Positions 1-64,000 of a DNA stretch of 64,000 nucleotides are shown in pieces. The position numbers and the translations under genes are program-made. Below the pieces are notes generated by a model. It ran no database searches. It was not told the DNA's origin and worked only from the letters and a program-made list of their open reading frames with translations. Origin of the DNA: an uncultured Alloprevotella sp. GTDB taxonomy: Bacteria; Bacteroidota; Bacteroidia; Bacteroidales; Bacteroidaceae. The DNA lies in assembly GCA_944322095.1 (NCBI GenBank), contig CALUNU010000001.1, positions 62,001-126,000 on the forward strand, written 5' to 3'. The first letter of the stretch is position 1, and the number at the start of each line of letters is the position of its first letter.

Positions 1-205
1 TGAGCTCAAAGCTGCCCGGCACGCGCTTGACGGTGATGTTGCTTTCGCGGACGCCGTATTTGCTGAACGTTTGGATGGCTCCTTGCAGCAGCCGGTCGGT
101 TATGTGGCTGTTCCATTCGGTTACGACGATGCCAAAGCGCATGTCGGTGGCATCGGGCACGGGGAAGGAGCCGCTACCGTCGAGAGAAAACTGTTGTGAC
201 GACAT
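1..205 (-). CDS. ribH: 6,7-dimethyl-8-ribityllumazine synthase, N-terminal part
   Basis: This is the first 68 codons of lumazine synthase, running off the left edge of the window. The enzyme condenses 5-amino-6-ribitylaminouracil with 3,4-dihydroxy-2-butanone 4-phosphate in the penultimate step of riboflavin synthesis, in the cytoplasm. Translating the reverse strand from the ATG at 205 gives a product starting [10 protein letters not shown]. It contains [14 protein letters not shown] (the usual beta-1 segment with the conserved W-N aromatic/polar pair) and, at the edge, VPGSFEL, a hallmark of the family's substrate-binding loop. The gene follows the TPR gene by 12 bp on the same strand and is probably co-transcribed with it. 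The C-terminal half, with the catalytic His, is outside the window. Confidence 0.9.
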
Positions 206-217
206 CGTTGGCGCGGG

Positions 218-928
218 TTATTTGGATACGCGTTCGATGTATTTGTCGATCTCGGGAGCCACAGTTTCGCCCGTCTGAGGCTGGATGGGGGTGGAGAGAT
301 AAGAGGCGGGGTAGTTGGCCTTAATGCGCTGGTAGATCTTTAAAGCCTCGTCGTTCTTCTTCTGATGCTCGAGCAGCAGGCCTGCGCTGAGCAGGTAGCC
401 GGGGCTGAAGCTGATGTTGTCGGCCAGGTCGGCAGCTTTCTGGAAGGTGGCAATGGCTTTGTCCACCTGGTTGTCGGTGGCGTAGCAGTCGGCCAGCGCT
501 CCGAGGGCGGCCGGCGAGATGGTCTTGTCGTCCTGCACGTCGTAGGCTTCGAGATAGCTGATGGCCTTCTTCACCTGATTGGTTTTGGCAAAGCAGATGC
601 CGGCGTAGGCCTTGGCCACGTTGGCAGCATCGGTCATCGAATAGTTGTCGGCAATGGCGGCGTAGCCCGGGAAACCTTTCTTGTCGCCCTCGACGGCCGT
701 TTTGAAGTCGCCGGTCAGGAAATATTGTTCGCCGGTGGCCAACAGCGTTTGCGCCTGTTCCTCGCGCGGTTCCAGATAAAGGTACTTAAACGCAAAGAAA
801 CCGCCGATAATGACAATCAGTGCGACGGTAGCGATGGAGAGAGGCATCTTGTGCTTAATGATAAAGGCCTCCGACTGTGCAATCTTGTCGTTAACGTCCA
901 GAGACGCCTTGCTTTTCTGTTGGCTCAT
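218..928 (-). CDS. membrane-anchored tetratricopeptide repeat protein (YfgM-like)
   Basis: A 236-residue protein with a short cytoplasmic N-terminus, one hydrophobic segment at about residues 29-50 and a C-terminal region of TPR-like helices (about 60-220). Examples are the pairs around AKAYAGICFAKTNQ and AALGALADCYATDNQ. The topology (inside N-terminus, single anchor, TPR outside) is that of the YfgM/ancillary SecYEG-interactor group. Tetratricopeptide proteins bind other proteins; no enzyme motif is visible. The gene is divergent from recF and precedes ribH, a neighbourhood I recall from other Bacteroidales. Its exact role is not known from sequence. Confidence 0.75.
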   Translation of the reverse strand: MSQQKSKASLDVNDKIAQSEAFIIKHKMPLSIATVALIVIIGGFFAFKYLYLEPREEQAQTLLATGEQYFLTGDFKTAVEGDKKGFPGYAAIADNYSMTDAANVAKAYAGICFAKTNQVKKAISYLEAYDVQDDKTISPAALGALADCYATDNQVDKAIATFQKAADLADNISFSPGYLLSAGLLLEHQKKNDEALKIYQRIKANYPASYLSTPIQPQTGETVAPEIDKYIERVSK

Positions 929-962
929 GATATAGTTTTGTTTTCTGTTCAGTTTAGCAGCG

Positions 963-994
963 CAAAATTAGTACTTTCCACCTTACCCGCGAAA
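963..994 (-). promoter_or_regulatory. promoter of the TPR-ribH operon
   Basis: On the reverse strand a -7 box TAATTTTG (963-970) matches the Bacteroidetes TANNTTTG consensus. TTTC (991-994), 20 bp further upstream, serves as the -33 element. Transcription would start close to 957, leaving a leader of about 30 nt before the ATG at 928. Confidence 0.6.
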
Positions 995-1042
995 GAAAAA
1001 GTGCTTTTTTTTGCCTTCGTCCTTATTTTGCCGGCCGGGAAG

Positions 1043-1073
1043 TTGCCCGTCAGAGGGCTAAATTATAAATTTG
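1043..1073 (+). promoter_or_regulatory. promoter of recF
   Basis: TTG at 1043-1045 and TAAATTTG at 1066-1073 are separated by 20 bp, as expected for the Bacteroidetes housekeeping sigma factor. The predicted start lies about 10-15 nt before the recF ATG, so the leader is very short. Confidence 0.65.
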
Positions 1074-1092
1074 TGTCAAAAAAGAAGCCGGG

Positions 1093-2190
1093 ATGATACT
1101 TGAACGTATTTCCATCGTCAATTACAGAAATATAGAGGAGGCCACGCTCGATTTTTCGCCGGGCGTCAACTGCTTTGTGGGGGCCAACGGCATGGGCAAG
1201 ACCAATCTGCTCGATGCTGTCTATTATCTCTCGTTCTGCAAGAGTGCGTCCAACCCGCAGGATGGCGCCAACATACGCCACGGGGCCGGCTTTTTCCTGC
1301 TGCAGGGCAACTACCGGAGCGAGCAGGGCACCGAGGCACACGTTTCGTGCGCCGTAAAGGAGGGAAGCCCGAAGCGCGTGAAGTGGGACGACAAGCCCTA
1401 CCGCCGGCTTGCAGAGCATGTGGGGAAAATCCCGCTGGTGATGATTTCTCCCTCCGACTCGGCCCTCGTCGGCGGGGCAAGCGAGGAGCGCCGTCGCTTT
1501 ATGGACGTGGTTATCTCGCAACATGACGCGGCTTATCTGGACAGCCTGGTGCGCTATGGCCGCAGCTTGCAGCAGCGCAATGCCCTTTTGCGACGGGAAG
1601 AAGAGCCCGACTGGAACCTCATGTCTGTGCTCGAAGAAATGATGGCGCAGGATGCTGCGTTGATCTATCGGCGCAGGGCGGCTTTTACTGAGGTGTTTCG
1701 CCCGCTGTTCCGCGAAATTTACGCCGGCCTGTGCAACGGCGCGGCCGAAACGGTGGATATTGAGTATGTGTCGCACGGAGCGCGGGGCGACCTGCTGCCA
1801 CAGCTGCGCGACGGACGGGCAAAAGAGCGCATCGTGGGATATACGCTCCACGGCGTGCACAAGGACGAGTTGCAGCTCCTCTTCAACGGCTTTCCGGTGA
1901 AGCGCGAAGGCTCGCAGGGACAAATGAAGACCTATTTCATAGCCATGAAGCTGGCGCAGTATCTTTACTTAAAAGAGCGGGGCGAGCGCCGCACGCCGCT
2001 GCTGCTCATGGACGATATTTTCGACAAACTGGACGCGGGCCGCGTGGGACGCATCATCGATTATGTTTCGGGCAGCGCTTTCGGCCAGCTCTTCATCACC
2101 GATACCAACCGCAGTCATCTCGATTTGATTTTGGGTGCATCGGCGTGCGACTACCGTTTGTTCAACGTCAAAGACGGAAAAGTGAGCTGA
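1093..2190 (+). CDS. recF: DNA replication and repair protein RecF
   Basis: A 365-residue SMC-like ATPase of normal RecF length. RecF acts with RecO and RecR to load RecA on gapped single-stranded DNA. Walker A is GANGMGKT at residues 30-37. The ABC-type signature region lies near 120-130 (around SALVGGASEERRR), and Walker B with the D-loop is LLLMDDIFDKLD at about 303-314. The start fits the short leader and the typical N-terminus MILERISIVNYRN. The stop is followed after one base by the next gene, dciA, so the two are probably co-transcribed; coupling recF with a replication-initiation factor is sensible. Confidence 0.97.
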   Translation: MILERISIVNYRNIEEATLDFSPGVNCFVGANGMGKTNLLDAVYYLSFCKSASNPQDGANIRHGAGFFLLQGNYRSEQGTEAHVSCAVKEGSPKRVKWDDKPYRRLAEHVGKIPLVMISPSDSALVGGASEERRRFMDVVISQHDAAYLDSLVRYGRSLQQRNALLRREEEPDWNLMSVLEEMMAQDAALIYRRRAAFTEVFRPLFREIYAGLCNGAAETVDIEYVSHGARGDLLPQLRDGRAKERIVGYTLHGVHKDELQLLFNGFPVKREGSQGQMKTYFIAMKLAQYLYLKERGERRTPLLLMDDIFDKLDAGRVGRIIDYVSGSAFGQLFITDTNRSHLDLILGASACDYRLFNVKDGKVS

Positions 2191-2191
2191 T

Positions 2192-2482
2192 ATGGAGCGA
2201 CGGAAAGCCGAGGAGCTGGGAAGCGTCATTATGCGCTATCTTCGTTTGCAGGGGCTCGAAGCGCCGCTCAACGAATACCGCCTGATCGAAGCCTGGCCGA
2301 CGGTGGCGGGCAGCGCTGTGGCAGCCTATACGGACAGCCTGCGCATATATAATCAGAAATTGTACGTCAAATTGAAATCGCCGGCCCTGCGGGCCAATTT
2401 GATGATGGAGCGCGGCCGTCTGGTGCGCAGCTTGAACGAAGCGGTGGGCGCTTCCGTCATCGTGGACATCGTGTTTTCCTGA
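2192..2482 (+). CDS. DUF721 / DciA-like protein
   Basis: A 96-residue protein of the DUF721 family, whose better-studied members (DciA) help load the replicative helicase DnaB in bacteria that lack DnaC or DnaI. The N-terminal helix, the central IEAWPTVAGSAVAAYT segment and the closing beta strands (LRIYNQKLYVKLKSPALR) follow the family pattern. The gene starts one base after recF and ends before a strong hairpin. Family assignment is good; the helicase-loading function here is inferred. Confidence 0.8.
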   Translation: MERRKAEELGSVIMRYLRLQGLEAPLNEYRLIEAWPTVAGSAVAAYTDSLRIYNQKLYVKLKSPALRANLMMERGRLVRSLNEAVGASVIVDIVFS

Positions 2483-2514
2483 CCGGCCGGCAGAGAGCTT
2501 CTCCTGCCCCTTCG

Positions 2515-2561
2515 CAGCGCAGCCCGGAAACCGCAAGGACGCTGGTTTCCGGGCTGCGCTG
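2515..2561. terminator. 18-bp perfect hairpin between convergent dciA and lysA
   Basis: Arms 2515-2532 and 2544-2561 are perfectly complementary, with an 11-nt loop. There is no U-run on either side. It sits between two convergent genes and probably ends both transcripts, perhaps with Rho or by fold-back processing. Confidence 0.65.
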
Positions 2562-2581
2562 TATGCGATGACTCCGTCAGG

Positions 2582-3748
2582 TCAGATTTCGTCGTCAATA
2601 TAAGCCTGCGGCAAGTGGCGGCAGTTGTAGGTCGAGGCCATGACTTCGCCATAGGCCCCGGCGGAACGGAACGCCATCAGGTCGCCACGCGACGAGGGGG
2701 GCAGAGGCATGTCTTTCACGAACACGTCGCTGCTTTCGCAGATGGGGCCCACCACGTCGTAGGTTTCCGTGCAGGCTGCATCGGCAGGGGCCGACAGGTT
2801 CTCCACTTTGTGATAAGCCTGGTACATGGCCGGGCGTATCAGGTCGGTAAAGCCTGCGTCCAGGATGAGGAACTTTTTCGATGTGCCCTGCTTCATGTAT
2901 AGTACGCGCGCGATGAGACTGCCGCACTGGGCCACGAGCGAGCGCCCCAATTCGAAATGGAGCTGCTGTCCGGGCCGCAATTGCAGATGGTCGCGGAAGG
3001 TTTGGAAATAGGCGTTGAAGTCGGGTATGGGATGTGCCTCCGGGGCGTCGTAGTCGATACCCAGACCGCCGCCGACGTTGATGCTCTCCGTGCGGATGCC
3101 CGCTTTGTCGAGTTCGTCTTGCAGCTCGTTGATGCGGGCGCACAGGGCGGCGAAAGGACGCATGTCGGTAATCTGCGAACCTATGTGGAAATGGAGGCCG
3201 ACGTACTGCACATGCTTCAGGCGCGCGGCTTCGTCGATGGCGGCCTTCATGTCCTGCATGGCGATGCCGAACTTGTTCTCGTTGAGTCCCGTTGTAATTT
3301 TGTCGAGCGTGTGTGCGTCGACGTTGGGATTGATGCGGAAGGCCACGCACGCCGTCTTCCCCATTTTCCCGGCCAGCTCGTCGATGACAGCCAGCTCGGG
3401 AAGGCTTTCAACGTTGAAGCAGGCAATGTCGTAAGCCAGCGCCGTGCGGATTTCGGCGTCGGTTTTGCCCACACCTGCGAACACAATTTTGGCAGCTGGG
3501 AAACCATTGCTGACCGCCCGCTCTATTTCGCCGCCGCTGACGCAGTCGGCACCGTAGCCGGCCTGCGAAATGATTTGCAGCAAGCCCGGGTTGGCATTGG
3601 CTTTGACGGCATAATGAATGTGTGCTCCGCCGCATGCTTTTGCAGCGTTGGCAGCAGCTTCCAGCGTCGTGCGCAGCAGGTGCGTGTCGTAGAAATAGAA
3701 AGGTGTCGGGAGGTTCTTGAATTTTTCAATAGGGAATGTACCGGTCAT
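2582..3748 (-). CDS. lysA: diaminopimelate decarboxylase
   Basis: A 388-residue PLP enzyme of the alanine racemase-like fold III family. It decarboxylates meso-diaminopimelate to L-lysine in the last step of lysine synthesis. HYAVKAN holds the Schiff-base lysine (K49). HFHIGSQ, GGGLGIDY (phosphate binding), ELGRS and CESSDVF (the Cys donated to the partner subunit's active site) are all present. The ATG overlaps the stop of lysC by 4 bp (ATGA), so the two are translationally coupled. The pair makes the first and last enzymes of the pathway from one transcript. Confidence 0.96.
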   Translation of the reverse strand: MTGTFPIEKFKNLPTPFYFYDTHLLRTTLEAAANAAKACGGAHIHYAVKANANPGLLQIISQAGYGADCVSGGEIERAVSNGFPAAKIVFAGVGKTDAEIRTALAYDIACFNVESLPELAVIDELAGKMGKTACVAFRINPNVDAHTLDKITTGLNENKFGIAMQDMKAAIDEAARLKHVQYVGLHFHIGSQITDMRPFAALCARINELQDELDKAGIRTESINVGGGLGIDYDAPEAHPIPDFNAYFQTFRDHLQLRPGQQLHFELGRSLVAQCGSLIARVLYMKQGTSKKFLILDAGFTDLIRPAMYQAYHKVENLSAPADAACTETYDVVGPICESSDVFVKDMPLPPSSRGDLMAFRSAGAYGEVMASTYNCRHLPQAYIDDEI

Positions 3749-5070
3749 TTCTTGGCTGTGTTGAATAGTTTGTCGCTCAAAGCTTGCAGGGCGGCCTGTT
3801 TGTCGTTTTCACGGATTAGGAAAGAGATGTTGTGGTCGCTTGCGCCGTAGGAAATCATGCGTAACGGCACTTCTTTGAGCGCGTCGGCCACGATGCTCTC
3901 AAAGCCGGCGTGCGTCCAGGCCATATCGCCCACCACGCAGACGATACACATGTTTTCGTCGACCGTTACCGTTCCTAACTTCTTCAGCTCTTCCGTAATT
4001 GCTGCCAGCCGGTCTTTGTTGTCAATGCTGACGGTGACGCCAATCTCCGAGGTGGCCACCATATCAACGCTGGTGCGGTATCTTTCGAAGACTTCAAAAA
4101 TCTTTCTTAGGAAGCCTGGGGCCAGCAACATGCGGCTCGAAACGATTTTGATGGCTGTGATGCCGTCTTTGGCGGCTACGGCCTTGATGTTTCCGGGCAG
4201 CATTTCGTTGTTTATTATCGTGCCGGGCGCGGTTGGGTTCATCGTATTGAGCAGACGTACCGGCACATCGGTGAACCGTGCGGGCTGGACGCAGGTTGGG
4301 TGGAGGATTTTTGCGCCAAAATAGGCCAGCTCGGCCGCTTCTTCGAAGTTAAGCTGGCGTACGGGCGTCGTGTTTTCGACAAAGCGCGGGTCGTTGTTGT
4401 GCATGCCGTCGATATCGGTCCATATTTGGATTTCCTCGGCGCGCAGTGCGGCTCCGATGAGCGATGCCGTATAATCGGAACCGCCGCGTTGCAGGTTGTC
4501 GATGTGGCCTTCGTGATCGAGGCAGACAAATCCTTGCGTAATGTACAGATCGTACTGGCTGTTGCTCTTTAATATCGCTTTGAGCTGTTTTGCTATGTAG
4601 CTAAGCTCGGGTTCTTTGTTCTCGTCGAGTTTCAGGAAGTCGAAAGCAGAGATCAGCAGTACGTTGACGCCCGTTTCGCGCAGGTAGTTGGTCATCATGT
4701 TTGTGCTCATGATTTCTCCCTGGGCGAGTATGGCCTTTTCTTCATGTTCGCCGAAATCGGAGCTGGAAAAAGAATGCAGGTACATGAAGATTTCTTCCAG
4801 CAACTCCTTGGTCTGCTTTTTCATCTGCTCGGTGGAGTAGAGCTCGTCGACGTGCTGCATGTATTTGCGGCGCAGCCCGTTGATGACGTTGTTGGCAGCT
4901 TCGGGGTTTTTCTTTTTAAAGTAGTCGGTAATTTCGACCAAAGAGTTGGTCGTGCCCGACATGGCCGAGAGCACGACTATCTTTTTCCCTCCCTCGGTAA
5001 TGAGCGAGGCTACTTCCTTTATGCGTTGCGGTGAGCCGACAGAGGTGCCACCGAATTTCAGTACTTTCAT
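3745..5070 (-). CDS. lysC: aspartate kinase (monofunctional)
   Basis: A 441-residue enzyme that phosphorylates L-aspartate at the entry to the lysine, threonine, methionine and diaminopimelate pathways. The N-terminal kinase domain starts with KFGGTSVGSP (residues 5-14). GGSDYTASLIGAAL and the IWTDIDGMHNNDPR substrate-binding region follow. Two ACT regulatory domains occupy the last ~140 residues (around GITAIKIVSS and NMCIVCVVGD), which implies feedback control by amino acids. There is no homoserine dehydrogenase fusion. The gene is translationally coupled to lysA downstream. Confidence 0.96.
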   Translation of the reverse strand: MKVLKFGGTSVGSPQRIKEVASLITEGGKKIVVLSAMSGTTNSLVEITDYFKKKNPEAANNVINGLRRKYMQHVDELYSTEQMKKQTKELLEEIFMYLHSFSSSDFGEHEEKAILAQGEIMSTNMMTNYLRETGVNVLLISAFDFLKLDENKEPELSYIAKQLKAILKSNSQYDLYITQGFVCLDHEGHIDNLQRGGSDYTASLIGAALRAEEIQIWTDIDGMHNNDPRFVENTTPVRQLNFEEAAELAYFGAKILHPTCVQPARFTDVPVRLLNTMNPTAPGTIINNEMLPGNIKAVAAKDGITAIKIVSSRMLLAPGFLRKIFEVFERYRTSVDMVATSEIGVTVSIDNKDRLAAITEELKKLGTVTVDENMCIVCVVGDMAWTHAGFESIVADALKEVPLRMISYGASDHNISFLIRENDKQAALQALSDKLFNTAKK

Positions 5071-5118
5071 CTTTTTCGCGTGTTGTTAGTTATGGATAAT
5101 GTGAGCCGGCATTGCCGT

Positions 5119-5841
5119 TCAGTCGGTCAGGGGAGCGATGGGCTGCGACGTTTCCAGTTCGATGGGAGCGTTGTATTCGCCCGTCACTTCGTGGATGTGT
5201 CCGTCCTCGCAGCGATACACGATGCCGGGATACTGTTGCAGGAGGTTGAGGTTGTGCGTCACCATCACCACGGCGGTACCCTGTTCGCATATTTCGCGAA
5301 GGATGGCAACAATCTTCTTACCCGTTTCCTGGTCGAGGTTGCCCGTAGGTTCGTCGGCCAAAATGATTTTCGGCGTATTCAGCAGGGCGCGAGCTATCGA
5401 GATGCGTTGCTGCTCGCCGCCGCTGAGCTCGTGCGGAAAGCGGTCGGCCTTGTCGGGCAGTCCCACCATGTCGAGCACTTCGGCTATGCGGTTGCTCCGT
5501 TCGGTTTTCTTTTTCCATCCCGTGGAGCGCAGCACGAAGTTCAGGTTTTCGGCCACGGTGCGGTCGCTCAGCAGCTGGAAGTCCTGAAAGATGATGCCCA
5601 GCTGCCGTCGCAGGTCGGGGATGCGTTTCCGTTTCAGTTTGCGCAGGTCGTAGCCGAGGATAGAGGCTTCGCCCGTTTTGACGGGCAGCTCGGCATAGAG
5701 CGTTTTCAGCAGTGAGCTTTTTCCCGAGCCCACCTTACCTATTATATATACAAACTCGTTTTCGTCCACGTGGAAGTCCACGTTTTCCAAGATGGTCTTG
5801 TCTTCCTGCCGGATGTCGGCGGCTTTGAGTTCTATGAGCAT
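5119..5841 (-). CDS. ftsE: ABC transporter ATP-binding protein, FtsE-like
   Basis: A 240-residue ATPase. Walker A is GKVGSGKS (35-42), the Q-loop is IIFQDFQ (84-90), the signature is LSGGEQQR (139-146) and Walker B is IILADEP (159-165), followed by the H-loop in VMVTHN. FtsE works with the membrane protein FtsX to activate cell-wall hydrolases at the septum; the closely related LolD and MacB ATPases are alternatives. The start at 5841 (MLIELKAADI) was chosen over a longer frame because the upstream extension has no homology-like character and would run close to lepA. No ftsX is adjacent; lysC lies downstream on the same strand. Confidence 0.85.
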   Translation of the reverse strand: MLIELKAADIRQEDKTILENVDFHVDENEFVYIIGKVGSGKSSLLKTLYAELPVKTGEASILGYDLRKLKRKRIPDLRRQLGIIFQDFQLLSDRTVAENLNFVLRSTGWKKKTERSNRIAEVLDMVGLPDKADRFPHELSGGEQQRISIARALLNTPKIILADEPTGNLDQETGKKIVAILREICEQGTAVVMVTHNLNLLQQYPGIVYRCEDGHIHEVTGEYNAPIELETSQPIAPLTD

Positions 5842-5884
5842 GGTGAGGTATGTAATGAAGTCGTCTTGATGCTGTATGGGCGCG

Positions 5885-7666
5885 TCAGTCGAGCTTGAGC
5901 ACGGCCAGGAATGCTTTCTGAGGCACCTGTACGTTACCAATCTCTTTCATGCGCTTTTTCCCCCGTTTTTGTTTTTCAAGAAGCTTGCGCTTACGGCTGA
6001 TATCGCCGCCGTAGCATTTTGCCGTCACGTCCTTGCGCACCTGCTTCACGGTTTCGCGTGCTATGATTTTCGCGCCTATGGCCGCCTGGATGGCTATGTC
6101 GAACTGCTGGCGGGGGAGCAGCTCTTTCAGCTTTTCGCACATGCGCCGCCCAAAGGTTACGGAGTTGTCTACGTGCGTCAGCGTCGACAGGGCGTCCACA
6201 GGTTCGCCGTTCAGGAGGATATCCAGTTTCACCAGCTTCGAGGGGCGGAACTCGATGGGGTGATAGTCGAACGAGGCGTAGCCTTTCGATATGGATTTCA
6301 GCTTGTCGTAAAAGTCGATGACGATTTCTGCCAGCGGCATGTCGTAGTAGAGCTCCACGCGGTCGCCCGAGACGTATTCCTGCTTCACCAGTTCGCCCCG
6401 TTTGCCCAGGCACAGCGTCATGATGGAGCCTATGTAGTCGGTGCGGGTGATGATGGAGGCGCGTATGTAGGGTTCCTCGATGTGGTCGATCTCCGTGGCG
6501 TCGGGCATGCCGGCCGGGTTGTGCACTTCCTTCATCACGCCGTGCTTGTCGAATACGTGGTAGCTTACGTTCGGGACGGTGGTGATGACGTTCATGTTGA
6601 ACTCGCGATCCAGGCGCTCTTGTACGATTTCCATGTGGAGCAGTCCCAGAAATCCGCAGCGGAAGCCGAAGCCCAAGGCTACCGACGATTCCGGCGAGAA
6701 CGTCAGCGATGCGTCGTTCAGTTGCAGTTTTTCCAGGCTGGCCCGCAGGTTTTCAAAGTCCTCCGTTTCCACGGGATATACGCCGGCAAACACCATCGGC
6801 TTCACCTCTTCGAAGCCATCGATGGCTTTTTCGCAGGGGCGTGCCACGGCCGTAATGGTGTCGCCCACCTTAACCTCGGTGGCGGTCTTGATGCCGCTGA
6901 CGATGTAGCCCACGTCGCCGCAGTGGAGGACGTCGCGCGGCGACAGGTCCATTTTGAGCACGCCCACCTCGTCGGCCGAATATTTCTTTTTCGTGTTGAC
7001 AAAGAGCACGTCCTCGCCTTTGCGTATCGAGCCGTTCACAATCTTGAAGTAGGCAATGATGCCCCGGAACGAGTTGAACACGCTGTCGAATATCAAGGCT
7101 TGCAGCGGAGCGTTTTCGTCGCCCGTCGGTGCCGGTATGCGTTCCACGACGGCGCGCAGTATCTCGTCCACGCCCTGTCCTGTCCGTCCCGAGGCCCGGA
7201 TAATCTCTTCGCGCTTGCATCCCAAGAGGTCTATGATTTCGTCCTCCACCACTTCGGGCATCGAGTTGACCATGTCGCATTTGTTCAAGACGGGTATGAT
7301 TTCCAAGTCGTGTTCGATGGCCATGTAGAGGTTGGATATGGTCTGTGCCTGGACGCCCTGTGTCGAGTCCACCACGAGCAGGCACCCTTCGCAGGCTGCT
7401 ATGCTGCGGCTCACCTCGTACGAAAAGTCCACGTGGCCCGGCGTGTCGATGAGGTTGAGCGTATATTTTTCGCCGTCGAGCTCATATTCCATTTGTATGG
7501 CGTGGCTTTTGATGGTGATGCCCCGTTCGCGTTCCAGATCCATGTCGTCGAGCATTTGGCCCTCGGTCACCTGTATGGTGCGCGTACGTTCCAGCAGGCG
7601 GTCGGCCAGCGTGCTCTTTCCGTGGTCAATGTGGGCAATGATGCAGAAGTTGCGGATATTTTTCAT
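5885..7666 (-). CDS. lepA: elongation factor 4 (LepA)
   Basis: A 593-residue translational GTPase, full length for the family. G1 is AHIDHGKST (11-19), G3 is DTPGH and G4 is NKCD. The EF-G-like domains II, III and V follow, ending in the LepA-specific C-terminal domain with [20 protein letters not shown]. LepA binds ribosomes and affects back-translocation or 30S assembly under ionic stress. The gene stands between rfbC and the FtsE-like gene on the same strand, with gaps of 43-60 bp. Confidence 0.97.
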
Positions 7667-7726
7667 CAGATGTCCTTTTCTTGAATGAGTGGGATGGAGT
7701 GGGCCGGAGGCTTTCCCGGCCGCGGT

Positions 7727-8281
7727 TCAGAACTTTTCGGCCTCGGCAAAGCTCACGGCGCGGTTCAGGTCCTTTTCCGAGAGCAGCACGCGCTCGGGGT
7801 CGGTGATGGGCCAGGCAATGCCCAGCTCGGGGTCGTCGTAGCGGATGCTGCGCTCGGCTTGCGGGGCATATACGTTGTCGACCTTGTAGGTGAAAACGGC
7901 CGTTTCCGACAGCACCTGGAAGCCGTGGGCAAAGCCGCGGGGGATAAACAGCTGACGGTTGTTTTCCTCGCTGAGCTCCACGGCCACGTGGCGGCCGAAG
8001 GTGGGCGAGCCGAGCCGCAGGTCGACGGCCACGTCGACCACGCGGCCCGTGATGACGCGCACCAGCTTGGCCTGTGAAAATTCGCCCCGCTGATAGTGGA
8101 GCCCGCGCAGAACGCCGAGCGACGACTTCGACTGGTTGTCCTGTATGAAGTCCACCGCGTGGCCTATATGGCTGTCGAAATCCTCCTTGCGGTAGGTCTC
8201 CATGAAGTAGCCCCGCGGGTCGGCAAAAAGGCGGGGTTCCAGGATCCATACACCCTCGATGTCAGTGGCTGTATATTTCAT
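7727..8281 (-). CDS. rfbC: dTDP-4-dehydrorhamnose 3,5-epimerase
   Basis: A 184-residue cupin of the RmlC family, which epimerises C3 and C5 of dTDP-4-keto-6-deoxyglucose on the way to dTDP-L-rhamnose for surface polysaccharide. Typical sequences are DPRGYFMETY, LRGLHYQ with the catalytic His (H62) and VVDVAVDLR with the conserved Asp. The start codon at 8281 is 1 bp from the stop of clpC. The other rml genes are not in the window, so the rhamnose pathway is split in this genome. Confidence 0.94.
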   Translation of the reverse strand: MKYTATDIEGVWILEPRLFADPRGYFMETYRKEDFDSHIGHAVDFIQDNQSKSSLGVLRGLHYQRGEFSQAKLVRVITGRVVDVAVDLRLGSPTFGRHVAVELSEENNRQLFIPRGFAHGFQVLSETAVFTYKVDNVYAPQAERSIRYDDPELGIAWPITDPERVLLSEKDLNRAVSFAEAEKF

Positions 8282-8282
8282 G

Positions 8283-10844
8283 TCAGTCTGTTTTTCCGTT
8301 GTTGTTGTCTTCGTTTGTCAGCTGCACCGTCAGCTCTCCGGCCCCTTCCTTGCAGCCGACGGCTATGCGCGTTGCCGCGTTCTTTCTTTCGTCGTCGAAG
8401 CCGGCTTCCATGAGCGTTTCGCAGATGGGGTCTTCCACATAGCTCTGGATGGCGCGTTTCAGCGAGCGGGCGCCGTAGCGTGGGTCGAAACCTTTGTTGA
8501 CGATGAAAGCGCGTGCCTCGGGCGTCATGTCGAGATGGTATCCCATGTTCCCGATACGCTTGGCCAGTGCGGTCAGCTCGAGGTCGGCAATGCGTCCGGC
8601 AGCCTCTTTGTCGAGGGCGTCGAACATGATGATGTCGTCCAGGCGGTTCAGAAACTCCGGTGCAAACTGCTTTTGCAGGGCCTTCTTCACGATGTCCTCG
8701 GCCTGGCGGGCGTCGGCCGTGCGCGAGCCCGTCTGCGTGAAGCCCACGCCCGTTCCAAACTCGCGCAGCTGGCGCGTGCCGCTGTTCGACGTCATGATAA
8801 TCACCGTGTTGCGAAAGTCGACGGTCGTTCCGTTGCCGTCGGTCAGGCGGCCTTCGTCCATCACTTGCAGCAAGATGTTGAACACGTCGCCATGCGCCTT
8901 TTCAATCTCGTCGAGCAGCACGATGGAGTAGGGGTGGCGGCGCACCTTCTCCGTGAGCTGTCCGCCCTCCTCATATCCCACGTATCCCGGGGGAGCTCCC
9001 ACGAGGCGGCTCGTGCTGTATTTCTCCACATACTCGCTCATGTCTATTCTGATGAGGGCATCGGCCGAGCCAAACATAAACTCGGCCAGCGTCTTCACCA
9101 GGTGCGTCTTGCCCACGCCCGTTGGGCCCACAAACATGAAGGTGCCGATGGGGCGGTTGGGGTCTTTCAGTCCGATGCGGTTGCGCGTGATGGCGCGCGT
9201 CAGGCGTTCGATGGCGCGGTCCTGGGCTATGACCTTTTTGGCCAGTTCCTGCCTCATGCCTTTCAGGCGCACGCTCTCCGAGCTGCGCAGGCGCTGCACG
9301 GGGATGCCCGTCATCATCGAAACGACGCCGGCCACGTGCTCGCCCGTTACGGTCTCGCGGTTTTCTTTCAGCGAGGCCCGCCAGGCTTCGTCCAGCGCCT
9401 TCAGCTCGCTTTCCTTCTGCACGAGCGTGTCGCGCAGGTTGGCCGCCAGTTCGTAGTGCTGGCTGGCGGCAGCTTCGTTCTTGCGCTCGCGCAGGTCGTT
9501 TATTTCCTTTTCCTTGTCCTCGATTTCCTTCGGAACGGTCATGTTCACCATGTGCGTGCGGCTGCCGGCCTCGTCCAGAGCGTCGATGGCCTTGTCGGGC
9601 AGGGCGCGGTCGGTCACGTAGCGCTCCGTAAGGCGCACGCACGCCTCCAAAGCGTCGTCCGTATAGGTCACGTTGTGGTGTTCTTCGTACTTATCCTTGA
9701 TGTTCCGCAGGATAGTGAGTGTTTCTTCCGCCGTGGCGGGCTCGAGCATGATCTTCTGGAAGCGGCGTTCCAGCGCGCCGTCCTTTTCTATCGTCTTGCG
9801 GTATTCGTCCACCGTCGTGGCACCGATACACTGCACTTCGCCGCGCGCCAGAGCCGGCTTGAGGATGTTTGCGGCGTCGAGGCTTCCGGGAGCCGAGCCG
9901 GCGCCCACCATGGTGTGTATTTCGTCGATGAAGAGCACTATCTCCGGGTGCGCTTTCAGTTCGCCGATGAGGCGCCGCAGCCTTTCCTCGAATTGTCCGC
10001 GGTATTGTGTTCCGGCCACGACGGCCGCCATGTCGAGCGCCACGATGCGTTTTCCGGCCAGTCCGCGGGGCACTTTGGCTGCCGCTATCAGTTGGGCCAG
10101 CCCCTCGACGACGGCGCTCTTGCCCACGCCCGGTTCGCCGATGAGGATGGGGTTGTTCTTCTTTCGCCGGCTCAGTATCTGGGCGATGCGCTCGATCTCG
10201 CGCTGGCGGCCCACGACGGGGTCCAGCTTGCCCTCTTTGGCTGCCAGCGTCAGGTCGGTGCTGAAGTTGTCGATGACGGGTGTGTCGCTTCCGCCCTTTT
10301 TCTCCTCGCGTGCCGTGTGGGGCGCGCTGCGTTTGCCGTCGGCTCCGCTGCCGGCAAAGCGGTCTTGCTGCTCGTCCTCGTCGGCCACGCCGAAGGCCGA
10401 GCGTACGTTGGGCTTGAGGTTGAGGGCCGCGGCCACTTTCTCGTATGTGATTTCGTTTTCGTTCAGGATGGTGCGCCCGCTGTTGCCGCGGTCGTGCAGC
10501 ATGGCCAGGAGCAAATGTTCGCTTTCGGCCGTCGTGCTTCCGGCCAGTCGCGCTTCGAGCAGGCACAGGCGCAGTATGCGCGTGCTCTCCTCGTTCATTT
10601 CGGGATGGTTCGGCTCGTTTTCGGCGAGCTCTTCTTCATGGGCGATTTTCTGCTCCGCGCGGCGGCGCAGCACGTCGGTCGAGAGGCAAAGGCTGTGCAG
10701 GGCCGCTGCGGCCTTTCCCTCGCTTTCATGCAGGATGCCCAGCAACAGATGGGCCGAGCCCACCGACCGGCTGTGCAGACGGAGGGCTTCGTCGCGGCTG
10801 TAGCGTAAAATCCTGGAAAGTCCTTGTGACAAATCGTAGTTCAT
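8283..10844 (-). CDS. clpC: ATP-dependent Clp protease ATP-binding subunit ClpC
   Basis: An 853-residue AAA+ unfoldase. The N-terminal Clp repeat domain begins with a LSRILRYSRDEA pattern and has a second repeat near residues 80-150. AAA module 1 has Walker A GEPGVGKS near 235-242. An M-domain coiled coil follows at about 410-475. AAA module 2 has Walker A GPTGVGKT near 570-577, and a C-terminal D2-small domain closes the protein. It feeds substrates to ClpP, which is not in the window. The start at 10844 was chosen because the N-domain begins there and a good promoter lies just upstream; a much longer open frame in the same phase is not coding. The C-terminal tail is polar and Asn-rich (NEDNNNGKTD). 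Confidence 0.95.
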   Translation of the reverse strand: MNYDLSQGLSRILRYSRDEALRLHSRSVGSAHLLLGILHESEGKAAAALHSLCLSTDVLRRRAEQKIAHEEELAENEPNHPEMNEESTRILRLCLLEARLAGSTTAESEHLLLAMLHDRGNSGRTILNENEITYEKVAAALNLKPNVRSAFGVADEDEQQDRFAGSGADGKRSAPHTAREEKKGGSDTPVIDNFSTDLTLAAKEGKLDPVVGRQREIERIAQILSRRKKNNPILIGEPGVGKSAVVEGLAQLIAAAKVPRGLAGKRIVALDMAAVVAGTQYRGQFEERLRRLIGELKAHPEIVLFIDEIHTMVGAGSAPGSLDAANILKPALARGEVQCIGATTVDEYRKTIEKDGALERRFQKIMLEPATAEETLTILRNIKDKYEEHHNVTYTDDALEACVRLTERYVTDRALPDKAIDALDEAGSRTHMVNMTVPKEIEDKEKEINDLRERKNEAAASQHYELAANLRDTLVQKESELKALDEAWRASLKENRETVTGEHVAGVVSMMTGIPVQRLRSSESVRLKGMRQELAKKVIAQDRAIERLTRAITRNRIGLKDPNRPIGTFMFVGPTGVGKTHLVKTLAEFMFGSADALIRIDMSEYVEKYSTSRLVGAPPGYVGYEEGGQLTEKVRRHPYSIVLLDEIEKAHGDVFNILLQVMDEGRLTDGNGTTVDFRNTVIIMTSNSGTRQLREFGTGVGFTQTGSRTADARQAEDIVKKALQKQFAPEFLNRLDDIIMFDALDKEAAGRIADLELTALAKRIGNMGYHLDMTPEARAFIVNKGFDPRYGARSLKRAIQSYVEDPICETLMEAGFDDERKNAATRIAVGCKEGAGELTVQLTNEDNNNGKTD

Positions 10845-10882
10845 GTCGGTTCTCCTCTTGAAATAAGCTTGTTTGAAGTATG

Positions 10883-10914
10883 CAAAGGTACGGAAAAACT
10901 GCCGATGCACCAAA
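10883..10914 (-). promoter_or_regulatory. promoter of clpC
   Basis: On the reverse strand TTTG (10911-10914) and TACCTTTG (10883-10890) are spaced by exactly 20 bp, one of the best matches to the Bacteroidetes consensus in the window. The leader would be about 30 nt. I see no CIRCE or CtsR-type operator. Confidence 0.7.
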
Positions 10915-11194
10915 AACACACCATAGGTGTCCGTCTTTTTGCCGGCCGGTATGTGAAAAAAGATGAACAGCTGTTTCGGCGTTGCTTTTCTGCCTTGTCG
11001 GCGCCGTTTTCCGGCTTGCCGGCGCTTTGGGCAGCCGGCTGCCGCGTTTTGCCGGGCGGCAGCCCGGAGCCGGGGGCGTCGCTCCGGGTGGCGGGAGGGA
11101 GCGGCGTCACGCAGAAAGCCCGCGGCACGGGCTGCCCGGTGGCGGGCGCGGGTGCTGCGGGCTGTGGGGCGGTGCCGGCGTGCGGGGCGTGCCG
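10915..11194. other. gene-free, GC-rich intergenic stretch with small hairpins
   Basis: Between the clpC promoter and the end of the menC-menE gene I see no gene. The stretch is GC-rich and has hairpins at 11037-11064 (9-bp arms) and 11063-11088 (8-bp arms). These may help end the menaquinone transcript, but neither is followed by a U-run. Short open frames here show no codon bias or start context that I trust. Confidence 0.5.
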
Positions 11195-13270
11195 TCAGCT
11201 TTTGCAGAGGCGGCGTGCCAGCTCGCGTATGCGGCTGCGGGCGGGCTTGCCCGTTCCGGTGCGGGGGATGTCGCCGGTGCGGCAGATGTGTTTCGGCTGT
11301 TCGTAGGGGGACAGCCGTTCGCGGCAGAGCGCTTGCAGCTCGTCGTCCGTCAGGGGGCCGCTGTAGAGTAGTGTGACGGCTTCGCCAAACTTCGGGTCGG
11401 GCACGGCCGTGACGGCAAAGTTGCCCTCCAACGGTGCCAGGCGGCGTTCCAGCTCTTCGATCTGCATCTTTATTCCGCCGCTGCAAACGACGTTGTCCGC
11501 GCGTCCCAGGATGACGAAGCCGCCGTCGTCCGTCAGGCGGGCGCGGTCGTTCGTCACGAGCCTGTGGGGGCATACGGCCGGGGCGTCGATGGCCAGCCGG
11601 CCGTCGCTTGTGAGCGTCACGCCTACGCCCGGCAGGACATGATAGGACAGGCCGGCACCGGGGCCGCTCAGGCGCCGCATGGCCACGTGTGAGAGCGTTT
11701 CGGTCATGCCGTAGGTGCTCCACACGTCGTGCGGGAAATGGCGGAGGCGGGCGGCCAGCGCGTCGTCCACGGCGCCGCCGCCGATGATGAGGCAGCGCAC
11801 GCCCCGCAGCAAGGTGGCTTCGCGCGGCACGCGCAGCGTTTCGTAGACTTGCATGGGCGTCAGGGCGGCGAACGTGGGCGAGAAGCGCAGTCCGGCAAAG
11901 GGATGGGCCGACGGAGCCGTGCAAACCAGGCGCAGTCCGTGCGTAAAGGCGCGCACGGCCACCATCTTGCCTGCAATGTAGTCGAGGGGCATGCAGAGCA
12001 GGGCCGTATCGCCGGGGGCAAGGCCGAGAAAGCGGCAGGTCATTTCAGCGCTGGCGCGCATACGGGCTTTTTCCACCTGTATCTCCTTGGGTGCTCCCGT
12101 GGAGCCGGACGTGTGTACGGGCAGCGTGGGCGAGGCGTCGTCCCACGCCGCGCGGAAGGCCCGCACCTCGTCGGCAAAGCGCCGGGTGGCGGCGTGGCCG
12201 AAGTAGAGGCGCTCGCCTTCGATTTCGAGCGGGGCCGGATGGAAGTTGTCGGTGAAGAGCCGGCCCGTGCCCAGCCCCTGGTGGCGCGGCGCGCCGGCGG
12301 GATAGAGCGAGGCGGTCCACTGTGCGATGGCGTTGAGCCCCACGTTGGTTTCGAGGGCGCTCGTTATCCAATGGCCGATGCCGCGCTCTGCCGCCTCGTC
12401 TATCCATTCGCGCGCGCCGCTCAGCCCGCCGTGGAGCGAGGGCTTCAGCACGATATACTGGGGCCGCACCTCGTCGAGCATCTGCCGCTTCTGCTCGGGA
12501 GTGTTCAGGCCGATGAGCTCCTCATCGAGGGCGATGGGGAGCGGCGATGTGCGGCAAAGACGGCCCATCTCGGCCCATCTGCCGGCACGGATGGGCTGTT
12601 CGATGCTGTGGATGCCGTAAGCGGCCAGCCGGTCGAGCAGGCGGGGCGCCTCTTCGGGTGTAAATCCGCCGTTGGCGTCGACGCGCAGCTCCACGTCGGC
12701 CGGCGAGAAGCGCCGGCGCACGCGGCGGATGAGCGCCAGTTCGTCGTCGAAACGGATGGCGCCGATTTTCAGTTTTACGCAGCGCGAGCCCTCGGCCAGT
12801 TTGGCTTCGAGACGGGCCTGCATCTCGTCGAAGCTGCCCATCCACACCAGACCGTTGATGGGTATGCCCTGTTCGCCCCGCGAAAAGGGCGTGTCGAAGA
12901 GCCGGAGGCAGTCGCCCGTGCGCAGCGAGGCGCGGAAAGAGAGGGCGGCCGTTTCGAGCCCGAACAGGATGGAGGGATAGGGGCGCAGGGCTTCGCGGTC
13001 GATGAGCCCGGTGCGGCGCAAGGCGTCGCAGGCCCGGCGCAGCACGTCCTCGTAACCGGGCACGGCGTCGCAGCTCAGGTCGGGCAGCAGGGCGCATTCG
13101 CCAATGCCGATGGCGGGCGGCTGCCCGGGGCGTCGCCGGCTGACCACGACGTACCACACCGTGCGGTCGAGGTAGACGCCCCGCGAGGTACCGGCCGGCT
13201 GCTTGAAGCGGAAGTGGCGTCGTACGGGGGTGACGCTCACCAGCTCTGAGGGAAGAAACAGCGGCTCCAT
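11195..13270 (-). CDS. fused o-succinylbenzoate synthase / o-succinylbenzoate-CoA ligase (MenC-MenE)
   Basis: A 691-residue two-domain protein. Residues 1 to ~355 are an enolase-superfamily MenC, which dehydrates SHCHC to o-succinylbenzoate. The catalytic Lys is in KLKIG (166-170). Metal ligands are D198 in RVDAN, E224 in SIEQP and D249 in ALDEE, and the second Lys is K276 in VLKPS. Residues ~380-691 are an acyl-CoA ligase (MenE) with the ATP loop HTSGSTGAPK (386-395), STYGMTET and a C-terminal TGTGKPARS. The ligase half is short (about 310 residues) and lacks much of the N-terminal subdomain of stand-alone enzymes. The start at 13270 lies 1 bp from the menB stop. The fusion performs two adjacent steps of menaquinone synthesis. 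Confidence 0.9.
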   Translation of the reverse strand: MEPLFLPSELVSVTPVRRHFRFKQPAGTSRGVYLDRTVWYVVVSRRRPGQPPAIGIGECALLPDLSCDAVPGYEDVLRRACDALRRTGLIDREALRPYPSILFGLETAALSFRASLRTGDCLRLFDTPFSRGEQGIPINGLVWMGSFDEMQARLEAKLAEGSRCVKLKIGAIRFDDELALIRRVRRRFSPADVELRVDANGGFTPEEAPRLLDRLAAYGIHSIEQPIRAGRWAEMGRLCRTSPLPIALDEELIGLNTPEQKRQMLDEVRPQYIVLKPSLHGGLSGAREWIDEAAERGIGHWITSALETNVGLNAIAQWTASLYPAGAPRHQGLGTGRLFTDNFHPAPLEIEGERLYFGHAATRRFADEVRAFRAAWDDASPTLPVHTSGSTGAPKEIQVEKARMRASAEMTCRFLGLAPGDTALLCMPLDYIAGKMVAVRAFTHGLRLVCTAPSAHPFAGLRFSPTFAALTPMQVYETLRVPREATLLRGVRCLIIGGGAVDDALAARLRHFPHDVWSTYGMTETLSHVAMRRLSGPGAGLSYHVLPGVGVTLTSDGRLAIDAPAVCPHRLVTNDRARLTDDGGFVILGRADNVVCSGGIKMQIEELERRLAPLEGNFAVTAVPDPKFGEAVTLLYSGPLTDDELQALCRERLSPYEQPKHICRTGDIPRTGTGKPARSRIRELARRLCKS

Positions 13271-13271
13271 C

Positions 13272-14090
13272 TTAGGGCAGCTTGGGAAACTTCTTGAAGT
13301 CGGGCTTACGCTTTTCGAGAAAGGCACGTCCGCCCTCTTGTGCCTCGTCGAGCATGTAGTAGAGCATAGTGGCGTCGCCGGCGAGCTGCTGAATGCCGCT
13401 CTGGCCGTCGAGCTCGGCGTTGAGCCCGGCCTTAATCATGCGGAGAGCCAGCGGCGAGCGTTCCATCATCGTTTCGGCCCAGCTCACGGTTTCGTCTTCG
13501 AGGCTGTCGAAGGGTACGACCTTGTTGACTAGGCCCATGCGCTCGGCTTCGGCAGCTGAATACTGACGGCAGAGGAACCATATTTCGCGGGCTTTTTTCT
13601 GGCCCACGATGCGCGCCAGATACGAAGCCCCGAACCCGGCGTCGAACGAGCCCACCTTGGGGCCGGTCTGCCCGAAAATGGCATTGTCGGAGGCTATCGT
13701 CAGGTCGCAGACGAGGTGGAGCACGTGGCCGCCGCCGATGGCGTAGCCGTTGACCATGGCAATGACGGGTTTGGGCAGGTTGCGTATCTGCTTTTGCACG
13801 TCGAGCACGTTGAGGCGCGGTATGCCGTCGTTGCCCACGTAGCCGCCGCGGCCTTTGACGTGCATGTCGCCGCCGGAGCAGAAGGCCTTGTCGCCGGCTC
13901 CCGTCAGGACGACCACGCAGACGTCGGGACACTCCCGGCAATAGGTCAGCGCCTCGCCCATTTCGGCCACCGTAAGCGGTGTAAAGGCGTTGCGCCAGCG
14001 GGGACGGTTGATGGTGATGCGGGCTATGCCGTTGTAAAAGTCGAAGAGGATTTCCTTGTATTCCTTAATGGTTTTCCAATCGCGTTGCAT
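13272..14090 (-). CDS. menB: 1,4-dihydroxy-2-naphthoyl-CoA synthase
   Basis: A 272-residue crotonase-fold enzyme that closes the second ring of menaquinone, converting o-succinylbenzoyl-CoA to DHNA-CoA. The oxyanion-hole residues sit in [10 protein letters not shown] and in [12 protein letters not shown]. The [14 protein letters not shown] segment, with the catalytic Asp region, matches MenB rather than general enoyl-CoA hydratases, and the C-terminal [16 protein letters not shown] is diagnostic. It lies 10 bp after menD and 1 bp before the menC-menE fusion, in pathway context. Confidence 0.96.
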
Positions 14091-14100
14091 GAGTAAAATG

Positions 14101-15786
14101 TTATGGGTGAATAATGTCGGTCGGTGAGGGGCTGACTACGGTGTGCAGGAGGCGCAGCCGTTCGCTTTCGTTGTCGGCGGTGCGGGTGAATGCTTCGACA
14201 AGCACGGGGCGGCTGCCGGCGGGTGCAAGCAGGCTGCCGATGGCCCGTTCGAGCGAGTCGTAATCGCGCACGGCATGGTAGGAGAGCCCGTAGCTGCGGG
14301 CAAGGCCTTCGGCCGAGGTGTGGTGGGCGGCGGCCACGAGAGGCGTGAGCGCGGGCGATGCCGGCAGGCCGGGCAGCCGGTAAAAGATCTGCCCGCCACC
14401 GTTGTTGAAGAGCAGGATGCGCAGGCCGGGCGGAAGAGCTCCGTTCCACAGGGCGTTCTGGTCGTAAAAGAAGCTGAGGTCGCCGATGAGCACCAAGGCG
14501 GGGCGGCTGTCGGCCGAAGCATAGCCGACGGCCGTCGAGAGCGAGCCCTCGATGCCGTTAAGGCCGCGGTTGCAGTGGATGGGCACGTGGCCTCCGTCGA
14601 AAAACCAGCAGGCATTGCGCACGACGGAGCTGTTGCCCAAGTGGAGCGAATAGCCCCGGGGCGGCAGGCGGCGGGCCAGCCGCTGCACGATGCCCACGTC
14701 GGCAAACGCCGCGGGCCGGTAGGCGGAAAGGCGGGCAGCTGCGGCGGCCAGCCGCTCCTTTTCCCGGCGCACCCCCTCGTGCGGCGGGAGCGCCTCGGCC
14801 AGCTGGCGCAGGACGGGTTCGAGCGGCGAGCGCACCACCGTGGTGAGGCGGCCGAACGTGTCGGGCAGGGCGTCGCTCTCTTCGATGCGGACGACGGAGC
14901 AGCCGGGCAGGGTGCGCAGCAGCTGTTTCATCCGTTTGTTGACGAACGTGCCGCCGGCATGGATGACCAGGTCGGGCCGAAGCCCGCCGCAGCCGGGCAG
15001 GGCTTCGAGCACGGCGGTGCGAAAGCTGCCGGGCTGGTTGGCAACGAGCTCCGGCAGCACCAGCAGACGGTTGCCGTTGTCGAGCTCCATGGCGGCGGGC
15101 GAGGGCCCCTCGTCGCGCTCGCCCAGCAGCAGGACGGGCAGGCGCGCCGCCTTGATGTGGCTCAGCAGTGCGTCGGGCAGGGGAGAGGGCACCTCGGGCC
15201 GTATCTCGCTGACGAGGCGCACGTCGGGCAGCTGCGGGGTGCCGAACGAGAAGAGGGGCTCGTCGAGCGGAACGTTGACGTGGACGGGACCGCCACCGCC
15301 CCGGCGGAGCGCCAGCAGCGCTTCGTTCAGCAGGCGGTCGGTCCAGCCGTCGGCGCCGGGCGTTCCGTCCTCGGGCAGGTTGAAGCAGGGGGCGTAGGGC
15401 ATGAGGGCACCGGGCTGGGGGAGCGTCTGGCCGTCGAGCTGGCCAACCCACCGGGCAGGCCGGTCGGCCGATACGACCAGCAGCGGGACGTGGCGAAAGG
15501 CGGCCTCGGCCACGGCGGGCAGCGTGCCCAGCAGGGCCGAACCCGACGTCACGCAGATGGCGGCGGGGCGGCGCGTGGCCAGACTGAGGCCCAGCGCAAA
15601 GAAAGCCGCACTGCGCTCGTCGGTGACGGGGTGGCAGCGCAGGGCGGGGCAGACGTAGAAGTTGTGGGCCAGCACGCCGTTGCGCGAACCGGGGCAAACG
15701 ACGACGTCGCGCAGGCCGGCACGGCAGAGCAGGGCGGTCAGCCGGTTGACTGAGGGCTTGTCGCAATAGAGAAGCGGGGTGGTCAT
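14101..15786 (-). CDS. menD: 2-succinyl-5-enolpyruvyl-6-hydroxy-3-cyclohexene-1-carboxylate synthase
   Basis: A 561-residue thiamine diphosphate enzyme that joins isochorismate and 2-oxoglutarate in menaquinone synthesis. The N-terminal PYR domain has [12 protein letters not shown], and the C-terminal PP domain has [16 protein letters not shown] and the ThDP-binding motif [12 protein letters not shown]. The ATG at 15786 ([14 protein letters not shown]) was chosen over an in-frame extension that would overlap the menF stop. It lies 10 bp after menF and 10 bp before menB. Confidence 0.94.
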
Positions 15787-15796
15787 TTCGTGAGAT

Positions 15797-16900
15797 TTAT
15801 GATGAGAAGAGGCGGAGCATGGGCTGCATCTTGCGGCAGGTTTCCTGCCATTCGTCCTCTTCACGGCTTTCTTTCAGGATGCCTCCGCCGGCGTAGAGCC
15901 GGGCAGCGGTGGCTGTGAGCTCCATGCAGCGGAGCGTGACGTAAAAAGCGGTCGTGCCCCGCAGGGCAAGGGGACCGCTGAAGCCGGCATAATAGCGCCG
16001 GGCATGCGGTTCGGCGTCGAGGATGGCGGCGAGCGCTTCGCCGGCGGGCCATCCGCAAACGGCGGGTGTGGGGTGAAGGGTGTTGAGCAGGGAGCGGAGC
16101 TGCACGTCGTTGCCGGTGGTGAAGGTAAAGTGGGTGCACAGGTGGCGCAGGCCGGCTGCCAGGCTGGGGCGGGTGGCCGAAGCCTGCCACGTGCGGGCAA
16201 GGGGTCGCAGGCGGTCGGCGATGTAGCGGCTGACGCAGGCTTGCTCCTCGCGGTTTTTGGCGCTCCATCCCTCCGGCGTGGCGCTGCGCGGGTCGGAGGC
16301 GTCCATCGTGCCGGCCAGGGCCATGGTGTGCCAGCCGTCGGGCTCGTGGCGCAGGAGCGTTTCGGGCGTGGCCGTCAGCCAGGTTCCGCCGGCCTGCGTG
16401 CGCCACAGGGCCACGTAGCTGTGGGGGTAGAGGCGGCAGGCCTTGAAAAAGAGCGACGTCAGCCCGTGCCCGTCCAAGGCGTCATGCAGCCGGACGTCGT
16501 GGCAGCGTGACAAGACGAACTTGTGGCACGACGAGGTGGAAAAACGGCGGTAGGCCCGGCCGAAGCTGCGATGATAGGCCATGCGTTCGTCCTCTGCGTC
16601 GCCGGGCGTGGCCGAAAGGGAGAAACCGCCCCCATCGGGCACGGGGGCCTGCGTGCAGGTGTGCGGACGGATGAGGAGCGTGGGGAGCCCGGAGGGAGCG
16701 GCCGTGCCGTAAAGAAAGGGGGCCACAAGGAAGCCCCTCTCACCTTCGAGCGGGGCGTCGTCGGGCAGGGAGGCAGCACCCCCGGCGTCGGCCACAAGGG
16801 TATAGTGCGTTTCGTCGGGCCGGCGGTAGAGGGCAAAGTCGGTATCGTCGCACAAGGCGATGCCTTCTTCGCCGGTGGCAGGGATAAATTCGTTCTTCAT
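15797..16900 (-). CDS. menF: isochorismate synthase (menaquinone)
   Basis: A 367-residue member of the chorismate-utilising family, acting first in the menaquinone branch (chorismate to isochorismate). Conserved blocks include LAGTMDAS (the family's LAGT), NREEQACVSRYIADRL, FTFTTGNDVQLR, HPTPAVCGWPAGEAL and YYAGFSGPL. The start at 16900 (MKNEFIPATGEE) is used because a -7 box lies 6 bp before it and the longer open frame runs into heptamer repeats. It heads the menF-menD-menB-menC/E operon. The protein is shorter than enterobacterial MenF (about 430 residues), with a reduced N-terminal part. Confidence 0.9.
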   Translation of the reverse strand: MKNEFIPATGEEGIALCDDTDFALYRRPDETHYTLVADAGGAASLPDDAPLEGERGFLVAPFLYGTAAPSGLPTLLIRPHTCTQAPVPDGGGFSLSATPGDAEDERMAYHRSFGRAYRRFSTSSCHKFVLSRCHDVRLHDALDGHGLTSLFFKACRLYPHSYVALWRTQAGGTWLTATPETLLRHEPDGWHTMALAGTMDASDPRSATPEGWSAKNREEQACVSRYIADRLRPLARTWQASATRPSLAAGLRHLCTHFTFTTGNDVQLRSLLNTLHPTPAVCGWPAGEALAAILDAEPHARRYYAGFSGPLALRGTTAFYVTLRCMELTATAARLYAGGGILKESREEDEWQETCRKMQPMLRLFSS

Positions 16901-16905
16901 GTCTG

Positions 16906-16913
16906 CAAAGTTA
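16906..16913 (-). promoter_or_regulatory. putative -7 box of the menaquinone operon
   Basis: TAACTTTG on the reverse strand fits TANNTTTG and ends 5 nt before the menF ATG, so the transcript would start at or next to the start codon (leaderless). No convincing TTTG lies 19-21 bp upstream, so confidence is moderate. The upstream DNA is the heptamer repeat tract. Confidence 0.45.
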
Positions 16914-16938
16914 CGGCAAGAAGACGGAATTTGGTTTT

Positions 16939-17029
16939 TCAATTGACAAATGATAGATGGAAATTGAAAATTCTCAATAGTCCATTCTCCATTCTCAATT
17001 GTCCATTGTCCATTCTCAATTGTCCATTC
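16939..17029. repeat. AT-rich heptanucleotide tandem repeat, tract A (13 units)
   Basis: Thirteen consecutive 7-bp units in unbroken register, mostly TCAATTN or TCCATTN, with more diverged units at the left end. It lies just upstream of menF. The base composition is far below that of its surroundings. Related tracts occur at 30715-30798 and 41343-41433. Confidence 0.85.
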
Positions 17030-17090
17030 AAAAAGCAGCCCGCCGACGCATGGGAGCACCGGCGGGCTGAAGGAATGGGGCGGGAAAACG

Positions 17091-17912
17091 TCAGTATTCG
17101 TAGGCCACGGAGGCTGCCTTTCCCCGGTAGCGATAGTTGCAGAGCTCGTAGTTGCCGTTTCGCTGGGTATAGTCGAAGTCGACAGAGTAGCTGCTGCCTT
17201 CGTCAAGGAGATCTTCGACGTGGAGCGCCTGCACGAGGTGCACCGTGGGCCGCCCGAAGAGCCCGGCGTAGTAGAGATGCTCGAACCCCAGGAGCCCCAG
17301 CTGCTTGGCAGCCAGCTCGGGGAGCAGACCGTTGGTGTTGACCAGGTTGGACGGGGTGAACGTGAGCGTTTCGCGGGTAAGCCCGTCTTCGGAGTAGACA
17401 ATGCGCGAGAGATCGCCGTCGGCATATTCGATGGTGGCCGACGAACGGTATTGCGTAATGTGCCCGAAGCTGTCTTCGAAGATGGTCTTTTCCCAACCGG
17501 CCAGCCGCAGGTCGCGGTAGTAGAACTCGTAGATGTTTCCGTTCACGGTCATCTGCTCCACCAGCCCGGAGCTGCCAAGCGTCAGGCTGATGCGCTCGCC
17601 GCTCGAATTGGAAACCTTGACCGAGGAGGGGCCATACGAGATGTTGCTGGTGTAAGAGAAATTTTTGTCGATTTCGGGCGACGGGTCGCGCGACGTGCCG
17701 CTGGCGCGGACAAGCCGTCCGTCGCTGTAGGTGAACTGCCAGTCGTACGTGGCCGGCACGCTCCCCAGGTGGGTAACGCTCTTGACGTTGCTGCCTCCGT
17801 TGGCCGGCAGGGCAGGCTTCATGGCAGGGGCGTCGTCGTCGGAGCAGGCGGTGAAAAGGGCCGACGCCAGCAGCAGCGGCAGCCATGTGTGGATGTGGAT
17901 ACGCAGATTCAT
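17091..17912 (-). CDS. exported lipoprotein, DUF4595-like
   Basis: A 273-residue protein with a signal peptide (residues ~1-22) and a lipobox LFTACSDDD, so it should be a lipoprotein; the Asp-rich residues after Cys are typical of Bacteroidales surface lipoproteins. The rest is a run of short beta-strand motifs (for example YDWQFTYSDGRL, IYEFYYRDLRL, ATIEYADGDLSRIVY) with the periodicity of DUF4595/RHS-like wound sheets. The substrate is unknown. It has its own promoter at 17942-17973 and is not linked to the menaquinone genes by function. Confidence 0.75.
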   Translation of the reverse strand: MNLRIHIHTWLPLLLASALFTACSDDDAPAMKPALPANGGSNVKSVTHLGSVPATYDWQFTYSDGRLVRASGTSRDPSPEIDKNFSYTSNISYGPSSVKVSNSSGERISLTLGSSGLVEQMTVNGNIYEFYYRDLRLAGWEKTIFEDSFGHITQYRSSATIEYADGDLSRIVYSEDGLTRETLTFTPSNLVNTNGLLPELAAKQLGLLGFEHLYYAGLFGRPTVHLVQALHVEDLLDEGSSYSVDFDYTQRNGNYELCNYRYRGKAASVAYEY

Positions 17913-17941
17913 GGTCTATGGATGATTGAAGGGTGAGGCAG

Positions 17942-17973
17942 CAAACTTACAAACTTTTTTCCGACCCGCCAAA
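17942..17973 (-). promoter_or_regulatory. promoter of the DUF4595-like lipoprotein gene
   Basis: Reverse-strand TTTG (17970-17973) and TAAGTTTG (17942-17949) are 20 bp apart, an excellent match to the Bacteroidetes consensus. The leader is about 25-30 nt. Confidence 0.65.
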
Positions 17974-18029
17974 CCGACAGGGGTGGCCGGCTGCGCCGCT
18001 TTCGCCCGTAAAACCGTTAAGGGCAGCGG

Positions 18030-18821
18030 TCAGTCGGCGTCGTGGCGCTTGGCCTCCTCCCAGATGGCGTCCATCTCGGCAAGCGTCATGTCGGTGAGCG
18101 CGCGCCCCTGTTTCAGCGTATGCTCTTCCAGATAGTTGAAGCGGCGGATAAACTTCTGGTTGGTGCGTTCCAGAGCGTTGTCGGGGTTGATTTTATAGAG
18201 CCTGGCGGCGTTTATCAGGCTGAAAAGCACGTCTCCCAGCTCGGCTTCGGCCTTCTGCTTGTCCATGTGCTCCACTTCGGCCTCAAATTCTGCAATTTCC
18301 TCCTTCACCTTTGCCCACACCTGGCGGCGTTCCTCCCAGTCGAAGCCCACGCCGCGCGCCTTGTCCTGTATGCGGTAGGCCTTGATGAGCGAAGGCAGCG
18401 CCTGCGGCACGCCTCCCAGCACGCTCCCGTTGCCATCTTTCTCCTGCTGCTTCAGCAGCTCCCACTGGCGGGTCACAAGGCTGGCGCTCTCCACCCCCTC
18501 GACGTTGCCAAACACGTGCGGATGGCGGAAGATGAGCTTGTCGCAAAGCTCGTTGCAGACGTCGGCCACGTCGAAAGCCCCCTTCTCCTGCCCGATCTTG
18601 GCGTAGAAAACGATGTGGAGCAGCACGTCGCCCAGCTCTTTGCAGATATTTTTGTTGTCGCTGCGCGTCAGGGCGTCGCACAGCTCGTAAACCTCCTCGA
18701 TGGTGTTGGGCCGCAGGCTTTCGTTCGTCTGCTTGCGATCCCACGGGCATTTCTCGCGCAGCTCGTCCATGACGTCGAGCAAACGACCGAATGCCTCCAA
18801 TTTTTCTTCGCGTGAATGCAT
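18030..18821 (-). CDS. mazG: nucleoside triphosphate pyrophosphohydrolase MazG
   Basis: A 263-residue protein with two MazG all-alpha domains, which hydrolyses NTPs/dNTPs to NMP and pyrophosphate and helps house-cleaning of non-canonical nucleotides. The metal-binding E-x-x-D type helices are seen twice, as ELGDVLLHIVFYAKI (domain 1) and ELGDVLFSLINAARL (domain 2); ECPWDRKQT-like CPWDRKQT marks the N-terminus. The start at 18821 (MHSREEKLEAFGRLL) fits the promoter at 18852-18882. The open frame continues upstream through repeat DNA and is not coding there. Confidence 0.94.
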   Translation of the reverse strand: MHSREEKLEAFGRLLDVMDELREKCPWDRKQTNESLRPNTIEEVYELCDALTRSDNKNICKELGDVLLHIVFYAKIGQEKGAFDVADVCNELCDKLIFRHPHVFGNVEGVESASLVTRQWELLKQQEKDGNGSVLGGVPQALPSLIKAYRIQDKARGVGFDWEERRQVWAKVKEEIAEFEAEVEHMDKQKAEAELGDVLFSLINAARLYKINPDNALERTNQKFIRRFNYLEEHTLKQGRALTDMTLAEMDAIWEEAKRHDAD

Positions 18822-18851
18822 ATACAAAAGCAGTTGATAGTTCCGAAGGGG

Positions 18852-18882
18852 CAAAGATAGCGAAAGGCGAGAGCAGCGCCAA
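18852..18882 (-). promoter_or_regulatory. promoter of mazG
   Basis: Reverse-strand TTG (18880-18882) and TATCTTTG (18852-18859) are 20 bp apart. The -7 box is the edge of a ~84-bp repeat that is duplicated immediately upstream, so an identical TATCTTTG recurs at 18936-18943. Confidence 0.6.
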
Positions 18883-19020
18883 GGAAAAGCTCGTTTTCCT
18901 TGGCATTGCCGAGCTGCCTCAATCTTGGGCGCAGCCAAAGATAGCGAAAGGCGAGAGGCAAGGCAAGAAAAAGCTCGCTTTTTCCGGCCTTGTCCGAGCT
19001 GCAGCTTATCTTCGTAAAAC
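18852..19020. repeat. tandem ~84-bp repeat carrying promoter-like boxes
   Basis: Two copies start at 18852 and 18936 (offset 84 bp). They share the 21-base opening CAAAGATAGCGAAAGGCGAGA and then a similar hairpin built on AAAGCTCG with flanking A- and T-runs, and a CCGAGCTGC segment. The pattern resembles an interspersed intergenic element I remember from Prevotella and Bacteroides promoters. The remaining DNA to 19165 holds no gene that I can see. Confidence 0.7.
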
Positions 19021-19165
19021 AAGCCGCCATCTTCGTGGCAACGTATAACGCGCTCACGCAGATGGCGGCTAAGGGCGGGTGGCGGTGGCTCCTTTCGACA
19101 GCTCGGACAATTAAGGCAGGGCGGCGTCGAAGCAGTTTACGCCATGCGCCAAGCAGCGCCCACGC

Positions 19166-19870
19166 TCATCGATGAAATTTATACCGTAACCAAACCACTC
19201 CGTCGTCCATCGTTTCAGCCGAAAGCAGTTCGAGCCGCTGCCCTTGCGCGGGGTTGCCCCTGCCGACGTAGTGGAAGATAGACGTAGAGTCGGCCGATCC
19301 GTCGATGCCCGGGTAAACAACAAGGCTCAGTTCGTCAATCAGCCCGGCTTCGAGGAACGCTCCGTCTATGATACCGCCGCCTTGCAGCGAGAGCCGCTCC
19401 ACGCCGAACGCTTCTGCCAAGGTCTGCATGGCCGAGCGCAGGTCTTTCCCATCGTGCCCGGCAAAGAGGTAAGAAACACCTTGGTCGCGCAGATGCTGTA
19501 AGTAGGCAGCGGGAGCCGTTTCGGTCAGAATGGTAACGATGCTGTCGCCTCTGACGGTGGAACGTTCAAAAAGAATGTCTGCTTCCGGGTCGGCCACCAC
19601 AAAGAGGCGGTCGGACGAGCGGCGGGCCACAAAAGGTTCCGGCCCGGCCGACGGCGTGGGGTCGGCGGCAGGAAATTTCTGAGGAAAACATCCTTCGCAC
19701 AACGTGTTTTTGCCGAACATCCAAGCGTCGGTATTCAGCCGCCGGCCGATGGCGGCGTAGATGCCCATCAGTTCGCCTTTACTTTTTCCATCAAACGGCT
19801 CCGTCCAGCGGTCGGTCAGCAACCGGCCGTCGACCGACCCCATTATGTGGCAAACAATGCGTGGATACAT
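19166..19870 (-). CDS. RibD C-terminal / dihydrofolate reductase-like oxidoreductase
   Basis: A 234-residue protein of the RibD_C/DHFR-like reductase fold. It has the N-terminal strand YPRIVCHIMGSVDGRL (family: strand-loop with SxDG), a central VVADPEADILFERS region and the NADPH-binding LSLQGGGIIDGAFLEAGLIDELSL (family: xEGGxxLxxxLLxxxLVDEL). It probably reduces a pteridine- or riboflavin-like substrate or acts on another small molecule with NADPH; the true substrate is not evident. It has no signal peptide. It is the last gene of the run starting at 24061, 59 bp after the DUF362 gene. Confidence 0.8.
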   Translation of the reverse strand: MYPRIVCHIMGSVDGRLLTDRWTEPFDGKSKGELMGIYAAIGRRLNTDAWMFGKNTLCEGCFPQKFPAADPTPSAGPEPFVARRSSDRLFVVADPEADILFERSTVRGDSIVTILTETAPAAYLQHLRDQGVSYLFAGHDGKDLRSAMQTLAEAFGVERLSLQGGGIIDGAFLEAGLIDELSLVVYPGIDGSADSTSIFHYVGRGNPAQGQRLELLSAETMDDGVVWLRYKFHR

Positions 19871-19929
19871 ATCATTTCAGTTAAGCTTATTTCTTTTCGT
19901 TGCGTTCAAAATCAGCTTGTCAAAGCGTC

Positions 19930-21036
19930 TCACATGATGGTCGTCTTACGTCCGTTGACAATATACACACCGGGCGTAAGCGAGTCGAGGCTCTTTGCAT
20001 TTGTCAGCAGCTTTATGCCGTCAACGGTGAACACGTTATAGCGTTGCAGCGTGTTTTCGACAGCCGTTTGAGAAATGCCCGTACTTTCATCTATGTCGAT
20101 GAGATTGTAAGAAGTTGTGCCAAGACCGATCTGCTCCGCATAATCGACGATGTGCGTGCCATGCTGACGGTTGATGCGCTGAATGAGCGGTCCGCTGTCG
20201 TCGCCTGCTACTGACTGGTGGTTGAACACAAGGTCGAGACACGCCTTATCCAACGCCACTGGGTCGAGCGAGGCAAGAATGCCGATGTCGTGCATTTGCG
20301 GTGCCGAGGGATTGCCGTCGCAGTCGCAATCCACTGACAAGTTGTTCATTACATTGATGTAAATCACCTTGCCGCCGAAGTAGTTGTGTACGGCTTGCGC
20401 CGCAGCAGCCATCGATTCGAGAAAAGCGTCCTGCCCCCGGTGGTTGTTGAACACCTGGCCGGGGTTGCTGTATTCGCCGGCCGTGTGAATGAGCGTCTTG
20501 CCCTCGCGAGAGGCCATACCGATGCTTTGGTTCTTCAGTACGCCGCCGAAGCCACCCATGGCATGCCCTTTGAAGTGGGCAAGGTTTATCAGGAAGTCGT
20601 AGTTGGCGATATGGCTGCCCACACGGTCGAACTGCATGTGGGTCTTATCCTGTACGGGAATGTCGAGACTTCCGTCTTCGTCCATGATGTCAACCGGTGC
20701 TACCTCGGTGAAACCACGCTCGGCGATGGCGCGGCGGTGGCTTTCCGTGTTGGAACGGTTGCCTTGGTATGCCGTGTTACATTCGACGATGGTACCGCCA
20801 GTTTCGTCCACGAGTCCTTTGATGAACTCGGGGCGCAGGTAATTCGTGCGCGACGATTCGCCGGTACTTATCTTTATGGCCACCCTCCCCGTCGGCTTTA
20901 CGCCGAGGGCATGGTAAATCCTGACGAGCGACTCGGGCGTAATTTCAGACGTGTAGTACACGTTTGCCGGCGTTTGCGCCAGCACGCATGTCAGCCCCAT
21001 TAAGAGCATGACAGACAGTAAGCATATTCTTTTCAT
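19930..21036 (-). CDS. exported DUF362 protein with a C-terminal sorting-like tail
   Basis: A 368-residue protein with a Sec signal peptide (cleavage after about VLA, residue 20) and a DUF362 domain (about 40-300: GRVAIKISTGES, the NYDFLINLAHFKGHAMGGFGG region, LASLDPVALDKACLDLV). DUF362 proteins are often tied to Fe-S or redox biology, but this one has no ferredoxin domain and only a few Cys (DCDCDG). The last ~45 residues (YNVFTVDGIKLLTN...PGVYIVNGRK) look like the beta-rich tail of exported Bacteroidales proteins, similar to the end of type IX secretion CTDs. It follows the flavodoxin gene by 10 bp. Confidence 0.8.
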   Translation of the reverse strand: MKRICLLSVMLLMGLTCVLAQTPANVYYTSEITPESLVRIYHALGVKPTGRVAIKISTGESSRTNYLRPEFIKGLVDETGGTIVECNTAYQGNRSNTESHRRAIAERGFTEVAPVDIMDEDGSLDIPVQDKTHMQFDRVGSHIANYDFLINLAHFKGHAMGGFGGVLKNQSIGMASREGKTLIHTAGEYSNPGQVFNNHRGQDAFLESMAAAAQAVHNYFGGKVIYINVMNNLSVDCDCDGNPSAPQMHDIGILASLDPVALDKACLDLVFNHQSVAGDDSGPLIQRINRQHGTHIVDYAEQIGLGTTSYNLIDIDESTGISQTAVENTLQRYNVFTVDGIKLLTNAKSLDSLTPGVYIVNGRKTTIM

Positions 21037-21046
21037 ACGGCCATCT

Positions 21047-21757
21047 TTATTTTAATACCTTATGCGATTTGCCATTTTTGCTGACAATAAACACCCCGTG
21101 CGAGGCTTCTTCGTTTTTTACAACCCGTCCCGACAAATCGTAAGTCACGTTGTTCTTGTCTCCTTGGGTTGCCGAAACGTTGTTTATGCCGGTGCTTCCG
21201 CCGTTTTCTTCCCACTCATCGTTGATAGAGTTGAGCCACGCCTGCACGCCGCTTGTCTGGCCACTCCTTGCCCCCAAGCCGGTGAGGTGGGCGGCGTCGG
21301 GCGTGAGGTCTACGATTTTCTGCAGCGTCTCGTCGCGGAAAGTGGATGCGTAAGTGCAGAAGGGAACGACGGTTTTCCCCTTAAAGTCGTAGCTTTCGGC
21401 AAAGGTGGAAATAATCATCGGGGCGGTGTGCCACCATACGGGGCAACCGATGAACACGATGTCGTAATCGTTCCAGTTCTCCACCGTAGAGGCTATGGCC
21501 GGGCGTGCGTCGTTGTCGCGCTCTTCAAGGGCAACCTCGGTGCATTCGGTGTAGTCGGTGGGATAGGGCGTAACAGGCTCTATGCGGAAGAGGGTGCCGC
21601 CCGTGAGGCGCTGTATTTCCTGAGCCACCCGCTGCGTGTTGCCGCTCCACGAGAAATATGCAATCAGCACGCGTTGCCCGCCAAAATAACTTTCTTGTGC
21701 GCTTGCGCCCGACGCAAGCATAACCAACATGGCCAATAGCGTTACTAACTTTTTCAT
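21047..21757 (-). CDS. exported flavodoxin with a C-terminal sorting-like tail
   Basis: A 236-residue protein. It has a signal peptide (residues 1-20, SGASA-Q) and a flavodoxin domain with the FMN phosphate loop YFSWSGNTQ (about 34-42), the GCPVWWHTAPM loop and FCTYAS. A linker and a tail of about 45 residues (TGINNVSA..., YDLSGRVV, HGVFIVSKNGKSHKVLK) match the style of Bacteroidales C-terminal anchoring/sorting tails. Flavodoxins carry one electron pair on FMN and are normally cytoplasmic, so the signal peptide is remarkable. A second, tail-less copy lies at 24246-24782. It sits between the hydrolase and DUF362 genes with gaps of 27 and 10 bp. Confidence 0.88.
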   Translation of the reverse strand: MKKLVTLLAMLVMLASGASAQESYFGGQRVLIAYFSWSGNTQRVAQEIQRLTGGTLFRIEPVTPYPTDYTECTEVALEERDNDARPAIASTVENWNDYDIVFIGCPVWWHTAPMIISTFAESYDFKGKTVVPFCTYASTFRDETLQKIVDLTPDAAHLTGLGARSGQTSGVQAWLNSINDEWEENGGSTGINNVSATQGDKNNVTYDLSGRVVKNEEASHGVFIVSKNGKSHKVLK

Positions 21758-21784
21758 AACGATTTTCTTTTATGGGGTTAGACT

Positions 21785-22882
21785 TTAAAGATGTTTCCCA
21801 AAAAACTCCGTCAGCTTGCTCACAGCTTTGTCCACATACTCAGGCACCCAGTATGTCTGGATGTGCCGTGCGCCGGGGATGAGGAACAGCTCCTTGTCGT
21901 TCGTGCCCGTGGCTTTGCTGAAACATTGCTCGGTCATATAGAACGTGTCGGCATTGCTGCCCGCCATCATCAGGAGAGGTTGGTTGATGAGATACATTCC
22001 CTCGCTCGCATCGAACGCCATCAAGTCCACCAGACTGCTCTTGGTGTAGCGGAAGGTGGAGCCGGGATGAGCGTGGGTTTGGAGATAATACTCGTAGCCG
22101 TCGCGGTAGAGGTCGAACGGGAGCTTTTTCGCCTGCTCCGGCGTCATGCCGCTCATGTCGCCCACATATTCGGGAGCCTCTCCGTTGGCTTCCTTCTGGC
22201 GGGCGGCGCAGGCATCGGCAAGGCGCTTTTGCACATCGCCCATTTGCGAATCGAGAAACCCGTTGCGGCGCACCAGCCCGGAGTTGAACATACTGAGCGT
22301 GGCAACTGCCTTGAAGCGTTTGTCGGTCTGCGCGGCTTTCAGCGTATAGCCGCCACCGCCACAGATGCCGAGAATGCCGATGCGCTTTGCATCCACGCCG
22401 GGATACTGCGCCAAGATGTCGGCAGCACGGTGGATATCTTCAATGCGGCTGGCAGGCTTGTCCACGCCAGGCGGCTCACCTTCGCTTCCTCCCTGATAGG
22501 CGGCGTCGAAGGCAAGGCAGATGTAACCCTGCTCTGCCATCCGCTGGCTGTACAACCCGGCCACCTGCTCTTTGCAGCCTCCGTTGGGATGTGCCACGAC
22601 AAGGGCGGGATAAGCCTTTGCCGCGTCGTAACCGGCAGGCGTATAAACGTTGGCTACGATCTTTAAGCCGCCGAGGTCGTAGGCAATGCGGTGAATGTTC
22701 ACCTTGCCTGGCTCGTTTTTGGTGATGGCTCCCCGATATACCAATCCGAAGGGGTTGCTGTTGGGGCTTTTAAGGGTGGAAAAGTCCACCGGCGTAAATG
22801 CTTGCTTAGTCTGTGCGACGGCGGAGCCTGCCAGCATCAAAGCGGCGGCACCGCACAACAGCGATTTGAATATTGGCTTCAT
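21785..22882 (-). CDS. exported alpha/beta hydrolase (dienelactone hydrolase-like, Cys nucleophile)
   Basis: A 365-residue protein with a signal peptide (SAVA-Q) and an alpha/beta hydrolase fold similar to the YcjY/dienelactone hydrolase branch. The oxyanion region is VVAHPNGG. The nucleophile elbow is LGICGGGG, so the nucleophile appears to be Cys, not Ser. The acid/His end is [10 protein letters not shown] and [11 protein letters not shown]. Substrates in this branch are diverse (lactones, esters). It follows the alcohol dehydrogenase gene by 24 bp, suggesting a role on the same kind of molecule. Confidence 0.82.
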
Positions 22883-22906
22883 TGTCTTTGCTTTTTATAA
22901 ATACAA

Positions 22907-24061
22907 CTACATACGCTCTTTCAATACCTCAAACAGCTCCTCCCTCGTAAATTGCTTGCAGCAGCCCGGCGTGAGGATACAAGTGTCGGCAGCGGCATGC
23001 AGAATACCCTCGTCCGTAATGCCCAGTTCGCTCCAACGGGTAGGCAGTCCAATTTCCTTAATAAAGGCTTCGAGGGCGTCGATGCCGAGGGCGGCAGTCT
23101 GCTCCACGGTGTCGCCTTTCACGCCCCACACCCGTTCGGCCATGCGCGCCAGCTTTTCCTTGCCTTCGGAGAGCAGGTGGCGATAGAGCGCGGGATGGAT
23201 GACGGCCAAAGCCCGCCCGTGGTTGCAGTCGGTGTAGGCCCCCACGGCGTGTTCCAGCATGTGGCATTGAAAGTCGGTCTGCTTGCCCAGCTTCAGCAGG
23301 CTGTTTTCGGCAAGGGCGGCGTCCCACATCAGTTCGCCCCGTGCAAAGTCGTCGTCGGGGTTGGCAATCAGGGCACGCAGGTTCTTCACGACGTTGCGCA
23401 TCACAGCCTCGCCCAGTTCGTCGGACACGTTATCGGTTTGCGGCTGGCCCATATAGGTTTCCATGCAGTGGCTCAGCGTGTCGAACGCGCCGCTGACCAC
23501 TTGCCCCATAGGGAGCGACAGGGTGAGGTCGCTGTCGAGGATGGCAAAGTCGTAGTAGGCTCCGACCAGCGGTTGCTTCAGCCGCTTTTCGGTGTGGGTG
23601 ATGACGGCCCCGTTGTTCTGCTCAGCGCCCGTGCCTGAAGCCGTAACCACGGCACCCATTGGCACAAACTCGGTGGGGAACTGGTGCTTTGTGTACTGCA
23701 TCTCCCAGATGTCCTCGTCCAGCTTGGCCGCGGCCGACACGACCTTGCAGCAGTCGATGACCGACCCGCCGCCTACGGCCAGGATAAAATCGATGCCCCG
23801 TTCGCGCACCAGCCGTGTGCCCTCCTGCACCTTGTCGTAGGTGGGGTTGGGCTTAATGCCGCCAAAGTCCACCACCCGTTTGCTACACTCGTGCAGCCAG
23901 CCCTGCAGCCGGTCGTAAAGCCCCGTGCGCTTCAGCGAACCGCCGCCGTAGGCCAGCAGCACGTTGGGGCCCACACGTTTCATCTCCTCCTTGATGGCGC
24001 TCTCGGCGCACCCCTTGCCAAAGTGTTGGCGCACGGGGTATTCGTAAGTAAAGTTGTTCAT
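22907..24061 (-). CDS. iron-containing alcohol dehydrogenase, YqhD/BdhA-like
   Basis: A 384-residue group III alcohol dehydrogenase. The NAD(P)-binding AVGGGSVIDCCKV and the metal-binding His residues (SHCMETYMGQ, HMLEHAVGAYTDCNHG) are present. N-terminal NNFTYEYPVRQHFGKG is typical of YqhD and the butanol dehydrogenases, which reduce aldehydes such as acrolein, glyoxal, methylglyoxal or furfural with NADPH. It is cytoplasmic, has no signal, and heads the run hydrolase-flavodoxin-DUF362-RibD-like. The 184-bp gap upstream should hold its promoter, but I see no clear -7 box there. Confidence 0.92.
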   Translation of the reverse strand: MNNFTYEYPVRQHFGKGCAESAIKEEMKRVGPNVLLAYGGGSLKRTGLYDRLQGWLHECSKRVVDFGGIKPNPTYDKVQEGTRLVRERGIDFILAVGGGSVIDCCKVVSAAAKLDEDIWEMQYTKHQFPTEFVPMGAVVTASGTGAEQNNGAVITHTEKRLKQPLVGAYYDFAILDSDLTLSLPMGQVVSGAFDTLSHCMETYMGQPQTDNVSDELGEAVMRNVVKNLRALIANPDDDFARGELMWDAALAENSLLKLGKQTDFQCHMLEHAVGAYTDCNHGRALAVIHPALYRHLLSEGKEKLARMAERVWGVKGDTVEQTAALGIDALEAFIKEIGLPTRWSELGITDEGILHAAADTCILTPGCCKQFTREELFEVLKERM

Positions 24062-24245
24062 ATGAAGTTTCTTTTTAATATAACAGATATACGCCCGGAT
24101 GCTGTGACGTTTTCCTCGTTCCCGCGTCTATTCTATAAACTGTGGGTTCGTCCGTGCGGCGCCGTTGCCTTCCGCATAGTTGCGCGTGGCGCAGTCGACG
24201 CGGCCCCCGCTTCTTCATATCGTGCAGGTTTTCTCTCTTGTCTGT

Positions 24246-24782
24246 TTATTTTATCATCTTAATCTCCCGCAGCCATTGCGTCAGCCCTTTCGTGTCGCGG
24301 TTCACGGCGCCGTAGCCTTTCAGGTGCTTGGCATCGGGCGTGAGCGCCACAATCTTGGCCAGCGTCTCGTCGCGGTAGGCCGAGGCGTAGGTGCAGAAGG
24401 GGACGACGGTCTTGCCCCGGAAGTCGTAGCTCTCGGCAAAGGTGTTGATAATCATCGGGGCGGTCCACCACCACACGGGGCAGCCGATGAAGATGGTGTC
24501 GTACGAGTCCCAGTCGGCCACCCGGTTCTTGATGGCGGGGCGGGCGTCCGTCTCCTTTTCTGTCTTTGCCACTTCGGTGCAGGGTTTGTAGTCGGTGGGG
24601 TACGACTTTGCGGGTTCGATGCGGAAGAGGGTGCCGCCCGTCTGGCGGGCAATCTGCTGGGCCACGTACTGCGTGTTGCCGCTCCAACTGAAGTAAGCTA
24701 CCAACGTTTTTCCCGTCTGTGCGCTGAGCGCTGTTACGCCCGTCAGGAGGAGGGCGACGAGGGTGAAGAGTTTTGTTTTCAT
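24246..24782 (-). CDS. exported flavodoxin
   Basis: A 178-residue paralogue of the protein encoded at 21047-21757. It has a signal peptide (residues 1-21, TALSA-Q), the phosphate loop YFSWSGNTQ, FRIEPAKSYPTDY, the FMN-binding GCPVWWWTAPM and FCTYAS, then ends after the domain without the sorting-like tail. As an exported flavodoxin it would be periplasmic. It lies 108 bp after the frameshifted hydrolase gene and may belong to the transcript that starts at the BASS transporter. Confidence 0.9.
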   Translation of the reverse strand: MKTKLFTLVALLLTGVTALSAQTGKTLVAYFSWSGNTQYVAQQIARQTGGTLFRIEPAKSYPTDYKPCTEVAKTEKETDARPAIKNRVADWDSYDTIFIGCPVWWWTAPMIINTFAESYDFRGKTVVPFCTYASAYRDETLAKIVALTPDAKHLKGYGAVNRDTKGLTQWLREIKMIK

Positions 24783-24890
24783 GTTCGTTCTTATGTATTT
24801 TAAGTTTGTCCGTTTGTTAGGCGGATCCGTCCGCTATGCCGCCCGTCAGAGGGAGGGGCGGGAGCAGCGGCCCCGGGATGGCGAGAGCCG

Positions 24891-26064
24891 TTAGTCCAGC
24901 TTTTTCTCTTTCAGCCAGGCGGAGAGCAGGTCGGCAAGCTGCACGTTGTTCTTCTCGGTAAAGAGGAAGTGGAAGTTGCCCCTGATGCCTTGTTCGGGCA
25001 GGTGCACCACCGTGGCGTCGCCGCCGTGGCGGTTGATGCACGCGGCAAACAAGCGCGCCATCCTGAGGCGTACGCGCCAGCTGTCCATTGCCCAGTTGTT
25101 GCTCGGCCGGTCGGGGATGTAGTCGCCATAGTAGATGACGATGGGGATGCGGGTGAGCTTCGCGAAGTCGGCCGGGGCGATGGATGTTGCCCCCAAAGCT
25201 CCGAACGGACTGATGGTGGGCAGGGGTGCGGGCGTTTCGCCTTCGGGAAAGACAAAGCCGCTGCCCGGCTCGTAGGCAACGATGGCGCGCACCTTGTTGC
25301 TCTTGATGGCTGCGTGCCAGCCCGGCCCGCCGCCCTGCGAGTGGGTGACGAGGATGCCGCCGCCAATTTTCTCCATCAGGGCTGCCACGTCGGCTGCAAT
25401 CAGCTCTTCGTCGTAGGCGCCCGTGTTGGGCGTGATTTGGCGGAAAAACTGGTCCAGCGCTTCGGCCGACTGTGGAAACTGGCTGCCGTCGTAAAGCTTT
25501 GGCCAGATGCCCATGCGGAAGTTTTCGAACCAGAACTGGTCGTCGGCCGTGGCTTTGATGGTTTCGTCCACCGTGCTGCGTCCGGCGCAGCCCCGGCGTG
25601 GCTGGTCTATCAGGTAGACGCCGAAGTCACGGCGCAGGAAGAGCGTGGAAAAGCCCTCGCGGCCGTCGGGCGTGCTTTCCCACGTCTTGGCCGATTTGCC
25701 CTGCCCCGTGCAGGAAGACAAGCGGGTTCTTGCGGGCGCCCACCGGGATTTGGTACGACACGTAGGCGTGGTCGCCGTGCAGGGTCTGGCCGTCTGCCTT
25801 CAGCGGCTGGTGCGTGTTGTAGGTGCCCGGCTCCGTCTTTACCGAGCCGCCAACCATGAAACTGCCTTGCTCGCGGATGGCCAGGATGCTGTTGGCTGCT
25901 GCCTCTCCGAGCGCTCCGGGCCGCGCGCCGCCACAGCCTGCGCACAAGGCCAGCAGGGTGAGCAGGAAGATGCAATGAATGCGTTTGCCCCTCGTGCGGC
26001 CTTTCTTGTGCCCGGCATAGCCGGAGCAAGCTTTGCTCTGCTTTCTCTTTGTCGAAATGTTCAT
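24891..26064 (-). pseudogene. alpha/beta hydrolase lipoprotein gene with a frameshift
   Basis: Two overlapping reverse frames together make one exported hydrolase. The upstream frame starts at 26064 (MNISTKRKQSK), has a lipobox (LLALCAGCGG) and reads to NPLVFLHGAGQ, the oxyanion block. The downstream frame continues with SAKTWESTPDGREGF, IDQPRRGCAGRST, the nucleophile elbow VTHSQGGG and the C-terminal His region (GDATVVHLPEQG). The change of frame falls at the AAA/TTT run at 25695-25697: removing one base restores a family-like HGAGQSAKTW. Either the gene is inactivated, expression is phase-variable through the run, or it is a sequencing error. Family members are esterases of unknown substrate. 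Confidence 0.8.
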
Positions 26065-26074
26065 GCTTTTGTGT

Positions 26075-27079
26075 TTAAGCTGTTGCTGCTTTTGTGCCGC
26101 CATACACGCCCGACATGGGCATCGCGTCCAGCGTCCGGTCTATCTGTTCCACCTCTTCTTCGGTCAGCGCGATGTCGGCCGCCGCCGCGTTCTCCTGCAA
26201 GCGGTCGGGCCGGCGCGTGCCGGGGATGGGAACGATCCACGGCTTTTTGCAAAGCATCCACGCCAGGGAGACCTGTGCGGGCGTGGCGTTCTTTTCGCGG
26301 GCGATGCGGCGTACGAGGCCCAGCAGCTCGCGGTTTTTCTCGTAGCTGTCGGGCTGGAACTGCGGCATCGCGGCCCGATAGTCGGTCCCCGCGTCGAACT
26401 GCGAAGCCGCGTCGTAGCGGTCGCTGAGCAACCCGTTGGCAAGCGGCGAGAAGGCCACCAGGCCGATGCCCAGCTCCTCCAACGTGGGGAACAGGGCCTC
26501 GTGCCAGCGGGCCATCATCGAATAGCGGTCTTGCACGGCGGTGAGCGGGCATACGGCCGTGGCGCGGCGGATGTCCTCCTCCGACGCCTCCGACAAGCCC
26601 CAATAGAGCACCTTGCCCTCCCGTATCAGGTCGGCCACGGTGCCCGCCACCTCCTCGATGGGCACCTGCGGATCGGGGCGGTGCTGGTAGTAGAGGTCGA
26701 TATAGTCGGTCTGCAAGTGGCGGAGCGAGCCCTCCACCGAGCTGCGTATGGTCTGGGGACGTGAGTCGGGCAGCAGGGGGTAGGGCACCCGGCCGCTTTC
26801 CACGTCGAAGCGCAGGCCGAACTTTGTGGCGACGACCACCTTGTCGCGAAAGGGCTTCAGCGCCCCGCCCAGCAGTTCCTCGTTGTCGTGCGGGCTGTCG
26901 GGCGTGCCATACACCTCGGCCGTGTCGAAGAAGTCGTAGCCCAGGTCGACCGCCCGGGCCAGCAGCTCCGTCATGGCCCGATGGTCGGCAGATGCGCCAT
27001 AGGCGTGGCTCATCCCCATGCAGCCCAGGCCGACGGCCGAGACGCGCAGGCCTCTCTTTCCCAAGTCTCTGTATTTCAT
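26075..27079 (-). CDS. aldo/keto reductase (YakC/AKR13-like)
   Basis: A 334-residue TIM-barrel NADPH-dependent reductase. The catalytic tetrad is visible: Asp in FFDTAEVYG, Tyr in the same block, Lys in VATKFGL, His in YYQHRPDP. The cofactor-binding end is WIVPIPGTRRPDRLQEN. The start (MKYRDLGKRGLRVSAVG) overlaps the flavin reductase stop by 4 bp (ATGA), so the two are translationally coupled. A close paralogue, broken by a stop codon, lies at 29026-30024. It reduces aldehydes or ketones in the cytoplasm; the substrate is not determined. Confidence 0.93.
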   Translation of the reverse strand: MKYRDLGKRGLRVSAVGLGCMGMSHAYGASADHRAMTELLARAVDLGYDFFDTAEVYGTPDSPHDNEELLGGALKPFRDKVVVATKFGLRFDVESGRVPYPLLPDSRPQTIRSSVEGSLRHLQTDYIDLYYQHRPDPQVPIEEVAGTVADLIREGKVLYWGLSEASEEDIRRATAVCPLTAVQDRYSMMARWHEALFPTLEELGIGLVAFSPLANGLLSDRYDAASQFDAGTDYRAAMPQFQPDSYEKNRELLGLVRRIAREKNATPAQVSLAWMLCKKPWIVPIPGTRRPDRLQENAAAADIALTEEEVEQIDRTLDAMPMSGVYGGTKAATA

Positions 27080-27657
27080 AGCGGCTTCTCCCTTGCAACA
27101 AGTTGTTCCCCGTCCTTGAAAGCCGTGCCCACTGTCGGGCCCAGCACGCGGTATGTGCGTGCCGACGAGTCGAACGACAGGGGCTTCAGCTTGTCGAGGT
27201 CCACCCGCCCCCTGTCGTCCAGGATGGACTCGTCGGCCTGCATGTTGATCACTTCGCCCAGCACGTACATTTCGCCCAGGCGCTGCTCCATACTGACGAC
27301 CCTGCACTCCAACGTCAGGGCATATTCCTCGATGACGGGTGCGTCGACAAAAGCGCTTTTCGACACGTGCACGCCTGCCGCTTCCATCTTGTTTGCCTCG
27401 TGTCCCGACACAAGGCCGAAGTAGTCCGACAGCACCAAGTTGTCCGCGCCCGCGATGCTCAGCGTAAAGGCCTTCTTTTTCAGCAGGTTTTCGGTGGTTT
27501 TATGCTCCATAGCCAGGTTTAAGGCCACGTGGTGGGCCGAGCATTGTCCGCCCCAGGCGGCATTCATCGCGTCGGGCGTTCCGTTCTCGTCGTAAGTAGC
27601 CACGATCAGCACCGGCAGCGGAGCCAGAATGGCTTTCTTTCCAAAGTTTTTTCTCAT
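27076..27657 (-). CDS. flavin reductase-like protein (FMN-binding split barrel)
   Basis: A 193-residue protein of the flavin reductase/split-barrel flavoprotein family. The N-terminal PLPVLIVATYDENGTPDAMNAAWGG block and the LSDYFGLVSGHEANKMEAAG segment are typical. Such proteins bind FMN and use NAD(P)H to supply reduced flavin or act directly as reductases. It follows the transporter gene by 13 bp and overlaps the reductase gene at 26075-27079, which suggests that they act on a shared substrate or supply each other with reducing power. Confidence 0.88.
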   Translation of the reverse strand: MRKNFGKKAILAPLPVLIVATYDENGTPDAMNAAWGGQCSAHHVALNLAMEHKTTENLLKKKAFTLSIAGADNLVLSDYFGLVSGHEANKMEAAGVHVSKSAFVDAPVIEEYALTLECRVVSMEQRLGEMYVLGEVINMQADESILDDRGRVDLDKLKPLSFDSSARTYRVLGPTVGTAFKDGEQLVAREKPL

Positions 27658-27670
27658 CGTATCTGCATGT

Positions 27671-28720
27671 TTAGTTTTCGTCCTTCAACGCCGCCTCCCG
27701 TTTCCCCTTTTTCCACAGCTGCCACGAGTTGACGATGTTTTGCCAGATGATGTAGCAGCTCGGCGCCACGGAAATGACGGGCGACAGATAAGTGTAGGCT
27801 GTCCAGATGGCCAGCAGCGTGTTCTTCTGCCCGCTGCCCTGTCCGCAGCTGATGTAGTCGTGGCAGAGCCGGCCCAGCAGCTTTCCCGTGCCAAACTGCC
27901 ATACGCAGACCACAAGCCCCGACGCCGCCAGCAGCAAGAGTACATGCGGGTCGAAGTGGCTGTTTACCACCGAGCGTAGCGTCAGCCCGATGGCGATGAC
28001 GAGCGACACGCCCCACAGGTAGAAAGCCAGGTCGCCCAGCAGCCTCACCGTGCGGGCGTGAACTTTCGGCAGCAGCTCCCGCAGCGCCCAGGCCGCCAGG
28101 AAGGGGCAGATGAGCAGCGGGAAAACGTGCCGCAGGATGAGCGCAAACTGCGCCGCAAACGAGCCCGCCGCGCGCATCTCCACCAGCGGAAACACAGCGG
28201 GTATCATCACCGCCGCCACCAGGTTGCTCACGATTGTGTAGGTGGTCAGCGTGGTTTCGTTGCCGCCCAGCCGCCCCGCAATGACGGCCGCTGCCGTCCC
28301 CGTGGGGGCGATGAGGCAGACCAGTGCCCCCTGCGCCGCCACGCGCCAAGGCCCCGCGGGGAGGAAGTGCGTCGGCACGGCCACTGCCAGGCAGCACACC
28401 AGCTGAAGCAGCAGCAGCGCCACGTGCCACCGCTTGATGCGCATCTCGCGCGGGTTGACCTTGCAGAACGTGGCAAACAGCATTACGAAGATGAAGAAGG
28501 GCATCGCGTAGCCGCTCACCCCGTTGGCCACGGCTTTGAGCGGCGCGAGCCACGGGGCAAAGTGAAACGCAGCGTAGACGCCAAAGCCCGCGCACATGCC
28601 GAGCGGCAGCGTCCACATCTTGAAGAAGCGCATGATTCTTTCTTTCGCTCCGGCCCCGCCCTTGTGCTTGGCAGCAACGGTGCGGGCCTCGCCCTGCGCC
28701 TTCTTTGTTGCGGTGTTCAT
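27671..28720 (-). CDS. BASS-family (bile acid:sodium symporter-like) transporter
   Basis: A 349-residue polytopic membrane protein with a ~30-residue Lys/Ala-rich cytoplasmic N-terminus and about nine or ten hydrophobic segments, in the pattern of the bile acid:Na+ symporter superfamily. APTGTAAAVIAGRLGG and the downstream NLVAAVMIPAVFPLVE lie in the substrate/ion-binding half. The transported solute (an organic anion or keto acid) cannot be told from sequence. It is the first gene of the transporter-flavin reductase-aldo/keto reductase-hydrolase run, driven by a promoter with the putative AraC site at 28750-28816. Confidence 0.8.
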   Translation of the reverse strand: MNTATKKAQGEARTVAAKHKGGAGAKERIMRFFKMWTLPLGMCAGFGVYAAFHFAPWLAPLKAVANGVSGYAMPFFIFVMLFATFCKVNPREMRIKRWHVALLLLQLVCCLAVAVPTHFLPAGPWRVAAQGALVCLIAPTGTAAAVIAGRLGGNETTLTTYTIVSNLVAAVMIPAVFPLVEMRAAGSFAAQFALILRHVFPLLICPFLAAWALRELLPKVHARTVRLLGDLAFYLWGVSLVIAIGLTLRSVVNSHFDPHVLLLLAASGLVVCVWQFGTGKLLGRLCHDYISCGQGSGQKNTLLAIWTAYTYLSPVISVAPSCYIIWQNIVNSWQLWKKGKREAALKDEN

Positions 28721-28749
28721 ATTCAGTCAGTTTTTTTCGCTTGACAATG

Positions 28750-28777
28750 CAAAATTAAGGCCCCCGCCCGGCCCTGT
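28750..28777 (-). promoter_or_regulatory. promoter of the BASS transporter operon (weak -33)
   Basis: The reverse-strand -7 box is TAATTTTG (28750-28757). The 20-bp spacer runs to 28777, where a TTTG is expected but TATGG is found. The conserved element at 28778-28817 abuts this position. A missing -33 next to a regulator site is the usual sign of activator dependence. Confidence 0.6.
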
Positions 28778-28817
28778 CCATACACAGATTACGGATTGAT
28801 GCACCCATTTCACCGAA
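28778..28817. promoter_or_regulatory. putative AraC-family operator, copy 1
   Basis: A 40-bp block that begins CCATACACAGATTACGGATT and ends TTTCACCGAA. It matches copy 2 at 34851-34890 in 39 of 40 positions and lies at the same distance (20 bp) from the -7 box of the gene it precedes. A third diverged copy is at 34929-34962 beside the regulator gene. Binding by the AraC protein is inferred from location and geometry. Confidence 0.65.
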
Positions 28818-28858
28818 CGTAATGGCAGGGGCCGACTTTCAGGAAACGCCAAGGCCAG

Positions 28859-28943
28859 ATACTGCGATTTTCGCGGCTTGGTATTGCAATTTCGCGGCTT
28901 GGTATTGCAATTTCACGGCTTGGTATTGCATTTTCGCGGCTTG
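28859..28943. repeat. four tandem 21-bp repeats
   Basis: Units begin at 28859, 28881, 28902 and 28923 and follow the pattern GTATTGCAATTTCGCGGCTTG, with 1-3 changes each; the first has one extra T. The 21-bp period equals two helical turns, placing every unit on one face of the DNA. The array sits about 40 bp upstream of operator copy 1 and 15 bp from the terminator of the preceding transcript. Confidence 0.85.
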
Positions 28944-28958
28944 ATATATCGTAAGAAA

Positions 28959-28993
28959 GCGGTCTGGTTGTGGGCTGTTCACAACCAGACCGC
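28959..28993 (-). terminator. terminator of the 34729-29026 gene run
   Basis: Fourteen-bp perfect arms (28959-28972 and 28980-28993) with a 7-nt loop, followed on the reverse strand by TTTCTTA. It lies 33 bp after the aldo/keto reductase pseudogene and before the next promoter, and separates the two transcripts. Confidence 0.75.
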
Positions 28994-29025
28994 CTACGAC
29001 AGACTGACGACGATGTTGGAGCTCG

Positions 29026-30024
29026 CTATTCCTTCACCTTCAATCCGCCGAACACGTCGCTCATCTCCATGCCGTTTAAAGCCTCGTCGATGGCCTGCAC
29101 TTCGTCCGGTGTGAAGTTGACGTCGGCCGCCGCGGCGTTCTCCTGCAAGCGGTCGGGCTTGCGGGTGCCGGGGATGGGAACAATCCACGGCTTTTTGCAA
29201 AGCATCCACGCCAGGGAGACCTGTGCGGGCGTGGCGTGGTGCGCGTCGGCCAGGCGGTTGACGAGGGCGAACAGGTGGCGGTTTTTCTCGAAGCTTTCGG
29301 CCGAGAACTGAGGCATCGTGCTGCGGAAGTCGGTCTGAGCGTCGAACCGGGTCTGCGCGTTGTAGCACGCGGAGAGCAGGCCGTTGGCGAGCGGAGAGAA
29401 TGCCATCAGCCCCACGCCCAGCTCATCGAGCACGGGAAACAGCGACTCGTGTCAGCGCGCCATCATCGAATATCGGTTTTGCACGGCGGCAACGGGGCAT
29501 ACCTTGTGTGCCCGGCGCAGGTAGGCTTCGTCGGCCTCGGAGATGCCCCAATGCAATATTTTGCCCTCCCGGATAAGTTCCGCCATAGTCTGCGCCACCG
29601 TCTCCGGCTCCACATTGGGGTCGATGCGGTGCTGGATGTAAAGGTCGATGTGGTCGGTATGCAGGCGTTGGAGCGAACCTTCCACGGCGCTGCGTATGGT
29701 TTGGGGAGACGAGTCGGCCAGAACGGGCCACGGCCAAGGCACGCTGCGGTCCATCGCGATGCCAAACTTCGTGGCGAGCACCACACGGTCGCGGTAGGGG
29801 CGCAGGGCGTCGCCCACGAGGTGCTCGTTGTCGTGCGGGTCGGCGGCTGTGCCGTAGCTCTCGGCCGTGTCGAACAGCGTGTAGCCCAAGTCGACCGCCC
29901 AGGCCAGCAGTTCGGTCATTTCCCGCTTGTCGGCCGTTTGTCCATAGGTGTGGCTCATGCCCATGCAGCCCAGCCCCACGGCTGAGACGCGGAGGCCGCT
30001 GCGTCCAAAGTTTCTGTATTTCAT
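29026..30024 (-). pseudogene. aldo/keto reductase gene interrupted by an in-frame TGA
   Basis: The reading frame starts at 30024 (MKYRNFGRSGLRVSAVG) and codes for a YakC/AKR13-like reductase closely related to the one at 26075-27079. The tetrad blocks LFDTAESYG, LATKFGI and YIQHRIDP are present. After NRYSMMAR a TGA (29452-29454) interrupts the frame, which then continues as HESLFPVLDELG to a normal C-terminus. The intact paralogue has Trp (TGG) there (MMARWHEALFP), so one G-to-A change explains it. It starts 3 bp after the FMN reductase stop and is the last gene before the terminator. Confidence 0.85.
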
Positions 30025-30027
30025 ACG

Positions 30028-30705
30028 TCAGACTCCTGTTCCCAGTTCATACGCCTGCTGCATAAACGCGGTGCCTTTGACGCTGCCTTTCCGCCCCAGT
30101 CCGATGGCTTTCACCATGCCCCGCTCGGTGGGGTTGGGCAGGCACATAACGAAGCCGCGGAAGGCGGCGATGGCATAGTCGGCCGTGCTCTCGGCATTGT
30201 CGGCACAGGCGGTGATGTAGTAAAACTCCTTGTTTTTCAAGTCGGTGTAGTGTGAGTAGGTGCGATCGATGAGCGTTTTCATCTGCCCGTCGATGTTCAT
30301 GAAGTAGACAGGGCTGGAAAGCACGATAATGTCGGCATCGAGCATCTTGCGCACGATGGTTGGCGCGTCGTCGGTGGCCACGTCGGCGCTGTCGGCCACG
30401 TGGCGCTCGTCGGCTTCCTGGAAGAAGCGGATGTCGTAGTCGCTCACGAATATCTTTTCCACCTGCGCGCCCGCAGCCTTGGCCCCGCGGGCAAACTCAT
30501 CGCAGAGCAGGTCGGTGTTTCCCCCGCGGCGCGGGCTGCCGGAGAGGATGAGCACGCTTTTATGGGCTTTTTTGATGGTGGAGGTGTCGGAACGGTTGAT
30601 GTGGTAGCGGTCTTGCTCTGCCGCTGCCTGTTCGCCGCTGTTTCCGCACGATGCGAGCATCGCTACGACGAGGGCGAGAAAGAGCGTTGAAATGATGTGT
30701 CTCAT
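30028..30705 (-). CDS. lipoprotein NAD(P)H-dependent FMN reductase / flavodoxin-like
   Basis: A 225-residue protein with a lipoprotein signal (LASCGN, Cys at about 20), so it should be tethered on the periplasmic side. The rest is a flavodoxin-like fold of the NADPH-dependent FMN reductase/iron-sulfur flavoprotein group: SGSPRRGGNTDLLCDEF (FMN phosphate site) and ADIIVLSSPVYFMNIDGQMKT (isoalloxazine-binding loop). There is no Cys cluster for an Fe-S centre in the domain. It lies between the exported aldo/keto reductase and the disrupted one. Confidence 0.85.
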   Translation of the reverse strand: MRHIISTLFLALVVAMLASCGNSGEQAAAEQDRYHINRSDTSTIKKAHKSVLILSGSPRRGGNTDLLCDEFARGAKAAGAQVEKIFVSDYDIRFFQEADERHVADSADVATDDAPTIVRKMLDADIIVLSSPVYFMNIDGQMKTLIDRTYSHYTDLKNKEFYYITACADNAESTADYAIAAFRGFVMCLPNPTERGMVKAIGLGRKGSVKGTAFMQQAYELGTGV

Positions 30706-30714
30706 GATAATGAA

Positions 30715-30798
30715 GAATTGATAATGGATATTTGAGAATTGATAATTGGGGAATGAGAACTGATAATTGTCAATTGTCCATTATCAATTCTCAATTGC
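30715..30798. repeat. AT-rich heptanucleotide tandem repeat, tract B (12 units, inverting)
   Basis: Twelve 7-bp units in register. The left part reads AATTGAN-like and the right part TCAATTN-like, so the array switches strand near 30765 and can fold into a long imperfect hairpin. It overlaps the last codons and stop of the aldo/keto reductase gene at 30784-31740. Confidence 0.8.
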
Positions 30799-31740
30799 CT
30801 TGTTTCCCCAGACCATCCGCTTCACGTCGTCGAGCGTGGCGCCCGAGATGCGCTGCTCCTTGTTGAGCGAGCGTATTTGCTGCATCTCGGCGTCGGTAAG
30901 GGTAAAGTCGAAAATTTGGATGTTCTCCTTGATGTAGTCGGGGTTGGTGGCGCCGGGGATGACGGAGAAACCCTCCTGGATGTGCCAGCGCAGGATGACT
31001 TGGGCGGGCGTCTTGCCGTGCGCCCGGGCTATCTGCTTGATGACGGGGGCGTGCAGCAGCAGGCCCTGGCTCTGGGCACCGCCCAGCGGATACCAGCACT
31101 CCACCTGGATGCCATTCTCTGCGGCCTTCTTGCGCACCGCCACGCGCTGGGTGTAGGGGTGACACTCCATTTGGAGCACGGCGGGCTTGATGGTGGCCTT
31201 TTCCATAATCTCGTCGAACGCCTCGTCGCTGGTGTCGAAGTTGCTGATGCCGAGGGCGCGCACCTTGCCCATCTTTACGGCCTTTTCCATGTCGCGCCAC
31301 GCACCGAGATAGTCGCCCACGGGCTGGTGGACGTAGAGCAGGTCGATGTAGTCGAGCTGCATGCGGTCGAGCATTGCGTCGATGGCCCGGAGCGACTTGC
31401 CCTCGCCGTATTCAGTAGGCCAGAGCTTGCTGGTGATCCATATCTCGCTGCGGGGGATGCCGCTCTCCTTGACGGCCTGTCCCACGCCTTCCTCGTCGTT
31501 GTAGGCATGGGCGGTGTCGATGTGGCGGTAGCCCGTGCGCAGGGCGGTGAGGCACGACTGCTTGCACACCTCGTTGGAGCCTTGCAAGAAGGTGCCCAGT
31601 CCGAAGCGGGGCATCTCCACGCCGTTGTTCAGCTCGACCACGGGCACGCCGGCGGTCGTTGTTTTCTCCTGTGCGTTCACCACGCACGCGCCGCTCATGA
31701 GCAGGGCGGCAGCGAGGAGGAGTTTTTTCAGTGAGTTCAT
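30784..31740 (-). CDS. exported aldo/keto reductase (DkgA-like)
   Basis: A 318-residue protein. A signal peptide (MNSLKKLLLAAALLMSGACV, cut after VNA) precedes a complete 2,5-diketo-D-gluconate reductase-type barrel. The tetrad is Asp/Tyr in HIDTAHAYND, Lys in ITSKLW and His in YVHQPVG. The cofactor region is FSVIPGATNPDYIKEN. DkgA-type enzymes reduce methylglyoxal and beta-keto esters with NADPH. Export is unexpected for an NADPH enzyme and there is no twin-arginine motif. The last residues AIEN and the stop are made by heptamer repeat DNA. The start was placed at 31740 because a classical signal peptide begins there. Confidence 0.88.
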   Translation of the reverse strand: MNSLKKLLLAAALLMSGACVVNAQEKTTTAGVPVVELNNGVEMPRFGLGTFLQGSNEVCKQSCLTALRTGYRHIDTAHAYNDEEGVGQAVKESGIPRSEIWITSKLWPTEYGEGKSLRAIDAMLDRMQLDYIDLLYVHQPVGDYLGAWRDMEKAVKMGKVRALGISNFDTSDEAFDEIMEKATIKPAVLQMECHPYTQRVAVRKKAAENGIQVECWYPLGGAQSQGLLLHAPVIKQIARAHGKTPAQVILRWHIQEGFSVIPGATNPDYIKENIQIFDFTLTDAEMQQIRSLNKEQRISGATLDDVKRMVWGNKAIEN

Positions 31741-31799
31741 CTGTGTTTCGTTTTTGGTTGGTTCTTTGTTGGTTTTGCCTCGTCGTTCGGCGTTTGGCA

Positions 31800-32744
31800 T
31801 CATCGGTGCAGCGTGACCTGCGTGAGGAAACGGTCGAACCACGTGGTCCATTCGCCCTGCGCACCGAAGCCGTGTGGCCAGCCTTCCAGCACGTGTTCCT
31901 CCACCTGCACGCCGGCTGCACGGGCAGCGTCGGCGTTGGCGACGAACTGCTGGTAGAAGGGGTCGCGCGTGCCATAGGTGTAGAATGTCGGGGGAATGGC
32001 GCCGGCACGCAGGTCGTCCACGTTGTTGTTCGACACGCTCAGCCGCCCGTAGAACGAGTAGATCATACCGATGGCGCATACGTCGGCCGACACCTCGTCG
32101 AGCGCATCGGGAACGTAGCTGCCGTCCAGCGCCGTGCCGTTCACCAGTCCGTCGAAGTGGAGCGCCTCGTCGCCGCAAAGGATGCCGCCTGCGGAAAAGC
32201 CTACCGAGGCGATACAGTCGGGGGCGATGCCATAGCGGGCGGCGCGTGCCAGGTCAAGACTGCCTTTTTCCATCGTATATGGGCGCACGCGGTAGTTCAC
32301 CACGAAGCTCTGCCAGCCCAGCGCTGCCAGTAGCTCTGCCACGGGCGCGCCCTCGTTTCCGCTGCGAAACATGAACGCGCCGCCGGGGCATACCATCACG
32401 GCTCCTTTCACCTCCACGCTGTCGGGCACGGGATACCATATTATATAGGGGCGGAAGTCGGGGTCGTCCTGATAGCTGCCGTTGTTCACGGTGTAGCTGG
32501 TCACGGCCGGCATGTTTCCCTCGGGCCACAGATAGATGCGTTCCGCATCGGGGGCGTCGGCGGCGGGAGCTTCGCCGATGGGGCCGGTTGGCAGGCTGCT
32601 GTCCGCGCTCTCGCAGGCCGCCGGCATTGCCGTGGCGAACAGCAGGCAAAGCGCCGGGAATGTTTTGAGCAGGCGGGAGCAAAAAGAGCTTGCCGCTCCG
32701 CTCGGGCGGGTGAAAAGCCGCGTGGAGCGAAATGTTTTTTTCAT
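31800..32744 (-). CDS. exported alpha/beta hydrolase (esterase/BD-FAE-like)
   Basis: A 314-residue protein with a long basic N-terminus and hydrophobic stretch (about residues 25-44) that ends in AAC, so it is exported and possibly lipidated. The hydrolase domain has the oxyanion motif CPGGAFMFRSGNEG, the nucleophile elbow VGFSAGG, the acid block YGTRDPFY and the His in WPHGFG. This is the lipase/acetyl-esterase (BD-FAE) branch, often found with carbohydrate or xenobiotic esters. It precedes the exported reductase by 59 bp. Confidence 0.85.
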   Translation of the reverse strand: MKKTFRSTRLFTRPSGAASSFCSRLLKTFPALCLLFATAMPAACESADSSLPTGPIGEAPAADAPDAERIYLWPEGNMPAVTSYTVNNGSYQDDPDFRPYIIWYPVPDSVEVKGAVMVCPGGAFMFRSGNEGAPVAELLAALGWQSFVVNYRVRPYTMEKGSLDLARAARYGIAPDCIASVGFSAGGILCGDEALHFDGLVNGTALDGSYVPDALDEVSADVCAIGMIYSFYGRLSVSNNNVDDLRAGAIPPTFYTYGTRDPFYQQFVANADAARAAGVQVEEHVLEGWPHGFGAQGEWTTWFDRFLTQVTLHR

Positions 32745-32812
32745 GCGCGGATTATCTGATAAAGTTGGTACGTATGTTTTCCGTTTACGAGCAACACTTC
32801 AGCCTGCGGCCG

Positions 32813-33661
32813 TCATTTGCTCTTTCCATAGCTGCAAAGCCATTTCACCGTCTGCGGGTCGTAGTGGGAGAAGAACAGGCTGTGGCCCAGGTCGAGCTGG
32901 CGGATGGCCTGCATGTCGTCGTCGCTCAGCGCGAAGCCGAACACGTCGATGTTTTGCTCCATGCGCTCCTTGCGCACCGACTTGGGGATGACAACGACGC
33001 CGCGCTGGACGAGGTAGCGCAGGGCGATTTGTGCCGCGCTCTTGCCGTACTTGGCGCCGAGGGCTACGAGCGTGGCGTTGCTGAAGAGGTTGTTGCGCCC
33101 CTCGGCAAACGGGCCCCACGCCATGATGTGTGCGCCGTACTGCTCCATAATCTTCTGCGCCTCAATCTGCTGGTTGAACACGTGGGTCTCCACCTGGTTG
33201 ACCATGGGCGGTATCTCGCTGAACTCGCAGAGGTCGATGAAGCGGTCGGGGTAGAAGTTCGACACGCCGATGGCGCGGAGCTTGCCGGCCCGGTACGCCT
33301 CTTCCATGGCTCGCCACGTGCCGTAGTAGTCGCTGAACGGCTGGTGAATGAGGAGCAGGTCGATGTAGCTGGTCTGCAAGCGGCGGAGCGACTCGTCGAT
33401 GCTGGCCTTGGCCCGTTCGTAGCCGGCGTTGGCTATCCATACTTTCGTTACGACGAACAGCTGCTCGCGGGGTACGCCACAGCCCCTCAGGGCGTTGCCC
33501 ACGTTTTGCTCGTTGCCGTATGCTTGCGCCGTGTCGATGAGGTGGTAACCCACGCTGATGGCATCCTTTACGCACCGCTCGCATTCCGACGGCGATACCT
33601 GGTAGACGCCATAGCCCAGAATGGGCATTTCGACGCCGTTTCTCAATGTTACTGTATCCAT
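32813..33661 (-). CDS. aldo/keto reductase (DkgA/YtbE-like), cytoplasmic
   Basis: A 282-residue barrel with all tetrad residues: Asp and Tyr in LIDTAQAYGNE, Lys in VVTKVW and His in LLIHQPFSDYYG. The C-terminal cofactor block is VVIPKSVRKERMEQN (the family's IPKS motif). There is no signal peptide. This is the island member closest to E. coli DkgA/YqhE, which reduces methylglyoxal and is regulated with yqhD by an AraC-type activator. It follows the hydrolase at 33761-34729 by 99 bp. Confidence 0.92.
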   Translation of the reverse strand: MDTVTLRNGVEMPILGYGVYQVSPSECERCVKDAISVGYHLIDTAQAYGNEQNVGNALRGCGVPREQLFVVTKVWIANAGYERAKASIDESLRRLQTSYIDLLLIHQPFSDYYGTWRAMEEAYRAGKLRAIGVSNFYPDRFIDLCEFSEIPPMVNQVETHVFNQQIEAQKIMEQYGAHIMAWGPFAEGRNNLFSNATLVALGAKYGKSAAQIALRYLVQRGVVVIPKSVRKERMEQNIDVFGFALSDDDMQAIRQLDLGHSLFFSHYDPQTVKWLCSYGKSK

Positions 33662-33760
33662 ATTCTTTGATTGTTTTGTTGTTTAGTAGTTTCGTTTTCT
33701 TGATGCAGGCTGAGCCGGCGGGGCCTGTTCGTTCACGGGCCGTTTGCCGCGGGGCTCCCG

Positions 33761-34729
33761 TTATCTGTTTTCTTCCCAGAAGCGTACGGCGCCGCCTGTC
33801 CAGCCTTCGGCGCTCGTCCCGATGCCCAGCCCGAAGCCGTGGCGGAGGCCTTGGTAGAGGTGAAACTCCGCGGGGATGCCTGCGGCTTGCAGGGCTTCGG
33901 TGCGGCGGCGCATCGTGGCGGGGTTGGCGATGCCGTCGTTTGAGCCGACCACCGAATAGGTTGGCGGGTCTTGCCGGGTGTATTCGCTATGCCCCGTGTA
34001 GGCCATCACCACCGTGGCGGGGCGGGGAAGCGGGGTTGCTCCGAAAGCTACCGTGCCGTAGGAATCGAGGTATGCTGCCATGCGGGCCCCTGCCGAGCTG
34101 CCCCAGACGGAGTAGCCCGCCGTGTCGACTTGCAGCTCTGCGGCATGACGGAAGATGCACCAAATACCTGCCGCCAGATCTTCGAGGGCCGCCTGCGCGC
34201 TGCCCGTTTGGTATTGGATGACGAATGCATTGTAGCCTTTCCGGCTCAGCGCCAGGGCGTGGGGAAAGCCCTCGTGGATGGAGCCGACGTACGAGAAGCC
34301 GCCTCCGGGACAGATGACCGCAAACGGCGCGCCCGGCCGTCCGCGAAAGAAGAACAGCCCGGCGTCCTTGCGCCCGAGGTCGTAGAATATTTTTCGCCCG
34401 GCCACCACCGAGTCGATCATTTGGTTGATGTAGCCCACGCAGCGCTCCGCGTCAATATAATTATGGTAGGGGAGCAGCCGCTCCACGTCCGAGAGAGGCA
34501 TGTCTGCGTCGTATCCCCATTCCAGAGGCAGGATGTAGCTGCTGAACCCCTTGAAGGCGGGATGCGCCAAAACGTCGGCGATGGTGCTGCGGGTGGTGAG
34601 GTGCTGCGTTCTCGTGGCGATGGAGTGGTTCCCATCCTGCGAGGGAACGTAGGGCGAAGCCGTATGCTTGTCGCAACTGCCGAAAGATAAAATTGCCATA
34701 AGCAGACAGGTATTGATTGTCATTCTCAT
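33761..34729 (-). CDS. alpha/beta hydrolase lipoprotein
   Basis: A 322-residue protein whose N-terminus MRMTINTCLLMAILSFGSC has a lipobox (LSFGSC). The hydrolase domain has the oxyanion CPGGGFSYVG, the nucleophile elbow VWGSSAGA, the acid in VVGSNDGIAN and the His in RHGFG. It belongs to the same BD-FAE/acetyl-esterase group as the protein at 31800-32744, but is a distant paralogue. The start at 34729 fits the promoter at 34823; a longer open frame has no signal peptide. It is the first gene of a six-gene run and is divergent from araC. Confidence 0.86.
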   Translation of the reverse strand: MRMTINTCLLMAILSFGSCDKHTASPYVPSQDGNHSIATRTQHLTTRSTIADVLAHPAFKGFSSYILPLEWGYDADMPLSDVERLLPYHNYIDAERCVGYINQMIDSVVAGRKIFYDLGRKDAGLFFFRGRPGAPFAVICPGGGFSYVGSIHEGFPHALALSRKGYNAFVIQYQTGSAQAALEDLAAGIWCIFRHAAELQVDTAGYSVWGSSAGARMAAYLDSYGTVAFGATPLPRPATVVMAYTGHSEYTRQDPPTYSVVGSNDGIANPATMRRRTEALQAAGIPAEFHLYQGLRHGFGLGIGTSAEGWTGGAVRFWEENR

Positions 34730-34822
34730 CGGGGATTTCCTTTTATGCGGTGCTGGGGCTGCGGCTGTGAGCGCCGGTGCGGCCTGGCTCGGATGGCCGG
34801 GCGCAGCCCGCATCAGCCTTTG

Positions 34823-34850
34823 CAAAGGTAGGGCGAAACGCTTCGCCTGG
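34823..34850 (-). promoter_or_regulatory. promoter of the hydrolase/reductase run (weak -33)
   Basis: The reverse-strand -7 box is TACCTTTG (34823-34830) and the 20-bp spacer reaches 34850. At the -33 position TATGG replaces TTTG, exactly as in the transporter promoter, and operator copy 2 begins there. The leader is about 90 nt. Confidence 0.6.
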
Positions 34851-34890
34851 CCATACACAGATTACGGATTGAAGCACCCATTTCACCGAA
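34851..34890. promoter_or_regulatory. putative AraC-family operator, copy 2
   Basis: It has 39 of 40 bases in common with copy 1 (28778-28817); the only difference is GATTGAAGC for GATTGATGC. It directly abuts the -33 position of the hydrolase promoter, about 160 bp from the divergent araC gene. Confidence 0.65.
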
Positions 34891-34928
34891 GGGCACCGGC
34901 CGGCATGGGCGACGGCCCGGCGGGGTAA

Positions 34929-34962
34929 CACAAATTGCGGAATGTTGCACCTATTTTACAGA
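34929..34962. promoter_or_regulatory. putative AraC-family operator, diverged copy 3
   Basis: About 27 of 35 positions agree with copies 1 and 2, including CACA, ATT, CGGA, TGCACC and ATTT. It begins 73 bp (about seven helical turns) after copy 2 in the same orientation and lies 40 bp before the araC -7 box. It could be an autoregulatory site or a second site for the hydrolase promoter. Confidence 0.5.
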
Positions 34963-35002
34963 TGGGGCCTCCCGTCTGATAAAAAGATCGGGGGAAAAAG
35001 GT

Positions 35003-35010
35003 TATTTTTG
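35003..35010 (+). promoter_or_regulatory. -7 box of araC-family gene
   Basis: TATTTTTG matches TANNTTTG and would give a start near 35016, with a leader of about 35 nt. No TTTG lies 19-21 bp upstream. Confidence 0.45.
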
Positions 35011-35049
35011 TGGCAGTATATTTAACTTATATAATGGAGGGAACGAGAT

Positions 35050-35955
35050 ATGGGCGACATTTTAAACATTGGCACCATCCCCGACTATAACGAGTTCTTG
35101 GGCATCGAGACGCTCAACCCGCTGGTTACGTTTATCGACTTTCGCGAGGTCGAGGTGTTGAAACACAGGAAAAAGCTCTACGGCTTCTACGGTATCTACC
35201 TGAAAGAGAAGATACACGGCAAGCTGACCTATGGGCGCAGCCGGTACGACTACGAGGAGGGCACGCTGGTGTTTGTGGCGCCCGGCCAGGTGGCAGGCAT
35301 CGACGACGGCGGCGAAACGCTCCGCCCCGAAGGCTGTTGCCTGCTGTTCCATCCCGACCTGCTGCGCGGCACCGGCCTGGCCCGCAAGATGAAGGAATAC
35401 ACCTTTTTCTCCTACGAGGTGAACGAGGCCCTGCACATGTCGGAGCGGGAGCGCCAGACCGTCTTCAACTGCTTCGCTGAGATACGCGAGGAGCTGCACC
35501 ACAGCATCGACAGGCACACCCGCAGCATCATCACGTCCAACATCGAGGTGCTGCTCAACCATTGTCTCCGCTTCTACGACCGCCAGTTTGCCACGCGCGC
35601 GGCTGTCAACAAGGACGTCCTCGCCCGCTTCGAGGACCTGATGGCCGGCTACTTCGACTCCGACAAGCCTGCACACATCGGCCTGCCCACCGTGGCGTGG
35701 TGTGCCGACCAGCTCCACTTTTCGGCCAACTATTTCGGCGACCTTATTAAGAAGGAAACGGGCAAATCGGCCATCGAATGCATCCATCTTGCCGTCGTGG
35801 ACCGCGTCAAGGACTTGCTGCGGGGCACGGGCAAGACCGTGAGCGAGATTGCCTACGAGGTGGGCTTCCAGTATCCGCATCATCTGAGCCGTATGTTCAA
35901 GAATGTGGTGGGCTGTACGCCGAACGAGTATAGGGCCGGGGCGAGCGTGGTGTGA
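35050..35955 (+). CDS. AraC-family transcriptional regulator
   Basis: A 301-residue regulator. The N-terminal ~190 residues form a cupin-like sensor domain (YGIYLKEKIHGKLTYGRS, GTLVFVAPGQVAG). The C-terminal ~100 residues are a double helix-turn-helix of AraC type: first HTH around LPTVAWCADQLHFSANYFGDLIKKETG, second around KTVSEIAYEVGFQYPHHLSRMFKN, then the family's end motif GCTPNEYR. It is the only regulator in the island and is divergent from the long reductase/hydrolase run. By analogy to E. coli YqhC it may sense aldehydes or other electrophiles; the ligand is not known. Confidence 0.92.
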   Translation: MGDILNIGTIPDYNEFLGIETLNPLVTFIDFREVEVLKHRKKLYGFYGIYLKEKIHGKLTYGRSRYDYEEGTLVFVAPGQVAGIDDGGETLRPEGCCLLFHPDLLRGTGLARKMKEYTFFSYEVNEALHMSERERQTVFNCFAEIREELHHSIDRHTRSIITSNIEVLLNHCLRFYDRQFATRAAVNKDVLARFEDLMAGYFDSDKPAHIGLPTVAWCADQLHFSANYFGDLIKKETGKSAIECIHLAVVDRVKDLLRGTGKTVSEIAYEVGFQYPHHLSRMFKNVVGCTPNEYRAGASVV

Positions 35956-36058
35956 TCGGGGCGTAGCCCTCATACGGGCCGGGAGGCATTTTTACGGCGG
36001 CCTTGCTTGCCGGTGGTTTGCAGGCGCGCTTCGGGCGCAGGCTGCCGGAGGGTAACAA

Positions 36059-36101
36059 AAAAGCGCAAAGCCATGTCGTTGAGCATCGGCTTTGCGCTTT
36101 T
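36059..36101. terminator. bidirectional terminator between araC and the tRNA-Thr/SRP RNA unit
   Basis: Perfect 14-bp arms (36059-36072 and 36088-36101) rich in A at the left and T at the right, with a 15-nt loop. The right arm gives a U-run for the forward transcript and the left arm gives one for the reverse transcript. Confidence 0.85.
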
Positions 36102-36166
36102 ATAAGGAGGGAGACGCATCTCTCAAACCGTCCTGCCGGCAGGTTTTCAAGATGCTTCTTCGTTTG

Positions 36167-36240
36167 AGCCTCTTGTCGGATTCGAACCAACGACCCCGAG
36201 ATTACAAATCACGTGCTCTGGCCAACTGAGCTAAAGAGGC
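36167..36240 (-). tRNA. tRNA-Thr (anticodon TGT)
   Basis: The reverse strand folds into a cloverleaf. The acceptor is GCCTCTT/AAGAGGC, the D stem GCTC/GAGC, the anticodon loop TTTGTAA with TGT, the variable loop is 5 nt and the T arm is GTTGG-TTCGAAT-CCGAC. The anticodon stem CGTGA/TCTCG has one T-T mismatch. The 3' CCA is not encoded. It starts 5 nt after the SRP RNA and is probably processed from the same transcript. Confidence 0.93.
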
Positions 36241-36244
36241 GGGT

Positions 36245-36341
36245 GGGTAAGCTCTCTGTATCGCGCCGCTACAACCTTGCTACCTTTGCTGCGGTCAAGC
36301 CCTGGAGGATTCGAAGGGAGCTGGCCGTACAGCACTTACCC
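36245..36341 (-). ncRNA. ffs: signal recognition particle RNA (small bacterial type)
   Basis: About 97 nt. The ends GGGTAAG and CTTACCC pair and close the hairpin. Near the apex are CCAGG and AGCAA, the two halves of the SRP RNA symmetric loop bound by Ffh, around a GCTTGACCGC tip. This is the small domain-IV-only RNA that works with Ffh and FtsY to target proteins to the membrane. It has its own promoter at 36354-36384 and leads into tRNA-Thr. Confidence 0.85.
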
Positions 36342-36353
36342 GTGTTTCGGCTG

Positions 36354-36384
36354 CAAAAGTAGGCAATATATTTTTATCCCGCAA
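36354..36384 (-). promoter_or_regulatory. promoter of the SRP RNA-tRNA-Thr unit
   Basis: Reverse-strand TTG (36382-36384) and TACTTTTG (36354-36361) are 20 bp apart, and the predicted start lies 6-8 nt before the SRP RNA. The AT-rich spacer suits a strong stable-RNA promoter. Confidence 0.7.
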
Positions 36385-36408
36385 GCTGTGAGCGTTGTTT
36401 TTCTGCCG

Positions 36409-38091
36409 TCAGCGGCTGTTTTTCTCCAAACGGAGCGTTTGCGTGCAATATTTCAGTACGGCCGGCCGGTGCGTTACGAAGATGAGCGTGCGGCCGCGGC
36501 TGGCCTCAATGACGCCGCTGATGACGCGCTCCTCGGTGGCAGGATCGAGCGCGGAGGTGACTTCGTCGAGTAGTAGCACGGGGGCTTTTCGCAGCAGGGC
36601 GCGCGCTATGCCGATGCGTTGCGCCTGCCCCTCCGACAGGCCGTCGCCCATTTCGCCGCAGCGCGCGTCGAGGCCGCCCGGCAGTGCAAAAACAAAGTCG
36701 GCCGCGGCCGTTCGCAGCGCACCGGCCATCTCTTCGTCGGAGGCATCGGGGGCGGCCAGCCGCAGGTTGTCGCGTATGGTGCCGCTCAGCAGCGTGTTGC
36801 CCTGCGGGGCGTATGCGAAGTTGCAGCGCGTGCGGGGAGCGACGGGGCACGTTCTGCCCCCGCCGTACAGACTCACTTCGCCCCGCCCGGGAGCGGCCAG
36901 CGCCAGCAGCAGACGTATGAGCGTTGTCTTGCCGGCGCCGGTTTCGCCCACGATGGCCGTGACGCTGCCGGGAGGAAAGTCGTAGCTGAACTGCCGCAGA
37001 ACCATGCGGCTGCCGTGTGTATAGGAAAAGTCGACGTTGGCGAAGCGTATGCCCACGTTTTTTTCCATCGGCATGGCTTCCTCGTTTTCGTCTTCGGCAA
37101 TTTTTTCCAGCTCCATGAGCCGTTCGCCGGCAGCAGCGGCCGTGATGAACGCCGACACGAAGCGCGTAAGGCTGCGTACGGGGCCTTGGATCTGCCCCAC
37201 GAGCTGTACGAAGGCGATGAGCGCTCCGTAGGTGATGGTGCCGCCGGCGAGCGCCAGTACGCCCCAGCCGAAGGTGACGAGATAGCCCGTGGCAAAGCCT
37301 GCGTTCATGAGGGTCGACGAGGTGGAGGCGTAGCGCGTGCGTTCCACCACCTTGCTGCGCAGCGCATCTTGCAGGTGCGCGAGGCGGCCGGTGGCCATGT
37401 CTTCGCTTTGCAGCGTCTTGACCACCAGGGCGTGTTGCAGATTTTCCTGCATGGCGGCCTGAATGGTGCTTTCGGCGCCGCGCACCTCGTGCGTCAGGCG
37501 GCGCATGCGTTTTACGTAAAGGCGGCTGGCTGCCACAAAGAGCGGCAGCACCAGCGCCACGATGACGGCCAGCATGCGGTCCATCCAAAAAAGAAACACA
37601 AAGGCGCCGACGAAGCGCGCCAGCGTCGTGACGAGCGCCGGGAGGCTTTCGGTGACGAACGTCACGGCCACGGCCACGTCTTTCTCCATGCGGTTGAGCA
37701 GGTCGCCCGTGTGGAACGTCCGCAGCTCTCCCCAGCGTCCGTGCAGCAGGTGGGCAAACAGGCGCCGCTGCATGCTGTTGACGGCTTTGGCGCCGAGCAC
37801 CGCCTGTATCCATTTGGAGGCATATCCCAAGCCCAGTTGCACGACGGCGATGCCCGCCAGCAGCCCCAGCCACACGGGCAGCCCCGAGCCGGGGCGCGTG
37901 CCTGTGGCGGCGTCGATGGCCAGCTTTGTCGCTCCCACGAAGGCCAGGTCGGCGCCAACCAGCAGCAGGCCCAGCGCGGTGTTCAGCAGGGCCTGGCGCC
38001 TGAACCCGCGCCACGACCGGCCATACCACCGGGCTGTTTGCAAGGCGCCTGCCATCGTTCTGCGGCCGCCGGATGTGTTGTTTCGCGTCAT
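36409..38091 (-). CDS. ABC transporter, fused permease and ATPase (exporter type)
   Basis: A 560-residue half-transporter. Six membrane helices fill residues ~25-320 (LLNTALGLLLVGADLAFVGA and others). The nucleotide-binding domain has Walker A VGETGAGKTT, the signature LSEGQAQR (a variant of LSGGQ) and Walker B VLLLDEVTSALD, followed by the H-loop VTHR. It works as a dimer in the inner membrane, exporting an unknown lipid, peptide or drug. It overlaps nadK by 4 bp (ATGA) and so is translationally coupled to it, although the functions look unrelated. Confidence 0.92.
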   Translation of the reverse strand: MTRNNTSGGRRTMAGALQTARWYGRSWRGFRRQALLNTALGLLLVGADLAFVGATKLAIDAATGTRPGSGLPVWLGLLAGIAVVQLGLGYASKWIQAVLGAKAVNSMQRRLFAHLLHGRWGELRTFHTGDLLNRMEKDVAVAVTFVTESLPALVTTLARFVGAFVFLFWMDRMLAVIVALVLPLFVAASRLYVKRMRRLTHEVRGAESTIQAAMQENLQHALVVKTLQSEDMATGRLAHLQDALRSKVVERTRYASTSSTLMNAGFATGYLVTFGWGVLALAGGTITYGALIAFVQLVGQIQGPVRSLTRFVSAFITAAAAGERLMELEKIAEDENEEAMPMEKNVGIRFANVDFSYTHGSRMVLRQFSYDFPPGSVTAIVGETGAGKTTLIRLLLALAAPGRGEVSLYGGGRTCPVAPRTRCNFAYAPQGNTLLSGTIRDNLRLAAPDASDEEMAGALRTAAADFVFALPGGLDARCGEMGDGLSEGQAQRIGIARALLRKAPVLLLDEVTSALDPATEERVISGVIEASRGRTLIFVTHRPAVLKYCTQTLRLEKNSR

Positions 38092-38975
38092 GCCCGTTTG
38101 TCAAGCCCCCACATCAGTTTGTCGCGCAGGGTGTCGAAAAAGCGTTTGTGCGTAATTTTCACCACGCCCACGCGGTAGGGTGCGCGGCGCAGCGTGATGA
38201 ACGTTTTTTCGGGAAAGCTCTCGCTCCGCCCGTCGATGGCCACCATGAAATGGTGGCCGCGGCTTTCCACTTTCAGTTCGATACAGACGTCGTCTTTGAG
38301 CACCACGGGGCGCATGCTCAGGCTGTGGGGAGCCACGGCGGCCAGGCATAGCGTGCCCGAGCCCGGCACCAGGATGGGGCCGCCAACGCTCAGCGAGTAG
38401 CCCGTAGAGCCCGTCGGCGTACACACGATGAGGCCGTCGGCCATGTAGTGGGCCAGCAGTTCGCCGTCCACCCGTGCCTCGATGCCGATGAGCGAAGAGT
38501 TGTCGTGTTTCAGCACAGCCACCTCGTTTAGGGCGAAAGGATAGCCAGCCGGCTGCGCACCCGCCATTTCCACGCCGATTACCGTGCGCCGTTCCACGAC
38601 GTAATCGCCGGCCAGCAGTGCGTCGAGCGCCGGCGGCATTTCGGCGGGAGCCACGTCGGCCAGAAAGCCCAGCCGCCCGGCGTTGATGCCCAGTATCGGC
38701 ACGTCGCAGCCGCCCAGCGCCGCTGCCGTGCGCAGGAAGGTGCCGTCGCCGCCCACCGAGATGGCCAGGTCGGCCCCCGCACCGCCGTCGGTGAGGGCGA
38801 AGCGCCGTCTCGGCCACATGGTGGCGAGCTGTGCCGCCAGCTCCTTTTCCGTCTCCACGTCGAAGCCCCTTTTTTCCAGCTCTGTCAGCACCGTGCCCGC
38901 AAAGGGCACTCTCTCGTGAGCCTTGGCATCGCCGAAGAGGGCTACTTTCGGTCTGCGACCGTCCGTTTTTGTCAT
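38088..38975 (-). CDS. nadK: NAD kinase
   Basis: A 295-residue enzyme that phosphorylates NAD+ to NADP+. ISVGGDGTFLRTA is the GGDG phosphate loop with the catalytic Asp, ALNEVAVLK is the conserved NE motif, and TPTGSTGYSLSVGGPI is the second nucleotide-binding motif. It supplies the NADPH pool that reductases such as those in the nearby island consume, though no operon link exists. A likely -7 box TAAATTTG lies at 39061-39068 on the reverse strand. Confidence 0.95.
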   Translation of the reverse strand: MTKTDGRRPKVALFGDAKAHERVPFAGTVLTELEKRGFDVETEKELAAQLATMWPRRRFALTDGGAGADLAISVGGDGTFLRTAAALGGCDVPILGINAGRLGFLADVAPAEMPPALDALLAGDYVVERRTVIGVEMAGAQPAGYPFALNEVAVLKHDNSSLIGIEARVDGELLAHYMADGLIVCTPTGSTGYSLSVGGPILVPGSGTLCLAAVAPHSLSMRPVVLKDDVCIELKVESRGHHFMVAIDGRSESFPEKTFITLRRAPYRVGVVKITHKRFFDTLRDKLMWGLDKRA

Positions 38976-39260
38976 ATATATAAGTTGTTTCGTCCGTTGA
39001 TGGGTGCCGCATATGAGCCCGTTGCTCCGTTCTTGCGAAAGGCGGCAGTCCGTCGTGGCGCAAATTTAAGCATAAACCGCCGTACTGCGGGCTGCCGGCC
39101 CCGATAAACGTCGCTTTCTGCCTGTTCTCCCCTTCGGCCGCACCGCCGCCGGTCGATTTTTGCCGCATTTGTTTTGTTTTGCGCGGGTCTTGTGCTAATT
39201 TTGCGGGGCGTGCGGCCCGTTCGTACGCAATTTGCGGTTTTTAGCTTTATTAGAAAGAGC
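38976..39260. other. divergent promoter region between nadK and fbp
   Basis: No gene is seen. It holds a reverse -7 box TAAATTTG (39061-39068) for nadK and the fbp promoter at 39173-39203. Confidence 0.55.
39173..39203 (+). promoter_or_regulatory. promoter of fbp
   Basis: TTTG (39173-39176) and TAATTTTG (39196-39203) are 19 bp apart. The predicted start near 39210 rules out the far-upstream TTG at 39174 as the start codon and leaves GTG 39261 as the first usable in-frame one. Confidence 0.65.
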
Positions 39261-41282
39261 GTGTGTTACGATAAAGAAGATGAAAGAACAAACGCGGGTG
39301 ACGCCTGCGCGCAGCCCGGAAAGGCTGCGTCCGACCTGCGTTACCTGCGCTTGCTGTCGCGCGACTTTCCCACGGTTTCGAGCGTGACGACCGAGATTAT
39401 AAACCTCGCGGCCATCCTGCACCTGCCAAAGCCCACCGAGCATTTTCTGGCCGACCTGCACGGCGAAAACGAGGCCTTCCAGCACGTGCTGCGCAACGCC
39501 TCGGGCAACATCCGCCGCAAGGTGGGCGAGCTCTTTGCCGGCTCCCTGCGCGAGAGCGAGATGCGCGACCTGTGTACGCTCATCTACTATCCCGAGCAGA
39601 AGCTCGAACTCGTCAAGCAGACCGACGCTCATCTTTCCGACTACTACGAAACAACGCTCAACCGGCTCATCACCGTTTGCCGCAGCGTCTCTTCCAAATA
39701 CACCCGCTCGAAGGTGCGCAAGAGCCTGCCCGAGGAGTTTTCCTACATCATCGAAGAGCTCCTGCACGAGTCGGGCGACGACCACAACAAATACGCCTAC
39801 TTCAACGTAATCATCCGCACCATCATCGCGACGAAGCGGGCCGAGGCCTTCATCGTGGCCATCTGCTACCTGATACAGCGCCTGGCCATCGACCGCCTGC
39901 ACATCCTGGGCGACATCTTCGACCGCGGGCCCGGCGCCCACCTCATCATGGACACCCTCTGCGGCTATCACCACCTCGACATAGAGTGGGGCAACCACGA
40001 CATCCTCTGGATGGGCGCCGCCGCCGGCAACCTGTGCTGCATCGCCGGCGTGCTGCGTCTTTCGCTCCGCTATGCCAACACGCAAACGCTCGAAGAAGGC
40101 TACGGCATCAACATGGTGCCCCTGGCCACCTTCGCCATGGAGACTTATGCCGACGACCCATGCACCCTTTTCCGCCCGAAAACGGGCGGAAGCGACGTTA
40201 GCATTAAGGAAAAAACCGTGCGGCTGATGGCTCAAATGCACAAAGCCGTGGCCGTCATCCAGCTCAAGCTCGAAGCGCAGCTCTACCGCGCCCATCCCGA
40301 GTGGGGCATGGACGACCGCCGCCTCTTGGAACACGTCGACTGGGAGCGGGGCGTGGTGCATCTGCCCTCGGGCTGCTACGAACTGGCCGACCGCTTCTTT
40401 CCCACGGTCGACCCCGCGGCTCCCTGCGAGCTTTCGCCCGAAGAGCGCGAACTGATGGAGCACCTGCGCCATTCGTTCCTCATCAGCGACCGCCTGCGGC
40501 GTCATGTCGACTGCCTCCTCTCGCGCGGACGGATGTATGCCGTCTACAACTCCAACCTGCTCTTCCACGCCTCGGTGCCGCTCAACGCCGACGGCACCCT
40601 GCGCGAGGTGCTTGTCGAGGGACGCGCCGTCAAGGGCCGCGCCCTCATGGACCGCGTCGAGGAAGTGGTGCGCACGGCCTTCGACGACGACGCTCCCGCC
40701 CGCGAGCGCGCCTCCGCCTGCGACTATTTCTGGTACTTGTGGTGTGGCCCCAACTCGCCCCTCTTCGACAAAGACAAGATGACCACCTTCGAGCGCTACT
40801 TCATCCGCGACGCCGCCACGCATGCCGAGGAAAAAGGGTGGTACTACAAGCTGCGCGACTCGGCCGAGGTGTGCGACCGTGTTCTGGACCATTTCGACGT
40901 GACGGGGCCCCACCGCCACATCATCAACGGCCACGTCCCCGTGCGGGCCGTGCGGGGCGAAAAGCCCATCAAGGCCGACGGCAGGCTCATGGTCATCGAC
41001 GGCGGCTTTGCCAAGGCCTATCACGACACCACCGGCATAGCCGGCTACACGCTCGTCTACCACAGTCGCGGCTTCCAGCTCGTGCAACACGAGCCCTTCA
41101 CCTCGACCGAAGAGGCCGTGCGCGAAGGCACCGACATCAAGAGTACCACGCAGATTGTAGAGATGACGGGCCAGCGCATGATGGTGGCCGACACCGACAT
41201 AGGCGCCGAGCTCCGCGTGCAGATAGCCGATCTGGAAAAGCTCCTCACCGCCTACCGCCGGGGGCTCATCAAAGAACGTTGA
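39261..41282 (+). CDS. fbp: fructose-1,6-bisphosphatase class 3
   Basis: A 673-residue Firmicutes/Bacteroidetes-type FBPase (about 640-670 usual) that hydrolyses fructose 1,6-bisphosphate to fructose 6-phosphate in gluconeogenesis. It carries the metallophosphatase blocks EHFLADLHGENEAF, LHILGDIFDRGPG, IEWGNHDILWMGAAAG and INGHVPV. GTG 39261 is the only start downstream of the promoter in this frame. An ATG at 39280 lies in another frame and would need a one-base frameshift near codon 18 to read into DLRYLRLLSR, so the exact N-terminus is uncertain. The gene ends before heptamer repeat tract C. Confidence 0.93.
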   Translation: MCYDKEDERTNAGDACAQPGKAASDLRYLRLLSRDFPTVSSVTTEIINLAAILHLPKPTEHFLADLHGENEAFQHVLRNASGNIRRKVGELFAGSLRESEMRDLCTLIYYPEQKLELVKQTDAHLSDYYETTLNRLITVCRSVSSKYTRSKVRKSLPEEFSYIIEELLHESGDDHNKYAYFNVIIRTIIATKRAEAFIVAICYLIQRLAIDRLHILGDIFDRGPGAHLIMDTLCGYHHLDIEWGNHDILWMGAAAGNLCCIAGVLRLSLRYANTQTLEEGYGINMVPLATFAMETYADDPCTLFRPKTGGSDVSIKEKTVRLMAQMHKAVAVIQLKLEAQLYRAHPEWGMDDRRLLEHVDWERGVVHLPSGCYELADRFFPTVDPAAPCELSPEERELMEHLRHSFLISDRLRRHVDCLLSRGRMYAVYNSNLLFHASVPLNADGTLREVLVEGRAVKGRALMDRVEEVVRTAFDDDAPARERASACDYFWYLWCGPNSPLFDKDKMTTFERYFIRDAATHAEEKGWYYKLRDSAEVCDRVLDHFDVTGPHRHIINGHVPVRAVRGEKPIKADGRLMVIDGGFAKAYHDTTGIAGYTLVYHSRGFQLVQHEPFTSTEEAVREGTDIKSTTQIVEMTGQRMMVADTDIGAELRVQIADLEKLLTAYRRGLIKER

Positions 41283-41342
41283 AAACAGCAGGGATAAGCC
41301 CCGAAAACAAAAAGAAACCAGCCAAACAGCAATAGTAAATTA

Positions 41343-41433
41343 TCAATTGTCAATTCTCAACTGTTAATTCTCAATTCCCAATTGTCAATAGCCAATTCCC
41401 AATTGTCAATTATCAATTCTCAATTGTCAATTT
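41343..41433. repeat. AT-rich heptanucleotide tandem repeat, tract C (13 units)
   Basis: Thirteen perfectly phased 7-bp units, nearly all TCAATTN or CCAATTN. It fills the space between fbp and the serine dehydratase gene, ending 17 bp before its ATG. Tract A is also exactly 13 units (91 bp). Confidence 0.88.
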
Positions 41434-41450
41434 AAAAATACCCTCACCGC

Positions 41451-42656
41451 ATGAAGAGTTTGAAAGAATTGTACCGCATAGGCTACGGCCCGTCGAGCAG
41501 CCACACGATGGGCCCGCGCAAGGCCGCCGAGCAATATCTGTCGCGCCACCGCGAGGCCGCCACGTTCCGCGTCACGCTCTACGGCAGCCTGGCCGCCACG
41601 GGCAAGGGCCACATGACCGACTGGGCCATCTACCAGGTGTTGGGTGAGAACCGCACCGAGTTTGTGTGGAAGCCCGACGTCTTTCTGCCCTACCACCCCA
41701 ACGGGATGAAGTTTGAAGCCCGCACAGACGGGGGCGAACTCTACGACCCCTGGACCGTCTTCAGCGTGGGCGGAGGGGCCCTGGCCGAAGAGGGAGCCGC
41801 CACGCTCGAAACGCCCGAGGTGTATGAGCTCAACCGCCTGGGCGACATCAAGCGCTGGTGCGAAACGTCGGGCCGGTCTTACTGGGAATATGTCGACGAA
41901 TGTGAGGGCCCTGCCGTGTGGGACTATCTGGCCGACGTATGGGAGATTATGAAAGAGGCCGTCGAGCGCGGCCTCGAACACGAAGGCGTACTGCCCGGCG
42001 GCCTCAATCTGCGCCGCAAGGCCCCCGACTATTTCATAAAAGCCATGGGCTACGGGTCGAGTCTTCAGACGCGCGGCCTCGTTTTTGCCTATGCGCTGGC
42101 CGTAAGCGAGGAGAACGCCTCGGGAGGCCGCATCGTCACGGCCCCCACCTGCGGTGCCAGCGGAGTCGTGCCGGCCGTGCTCTACCATTTGCAGCGGAGC
42201 CGTAACTTTACCGACAAGCGCATCCTGCGCGCTCTGGCTACGGCGGGCCTCGTCGGCAACGTGGCAAAGACGCTGGCCTCCATCTCGGGAGCCGAAGCCG
42301 GCTGCCAGGCCGAGGTAGGCGTGGCCTGCGCCATGGCCGCCGCCGCTGCCAACTATCTTTTCGGCGGCAGCCTTGCTTCCATTGAGTATTCGGCCGAAAT
42401 GGGCTTGGAGCATCATCTCGGCATGACGTGCGACCCCGTTTGCGGCCTCGTGCAGATTCCCTGTATCGAGCGCAACGCCCACGCCGCCGCGCGGGCCCTC
42501 GATGCCAACATCTATGCCACCTACGCCGAGGGGCTCCACCGCATCTCCTACGACAAGGCTGTCGAGGTGATGAAGCAGACGGGGCACGACCTCCCCTCGC
42601 TCTACCGCGAGACGAGCGAGGGCGGACTGGCCAAGGAGTATGGCCGCGACGAGTAG
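41451..42656 (+). CDS. sdaA: L-serine dehydratase, iron-sulfur type, single chain
   Basis: A 401-residue enzyme that deaminates L-serine to pyruvate and ammonia with a [4Fe-4S] cluster. It fuses the beta-like regulatory/assembly half (residues 1-~150, [13 protein letters not shown] at the start) with the alpha catalytic half. Cluster Cys residues sit in [18 protein letters not shown] and [14 protein letters not shown]. The ATG lies 17 bp after the heptamer repeat tract; I see no -7 box inside it. A strong terminator follows. Confidence 0.95.
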
Positions 42657-42676
42657 GGCATCCGCTCATCCACGCA

Positions 42677-42719
42677 GGCGCCGGCCGGGCTGTTTTTCGT
42701 CCCGGCCGGCGCCTTTTTT
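42677..42719 (+). terminator. intrinsic terminator of sdaA
   Basis: Thirteen-bp perfect arms (42677-42689 and 42701-42713), an 11-nt loop and then six T (42714-42719). Confidence 0.92.
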
Positions 42720-42959
42720 CTCCTTTCTTAGGCCGGCAGCAAGGCAGCAGCCGCACTTTGTCAGGCAGCAGCGCGGCCGTGCAAAGCTGCATTTTTGCAC
42801 ACGGCGCTTCTTTTTTACACCGAAAAAGGCTTACAACGGCTCAGCGGGCCTGAAAAAGGCTTTATTTTCGATTTATACACTTTTTTACACCCGCACACTT
42901 TTCCGCCATTCGCGGAAAATGCGTATTTTTGTCCTCTGAAATAAACCGAAAACGCTCTG
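42720..42959. other. gyrA upstream region with inverted repeat
   Basis: No gene is seen between the sdaA terminator and gyrA. The region contains the gyrA promoter and an 8-bp inverted repeat (TTTTCCGC / GCGGAAAA, 42899-42919) in its spacer. Confidence 0.55.
42900..42931 (+). promoter_or_regulatory. promoter of gyrA
   Basis: TTTC (42900-42903) and TATTTTTG (42924-42931) are 20 bp apart. The inverted repeat 42899-42919 overlaps the -33 element and most of the spacer. The leader is about 20-25 nt. Confidence 0.6.
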
Positions 42960-45494
42960 ATGATTGACCAAGACAGAATAATAAAGGTGAACATCGAGGA
43001 AGAGATGAAATCTTCCTATATTGACTATTCTATGTCGGTAATCGTGGCCCGTGCCCTGCCCGACGTGCGCGACGGCTTCAAGCCGGTGCACCGCCGCATC
43101 CTTTACGGCATGATGGGGCTGGGAACGACCCACGACAAACCAACGAAAAAGTCGGCCCGTATCGTGGGTGAGGTGATGGGTAAGTATCACCCCCATGGCG
43201 ACAGTTCCCTTTATGGCGCGCTGGTGCGCATGGCGCAGGATTGGAACATGCGCTATTGCCTCGTGGACGGACAAGGCAACTTTGGCTCCATGGACGGCGA
43301 CGGCGCAGCTGCCATGCGATATACCGAGGCACGCCTCAGCCTCGTGGGCGAGGCCATGATGCAGGATCTCGACAAGGAGACCGTCGACATGACCAACAAC
43401 TTTGACGACTCGCTCCAAGAGCCCACCGTCATGCCCACGCGCATCCCCAACTTTCTCGTAAACGGGGCGAACGGCATCGCCGTGGGTATGGCCACCAACG
43501 TGCCCACTCACAACCTTTGCGAGGTAATAGACGGCTGCGTGGCCTATATAGACAATCCCGACATCGACGTAGAGGGACTGATGCACTACATTAAGGCCCC
43601 CGACTTCCCTACGGGCGGCTATATCATGGGTATGCAGGGGGTGCGCAGTGCCTACGAGACGGGCCGCGGCCGCATCGTCGTGCGCGCGAAAACCGAGATA
43701 GAAAGCGGGGAAACGCACGACAAGATTGTTGTGACCGAGGTGCCCTACGGCGTCAACAAGGCAGAGCTCATTAAAAACATCGCCGAGCTGGTGGGCGAGA
43801 AGAAAATAGAAGGCATCAGCAACATCAACGACGAGAGCGACCGCGAGGGCCTGCGCATCGTCGTCGACGTGAAGCGCGACGCCAACGCGGGCGTTGTGCT
43901 CAACAAGCTGTTTAAGATGACGGCCTTGCAGTCGAGCTTTGCCGTCAACTGCATCGCCCTTGTTCACGGCCGGCCGAAACTGCTGACGCTGAAAGATTGC
44001 GTGAAATACTTCGTCGAGCACCGCCATGAGGTGGTGGTTCGCCGCACGCGTTACGACCTGCGCAAGGCCCGGGAGCGCGCCCACATATTGGAGGGCCTCA
44101 TCATTGCGAGCGACAACATCGACGAGGTGGTACACATCATCCGTTCGTCGAAAACGCCGCAGGCGGCCATGCAGGGCCTGATGGAGCGTTTCGCTCTGGA
44201 CGAGATACAGGCCAAGGCCATCGTCGACATGCGCCTCTCGCAGCTCACGGGTCTGATGCAGGACAAGCTGCATGCCGAGTATGAGGAAATTGAGCGCAAG
44301 ATAGCCTATTACGAGCAGATACTGAGCGATGACGCCCTTTGCCGCAAGGTGATGAAGGACGAGCTCATCGAGGTAAAAGAAAAGTACGGCGACGAGCGCC
44401 GCTCGCAAATTGTGCTCTCGGCCGAAGAGTTCAACCCCGAGGATTTCTATCCCGACGACGAGGTGGTCATCACCATCAGCCACCTGGGATACATCAAACG
44501 CACGCCCCTGGCCGACTTCAAGGCGCAGGCACGCGGTGGCGTGGGCAGCAAGGGAGGCAGCACGCGCGACAAGGACTTCATCGAATATATCTACCCGGCC
44601 ACGATGCACAACACGATGCTCTTCTTCACGGCAAAGGGCCGGTGCTTCTGGATGCGTGTGTTCGAGATACCCGAGGGCACAAAGGCCTCGAAGGGACGGG
44701 CCATCCAGAACATGCTCAACATCGAGAAGGACGACTGCGTGAACGCCTGCCTGCACATCCGCAAGCTGGCCGACGCCGATTTCTGCCGCTCTCACTACGT
44801 TATCTTCTGCACAAAGAACGGCGTCATCAAGAAAACGTGCCTCACGGAGTATTCACGTCCGCGCACAAACGGCGTGAACGCCATCAGCATCCGTGAAAAC
44901 GACCGCGTGGTGAGCGTTTGCCTGACGAACGGCGAAGACGAAATTGTTATTGCCAACCGCAACGGACGTGCCATCCGCTTTAATGAAAATGCCGTACGCA
45001 CGATGGGACGCACGGCCACGGGTGTGCGCGGCATCACGCTCGACGACGACGGCGAGGACGAGGTGACGGGCATGATCTGCGTGCACGACACGGAGAGCGA
45101 GACCGTAATGGTGGTGAGCGAGCAGGGATATGGCAAGCGGAGCGCCATCGACGACTACCGCATGACCAACCGCGGCGGCAAGGGCGTAAAAACGCTCAAC
45201 GTCACCGACAAAACGGGCAAGGTGGTGGCCATAAAGGCCGTTACCGACGAGAACGACCTGATGATTATCAACAAGAGCGGCATTACCATCCGTCTGAAAA
45301 TGGCCGACGTGCGCGTTATGGGACGTGCCACCCAGGGCGTCAAGCTCATCAACCTCGAAAGACGCAACGACACCATCAGCAGTGTATGCCAGGTGCCGAC
45401 GGAGGACGAGGAAGAAACGGGCGGAGGGTCTTATGGCGAAGAAACGCAGACGGACGCCGTGTCGGCTGAAAACGATGCAACTGAAAATGTATAG
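42960..45494 (+). CDS. gyrA: DNA gyrase subunit A
   Basis: An 844-residue type II topoisomerase subunit that cuts and rejoins DNA to introduce negative supercoils together with GyrB (not in the window). The catalytic Tyr is in AAMRYTEARLS. The quinolone region is HPHGDSSLYGALVRMA: Ser is kept at the E. coli S83 position and Gly stands at the D87 position. The C-terminal beta-pinwheel has repeated blades and the GyrA-box region QARGGVGSKGG. The C-terminus ends in an acidic tail (DEEETGGG). It heads a forward cluster with two TPR genes. Confidence 0.96.
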   Translation: MIDQDRIIKVNIEEEMKSSYIDYSMSVIVARALPDVRDGFKPVHRRILYGMMGLGTTHDKPTKKSARIVGEVMGKYHPHGDSSLYGALVRMAQDWNMRYCLVDGQGNFGSMDGDGAAAMRYTEARLSLVGEAMMQDLDKETVDMTNNFDDSLQEPTVMPTRIPNFLVNGANGIAVGMATNVPTHNLCEVIDGCVAYIDNPDIDVEGLMHYIKAPDFPTGGYIMGMQGVRSAYETGRGRIVVRAKTEIESGETHDKIVVTEVPYGVNKAELIKNIAELVGEKKIEGISNINDESDREGLRIVVDVKRDANAGVVLNKLFKMTALQSSFAVNCIALVHGRPKLLTLKDCVKYFVEHRHEVVVRRTRYDLRKARERAHILEGLIIASDNIDEVVHIIRSSKTPQAAMQGLMERFALDEIQAKAIVDMRLSQLTGLMQDKLHAEYEEIERKIAYYEQILSDDALCRKVMKDELIEVKEKYGDERRSQIVLSAEEFNPEDFYPDDEVVITISHLGYIKRTPLADFKAQARGGVGSKGGSTRDKDFIEYIYPATMHNTMLFFTAKGRCFWMRVFEIPEGTKASKGRAIQNMLNIEKDDCVNACLHIRKLADADFCRSHYVIFCTKNGVIKKTCLTEYSRPRTNGVNAISIRENDRVVSVCLTNGEDEIVIANRNGRAIRFNENAVRTMGRTATGVRGITLDDDGEDEVTGMICVHDTESETVMVVSEQGYGKRSAIDDYRMTNRGGKGVKTLNVTDKTGKVVAIKAVTDENDLMIINKSGITIRLKMADVRVMGRATQGVKLINLERRNDTISSVCQVPTEDEEETGGGSYGEETQTDAVSAENDATENV

Positions 45495-45521
45495 AGATAT
45501 TCGTTTTAAAAACATAGAGTT

Positions 45522-46769
45522 ATGAAAAAGATCATTTGTTCCTTGGCGCTGATGCTTTTCACGACGCTTTCCTATGCGCAGAACATGGCATACTATAAAG
45601 CGGAGGAAGCGATGCAGAAGGGTAAGCTGGATGAGGCTGCCGCCATCTTGGAGGGAGCGCTCAAAAACCCGAAAACCACGAAGTTTGCCGACATGTACAA
45701 CCTTGCCGGCCGCGTACACGCACAGCTGTTCAATCCGCAGCTGCTCAACGCCGCAAAGGGCCTGCCGCTCGACACGGCTGCTTTCATCTCGGAGCTCGAT
45801 AAAACCATTACCTATTACACAAAGAGCTACGAGTACGACATGCAACCCAACAAGAAGGGAAAGGTGAAACCCCAGCACGTGGCTGAAAACACGCGCATGA
45901 TACGCGACATGCTCGACTACTACAACTATGCTGCCATGTTCCTGTATAATCAGAAAAATCTGAAAGGAGCGGCCGAGTACTTCCAGAAATATATCGATCT
46001 GCCCAAAAATCCTGTCTTTACAAAGGCCCAGACCGATTCTATCTACAACGTGAAGCACAAGGCTTATGCCCAGGCAGCCGTTAACGTAGTGATGATCAAT
46101 TACCAGGAAAAGAACTGGGACGGCGTGCTTCAGAGTGTCGACATCGCGCTCAAAGACACAGCCAGCTTGCAAGACCTCTACATCATGAAGATGCAGGCCC
46201 ACCTGGAAAAGAAAGACTCTGCCGCATGGCTCAACACCCTGAAAGAGGCCGTTACGCGCGTGGAGAACAACTCGGGCTTTGCGCAGAACTTGCTTTACTA
46301 TTATGTAAACAAAAACAACCTGGCCGAAGCCGAGGAAATGGCCCAAAGTCTCATTGCCAAGAACGCTAACAGCAAGGTGGCATGGTACATGAAAGGCTGC
46401 GTGGAACTCAACATGAAGAAAGACTACAACGCTGCCCGCGAGAGCTTCAAGAAGGCCTTGGATTTGGATCCGAACTACGCCGATGCAAACATCAACATGG
46501 GCATCACGTATATCAACGAAGTGGTGGCACGCCGCAACAACGGAGAATACTGTCTGGACCGCACGAAGGTGAAACAGTTCAACGCCGACTATGAGAAGAT
46601 CAAGGTGTTCTATCAGAACGCAAGACCTTATTTCGAAAAAGTGCGCGAACTGTTGCCCGACAAGCCCTCTGTATGGGCCGCCTATCTGTCGAACATCTAC
46701 ACCAACTTGCAGATGAAGGAAGAGGCCAAGGCCATGGATGAACTCCTGAAACAGTCGCAGAATAAGTAA
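45522..46769 (+). CDS. exported TPR protein
   Basis: A 415-residue protein with a signal peptide (residues 1-19, LSYA-Q) and repeated TPR-like helices throughout, clearest at VAWYMKGCVELNMKKDYNAARESFKKALDLDPNY-like repeats near residues 285-320. It is soluble in the periplasm or attached to the envelope. It follows gyrA by 27 bp and has a paralogue at 46867-48084. No enzymatic motif is visible. Confidence 0.82.
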   Translation: MKKIICSLALMLFTTLSYAQNMAYYKAEEAMQKGKLDEAAAILEGALKNPKTTKFADMYNLAGRVHAQLFNPQLLNAAKGLPLDTAAFISELDKTITYYTKSYEYDMQPNKKGKVKPQHVAENTRMIRDMLDYYNYAAMFLYNQKNLKGAAEYFQKYIDLPKNPVFTKAQTDSIYNVKHKAYAQAAVNVVMINYQEKNWDGVLQSVDIALKDTASLQDLYIMKMQAHLEKKDSAAWLNTLKEAVTRVENNSGFAQNLLYYYVNKNNLAEAEEMAQSLIAKNANSKVAWYMKGCVELNMKKDYNAARESFKKALDLDPNYADANINMGITYINEVVARRNNGEYCLDRTKVKQFNADYEKIKVFYQNARPYFEKVRELLPDKPSVWAAYLSNIYTNLQMKEEAKAMDELLKQSQNK

Positions 46770-46807
46770 GAAGCGGACTGACAACGCAACAAACCTGACA
46801 ACCTTAA

Positions 46808-46844
46808 GAGCATCCGCGCGAAACAACCGTGCGGGTGCTCTTTC
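46808..46844 (+). terminator. terminator between the two TPR genes
   Basis: Arms 46808-46819 and 46829-46840 pair with two wobble or mismatch positions and are followed by TTTC. It ends the gyrA-TPR transcript or attenuates readthrough into the next gene. Confidence 0.65.
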
Positions 46845-46866
46845 AATAACTTCGGGAAGGATTCAG

Positions 46867-48084
46867 ATGAGTAGATTTTCCATATATGCGGTAGCAATGA
46901 TGCTCTTTGGAGCACCTTGCGTCTGTGCGCAAAAAGCTTACAAACCCGTCAAGGCGGCATTGAAGGCGGGAAATGCCGACGAAGCGCTTAAAAAGGTGGC
47001 GGAGCTGGAAAACGACTCCCTGCACCGTGGCGATCCGAAGCTCTATAAAATGGGCATCGATGCATATCTGATTATGAACGATGCCGAGAACGAGAAGATT
47101 TATCTGAAACAGGCTTGCGACACGGCAAAATTTTTCAACAGTACGTACGGCATCTTCCACTACGCGCTGAAATGCGACAGTGCGGAGAGAGTGCTGATGG
47201 AGAAAAAGAGGAAAAAGATAAAGTATCGCTCGGGCAACAACTCGTTGCTGGCCTTACACTATGCCAACCTCTATGCCGGCTGTCGCTACTACTATTTAAA
47301 CAAGAAGTGGGACGAGGCGTCGCGCTTCCTTCGCATGTATGTCGACGTGTATGCCTCTGAAATATGGATGCCCGGCCATCGCCCCGAAACGCAAAAGCGC
47401 CGCCTCCGCTGTGCCTACCTCTATATGAAGTGTGCCTACCGGAAAAAGACGTATCAAGACGTTTTCCGCTACGAGGATCTGCTCTTGGCCGATTCGCTCC
47501 ACCGCAAACCGGCGCTGGAATACATGGCAGCCTCGTCGGTGGCCATGGGCGACACGGCTGCCTACGTCGGCTATCTGCAACAAGGGTTGAAAGATTATCC
47601 GCAGCACACCTTCTTCTTTTCCAATATGGAGGACTACTATATGCAACGCGGCCAACATGCCGAAGCTTTGCACTTGGCAGAGCAGATGTTGAAGATAGAC
47701 AGCTCCAATGTCAGTTTCCTGGAAGGGAAGAGCCTGGCGCTGTTCAATCTCCGGCGCTACCGCGAATCGATAGCCACTTCGCTGAAATGTCTCGCCGTCA
47801 ACGACAGCTTGCCCATGCCCTATTATTATATAGGTGCCTGCTATTGCAATTTAGCCAACGAAGTAAAGCTGCCGGCAGCCATCAGCACACCCGAATACAG
47901 ACAGGAAACCGAAAAACTCCGCACGCTCTACACGTCTGCCCGCCCGTATCTGGAAAGATACCGCCAGCTCGCCCCTGACGACCGGGCTGCTTGGGCGCCT
48001 TTGCTCTATCGTGTTTACCTTGGGCTGAACATGGGAAAGCAATTTGATGAGATGGACGCGATTTTAAAGGAGTTGAAATTATAA
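46867..48084 (+). CDS. exported TPR protein, paralogue
   Basis: A 405-residue protein with a signal peptide (FGAPCVCA-Q) and TPR-like repeats (for example [19 protein letters not shown] and [20 protein letters not shown]). The overall plan and the C-terminal [25 protein letters not shown] match the protein upstream (ARPYFEKVRELLPDKPSVWAAYLS), which shows a tandem duplication. It precedes trmD by 10 bp. Function unknown. Confidence 0.8.
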
Positions 48085-48094
48085 TGAGCTGAAT

Positions 48095-48775
48095 ATGCGT
48101 ATTGATATAATCACCGTCTTGCCGGAGATGCTGGACGGCTTTGTGAATACCTCCATCCTTGCGCGTGCGCAGAAGAAGGGTCTGGTGGAAATACACGTAC
48201 ACAACCTGCGCGACTACACACTCGACAAGCACAGGCGCGTGGATGATTATCCTTTCGGCGGTTTTGCCGGTATGGTGATGGCTTGTCAGCCCATCGACGC
48301 CTGCATCTCGGCTTTGAAAGCTGAGCGGGAATATGACGAAGTTATCTTCACAACGCCCGATGGTGAGCAGTTTGACCAGCCCATGGCCAACGAACTGTCG
48401 CTGAAGCGGAACCTTATTATACTGTGTGGGCATTATAAAGGCATCGACTACCGCATCAGAGAGCATTTGATAACGAAAGAAGTCAGCATCGGCGACTATG
48501 TGCTGACGGGCGGCGAGCTGGCGGCTGCCGTCATGAGCGATGCCATTGTCCGCCTGGTGCCGGGCGTGCTCAGCGACGAGCAAAGCGCTCTTTCCGACTC
48601 GTTCCAGGACAACTTGCTGGCGGCTCCCGTTTATACGCGCCCGGCGGAGTATAAGGGATGGAAGGTGCCGGAAGTGTTGCTCTCGGGCCACGAAGCGAAG
48701 ATCAAGGAGTGGGAGCTGGCTCAGTCGTTGGAGCGCACGCAGCGGCTTCGTCCCGACTTGTTGGAGAAGAAATGA
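48095..48775 (+). CDS. trmD: tRNA (guanine-N1-)-methyltransferase
   Basis: A 226-residue SPOUT-class enzyme that makes m1G37 in tRNAs reading CNN and some others, which prevents +1 frameshifting. The trefoil-knot SAM site is seen in [15 protein letters not shown] and [14 protein letters not shown], and the substrate loop in [16 protein letters not shown]. Length is typical. It is not next to rimM, rpsP or rplS as in many other bacteria, but lies with TPR and metallo-hydrolase genes. Confidence 0.96.
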
Positions 48776-48806
48776 ACGGTTGAAGCAGTCAGGATATTTT
48801 CAGAAG

Positions 48807-49610
48807 ATGCTGGATTTTATTTGTTTGGGGAGCGGCAGTTGCGGCAATTGCTATTATCTGTTTACGGAGCAGTATGGCATTCTTATCGACCTGGGGATAG
48901 GCATCCGCAGTTTCAAGAAATATTTTCGCGAGTACGGACTATCGTTCAATAAGGTCAATGCCATTCTGATTACGCACGACCATACGGACCATATCAAGGC
49001 CGCCGGGGCTTTCAGCACCGAGTTTCACGTGCCGGTATATGCCACGGAGGCCGTTCATGCCGGCATGTTGCGCAACCGTTTTATGCAGAAAAAGGTGGGA
49101 GCTGCCGAGCGGCACTACTTTGCTTGCGGCAACACGTTTGCACTCGGCCCGTTTCGCATTTCTACGTTCAAGGTACCGCACGACAGTTCGGAAAACTGTG
49201 GCTATTACGTTGAGTGCGAAGGCGTTTCGTTCTGCCTGATGACCGATGCCGGGAGCCTGACGGAGGATATGGCCCGTTTCATCCCCCTTTCCGACTATCT
49301 GGTCATCGAGGCCAACTATGACGCGGCCATGTTGGCGGGCGGGCCGTATCCCATGTTTCTGCAAAAGCGCATTTCGGGCTTAAACGGACACATGTGTAAC
49401 GAGGAGACAGCCCGTGGCTTGGCAGAAAACCTGACCGGCCGGACAAAGAAAGTATGGCTGTGCCACCTCAGCGAGGAGAACAACCATCCCGAGCTGGCGC
49501 GCAAGACGGTGGAAAACGCTTTGGCTGCCGTGCAGGACCGCCTGAACGAAGCGTTTACCCTCGAAGTGCTGAAAAGAAAGGTGCCTTCGCCGCTTTATCA
49601 CCTGGCGTAA
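48807..49610 (+). CDS. metallo-beta-lactamase-fold hydrolase (YycJ/WalJ-like)
   Basis: A 267-residue protein. The metal-binding motif is THDHTDH (about residues 57-63); further ligands include the His in KVPHDSSE and Asp in MTDAG. SGSCGNCYYL at the N-terminus is typical of the YycJ/WalJ/VicX group, which are implicated in coordinating DNA replication or repair with cell wall control and may be nucleases. The start at 48807 (MLDFICLGSGSCG) is chosen because the fold begins there; a longer open frame overlaps trmD. Confidence 0.88.
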   Translation: MLDFICLGSGSCGNCYYLFTEQYGILIDLGIGIRSFKKYFREYGLSFNKVNAILITHDHTDHIKAAGAFSTEFHVPVYATEAVHAGMLRNRFMQKKVGAAERHYFACGNTFALGPFRISTFKVPHDSSENCGYYVECEGVSFCLMTDAGSLTEDMARFIPLSDYLVIEANYDAAMLAGGPYPMFLQKRISGLNGHMCNEETARGLAENLTGRTKKVWLCHLSEENNHPELARKTVENALAAVQDRLNEAFTLEVLKRKVPSPLYHLA

Positions 49611-49622
49611 AGAAGAAAAGCC

Positions 49623-49796
49623 ATGCAGCACGTCGTTGTCTACCTTTTGCTGGCCGCCGCCGTGGCATACATCGCCGCCCGCGTATGCAAGCACGTCCGT
49701 GCCGTCCGTAAGCGGCAGAACCCGTGCGCCGGCTGCCCGCTGCCCTGCAAGATGAAAGAAAAAAAGCAGAATAAAGTTTGCAGAATAAAAAAATAG
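49623..49796 (+). CDS. small Cys-rich membrane protein (FeoB-associated-like)
   Basis: A 57-residue product: one membrane helix (VVVYLLLAAAVAYIAARVC, residues 4-22), a basic patch (KHVRAVRKRQ) and a Cys motif NPCAGCPLPCK, then a Lys-rich tail with one more Cys. The C-x-x-C-x-x-x-C pattern after a short helix is that of the FeoB-associated Cys-rich membrane proteins. No feoB is nearby. The start 12 bp after the hydrolase stop suggests co-transcription; the promoter of tRNA-Cys is embedded in its 3' end. Confidence 0.65.
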   Translation: MQHVVVYLLLAAAVAYIAARVCKHVRAVRKRQNPCAGCPLPCKMKEKKQNKVCRIKK

Positions 49797-49807
49797 TTCT
49801 ACCTTTG
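49777..49807 (+). promoter_or_regulatory. promoter of tRNA-Cys
   Basis: TTTG (49777-49780) and TACCTTTG (49800-49807) are 19 bp apart with an A-rich spacer, a near-ideal Bacteroidetes promoter. It overlaps the last codons of the small membrane protein. Confidence 0.75.
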
Positions 49808-49823
49808 CAGCCGTATTCAACCA

Positions 49824-49894
49824 GGTACCCTGACCGAGTGGCTAGGTAGCGGTCTGCAAAACCGCGTACAGCAGTTCGAATCTGCTGGGTACCT
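49824..49894 (+). tRNA. tRNA-Cys (anticodon GCA)
   Basis: Cloverleaf with acceptor GGTACCC/GGGTACC, anticodon stem GCGGT/ACCGC around CTGCAAA with GCA, and T arm AGCAG-TTCGAAT-CTGCT. The discriminator is T and CCA is not encoded. A strong terminator follows. Confidence 0.96.
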
Positions 49895-49899
49895 CTCTA

Positions 49900-49937
49900 A
49901 GGCGGCCATCCACGACGGATGGCCGCCTCTTTTTTTG
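49900..49937 (+). terminator. intrinsic terminator of tRNA-Cys
   Basis: Perfect 12-bp arms (49900-49911 and 49917-49928), a 5-nt loop and a T-run to 49937. Confidence 0.93.
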
Positions 49938-50042
49938 TGGCTTTGGTCAAGGCCGTATTGTTTTATCCGTAGTTTCATGTTTTTGTTGGGAGCTTTCCGC
50001 AACTTTTCCTTATCTTCGTGCCCGTTAAATACGCCTCAATCT

Positions 50043-50930
50043 ATGAACGGGAAAAGAAAAGTAGCTTTGGTGCTTTCCAGCGGCGGCGCGCGTGGTTTTG
50101 CCCACATTGGCGCCATCGAAGAACTGTTGGAGCAGGGTTTTGAAATCTCTTCCATCGCCGGCACGTCTATGGGAGCGCTCATCGGTGGCATGTTTGCCGC
50201 AGGCAAGCTGAAAGAGGTGGCCGAGTGGATGTTTTCGCTCGACCGGAAGAAAATCTTCTCGCTGCTCGACGTCTCGCTCAGCCTGACCCACGTCGTTAAG
50301 GGCGACCGCGTCATCCATGCGTTGAGCGAAATTGTGCCCGACCGGAAGATTGAGTCGCTTCCCATCCCTTATTGTGCCGTTGCTGCCGACCTCAGGCAGA
50401 GCCGCGAAGTCGTCTTCGACCGCGGAAGCCTCTATGCAGCCATCCGTTCGTCCATCTCGGTGCCGTCTTTTCTGAAACCGCTGCAAACCAAAACGATGAC
50501 GCTCGTCGATGGCGGCGTGGTAAATCCGTTACCCCTCAACCGCGTGCAGCGCACCCCGGGCGACCTGCTCGTTGCCGTCAACGTGAGCGGGCACAACAGT
50601 GCCGACTGGGACATGCTCCGCCGCTCGCTGGCCCAGCGCCGTGCCCATCCCTTGTGGAAGAACATCCGCAACGCGCTGCCCGCCCGCATTTTTGACGACA
50701 ACTATTATTCGCTCCTGATACGCACGTTCTGCCTGATGATACAGCAGAACGCCGCGCTTTCGCTCCGCCTGACGCCGCCCGACATCCTTGTGAACATCCC
50801 GATGAACCGTTTTGGCGGTTTCGACTACGACCGCGCCGAGCACATAGCCCGTGCCGGCCGCGTCAAGATGCGCGAAGCCTTGCGCAACTATTTTTCGCAG
50901 CCCCTTCTTTCTGCCACCGCCGACAACTGA
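50043..50930 (+). CDS. patatin-like phospholipase
   Basis: A 295-residue lipid acyl hydrolase of the patatin/RssA family. The catalytic Ser is in GTSMG (about residues 40-44), the oxyanion loop is SSGGARGFAH, and the dyad Asp is in VDGGVVNPLP. It has no signal peptide and no beta-barrel domain, so a cytoplasmic or inner-membrane-associated enzyme is most likely. The ATG at 50043 (MNGKRKVALVLSSGG) begins right at the fold, and a TATCTTCG box lies at 50011-50018. Confidence 0.9.
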   Translation: MNGKRKVALVLSSGGARGFAHIGAIEELLEQGFEISSIAGTSMGALIGGMFAAGKLKEVAEWMFSLDRKKIFSLLDVSLSLTHVVKGDRVIHALSEIVPDRKIESLPIPYCAVAADLRQSREVVFDRGSLYAAIRSSISVPSFLKPLQTKTMTLVDGGVVNPLPLNRVQRTPGDLLVAVNVSGHNSADWDMLRRSLAQRRAHPLWKNIRNALPARIFDDNYYSLLIRTFCLMIQQNAALSLRLTPPDILVNIPMNRFGGFDYDRAEHIARAGRVKMREALRNYFSQPLLSATADN

Positions 50931-50963
50931 CGGCCGGCACCGGCGCCGTGCCGGGCACGAAAA

Positions 50964-51013
50964 GGGCGGGAGCCGGCAGGCGTGCCTCACGTGGCAGCCA
51001 CCGGCTCCCGCCC
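50964..51013. terminator. 13-bp hairpin between convergent patatin and DnaJ-like genes
   Basis: Perfect arms 50964-50976 and 51001-51013 with a 24-nt loop and no U-run; a shared end for two convergent genes. Confidence 0.6.
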
Positions 51014-51032
51014 GTTGCTTTCGCCGGCAGGG

Positions 51033-51710
51033 TCAGGAGTTTTTCATTTCCATGAGCAGCTCCTTCTGCCGCTCGCTCAGGTGAGTGGGCAGCTTCACGT
51101 TGTAGGTGATGATGATGTCGCCGTAGCTGCCGTCGCGCCGCTCGAAGCCTTTGCCGCGCAGCCGCACCTTCGTGCCGTTTTGCGTTTCGGGTTTCACGCG
51201 TAGCTTCAGCTTGCCGCCCTGTGTTTGCAGGATAACGGCTCCACCCAGCAGGGCTGTGTACATATCGATGTTTACGGTGACGTTCATGTTGGCGTCCTCC
51301 GGGTTTTCATGGAAGCTGCGTCCCGTATGCGCCGCGCCGCGGCCGAACAAATCTTCGAAGAACGAGGAGAAGCCCCCGGCTCCGCCCTGCGCGAACTGGC
51401 TGAAATCGAAGTCGGAGAAGCTGTTGCTCCACGACGTGCCGGCTCCGTTGCCCCAGGCGCCGCCAGCGCCCTCGAAAGCCTCGGCCTGCTTCCAGTTTTC
51501 GCCGTACTGGTCATATTTTTTCCGCTTTTCGGGGTCGCCCAATACGTCGTAAGCCTCGTTCAGCGCCTGAAACTTCGCCTTGGCTTTCGGGTCATCGGGG
51601 TGCAGGTCGGGGTGAAACTGCTTGGCCCGCCGCTTATAGGCGGCGCGTATATCTTTCTGCGGCGTATCCTTGTTGATACCCATGATTTTGTAGTAATCGA
51701 TGAATGCCAT
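51033..51710 (-). CDS. DnaJ-domain protein (short CbpA-like)
   Basis: A 225-residue co-chaperone. The J-domain (residues ~4-68) has the HPD motif in KQFHPDLHPDD, which triggers DnaK ATP hydrolysis. A Gly/Phe/Ser-rich linker follows (about 75-130), then a single peptide-binding C-terminal domain (about 138-215). There is no zinc-finger and only one of the usual two C-terminal domains plus dimerisation helix, so it is shorter than CbpA (about 306). Confidence 0.9.
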   Translation of the reverse strand: MAFIDYYKIMGINKDTPQKDIRAAYKRRAKQFHPDLHPDDPKAKAKFQALNEAYDVLGDPEKRKKYDQYGENWKQAEAFEGAGGAWGNGAGTSWSNSFSDFDFSQFAQGGAGGFSSFFEDLFGRGAAHTGRSFHENPEDANMNVTVNIDMYTALLGGAVILQTQGGKLKLRVKPETQNGTKVRLRGKGFERRDGSYGDIIITYNVKLPTHLSERQKELLMEMKNS

Positions 51711-51777
51711 AGTCGTGTAGTTTTTGTTTTATGGGAAGGAGCAACAAATTGAGTGCCAACCATCCACGCCGGACGGC

Positions 51778-52818
51778 TTAATAAAAGAAATCGGCCACGA
51801 CGGGCAGGTGGTCGCTCACGCCTCCGCGATAGATGGGGCCCTGATAAGTGCGTCGGGGCCGTACGCCGCCGTTTGTCGCGTCGGGTTCGAGCAGATAGTC
51901 GAGGGTGACTATTTGGCAGTCGGCATACGACGTGTGCATGCCCTCGTCTGCCATGAGCAGGCGGCCGTTCACGACGATTTGGTCCAGCTGGTTCCACCGG
52001 CCCTTGTGGCGGTAGGTGCCGCGTATGCCACGGCCGGCCTGTTTGCGCGCTGTCAGCACATACAGGCTGTCGGGGCCGACGGCGCGGGCTCCCCGCCCGT
52101 CGGGTGGAGGCAGGGCGCGCAGGCACCGGCGCAGCGACTTGTTGCGGTATTCGTCGTTGAAATCGCCCATGATGAGTAGGCGGGCCTCGCTTCGCGTGCG
52201 GAAAAGGCTGTCGCACAGCCTGCGCAGCGTCGCGGCCGCCCGGCAGCGGTAGGCTTCGCTGCGGGCCGCTCCGCCCGAACGGCTCGGAAAGTGGCACACG
52301 AAGACGTCGAGCGTGTCGCCCGTGGGCACGAGCCCCTCGACATACAGGATGTCGCGCGTGGGGCGCTCCGTGGGCGATGTATAGGCAACGCGCACGGAGC
52401 GTATGCCCACCGGGCGAAAGCGTCCCGGCTGATACAAAAGCGCCACGTCGATGCCGCGAGCGTCGGGGCTCCGCGTCACGATGTATTCATACCCCAGCCG
52501 CCGCAGCATGGTGCGCCGTGCCAGATCGCGCACGACGCTGTCGTTCTCCACCTCGCAGAGCGCCACGAGCGATGCCGGCTCGTCGCCGCCGGCGGCAGCC
52601 ACCACGCGGGCCAGGTCGCCCAGCTTTTTCCAGTAGCGCCACGAGTTCCATTTGCGCTCACCGTCGGGTAGAAACTCCTCGTCGCTCTTGCCGTTGTCGT
52701 GGCACGTGTCGAAGAGGTTTTCCACGTTGTAGGTCATCACGCGGTAGCGGCGGCCCTCGGCCAGCAGGCATGTCGAGGCCGTGAGCACCGCGAGCAGCAC
52801 CGCCGTCAGCCTATTCAT
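51778..52818 (-). CDS. exported endonuclease/exonuclease/phosphatase family protein
   Basis: A 346-residue protein with a signal peptide (STCLLA-E) and an EEP fold. VMTYNVENLFD is the first metal-site strand, ALCEVEND has the catalytic Glu, LLIMGDFNDEY is the Asp/Asn pair and GGVSDHLPVVADF has the terminal DH. Such exported enzymes are nucleases or phosphodiesterases. It overlaps the rlmH stop by 8 bp and so is likely coupled to rlmH. Confidence 0.9.
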   Translation of the reverse strand: MNRLTAVLLAVLTASTCLLAEGRRYRVMTYNVENLFDTCHDNGKSDEEFLPDGERKWNSWRYWKKLGDLARVVAAAGGDEPASLVALCEVENDSVVRDLARRTMLRRLGYEYIVTRSPDARGIDVALLYQPGRFRPVGIRSVRVAYTSPTERPTRDILYVEGLVPTGDTLDVFVCHFPSRSGGAARSEAYRCRAAATLRRLCDSLFRTRSEARLLIMGDFNDEYRNKSLRRCLRALPPPDGRGARAVGPDSLYVLTARKQAGRGIRGTYRHKGRWNQLDQIVVNGRLLMADEGMHTSYADCQIVTLDYLLEPDATNGGVRPRRTYQGPIYRGGVSDHLPVVADFFY

Positions 52819-53284
52819 GGTGGTAAGGGGTACCCCGCAGGATGGTCATGGCCCTGTAAAACTGCTCAACAAAGAGCAGCCGCACCATCTGGTGCGAGAA
52901 CGTCAGGCGCGACAGCGACAGCTTTTCGTCCGCCCGGCTGTACACCTCGGGCGAGAAGCCGTATGGCCCGCCCACCACGAAGACCAGGCGGCGGATGGAG
53001 GCTTGCATCTTGCGCCCCAGCCAGGCGGCCAGCTCCACCGAGCGCAGCTCGCGGCCGTGCTCGTCGAGCAGCACCACGCAGTCGCCCTCGCGCAGGCGGG
53101 CGGCGATGAGCTGTCCCTCACGCGTCTTCTGTTCGGCGGGCGAGATGGCCCCCGCGTTTTTTAACTCGGGAATATACTCCGTTTTGAAGGGAGCATAACG
53201 CCGGGAGCGGGCTTCATAATCGTCTATCAAGGCAGCTAAATGGCGGTCGGTCGTCTTGCCGACCACGAGAAAAACGGTTTCCAT
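52811..53284 (-). CDS. rlmH: 23S rRNA (pseudouridine-1915-N3)-methyltransferase
   Basis: A 157-residue SPOUT enzyme of normal length that methylates pseudouridine 1915 in 23S rRNA. Conserved blocks are CVVLLDEHGRELRSVELA, VFVVGGPYGFSPEV (SAM knot) and LSLSRLTFSHQMVRLLFVEQFYRA. The ATG at 53284 begins METVFLVVGKT. A -7 box ends only 5 nt before it, so the mRNA may be leaderless. Confidence 0.95.
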   Translation of the reverse strand: METVFLVVGKTTDRHLAALIDDYEARSRRYAPFKTEYIPELKNAGAISPAEQKTREGQLIAARLREGDCVVLLDEHGRELRSVELAAWLGRKMQASIRRLVFVVGGPYGFSPEVYSRADEKLSLSRLTFSHQMVRLLFVEQFYRAMTILRGTPYHHE

Positions 53285-53560
53285 GTCGGCAAAATTAGGC
53301 ATAAAGCCCGGTATGGCGGCCATGCGGCCCCAAAAAGGCGATTTGAGCCCGCCGCCGGCCTTCGGGACGTGGCTGCCCGGCGGCCCCGATTGCGGTGGAT
53401 GGGCCTTGGCCGGATGATGCCGCGGAAGCCCTGACCCACATTTTGGCACACCGTTTGCAGCGCTGGATGAAAAGCGCGGTCAATTCCAGAAAAATGATTT
53501 AAATTTACGCATGGCTTGAATTATTTTAATACATTTGCACGTAAATCTTAAAACATCGCT
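53285..53560. promoter_or_regulatory. divergent promoter region of rlmH and wzc
   Basis: The reverse -7 box TAATTTTG (53290-53297) lies next to the rlmH start. The forward -7 box TACATTTG (53531-53538) lies 22 bp before the tyrosine kinase start. Neither has a clear -33 element at 19-21 bp. I see no gene in between. Confidence 0.5.
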
Positions 53561-55921
53561 ATGGAGGCGGAAGTAATCAGAAAGACAAAAGAAGAGGAAG
53601 GCGTCAATCTGGCACAATACGGATTGGTCTTCTTGGCTAATTGGTATTGGTTCCTGATAGCGGTCATTGTGGCCGTGGGCATAGGCGTTTTCTACGTCAT
53701 GAAGACGACGCCGATGTACACCCGTTCGACGCAGCTGCTCATCAAGGACGATGACGGAAAGGGCGGAAGCAGCATAGCTCAGGAGTTTGAAAATCTGGGC
53801 TTCGTTACGGCCAATTCGAACCTGAACAACGAGATGCTTACCATCAGTGCGCCGGTCATGATGAAGGAGGCCGTGTGGCGCCTGCGCCTGGACCGCACGA
53901 TGACGTTGGAGGACGGTTTGCAGAACCGCCCGCTCTACGGTGCCCTGCCCGTCGAGGTGAAGACGGGCCGCGACCTGCTGCCCGAGGAAAGCTATGCCTT
54001 TAAGCTCCGTTTCGAGGGAACTGATGCTTTCGTGCTCTCAGAATTTTATAAGGACGGCGAGGAAGCCGAAAGCGAGCCCGTGAGCGGCCGTTTCGGCGCC
54101 AAGCTGCGTACGCCCGTGGGCGAAGTGGTCATTACGCGCACGGAAGCCTTCGACAAGGAGCTGGCCGGACGCACGCTCCACGTGGCCAAGCTGCCCCTCG
54201 AAGCTGCCGGCAACCTTTACTCCTCGCGTCTGGCCGTTTCCATCATGGACAAGGACGCTACCATCCTGAATCTGGCGCTTACCGACGAAATACCGCAACG
54301 TGCCGACGACTTGCTGCTGGCTTTGATCGACGTATATAACGAGAAATGGGTGGAAGACAAGAACCGCATAGCCGACAGTTCGTCCAAGTTCATATCAGAG
54401 CGCCTCGAATCGCTCTCGAAAGAGCTGGGCGACGTCGATGCCGACATTTCGAGCTTCAAGAGCCGCAACCTGCTGCCCAACGTCGAGGCAGCATCGGCCA
54501 TCTATATGGAGCGCTCCAACCAGAACCAGCAGGAGCTGCTCAACCTGACGAACCAGCTCGGCATGGCCCGCTACCTGCGCGAGTATATGACCGACAAGAG
54601 CAGGGGCAACATGCTCTTGCCTTCGAACACGGGCATACAGAGCAGCGGCATCGAGGCGCAGATCAAGGAGTATAACGAACTGATGCTGCGCCGCAACGAC
54701 CTGGTGGCCAACAGCAACGAGCAGGATCCCCTGGTGCAGTCGGTCACCGAGGCCATCACCTCGATGCGCTCGGCCATCCTGCGCTCCATCGACAACCTCA
54801 TTTCGCAGATTAACGGACAGATACGCGTGGTGGAGCATTCGGAGAACCGCACCAACGAGCTCATCGCTTCGAGCCCGCGGCAGGAGGAACATTTGCTCTC
54901 AGTAGGCCGTCAGCAGAAGGTGAAAGAGGCGCTTTACATCTTCCTGTTGCAGAAGCGCGAGGAAACAGAGCTCTCCAAGGCCTACACGCCGTATAGTACG
55001 CGCATCATTCAGCCGCCTACGGGCAGCGCTTCGCCCACCGAGCCGCGCACGCGCATGGTGCTGCTGGCCGCTTTGGTCATCGGCTTGGCCCTGCCGGCCG
55101 GCGTGCTCTTCCTGCGCGAAATGTTCAACACGCGGGTGCGTGGCCGCAAGGATTTGGAAAGCTGCAACGTGCCCTTCCTGGGCGAGGTGCCCGAGATGGA
55201 CGGCACGCGCAACTGGCTGGGCCGGCGCCGCAAGCACGTAAGGCGGCAGATCGTGGTGGATGCCGACAACCACGACCGCATGAACGAGGCTTTCCGCATG
55301 CTGCGCACCAATATGGACTATTTCATGGGCGTGAAGAACGGCGGAAAGGTGGCTATGGTGACGTCGTTCAACCCCGGTTCGGGAAAAACGTTTATCGTCT
55401 CCAACCTGGCCAAGGCTGTGGCCTTGAAAGGCAAGCGCGTCATCCTGGTCGACTTCGACTTGCGGCGTAAGCAGCTGAGCAAGATGGTAGGCGAGCATGG
55501 CACGACGGGCGTTACGTCGTTCCTGGCGGGCGTCGAGTCGGACTTGAACAGCCTCATCCTGCGCGATGCCTTCGGCAGCGGCTGCGACCTGCTGCATGTG
55601 GGCGTGGTGCCGCCCAACCCCACGGAGCTGCTCCTGACCGAAAAGGCCGAAGAGCTCTTCGACCGGCTGCGCGCCGAGTACGACTACATCTTCATCGACT
55701 GTCCGCCGGTGGATCTCGTTGCCGACGCTTCCATCATCAGGAAGTACGCCGATTTCACGCTCTTTGTCGTGCGCGTAGGTCTGGCCGACAAACGTCTGGT
55801 GGGCGAGTTGCAGGAATTGTACGACGAGAAACGCTTCAACAACCTGGCCCTCGTGCTGAATGCCGCGCGCAAGGAGCATGGCTCGGCCTACGGGTATAAG
55901 TATCGCTACGATTATAACTGA
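53561..55921 (+). CDS. polysaccharide co-polymerase / tyrosine autokinase (Wzc-like)
   Basis: A 786-residue BY-kinase. The N-terminal Wzz domain has membrane segment 1 at about 26-46, a periplasmic coiled-coil region (about 270-470) and membrane segment 2 at about 508-525. The cytoplasmic kinase has Walker A NPGSGKTF (near 606-613), Walker A' VILVDFDLRR, Walker B YIFIDCPP and a Tyr cluster at the very end (YGYKYRYDYN). It controls chain length and export of capsule or exopolysaccharide. Export porin and glycosyltransferase genes are not adjacent. Confidence 0.93.
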   Translation: MEAEVIRKTKEEEGVNLAQYGLVFLANWYWFLIAVIVAVGIGVFYVMKTTPMYTRSTQLLIKDDDGKGGSSIAQEFENLGFVTANSNLNNEMLTISAPVMMKEAVWRLRLDRTMTLEDGLQNRPLYGALPVEVKTGRDLLPEESYAFKLRFEGTDAFVLSEFYKDGEEAESEPVSGRFGAKLRTPVGEVVITRTEAFDKELAGRTLHVAKLPLEAAGNLYSSRLAVSIMDKDATILNLALTDEIPQRADDLLLALIDVYNEKWVEDKNRIADSSSKFISERLESLSKELGDVDADISSFKSRNLLPNVEAASAIYMERSNQNQQELLNLTNQLGMARYLREYMTDKSRGNMLLPSNTGIQSSGIEAQIKEYNELMLRRNDLVANSNEQDPLVQSVTEAITSMRSAILRSIDNLISQINGQIRVVEHSENRTNELIASSPRQEEHLLSVGRQQKVKEALYIFLLQKREETELSKAYTPYSTRIIQPPTGSASPTEPRTRMVLLAALVIGLALPAGVLFLREMFNTRVRGRKDLESCNVPFLGEVPEMDGTRNWLGRRRKHVRRQIVVDADNHDRMNEAFRMLRTNMDYFMGVKNGGKVAMVTSFNPGSGKTFIVSNLAKAVALKGKRVILVDFDLRRKQLSKMVGEHGTTGVTSFLAGVESDLNSLILRDAFGSGCDLLHVGVVPPNPTELLLTEKAEELFDRLRAEYDYIFIDCPPVDLVADASIIRKYADFTLFVVRVGLADKRLVGELQELYDEKRFNNLALVLNAARKEHGSAYGYKYRYDYN

Positions 55922-55928
55922 CACCGCA

Positions 55929-55964
55929 CCGGAAAGCGGGCAGCACGTGCCGCCCGCTTTCCGG
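55929..55964 (+). terminator. hairpin after the tyrosine kinase gene
   Basis: Perfect 13-bp arms 55929-55941 and 55952-55964, 10-nt loop, no U-run. A second perfect hairpin follows at 55977-56039. Confidence 0.65.
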
Positions 55965-55976
55965 CGAACGGTATAA

Positions 55977-56039
55977 CGGCAGGCGCCGCAGCCATCGTGA
56001 ATGTTTCTCACGGGCAGCGGCGCCTGCCGTTTCTGCGGG
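55977..56039. terminator. second hairpin in the convergent gap
   Basis: Perfect 13-bp arms 55977-55989 and 56027-56039 with a long loop, then TTT on the forward strand. It probably serves the reverse-strand SGNH gene as well as the kinase gene. Confidence 0.55.
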
Positions 56040-56077
56040 GTGTGCCGTGCGAGGGCTGCGGCACGCCGGGCGCGGTG

Positions 56078-56998
56078 TCAGCGTGGCGCGTGCCGGGCTT
56101 CGCCACGTTCCAATATGTGGCGGAGCAACGACGTCAGACGGCGTGCGCCGCGGTTGTTGAGATGGTCGGCATCGTAGAAGTCGTCGGACGTGAAGCGCGT
56201 GTCCGCCTCAAAATCATAATATTCTATGTTGCCGTGACGGCTGAGCAGCCGGTGGAGCAAACGTTCGTTTTCGGCCCGTTGCGCCGGACTTTCGTTGGCC
56301 CGGAACGAGGGCATGACGGGCGTTGTGACGAGGATGAGGCGAACGCCATGCCTGCTGCACCACGTGGCCATCGAGGAAAGAAAGCCCGCGTTGAGCGAGG
56401 CCAGGCTACGGTCGACGTAGGTGTTGCTCTGCGCCCGCGCGGGGCCGTTGTCGATGGGCGTGAGGCCTTGTTGGTAGGTATAGTTGGCCCCCCATCCGCG
56501 GTCGGTCCAGCTCAGGCGGGCAGGTTGCCACAGGCTTTTCAGCTTTTCCTTGAACGAAGCGAAGTTTAAAACCTCGAAGCCGTAAGTAGAAAGGCGTGGG
56601 TGAAGCGGACAGTCCATGTAGATGCGGTAGCGCGAGGCAAGCCAGGCCGTTTCGGGGCGCGACTCAAAATCTTCGTAGAGCGAGAAGTAGGAAAAGGGCA
56701 GGACGACGGCGCGAAGGCGCGGCATGGGGTAGCGGCGCAGCAGGTAGTCGTCGTATCGGTACGTCTGCGACACTTGGGCCAGCGAGTAGGCGCCGGGGCC
56801 GAGCCATGCGGGGTTGACGCCGTAGAAGGTGTGGCTGCTTCCGAGAATGAGCGTCTGCACCTCGGCTGAATGGTCCAGCATGTAGGCATGCTTGTCGCGC
56901 GCAGGATTGGGCAGATGCCGCACGTATATTTCGCCTGCTCCCAGCGTGAGCAGGATAAGGGCGGAGAAGAGGGCCGTGAGGCGGAGGAAGGCTTTCAT
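56078..56998 (-). CDS. SGNH-like O-acetylation partner (AlgX/DltD-like)
   Basis: A 306-residue protein with an N-terminal signal/anchor (about residues 7-24). GSSHTFYG is the nucleophile block of SGNH hydrolases, and DADHLNNRG near the end carries the Asp-His pair. It starts 6 bp after the MBOAT gene. Such pairs transfer acyl (usually acetyl) groups to extracellular polysaccharide: the MBOAT protein moves the group across the membrane and the SGNH protein places it. Confidence 0.82.
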   Translation of the reverse strand: MKAFLRLTALFSALILLTLGAGEIYVRHLPNPARDKHAYMLDHSAEVQTLILGSSHTFYGVNPAWLGPGAYSLAQVSQTYRYDDYLLRRYPMPRLRAVVLPFSYFSLYEDFESRPETAWLASRYRIYMDCPLHPRLSTYGFEVLNFASFKEKLKSLWQPARLSWTDRGWGANYTYQQGLTPIDNGPARAQSNTYVDRSLASLNAGFLSSMATWCSRHGVRLILVTTPVMPSFRANESPAQRAENERLLHRLLSRHGNIEYYDFEADTRFTSDDFYDADHLNNRGARRLTSLLRHILERGEARHAPR

Positions 56999-57004
56999 GG
57001 CAGG

Positions 57005-58417
57005 TCAGAATTGGAAATAGATAAAGCTTTCGGGCTTGCCTCCTGCAAAGAGGGCTGTGAGGAACAGCAGATAGTAGAGGCCCAGGCGGGCCGTGCGGTG
57101 ACGCATGAGGCCCGTTCCCCGCAGGGCCAGCGGATGCTCGCCCCGCGAAAAGCCTTCGGCCGCGAGCATCAGGGCCACGTAGAGCAGCGGCAGGCGGCTG
57201 CACGTCGTGGGGCCGAAGCGATCGGGCGAGAACATGCCGCCTAAATAAGCGAAGGCCTGGCTTAACGATTCTGCACGGAAAAACACCCATCCCAGCAGGA
57301 CGAGAAGGAACGTCGTCGACGTGCGCAACAGGCGGACAAGGCGGCTTCCCGTCGCCCGGGCCTTGCCCAGGAGCGAATAGGGGAGGAAAAGCACTGCGTG
57401 ATAGGCTCCCCAGGCGATGAAGGTCCAGTTGGCTCCATGCCACAGGCCGCTGACGAGAAACACGACGACGGTGTTGAGATGCTTGCGGAAGGTGCCCCGG
57501 CGGTTGCCGCCGAGAGGGATGTACAGATAGTCGCGAAACCACGTCATGAGCGAGATGTGCCAGCGGCGCCAAAACTCGGGAATGCTCTGGGAAAAGTAGG
57601 GGCGGTCGAAGTTGCGCATCAGACGGATGCCGAAAAGCTTGGCCGAGCCCACAGCCATGTCGGAATAGCCCGAGAAATCGCCGTAAATCTGAAAGGCAAA
57701 GCAGAGAATGCCCACCCAAAGGTCGGAGGAGGAAACGGTGTCGGAGTGGGCAAAGATATAGTTGGCGACGGTGGCGCAATTGTCGGCGATGAGCATCTTT
57801 TTCAGCAGTCCCCACAGGATGAGCCGCATGCCGTCGACGGCCATCGGGCGGCTGAACTTCCGCTCTACGGCAAACTGGGGGAGCAGCTGCGTGGCCCGCT
57901 CGATGGGGCCGGCGACGAGCTGCGGGAAAAAGCTGATGAAGGCAAAAAAGCGCGTGGCGCTGCGCTCGGGCGGCAGGCTGCCGCGGTAAACGTCTATGAT
58001 GTAGCCCGTAACCTGAAAGGTGTAGAAACTGATGCCCACGGGGAGCAGAATGTGAAGTACGGGAAAGTGGAGCTGCCAGCCGAACGTGGCGCAGGCTTCG
58101 GCGAGGGTGGCGGCGAAGAAGTTGAAATATTTGAAAACGCCCAAGATGGCGAAATTGGTCAGTATGGCGAGCGCACACAGCAGCTTGCGGCGACGGTTGC
58201 CGGGGCTGTGGCCGTTTTTCTCGCCCATGGCGAGCGCCAGCAGATAGTTGACCAGGCACGTGGCAATCATCAATCCGAGAAAACGCACGTCCCACCAGCC
58301 GTAGAACACGAAGCTGGCGGCCACGAGCAGCGCGTTGCGCCATTTGTGCGGCACGCTCCAATAAAGAAGAAAGACGAGGGGCAGAAACAGGAGGTAGGCC
58401 GTGGAATTGAACAGCAT
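57005..58417 (-). CDS. MBOAT-family O-acyltransferase (AlgI/DltB-like)
   Basis: A 470-residue polytopic enzyme with about 10-12 membrane segments. Conserved MBOAT features are FQIYGDFSGYSDMA, PEFWRRWHISLMTWFRDYLYIPLGG and the catalytic His in VSGLWHGANWTFIAWG. It starts at 58417 (MLFNSTAYLLFLPLV). It is paired with the SGNH gene downstream and lies next to the Wzc-like kinase, so the acceptor is likely a capsule or cell-surface polysaccharide. A -7-like TATCTTCG is at 58442-58449 on the reverse strand. Confidence 0.92.
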   Translation of the reverse strand: MLFNSTAYLLFLPLVFLLYWSVPHKWRNALLVAASFVFYGWWDVRFLGLMIATCLVNYLLALAMGEKNGHSPGNRRRKLLCALAILTNFAILGVFKYFNFFAATLAEACATFGWQLHFPVLHILLPVGISFYTFQVTGYIIDVYRGSLPPERSATRFFAFISFFPQLVAGPIERATQLLPQFAVERKFSRPMAVDGMRLILWGLLKKMLIADNCATVANYIFAHSDTVSSSDLWVGILCFAFQIYGDFSGYSDMAVGSAKLFGIRLMRNFDRPYFSQSIPEFWRRWHISLMTWFRDYLYIPLGGNRRGTFRKHLNTVVVFLVSGLWHGANWTFIAWGAYHAVLFLPYSLLGKARATGSRLVRLLRTSTTFLLVLLGWVFFRAESLSQAFAYLGGMFSPDRFGPTTCSRLPLLYVALMLAAEGFSRGEHPLALRGTGLMRHRTARLGLYYLLFLTALFAGGKPESFIYFQF

Positions 58418-58489
58418 GCAGGATAGTTTTCTTAGGCAGAGCGAAGATACGGAAAAAGATTGAAAGCTTTGGGAGCGGCGGTTCAAAAC

Positions 58490-58530
58490 AAGCCTCCCGG
58501 CTGCAAACGGGATATGCAGCCGGAAGGCTT
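58490..58530 (-). terminator. terminator of the efflux-lpxA transcript
   Basis: Arms 58490-58505 and 58515-58530 (16 nt, one mismatch). On the reverse strand the stem is followed by GTTTTG. It lies 30 bp after lpxA and before the MBOAT promoter. Confidence 0.75.
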
Positions 58531-58559
58531 TGTGAGAGTCGGGGTGAGAGAAACCTGTG

Positions 58560-59345
58560 TCAGTTGTCCTTCATGCGGTGTACGATGCCGTGCTTCGAAC
58601 TTTCGATGAAAGCGACGATGTGTTCGATCTCCTCGCTCATAGGTATCTGCTCACGGATTTTGATGACGGCGTCCTGCAAGCTGAAATTGCCTTGGTAGAT
58701 CAGGCGATACGTGTTGGCAATGTGGCGCAGGATGCGGTCGGTCGTGTTCAGGTGCTTCAGGATGAAAGCGTTCACGCCGTGGTAGCTGGCCGGGTTCCCG
58801 CCAAGAATGATATAGGGGGGAACGTCTTTCTGCACGCGGCAGCCGCTTTGTATCAGAGAGTAGCGGCCCACATGAACGTGCTGCTGGATGACGGCTCCCG
58901 TGCTCTGGATGGCACAGTCGTCGATTTCGCTTTCGCCTGCAATGCTTACGCCGATACCTACGATGCAGTTGTCGTGCATAATCACGTCGTGGCAGATATG
59001 AACCTTATCCATGAGGAAATTGCCGTTGCCAATGGTGGTTGCCTTGCCTTCATAGCTGCTTCCGGCGATAACAACGTTCTCGCGGATGCGGTTATTGTCG
59101 CCTATGACGACGCGGGTCTTTCCTCCCTCCTGGAAATGGAAATCCTGAGGGGTGGCTCCGATGACGGAGTTCTGATAGACAATGTTGTTGCTTCCCATCT
59201 TAGTGCCTTCTAGAATAGAGGCGTGGGGCATGATGACGCAGTTGTCACCGATTTCAACGCCTTTCTCGATGTAGGCAAAAGGCTTTACTTCAACATTGTT
59301 CCCCAAACGGGCTTCAGGGTCGACGAATGCTAATGGACTAATCAT
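58560..59345 (-). CDS. lpxA: acyl-ACP-UDP-N-acetylglucosamine O-acyltransferase
   Basis: A 261-residue left-handed beta-helix transferase, which adds the first acyl chain to UDP-GlcNAc in lipid A synthesis. Hexapeptide repeats fill residues ~1-190. IGDNNRIRE and VHICHD (His119, in the position of the catalytic His125 of E. coli LpxA) are present, and PPYIILGGNPASYHGVN resembles the E. coli nucleotide-binding end. The usual HRGT after the IRE block is AGSS here. The start MISPLAFVDPEARLG at 59345 is preferred to an upstream Met. It is 19 bp after the outer-membrane factor gene, an unusual place for lpxA. Confidence 0.88.
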   Translation of the reverse strand: MISPLAFVDPEARLGNNVEVKPFAYIEKGVEIGDNCVIMPHASILEGTKMGSNNIVYQNSVIGATPQDFHFQEGGKTRVVIGDNNRIRENVVIAGSSYEGKATTIGNGNFLMDKVHICHDVIMHDNCIVGIGVSIAGESEIDDCAIQSTGAVIQQHVHVGRYSLIQSGCRVQKDVPPYIILGGNPASYHGVNAFILKHLNTTDRILRHIANTYRLIYQGNFSLQDAVIKIREQIPMSEEIEHIVAFIESSKHGIVHRMKDN

Positions 59346-59364
59346 GATAATAAGTTTTTCAAGG

Positions 59365-60753
59365 TTAGTTACGTCCGCCACCTAAAGCCTGGTAAAGGCT
59401 GATGGCGGCTTGAACTTTGTCAAATTTGTCTGAAATCAGGCTCAGCTGGGCTTCCAGCAGGCTTTGCTGGGCCGTGAGCGTTTCCAGATAAGTGGTGTTC
59501 GGGTCATGCTGGAAGAGATAATTGGTGCTCTCCACAGCTTTTTCCAGTTCGCTCACTTGTTTCTGGCGCGACTGGGCCTGTAACGTGGCTGTCTGGTACG
59601 TGCTCAGTGCGTTGCTCACTTCCTGGCCGGCGTTGAGCAGGGCTTGCTCAAAGTTGAGCTGAGCTATTTCCTGTTGGGCCTTGGCTATTTTCAGGTTGGC
59701 GATGAGCTGGCCGCGCTGGAAGAGAGGTTGCAGCAGCGAAGCTACGGCTGAGGCCACAAACTTGGGCGGGTTGGTGATCATGCCGCCCACGCTGTTCGAC
59801 CAGCCGGCGTTTCCCGAAAGCGTAATCTGAGGATAGAAGGCCGAGCGGGCAGCGTTGGTGCCGTAGAAGGCATAGGCAAGATCCAATTCCGCCAGTTTCA
59901 CGTCGGGACGGTTGGCCAACAGCTGCATGGGGACGCCTGCCGACATGTCGGCGGGGAAAGCATCGGCGTTGAAGGCTCCTCGCGCGATGGAGTGGGGAGC
60001 TTCGTGAAGCAGAACGCAGATGGAATTTTCCGTAGAACGGATGCTATTCTCCAATTCCGGGATGGTAGTCAATATTTGATAGTAGTTGGCTTTGCTTTGC
60101 GAAACGGCCGCAGCGTTTGTCATTGCGGCAATTTGCATGGCTTCCATGGCTTCGATGTTTTTCTCCCAGAGTTTAGCTGTTTCCTTTGTTGTCTTCAGCT
60201 GTTCATCGAGCATTTGCAGCGTATAATACATGTTGGCCACAGAAGCAATAATGCTCGTTTCGGCGGCCTGCTGGCTGGCTTTGGCTTGCAGTACGGAAAC
60301 TTCCGATTGCTTCTTGGCGTTGCGCAGGCTGCCGAAAGCATCGATCTGCCAGCTGGCTTGTACGGGAATGGAATAGGTCTTGGTGGTCGTCTGACTTTGA
60401 CCTCCCGAAATGGTTCCCGAAGGCGAGAAGCTCAACGAGGGAAGAAATGCCAGCCGCGAGGTCATGAGCCCGGCTTCGGCCTGTTTAACGCTGAGTTCGG
60501 CGGTGCGAACATCCGTGTTGCCGACAAGGGCTTTTTCTATCAGGGCTTGCAGCTGCGGGTCGGTGAAGACTTCGCGCCAAGGGCGGTTGCCAAAATTCGT
60601 TGTATCGGCAGCCGACGTCGTGGCATAGACGGCTGTCGTATCGCGGAAGAGGCTGTCCGTCGGTAAGTTCTCAGGGCGCTCGTAGTTGCTGTATATATGG
60701 CAACTGCTCATGAGAATAGAGCCCCCTATCAGGTATATGAGTTGTTTCTTCAT
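59365..60753 (-). CDS. TolC/OprM-like outer-membrane factor lipoprotein
   Basis: A 462-residue outer-membrane channel of RND pumps. The N-terminus MKKQLIYLIGGSILMSSC has a lipobox-like end, so it is lipid anchored like OprM. The two halves contain the OEP repeats (coiled helices about 90-230 and 300-460) with the conserved LLANRPDVKLAELDLA and PQITLSGNAG. The ATG at 60753 fits the signal peptide. It follows the pump gene by 71 bp. Confidence 0.93.
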   Translation of the reverse strand: MKKQLIYLIGGSILMSSCHIYSNYERPENLPTDSLFRDTTAVYATTSAADTTNFGNRPWREVFTDPQLQALIEKALVGNTDVRTAELSVKQAEAGLMTSRLAFLPSLSFSPSGTISGGQSQTTTKTYSIPVQASWQIDAFGSLRNAKKQSEVSVLQAKASQQAAETSIIASVANMYYTLQMLDEQLKTTKETAKLWEKNIEAMEAMQIAAMTNAAAVSQSKANYYQILTTIPELENSIRSTENSICVLLHEAPHSIARGAFNADAFPADMSAGVPMQLLANRPDVKLAELDLAYAFYGTNAARSAFYPQITLSGNAGWSNSVGGMITNPPKFVASAVASLLQPLFQRGQLIANLKIAKAQQEIAQLNFEQALLNAGQEVSNALSTYQTATLQAQSRQKQVSELEKAVESTNYLFQHDPNTTYLETLTAQQSLLEAQLSLISDKFDKVQAAISLYQALGGGRN

Positions 60754-60824
60754 TTGAATATACTTATATAAATGGTGTGGCGGCGGGCTTGGCAAGTGGC
60801 CGGCCCGCCACCTACACCTTTAAT

Positions 60825-63800
60825 TTACTTACTGTATTGCTCGATATCGGGTTCAGCCTCGGTGTTGTCGATATCTTCCCAAACCATAGGTCTGATCTTC
60901 TCCTGCAAATACTGGAATATTACGAAGAGAGATGGCACTATGAAGATCTGGCAAATCATACCGATGAGCATACCGCCGATAGCCGTCGTACCAAGCGAGC
61001 GGTAACCGTTGGCGCCGACGCCGAATGCGAACATAAGCGGGAGCAGACCGATGATCATGGCAAACGAAGTCATCAAAATCGGGCGGAGACGGGCGCCGGC
61101 ACCGAGCACTGCGGCCCACGTGATGCTCATGCCCATCTTGCGGCGGTCGAGCGCGAACTCAACAATCAGGATGGCGTTCTTAGCCAAAAGTCCGATAAGC
61201 ATAATCAAGGCAATCTGCACGTAAATGTTGTTAGATGCCGAGCCGAGTATGGATACGGGCAAGAGGCTGTCGATTCCTCCCATGGCTTGCAGGAAGAGGA
61301 AGCTTCCGGCCAAGCCGAACGGTACGGAAAGGATAACGGAGAGCGGCAGGATGTAGCTTTCGTACTGGGCACTCAGCAGGAGGTAGATAAATACGAAGCA
61401 GAGCACGAAGACGATGGCCGTCGTATTTCCGCTCGAACTGTTTTCCTCGCGGCTCATACCCGAGAACTCGAAGCTGTAACCCTGCGGCAGGTGCTGTGCG
61501 GCCACTTCCTGTATTGCTTTCAGCGCTTCACCGCTGGTGTAGCCGCTGGCCGGGTTGCCGTTCACCTGCATCGACGTGTACATGTTGAAACGATTGATGT
61601 TATCTGGTCCATACACGCGCTTAATGGTCATAAACTGCGTGATGGGAGCCATTTCGTCTCCGCTCTTCACCTTTATCTTGTTGAGCGATTCGAGGTTGGT
61701 GCGTTCGCTGAATTCTGCCTGCACCATTACGCGGTAGAGCTTACCGAAGCGGTTGAAGTTGGAGGCATACAAACCGCCGTAGTAGCCTTGTAGCGTCGTG
61801 AGGATGTCGTTGGGGCTGAAGCCGGCCTTTTTACAAGCCGCTACGTCGATATCAATCTGATATTGCGGGAAGGTCGGGTTGAACGACGTCTGGGCCGACT
61901 CGATTTCCGGCCGTTTGTTCAGTTCGGCCAAGAAGTCTTGAGCCACTTTGTAGAAGTTGTCGAGGCTTCCGCCCGTACGGTCTTGCAGGTTAAACTCGAA
62001 GCCGTTCGTTACGCCGTAGCCCGAAACCATAGGAGGCTGGAAGAAAAGTATCTGAGCATCCTTGATAATGTCGCGGGCTTTCAGGTAGAGCGAGCCGTAA
62101 ACGAAGTCGGAGCGTTGAGACATGGGGCGCTCTTCCCAATCTTTCAGCTTACAGATGATGGAGCCGTAGCTGGCGCCCTGACCTCCCAGGAAACTGTAAC
62201 CAGATATCACGGTACGGCTTTCCACTGCCGGGTTGGATGCCACCAAGCTGTCTACCTGGGCCAATATCTGCTCGGTGCGGTCTTGCGAGGTGCCGGGAGG
62301 CATCGTCACCGTACCCATGATCGTACCCGTATCTTCGTTGGGAACGAAGCCCGTCGGCGTTATCTTCATCATGAACAGCAGCAGAGCGATACCCACTACG
62401 ACCATGGAGATTGTCAGCCAGGGCCGCTGGATGATTTTTACCACCTGCTTCTTATATTTCTTCAGCAAAGAGTCGTATGCAGCGTTGAAAGCTTTGTGGA
62501 AGCGGCCGACGATGGTCAGTTTCTTTTCGCCTTCGCCCGTATGCGGCTTCAGGAAGATGGCGCACAGTGCAGGGCTGAGCGTCAGGGCGTTGATGGCCGA
62601 GAACAAGATGGAGAGGGCCATCGTTATACCGAACTGGCGGTAGAACGTACCCGACGTTCCCGAGATGAAGCTCACAGGGATGAACACGGCCATCATCACC
62701 AAAGTGATGGAGACGAGGGCTCCGCCCAGTTCGCGCATGGCGTCGATGGATGCTTTCTTCGACGAGGTGTAGCCCATGTCGAGCTTCGCGTGGACGCCCT
62801 CGACCACCACTATCGCGTCGTCCACCACGATGGCGATGGCCAGCACCAGGGCACTCAACGTCAGAAGGTTCAAGCTGAAGCCGATGAGATAAATGGCGAA
62901 GAACGTACCAATCAATGCCACAGGGATGGCTATGGCCGGGATGAGCGTGGACCGCAGGTCTTGCAAGAAGATGTAAACCACGAAGAAGACGAGTATGAAC
63001 GCTTCGACGAGCGTCTTTACCACTTCGTGGATGGATGCGAAGAGGAAGTCGTTGGCGCTTTGTGCGATGTTGATTTTCAAGCCCGTCGGCAAGGTTGCCT
63101 TTGTTTCTTCCAAGAGTTTCTCGATGTCTTGGATGATTTGCGTGGCGTTGGAGCCGGCCGTCTGGAACACGATACACGACACACCGTTGTGGCCGTTAAT
63201 CTTGTTGGTGAAGCTATAGGTGGAGCGGCCGAGCTCTACGCGCGCGATGTCTTTGAGGTGCAGGATTTCGCCGTCTTTGTCGGCGCGGATCACCATGTTT
63301 TCAAACTCGGAAATCTCCTGCAAACGTCCCTTATAGCGCAGAGTGTACTGGAACGTCTGGTTTTCGCGTTCGCCGATCGTACCGGGAGCGGCTTCGAGGT
63401 TTTGTTCGGCCAGCACGTTCGAGATGTCTGAGGGCGTCAGGTTGTATTGTGCCATCTTTTCGGGCTGCAGCCAGATGCGCATCGAATAGTCGGCACCCAT
63501 CACCATGGCGTCGCCCACACCGGCTACGCGCTGTACCTGGGGAATGAGGTTAATCTTCGCGTAGTTTTCGATAAACGGCACGCTGTATTTGTCCGTTTCG
63601 TCGAAAAGCGAGAAGATCATCAGCATACTGTTCTGACGCTTCTGCGTAATCACACCTACGCGGGTCACCTCGGCGGGCAGCAGACCCTGAGCCTTCGACA
63701 CGCGGTTCTGCACGTTCACGGCTGCCATGTCGGGGTCGACGCCCTGCTTAAAGGTAATCGTAATGCTCGCCTCGCCCGTGTTGGATGCCGTGGAGCTCAT

Positions 63801-64000
63801 GTAGTCCATGTTTTCCACGCCGTTTATCTGCTCTTCCAGCGGGGCGATAACGCTGTTAAGCACCGTTTGTGCGTTGGCACCCGTGTAGGTGGTCGACACG
63901 TCGACCGTCGGGGGCGCAATGTCGGGGTATTGCGTGATAGGAAGGGACAGCAGTCCCAGGAAACCCAAGATTACTATCAAGATAGAAATTACCGTTGATA
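60825..64000 (-). CDS. RND multidrug efflux permease (HAE1/AcrB-like), C-terminal part
   Basis: At least 1057 residues remain; the gene runs off the right edge, and a few N-terminal residues are missing. The reading continues beyond the first Met through TVISILIVILGFLGLL (first membrane helix). Signatures include the porter-domain start PITQYPDIAPPTVDVST, DDAIVVVEGV (proton-relay Asp pair in helix 4), GTSGTFYRQFG, the AcrB-like PPGTSQDRTEQIL and the second-half GLLAKNAILIVEFA. It uses the proton gradient to pump drugs, bile salts or lipophilic compounds with the outer-membrane factor. The periplasmic adaptor gene would lie outside the window. Confidence 0.96.
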   Translation of the reverse strand, partial: STVISILIVILGFLGLLSLPITQYPDIAPPTVDVSTTYTGANAQTVLNSVIAPLEEQINGVENMDYMSSTASNTGEASITITFKQGVDPDMAAVNVQNRVSKAQGLLPAEVTRVGVITQKRQNSMLMIFSLFDETDKYSVPFIENYAKINLIPQVQRVAGVGDAMVMGADYSMRIWLQPEKMAQYNLTPSDISNVLAEQNLEAAPGTIGERENQTFQYTLRYKGRLQEISEFENMVIRADKDGEILHLKDIARVELGRSTYSFTNKINGHNGVSCIVFQTAGSNATQIIQDIEKLLEETKATLPTGLKINIAQSANDFLFASIHEVVKTLVEAFILVFFVVYIFLQDLRSTLIPAIAIPVALIGTFFAIYLIGFSLNLLTLSALVLAIAIVVDDAIVVVEGVHAKLDMGYTSSKKASIDAMRELGGALVSITLVMMAVFIPVSFISGTSGTFYRQFGITMALSILFSAINALTLSPALCAIFLKPHTGEGEKKLTIVGRFHKAFNAAYDSLLKKYKKQVVKIIQRPWLTISMVVVGIALLLFMMKITPTGFVPNEDTGTIMGTVTMPPGTSQDRTEQILAQVDSLVASNPAVESRTVISGYSFLGGQGASYGSIICKLKDWEERPMSQRSDFVYGSLYLKARDIIKDAQILFFQPPMVSGYGVTNGFEFNLQDRTGGSLDNFYKVAQDFLAELNKRPEIESAQTSFNPTFPQYQIDIDVAACKKAGFSPNDILTTLQGYYGGLYASNFNRFGKLYRVMVQAEFSERTNLESLNKIKVKSGDEMAPITQFMTIKRVYGPDNINRFNMYTSMQVNGNPASGYTSGEALKAIQEVAAQHLPQGYSFEFSGMSREENSSSGNTTAIVFVLCFVFIYLLLSAQYESYILPLSVILSVPFGLAGSFLFLQAMGGIDSLLPVSILGSASNNIYVQIALIMLIGLLAKNAILIVEFALDRRKMGMSITWAAVLGAGARLRPILMTSFAMIIGLLPLMFAFGVGANGYRSLGTTAIGGMLIGMICQIFIVPSLFVIFQYLQEKIRPMVWEDIDNTEAEPDIEQYSK

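Follow-up and report, generated by a model that had tools for sequence, protein, structure and literature searches.

A putative AraC-type operator at promoters without a -33 box in gut Bacteroidales and its candidate reductase regulon

A 40-base element that occurs twice in near-identical form within a 64,000-nt stretch of DNA from an uncultured Alloprevotella sp. (hereafter the window) is very probably the operator of an AraC-type activator, placed at one exact distance from the promoter signal of two long gene runs of a detoxification type; the arrangement is shared by many gut Bacteroidales. The best explanation of the sequence evidence, and a likely one, is that a dimer of the autoregulated AraC-family protein encoded from position 35050 activates the sigma-ABfr promoters, devoid of a -33 box, of a reductase regulon. 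As far as we are aware, operators are known for few of the soluble AraC-type regulators in gut Bacteroidales. The fixed rule that relates site to promoter would permit target prediction in many genomes and offers a clean system for studying how activators replace the -33 contact of the unusual sigma factor of Bacteroidetes. Should the inducer prove to be an aldehyde, the regulon would represent an electrophile response in common gut bacteria. The operator layout can be tested directly.

Element copies and promoters in the window

The candidate operators, their promoters and the adjacent regulator are as follows.

28778..28817, minus strand: operator A1 (copy 1, core 28781-28816), a 21-bp direct repeat at the transporter promoter
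28750..28757, minus strand: -7 box of the transporter promoter, TAATTTTG, read leftwards
34851..34890, minus strand: operator A2 (copy 2, core 34854-34889) at the hydrolase promoter
34823..34830, minus strand: -7 box of the hydrolase promoter, TACCTTTG, read leftwards
34927..34962, plus strand: operator B, a diverged copy, presumed autoregulatory, 73 bp from A2 and 40 bp before the araC -7 box
35003..35010, plus strand: -7 box of the araC promoter, TATTTTTG
35050..35955, plus strand: AraC-family regulator of 301 aa with a predicted cupin-like N-terminal domain and a double helix-turn-helix (Pfam, AF2 model)

Copy 1 reads CCATACACAGATTACGGATTGATGCACCCATTTCACCGAA (28778-28817), and copy 2 differs from it at a single position, A for T, so that the 39/40 identity described in the first-pass annotation is borne out. 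Both -7 boxes are of the TAnnTTTG type. The other features that it had reported hold as well: the gap between box and element is exactly 20 bp at both promoters, the spacers are unrelated despite the near-identical elements, TATGG occupies the TTTG place of the -33 box in both promoters, and the araC start codon at 35050 lies 159-160 bp from copy 2. That description lacked the third, diverged copy (operator B) and the internal 21-bp repeat, both of which are added here. Within the element, half-sites of the TTACnGA type recur at 21 bp (TACACAGATTACGGA, 7 bases, ACCCATTTCACCGA); they are clearer in relatives, where the arrangement is TAnACnnATTACnGA-N7-ACCnATnTTACnGA. In a repeat search, the region of operator B (34919-34963) was recovered at 64% over 45 nt.

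The regulator and its own operator

The protein encoded at 35050-35955 carries the C-terminal double helix-turn-helix that defines the family (Pfam HTH_18, 9.4e-20; HTH_AraC, 3.2e-13), and Pfam returned no match for its N-terminal domain. An AlphaFold2 model built from 34 sequences has a pLDDT of 88; its N-terminal part resembles the regulatory domains of RhaR (TMt 0.71) and AraC (0.59), and its C-terminal part the DNA-binding domains of AraC and MarA. By predicted fold, an AraC-like cupin N-terminal domain is present, and dimerisation is putative. C172, within the motif NHCLRFYDRQF, is invariant in the 34 aligned homologues and might serve as a thiol sensor.

The proposed link between the element and the araC gene is supported by AraC orthologues, which bear the same site before their own start codons. 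Among the upstream regions of 111 homologues (33-100% identity), the site was detected at no more than 6 mismatches in 66, as compared with 3 of 1110 dinucleotide shuffles; the 45 homologues without it at this threshold are mostly distant ones. In orthologous loci the distance from the site to the araC start is mostly 65-84 bp, also at loci that lack an adjoining divergent target promoter. Site B precedes the araC TAnnTTTG box by 38-40 bp in 35 of 38 loci, the window counted; of the three exceptions, two lie one helical turn away (29 and 50 bp) and in one no box can be recognised. Measured against its own promoter, that of araC, site B has the reverse orientation of the target sites. Within the window, as at 7 related loci, sites A and B are 73 bp apart; elsewhere the distance is 21, 52, 59-63, 74 or 125 bp. 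These spacings fall close to whole helical turns (R 0.76, p 0.002, nine distinct values; p 0.007 in an earlier set that included paralogues), although the values are partly related by descent and hence not fully independent.

Because paralogues possess similar sites, the assignment of the operator to the 35050 protein is founded on proximity and conservation. The subfamily has multiplied: the genome contains 7 homologous matches, of which at least those on contigs C3 and C15 are long, and many occur in relatives; the C15 paralogue has a similar site of its own (L039), and the sites of many paralogues share the pattern. It is thus conceivable, if unlikely, that the element is an AraC-family operator bound by one or more paralogues encoded elsewhere, such as those on C3 or C15, and that the neighbouring protein regulates something else. 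Against this stand the grouping of the three strongest sites of the genome within 6.2 kb beside this araC, the constant position of the copy before araC in orthologues described above, and the outcome of the upstream scan of the C3 paralogue, in which the site was not found. Regulation by the adjacent 35050 protein is preferred.

Specific co-evolution between operator and DNA-binding domain was considered and rejected: their divergences are correlated (r 0.20), and the correlation disappears after controlling for the N-terminal domain in a Mantel test, being explained by general relatedness. One paralogue group (L138, L139, L140, L145 and L147) carries a pair of opposed sites, one about 128-139 bp and the other 57-75 bp upstream of the start of araC. 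In most members the second site has its own -7 box directed toward araC, which suggests direct class II autoregulation in that group.

Promoter geometry and the missing -33 box

The published promoter consensus comprises TAnnTTTG at -7 and TTTG near -33 (PMC7366714). In a scan of 200 related genomes with a pattern that leaves the -7 box unspecified, 41 sites were found in 22 genomes, whereas the reversed-pattern control gave 1 match. CAAAnnTA occurs at one exact offset in 32 of the 41 sites and one base off in 2 more, and several of the remaining sites retain CAAA at that offset; across species, the spacers are not conserved to a degree comparable with the element or the box.

At the transporter and hydrolase promoters, TTG is absent at spacers 17-23. 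More generally, TTG at spacers 18-20 was present in none of 104 element promoters versus 19 of 95 controls (Fisher 2.8e-7), the controls being TAnnTTTG boxes located 15-120 nt before an ORF and lacking the element; TTG peaks at spacers 19-20 in these controls, and spacers 21-22 were omitted from the comparison owing to partial overlap with fixed element bases. These results support the view, advanced in the first-pass annotation, of an activator-type operator with fixed geometry and a truly missing -33 box. Proteins of the AraC family can also repress, and the element abuts the -33 region, so that the protein might instead cover this region until an inducer releases it. Such a role is very improbable, since a repressed promoter would be expected to keep the TTG that 20% of controls retain, and since the spacing is fixed to the base, as contact between an activator and polymerase requires. 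Activation remains the favoured direction of regulation.

Rarity of the element in the genome

A joint pattern matches three times in the window, as against no match in 100 shuffles, and genome-wide pattern searches returned only the same three matches in 2.34 Mb and none for the reversed pattern, which excludes chance as the source of the copies. A looser pattern that includes the -7 box adds one weaker site (G000:C6:86798), located on another contig ahead of a gene for a protein that matches models of the carboxymuconolactone decarboxylase and cupin types (the CMD-cupin gene). The 39/40 identity within one genome and the duplicated reductase genes nearby could point to a recent duplication or a non-regulatory dispersed repeat, but this is extremely improbable, given that the element is retained between promoters with different spacers and boxes, that the genome has only these copies and weaker sites, and that diverged versions with the same half-sites and spacing in many species already refute such an origin. 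The dispersed repeat that the first-pass annotation had named as the outcome adverse to its proposal is ruled out, the sites being few and situated at promoters. A transcribed RNA element is ruled out by position, as the element lies upstream of the -7 box.

At 28869-28947, 51 bp beyond operator A1, a 21-bp unit, TTTCGCGGCTTGGTATTGCAA, is repeated in tandem 3.8 times. The period of this array equals that of the operator repeat, its sequence differs from the operator, and the unit was found nowhere else in the genome. On comparison by eye, only its start (TACCAA, reverse strand) fits a half-site, and the array was not counted among the operators.

Likeness to known operators

The element displays the sequence features of a class II operator: direct half-sites 21 bp apart, the near one at the -33/-35 region, a fixed distance, and, where such promoters have a weak or missing -35/-33 element, the absence of the -33 box. 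AraC-type dimers occupy direct half-sites set two helical turns apart, and the operator type is already known from AraC I1-I2 and from the 21-bp repeats of Bacteroides HTCS. In E. coli, the half-sites of araI1-araI2 are spaced 21 bp apart. The promoter-proximal AraC site at araBAD recruits polymerase (PMC4760080). As there, an AraC-type dimer (inferred here) would occupy two directly oriented half-sites, and the N-terminal domain fold matches the AraC/RhaR regulatory domains. The araBAD promoter is of the sigma-70 type and involves CRP; the promoters here are of a TAnnTTTG-only type and serve different targets; the second operator is nearby and in helical phase, in contrast to the distant araO2 of E. 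coli AraC.

The predicted operators of Bacteroides HTCS are direct repeats averaging 21 bp, on which monomers sit two helical turns apart (PMC3878776). As sensor kinases of polysaccharide loci, HTCS are large and membrane-bound, whereas the present regulator is soluble, has 301 aa and a predicted cupin-like domain, and is encoded beside reductase operons. It does not belong to the HTCS, which combine a periplasmic sensor, histidine kinase, receiver and AraC domain; at 301 aa, it has Pfam HTH domains only. Proteins of the MarA type are monomers that bind one marbox of about 20 bp, unlike the two half-sites spanning about 36 bp seen here. Class II MarA sites overlap -35 in one orientation, and those of class I are found upstream in the reverse orientation (PMC12052159, PMC8811837), and sites A and B show the same relation of orientation and position.

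Proposed mode of regulation

The repeat, its spacing, the missing -33 box, the conservation and the regulon content are given by sequence alone; binding, the dimer, the direction of regulation and the inducer we infer. A dimer of the 35050-35955 protein would bind two half-sites 21 bp (two helical turns) apart, with the near half-site ending at the place of the -33 box, so that at the transporter and hydrolase promoters it would cover roughly -35 to -70 from the start site. The bound protein would replace the absent -33 contact and, by class II activation, bring RNA polymerase with the Bacteroidetes sigma-ABfr to both promoters, thereby turning on two long reductase operons. Operator B, reversed and some 39 bp upstream of the -7 box of araC, would mediate autoregulation of the class I type and is in helical register with the operator of the hydrolase promoter. 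The inducer is perhaps a reactive aldehyde or another electrophile, a guess judged only from the YqhD-/DkgA-like gene content of the targets. As a whole, the earlier activator interpretation is partly supported.

A broader generalisation is offered tentatively, the odds being somewhat against it: one AraC-type subfamily, expanded across Bacteroidales, might share a common operator grammar on sigma-ABfr promoters from which the -33 box has been lost. Targets would carry a class II site whose core lies exactly 23 bp from the TAnnTTTG box, and each regulator gene would have a reversed class I site placed 38-40 bp ahead of its -7 box. With the two sites in helical register, two dimers would form one complex that controls divergent promoters, the regulon of aldehyde/electrophile reductases being an analogue of the E. 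coli YqhC regulon and independent of it.

The regulon across species

In named relatives, including Mediterranea sp. An20, Bacteroides mediterraneensis, Phocaeicola coprophilus, Tannerella and Dysgonomonas, 106 sites were found in 52 of 72 loci. For at least nine genes of the window, orthologues are preceded by their own element in species with rearranged operons. The genes led in this way are orthologues of the window's hydrolase, DkgA-like reductase, SBF transporter, YqhD-like dehydrogenase, another aldo/keto reductase, flavodoxins, FMN reductase and DUF362-type protein, and also of the CMD-cupin gene. Such consistency of targets despite operon rearrangement is the strongest evidence for a regulon.

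E. coli YqhC activates YqhD and DkgA, and YqhD protects against aldehydes (PMC8262776). As in that system, an AraC-family regulator is divergently encoded from YqhD- and DkgA-type genes (35% and 38% identical, respectively). The regulon here is, unlike that of YqhC, much larger, and orthology with YqhC is ruled out, as the regulators have no full-length similarity: they match at 25%, and only across an 80-residue part of the DNA-binding domain. No description of the regulon was found in the literature searched, outside which subscription papers mostly fall, which is weak evidence of novelty.

Gene content of the two runs

Both gene runs read leftward. The genes of the first, behind the transporter promoter, are:

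27671..28720, minus strand: SBF-family (bile acid:sodium symporter-like) transporter, first gene of operon 1; element-led orthologues in L170 and L172
27076..27657, minus strand: flavin reductase-like protein
26075..27082, minus strand: aldo/keto reductase; Phocaeicola coprophilus orthologue with its own element
24891..26103, minus strand: alpha/beta hydrolase, split by a frameshift near 25687-25706 relative to an intact relative
24246..24782, minus strand: flavodoxin; orthologue element-led in Phocaeicola coprophilus
22907..24061, minus strand: iron-type alcohol dehydrogenase, the YqhD-like gene; element-led orthologues
21785..22882, minus strand: alpha/beta hydrolase
21047..21757, minus strand: flavodoxin; element-led orthologue in L172
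19930..21036, minus strand: DUF362-type protein, assigned by eye from sequence, with no NCBIfam match; element-led orthologue in L212
19166..19870, minus strand: RibD C-terminal-like reductase, probable end of operon 1

Those of the second, behind the hydrolase promoter, are:

33761..34738, minus strand: alpha/beta hydrolase, first gene of operon 2; orthologues element-led
32813..33661, minus strand: aldo/keto reductase, the gene compared with E. coli DkgA above; orthologues often element-led (13 sites with a -7 box)
31800..32744, minus strand: alpha/beta hydrolase
30784..31743, minus strand: DkgA-like aldo/keto reductase
30028..30705, minus strand: NADPH-dependent FMN reductase / flavodoxin-fold protein
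29026..30024, minus strand: aldo/keto reductase with an in-frame TGA at 29452-29454, through which a relative reads

In the gaps checked in both runs, no leftward TAnnTTTG box was found other than those of the two element promoters; with a single box per run, co-transcription may, judging from gene order, extend over as many as 10 genes in the first run (28720 to 19166) and 6 in the second (34738 to 29026). Together with the CMD-cupin gene, the regulon would comprise up to about 17 genes, and the earlier figure of about eleven was too small. The TGA at 29452-29454 reflects gene decay or a sequencing error. A-T rich inverted repeats (32 nt, 84% complementary) are located at 30709-30796, just upstream of the FMN reductase gene and within the presumed operon 2, and could be a terminator, an attenuator or a small mobile remnant.
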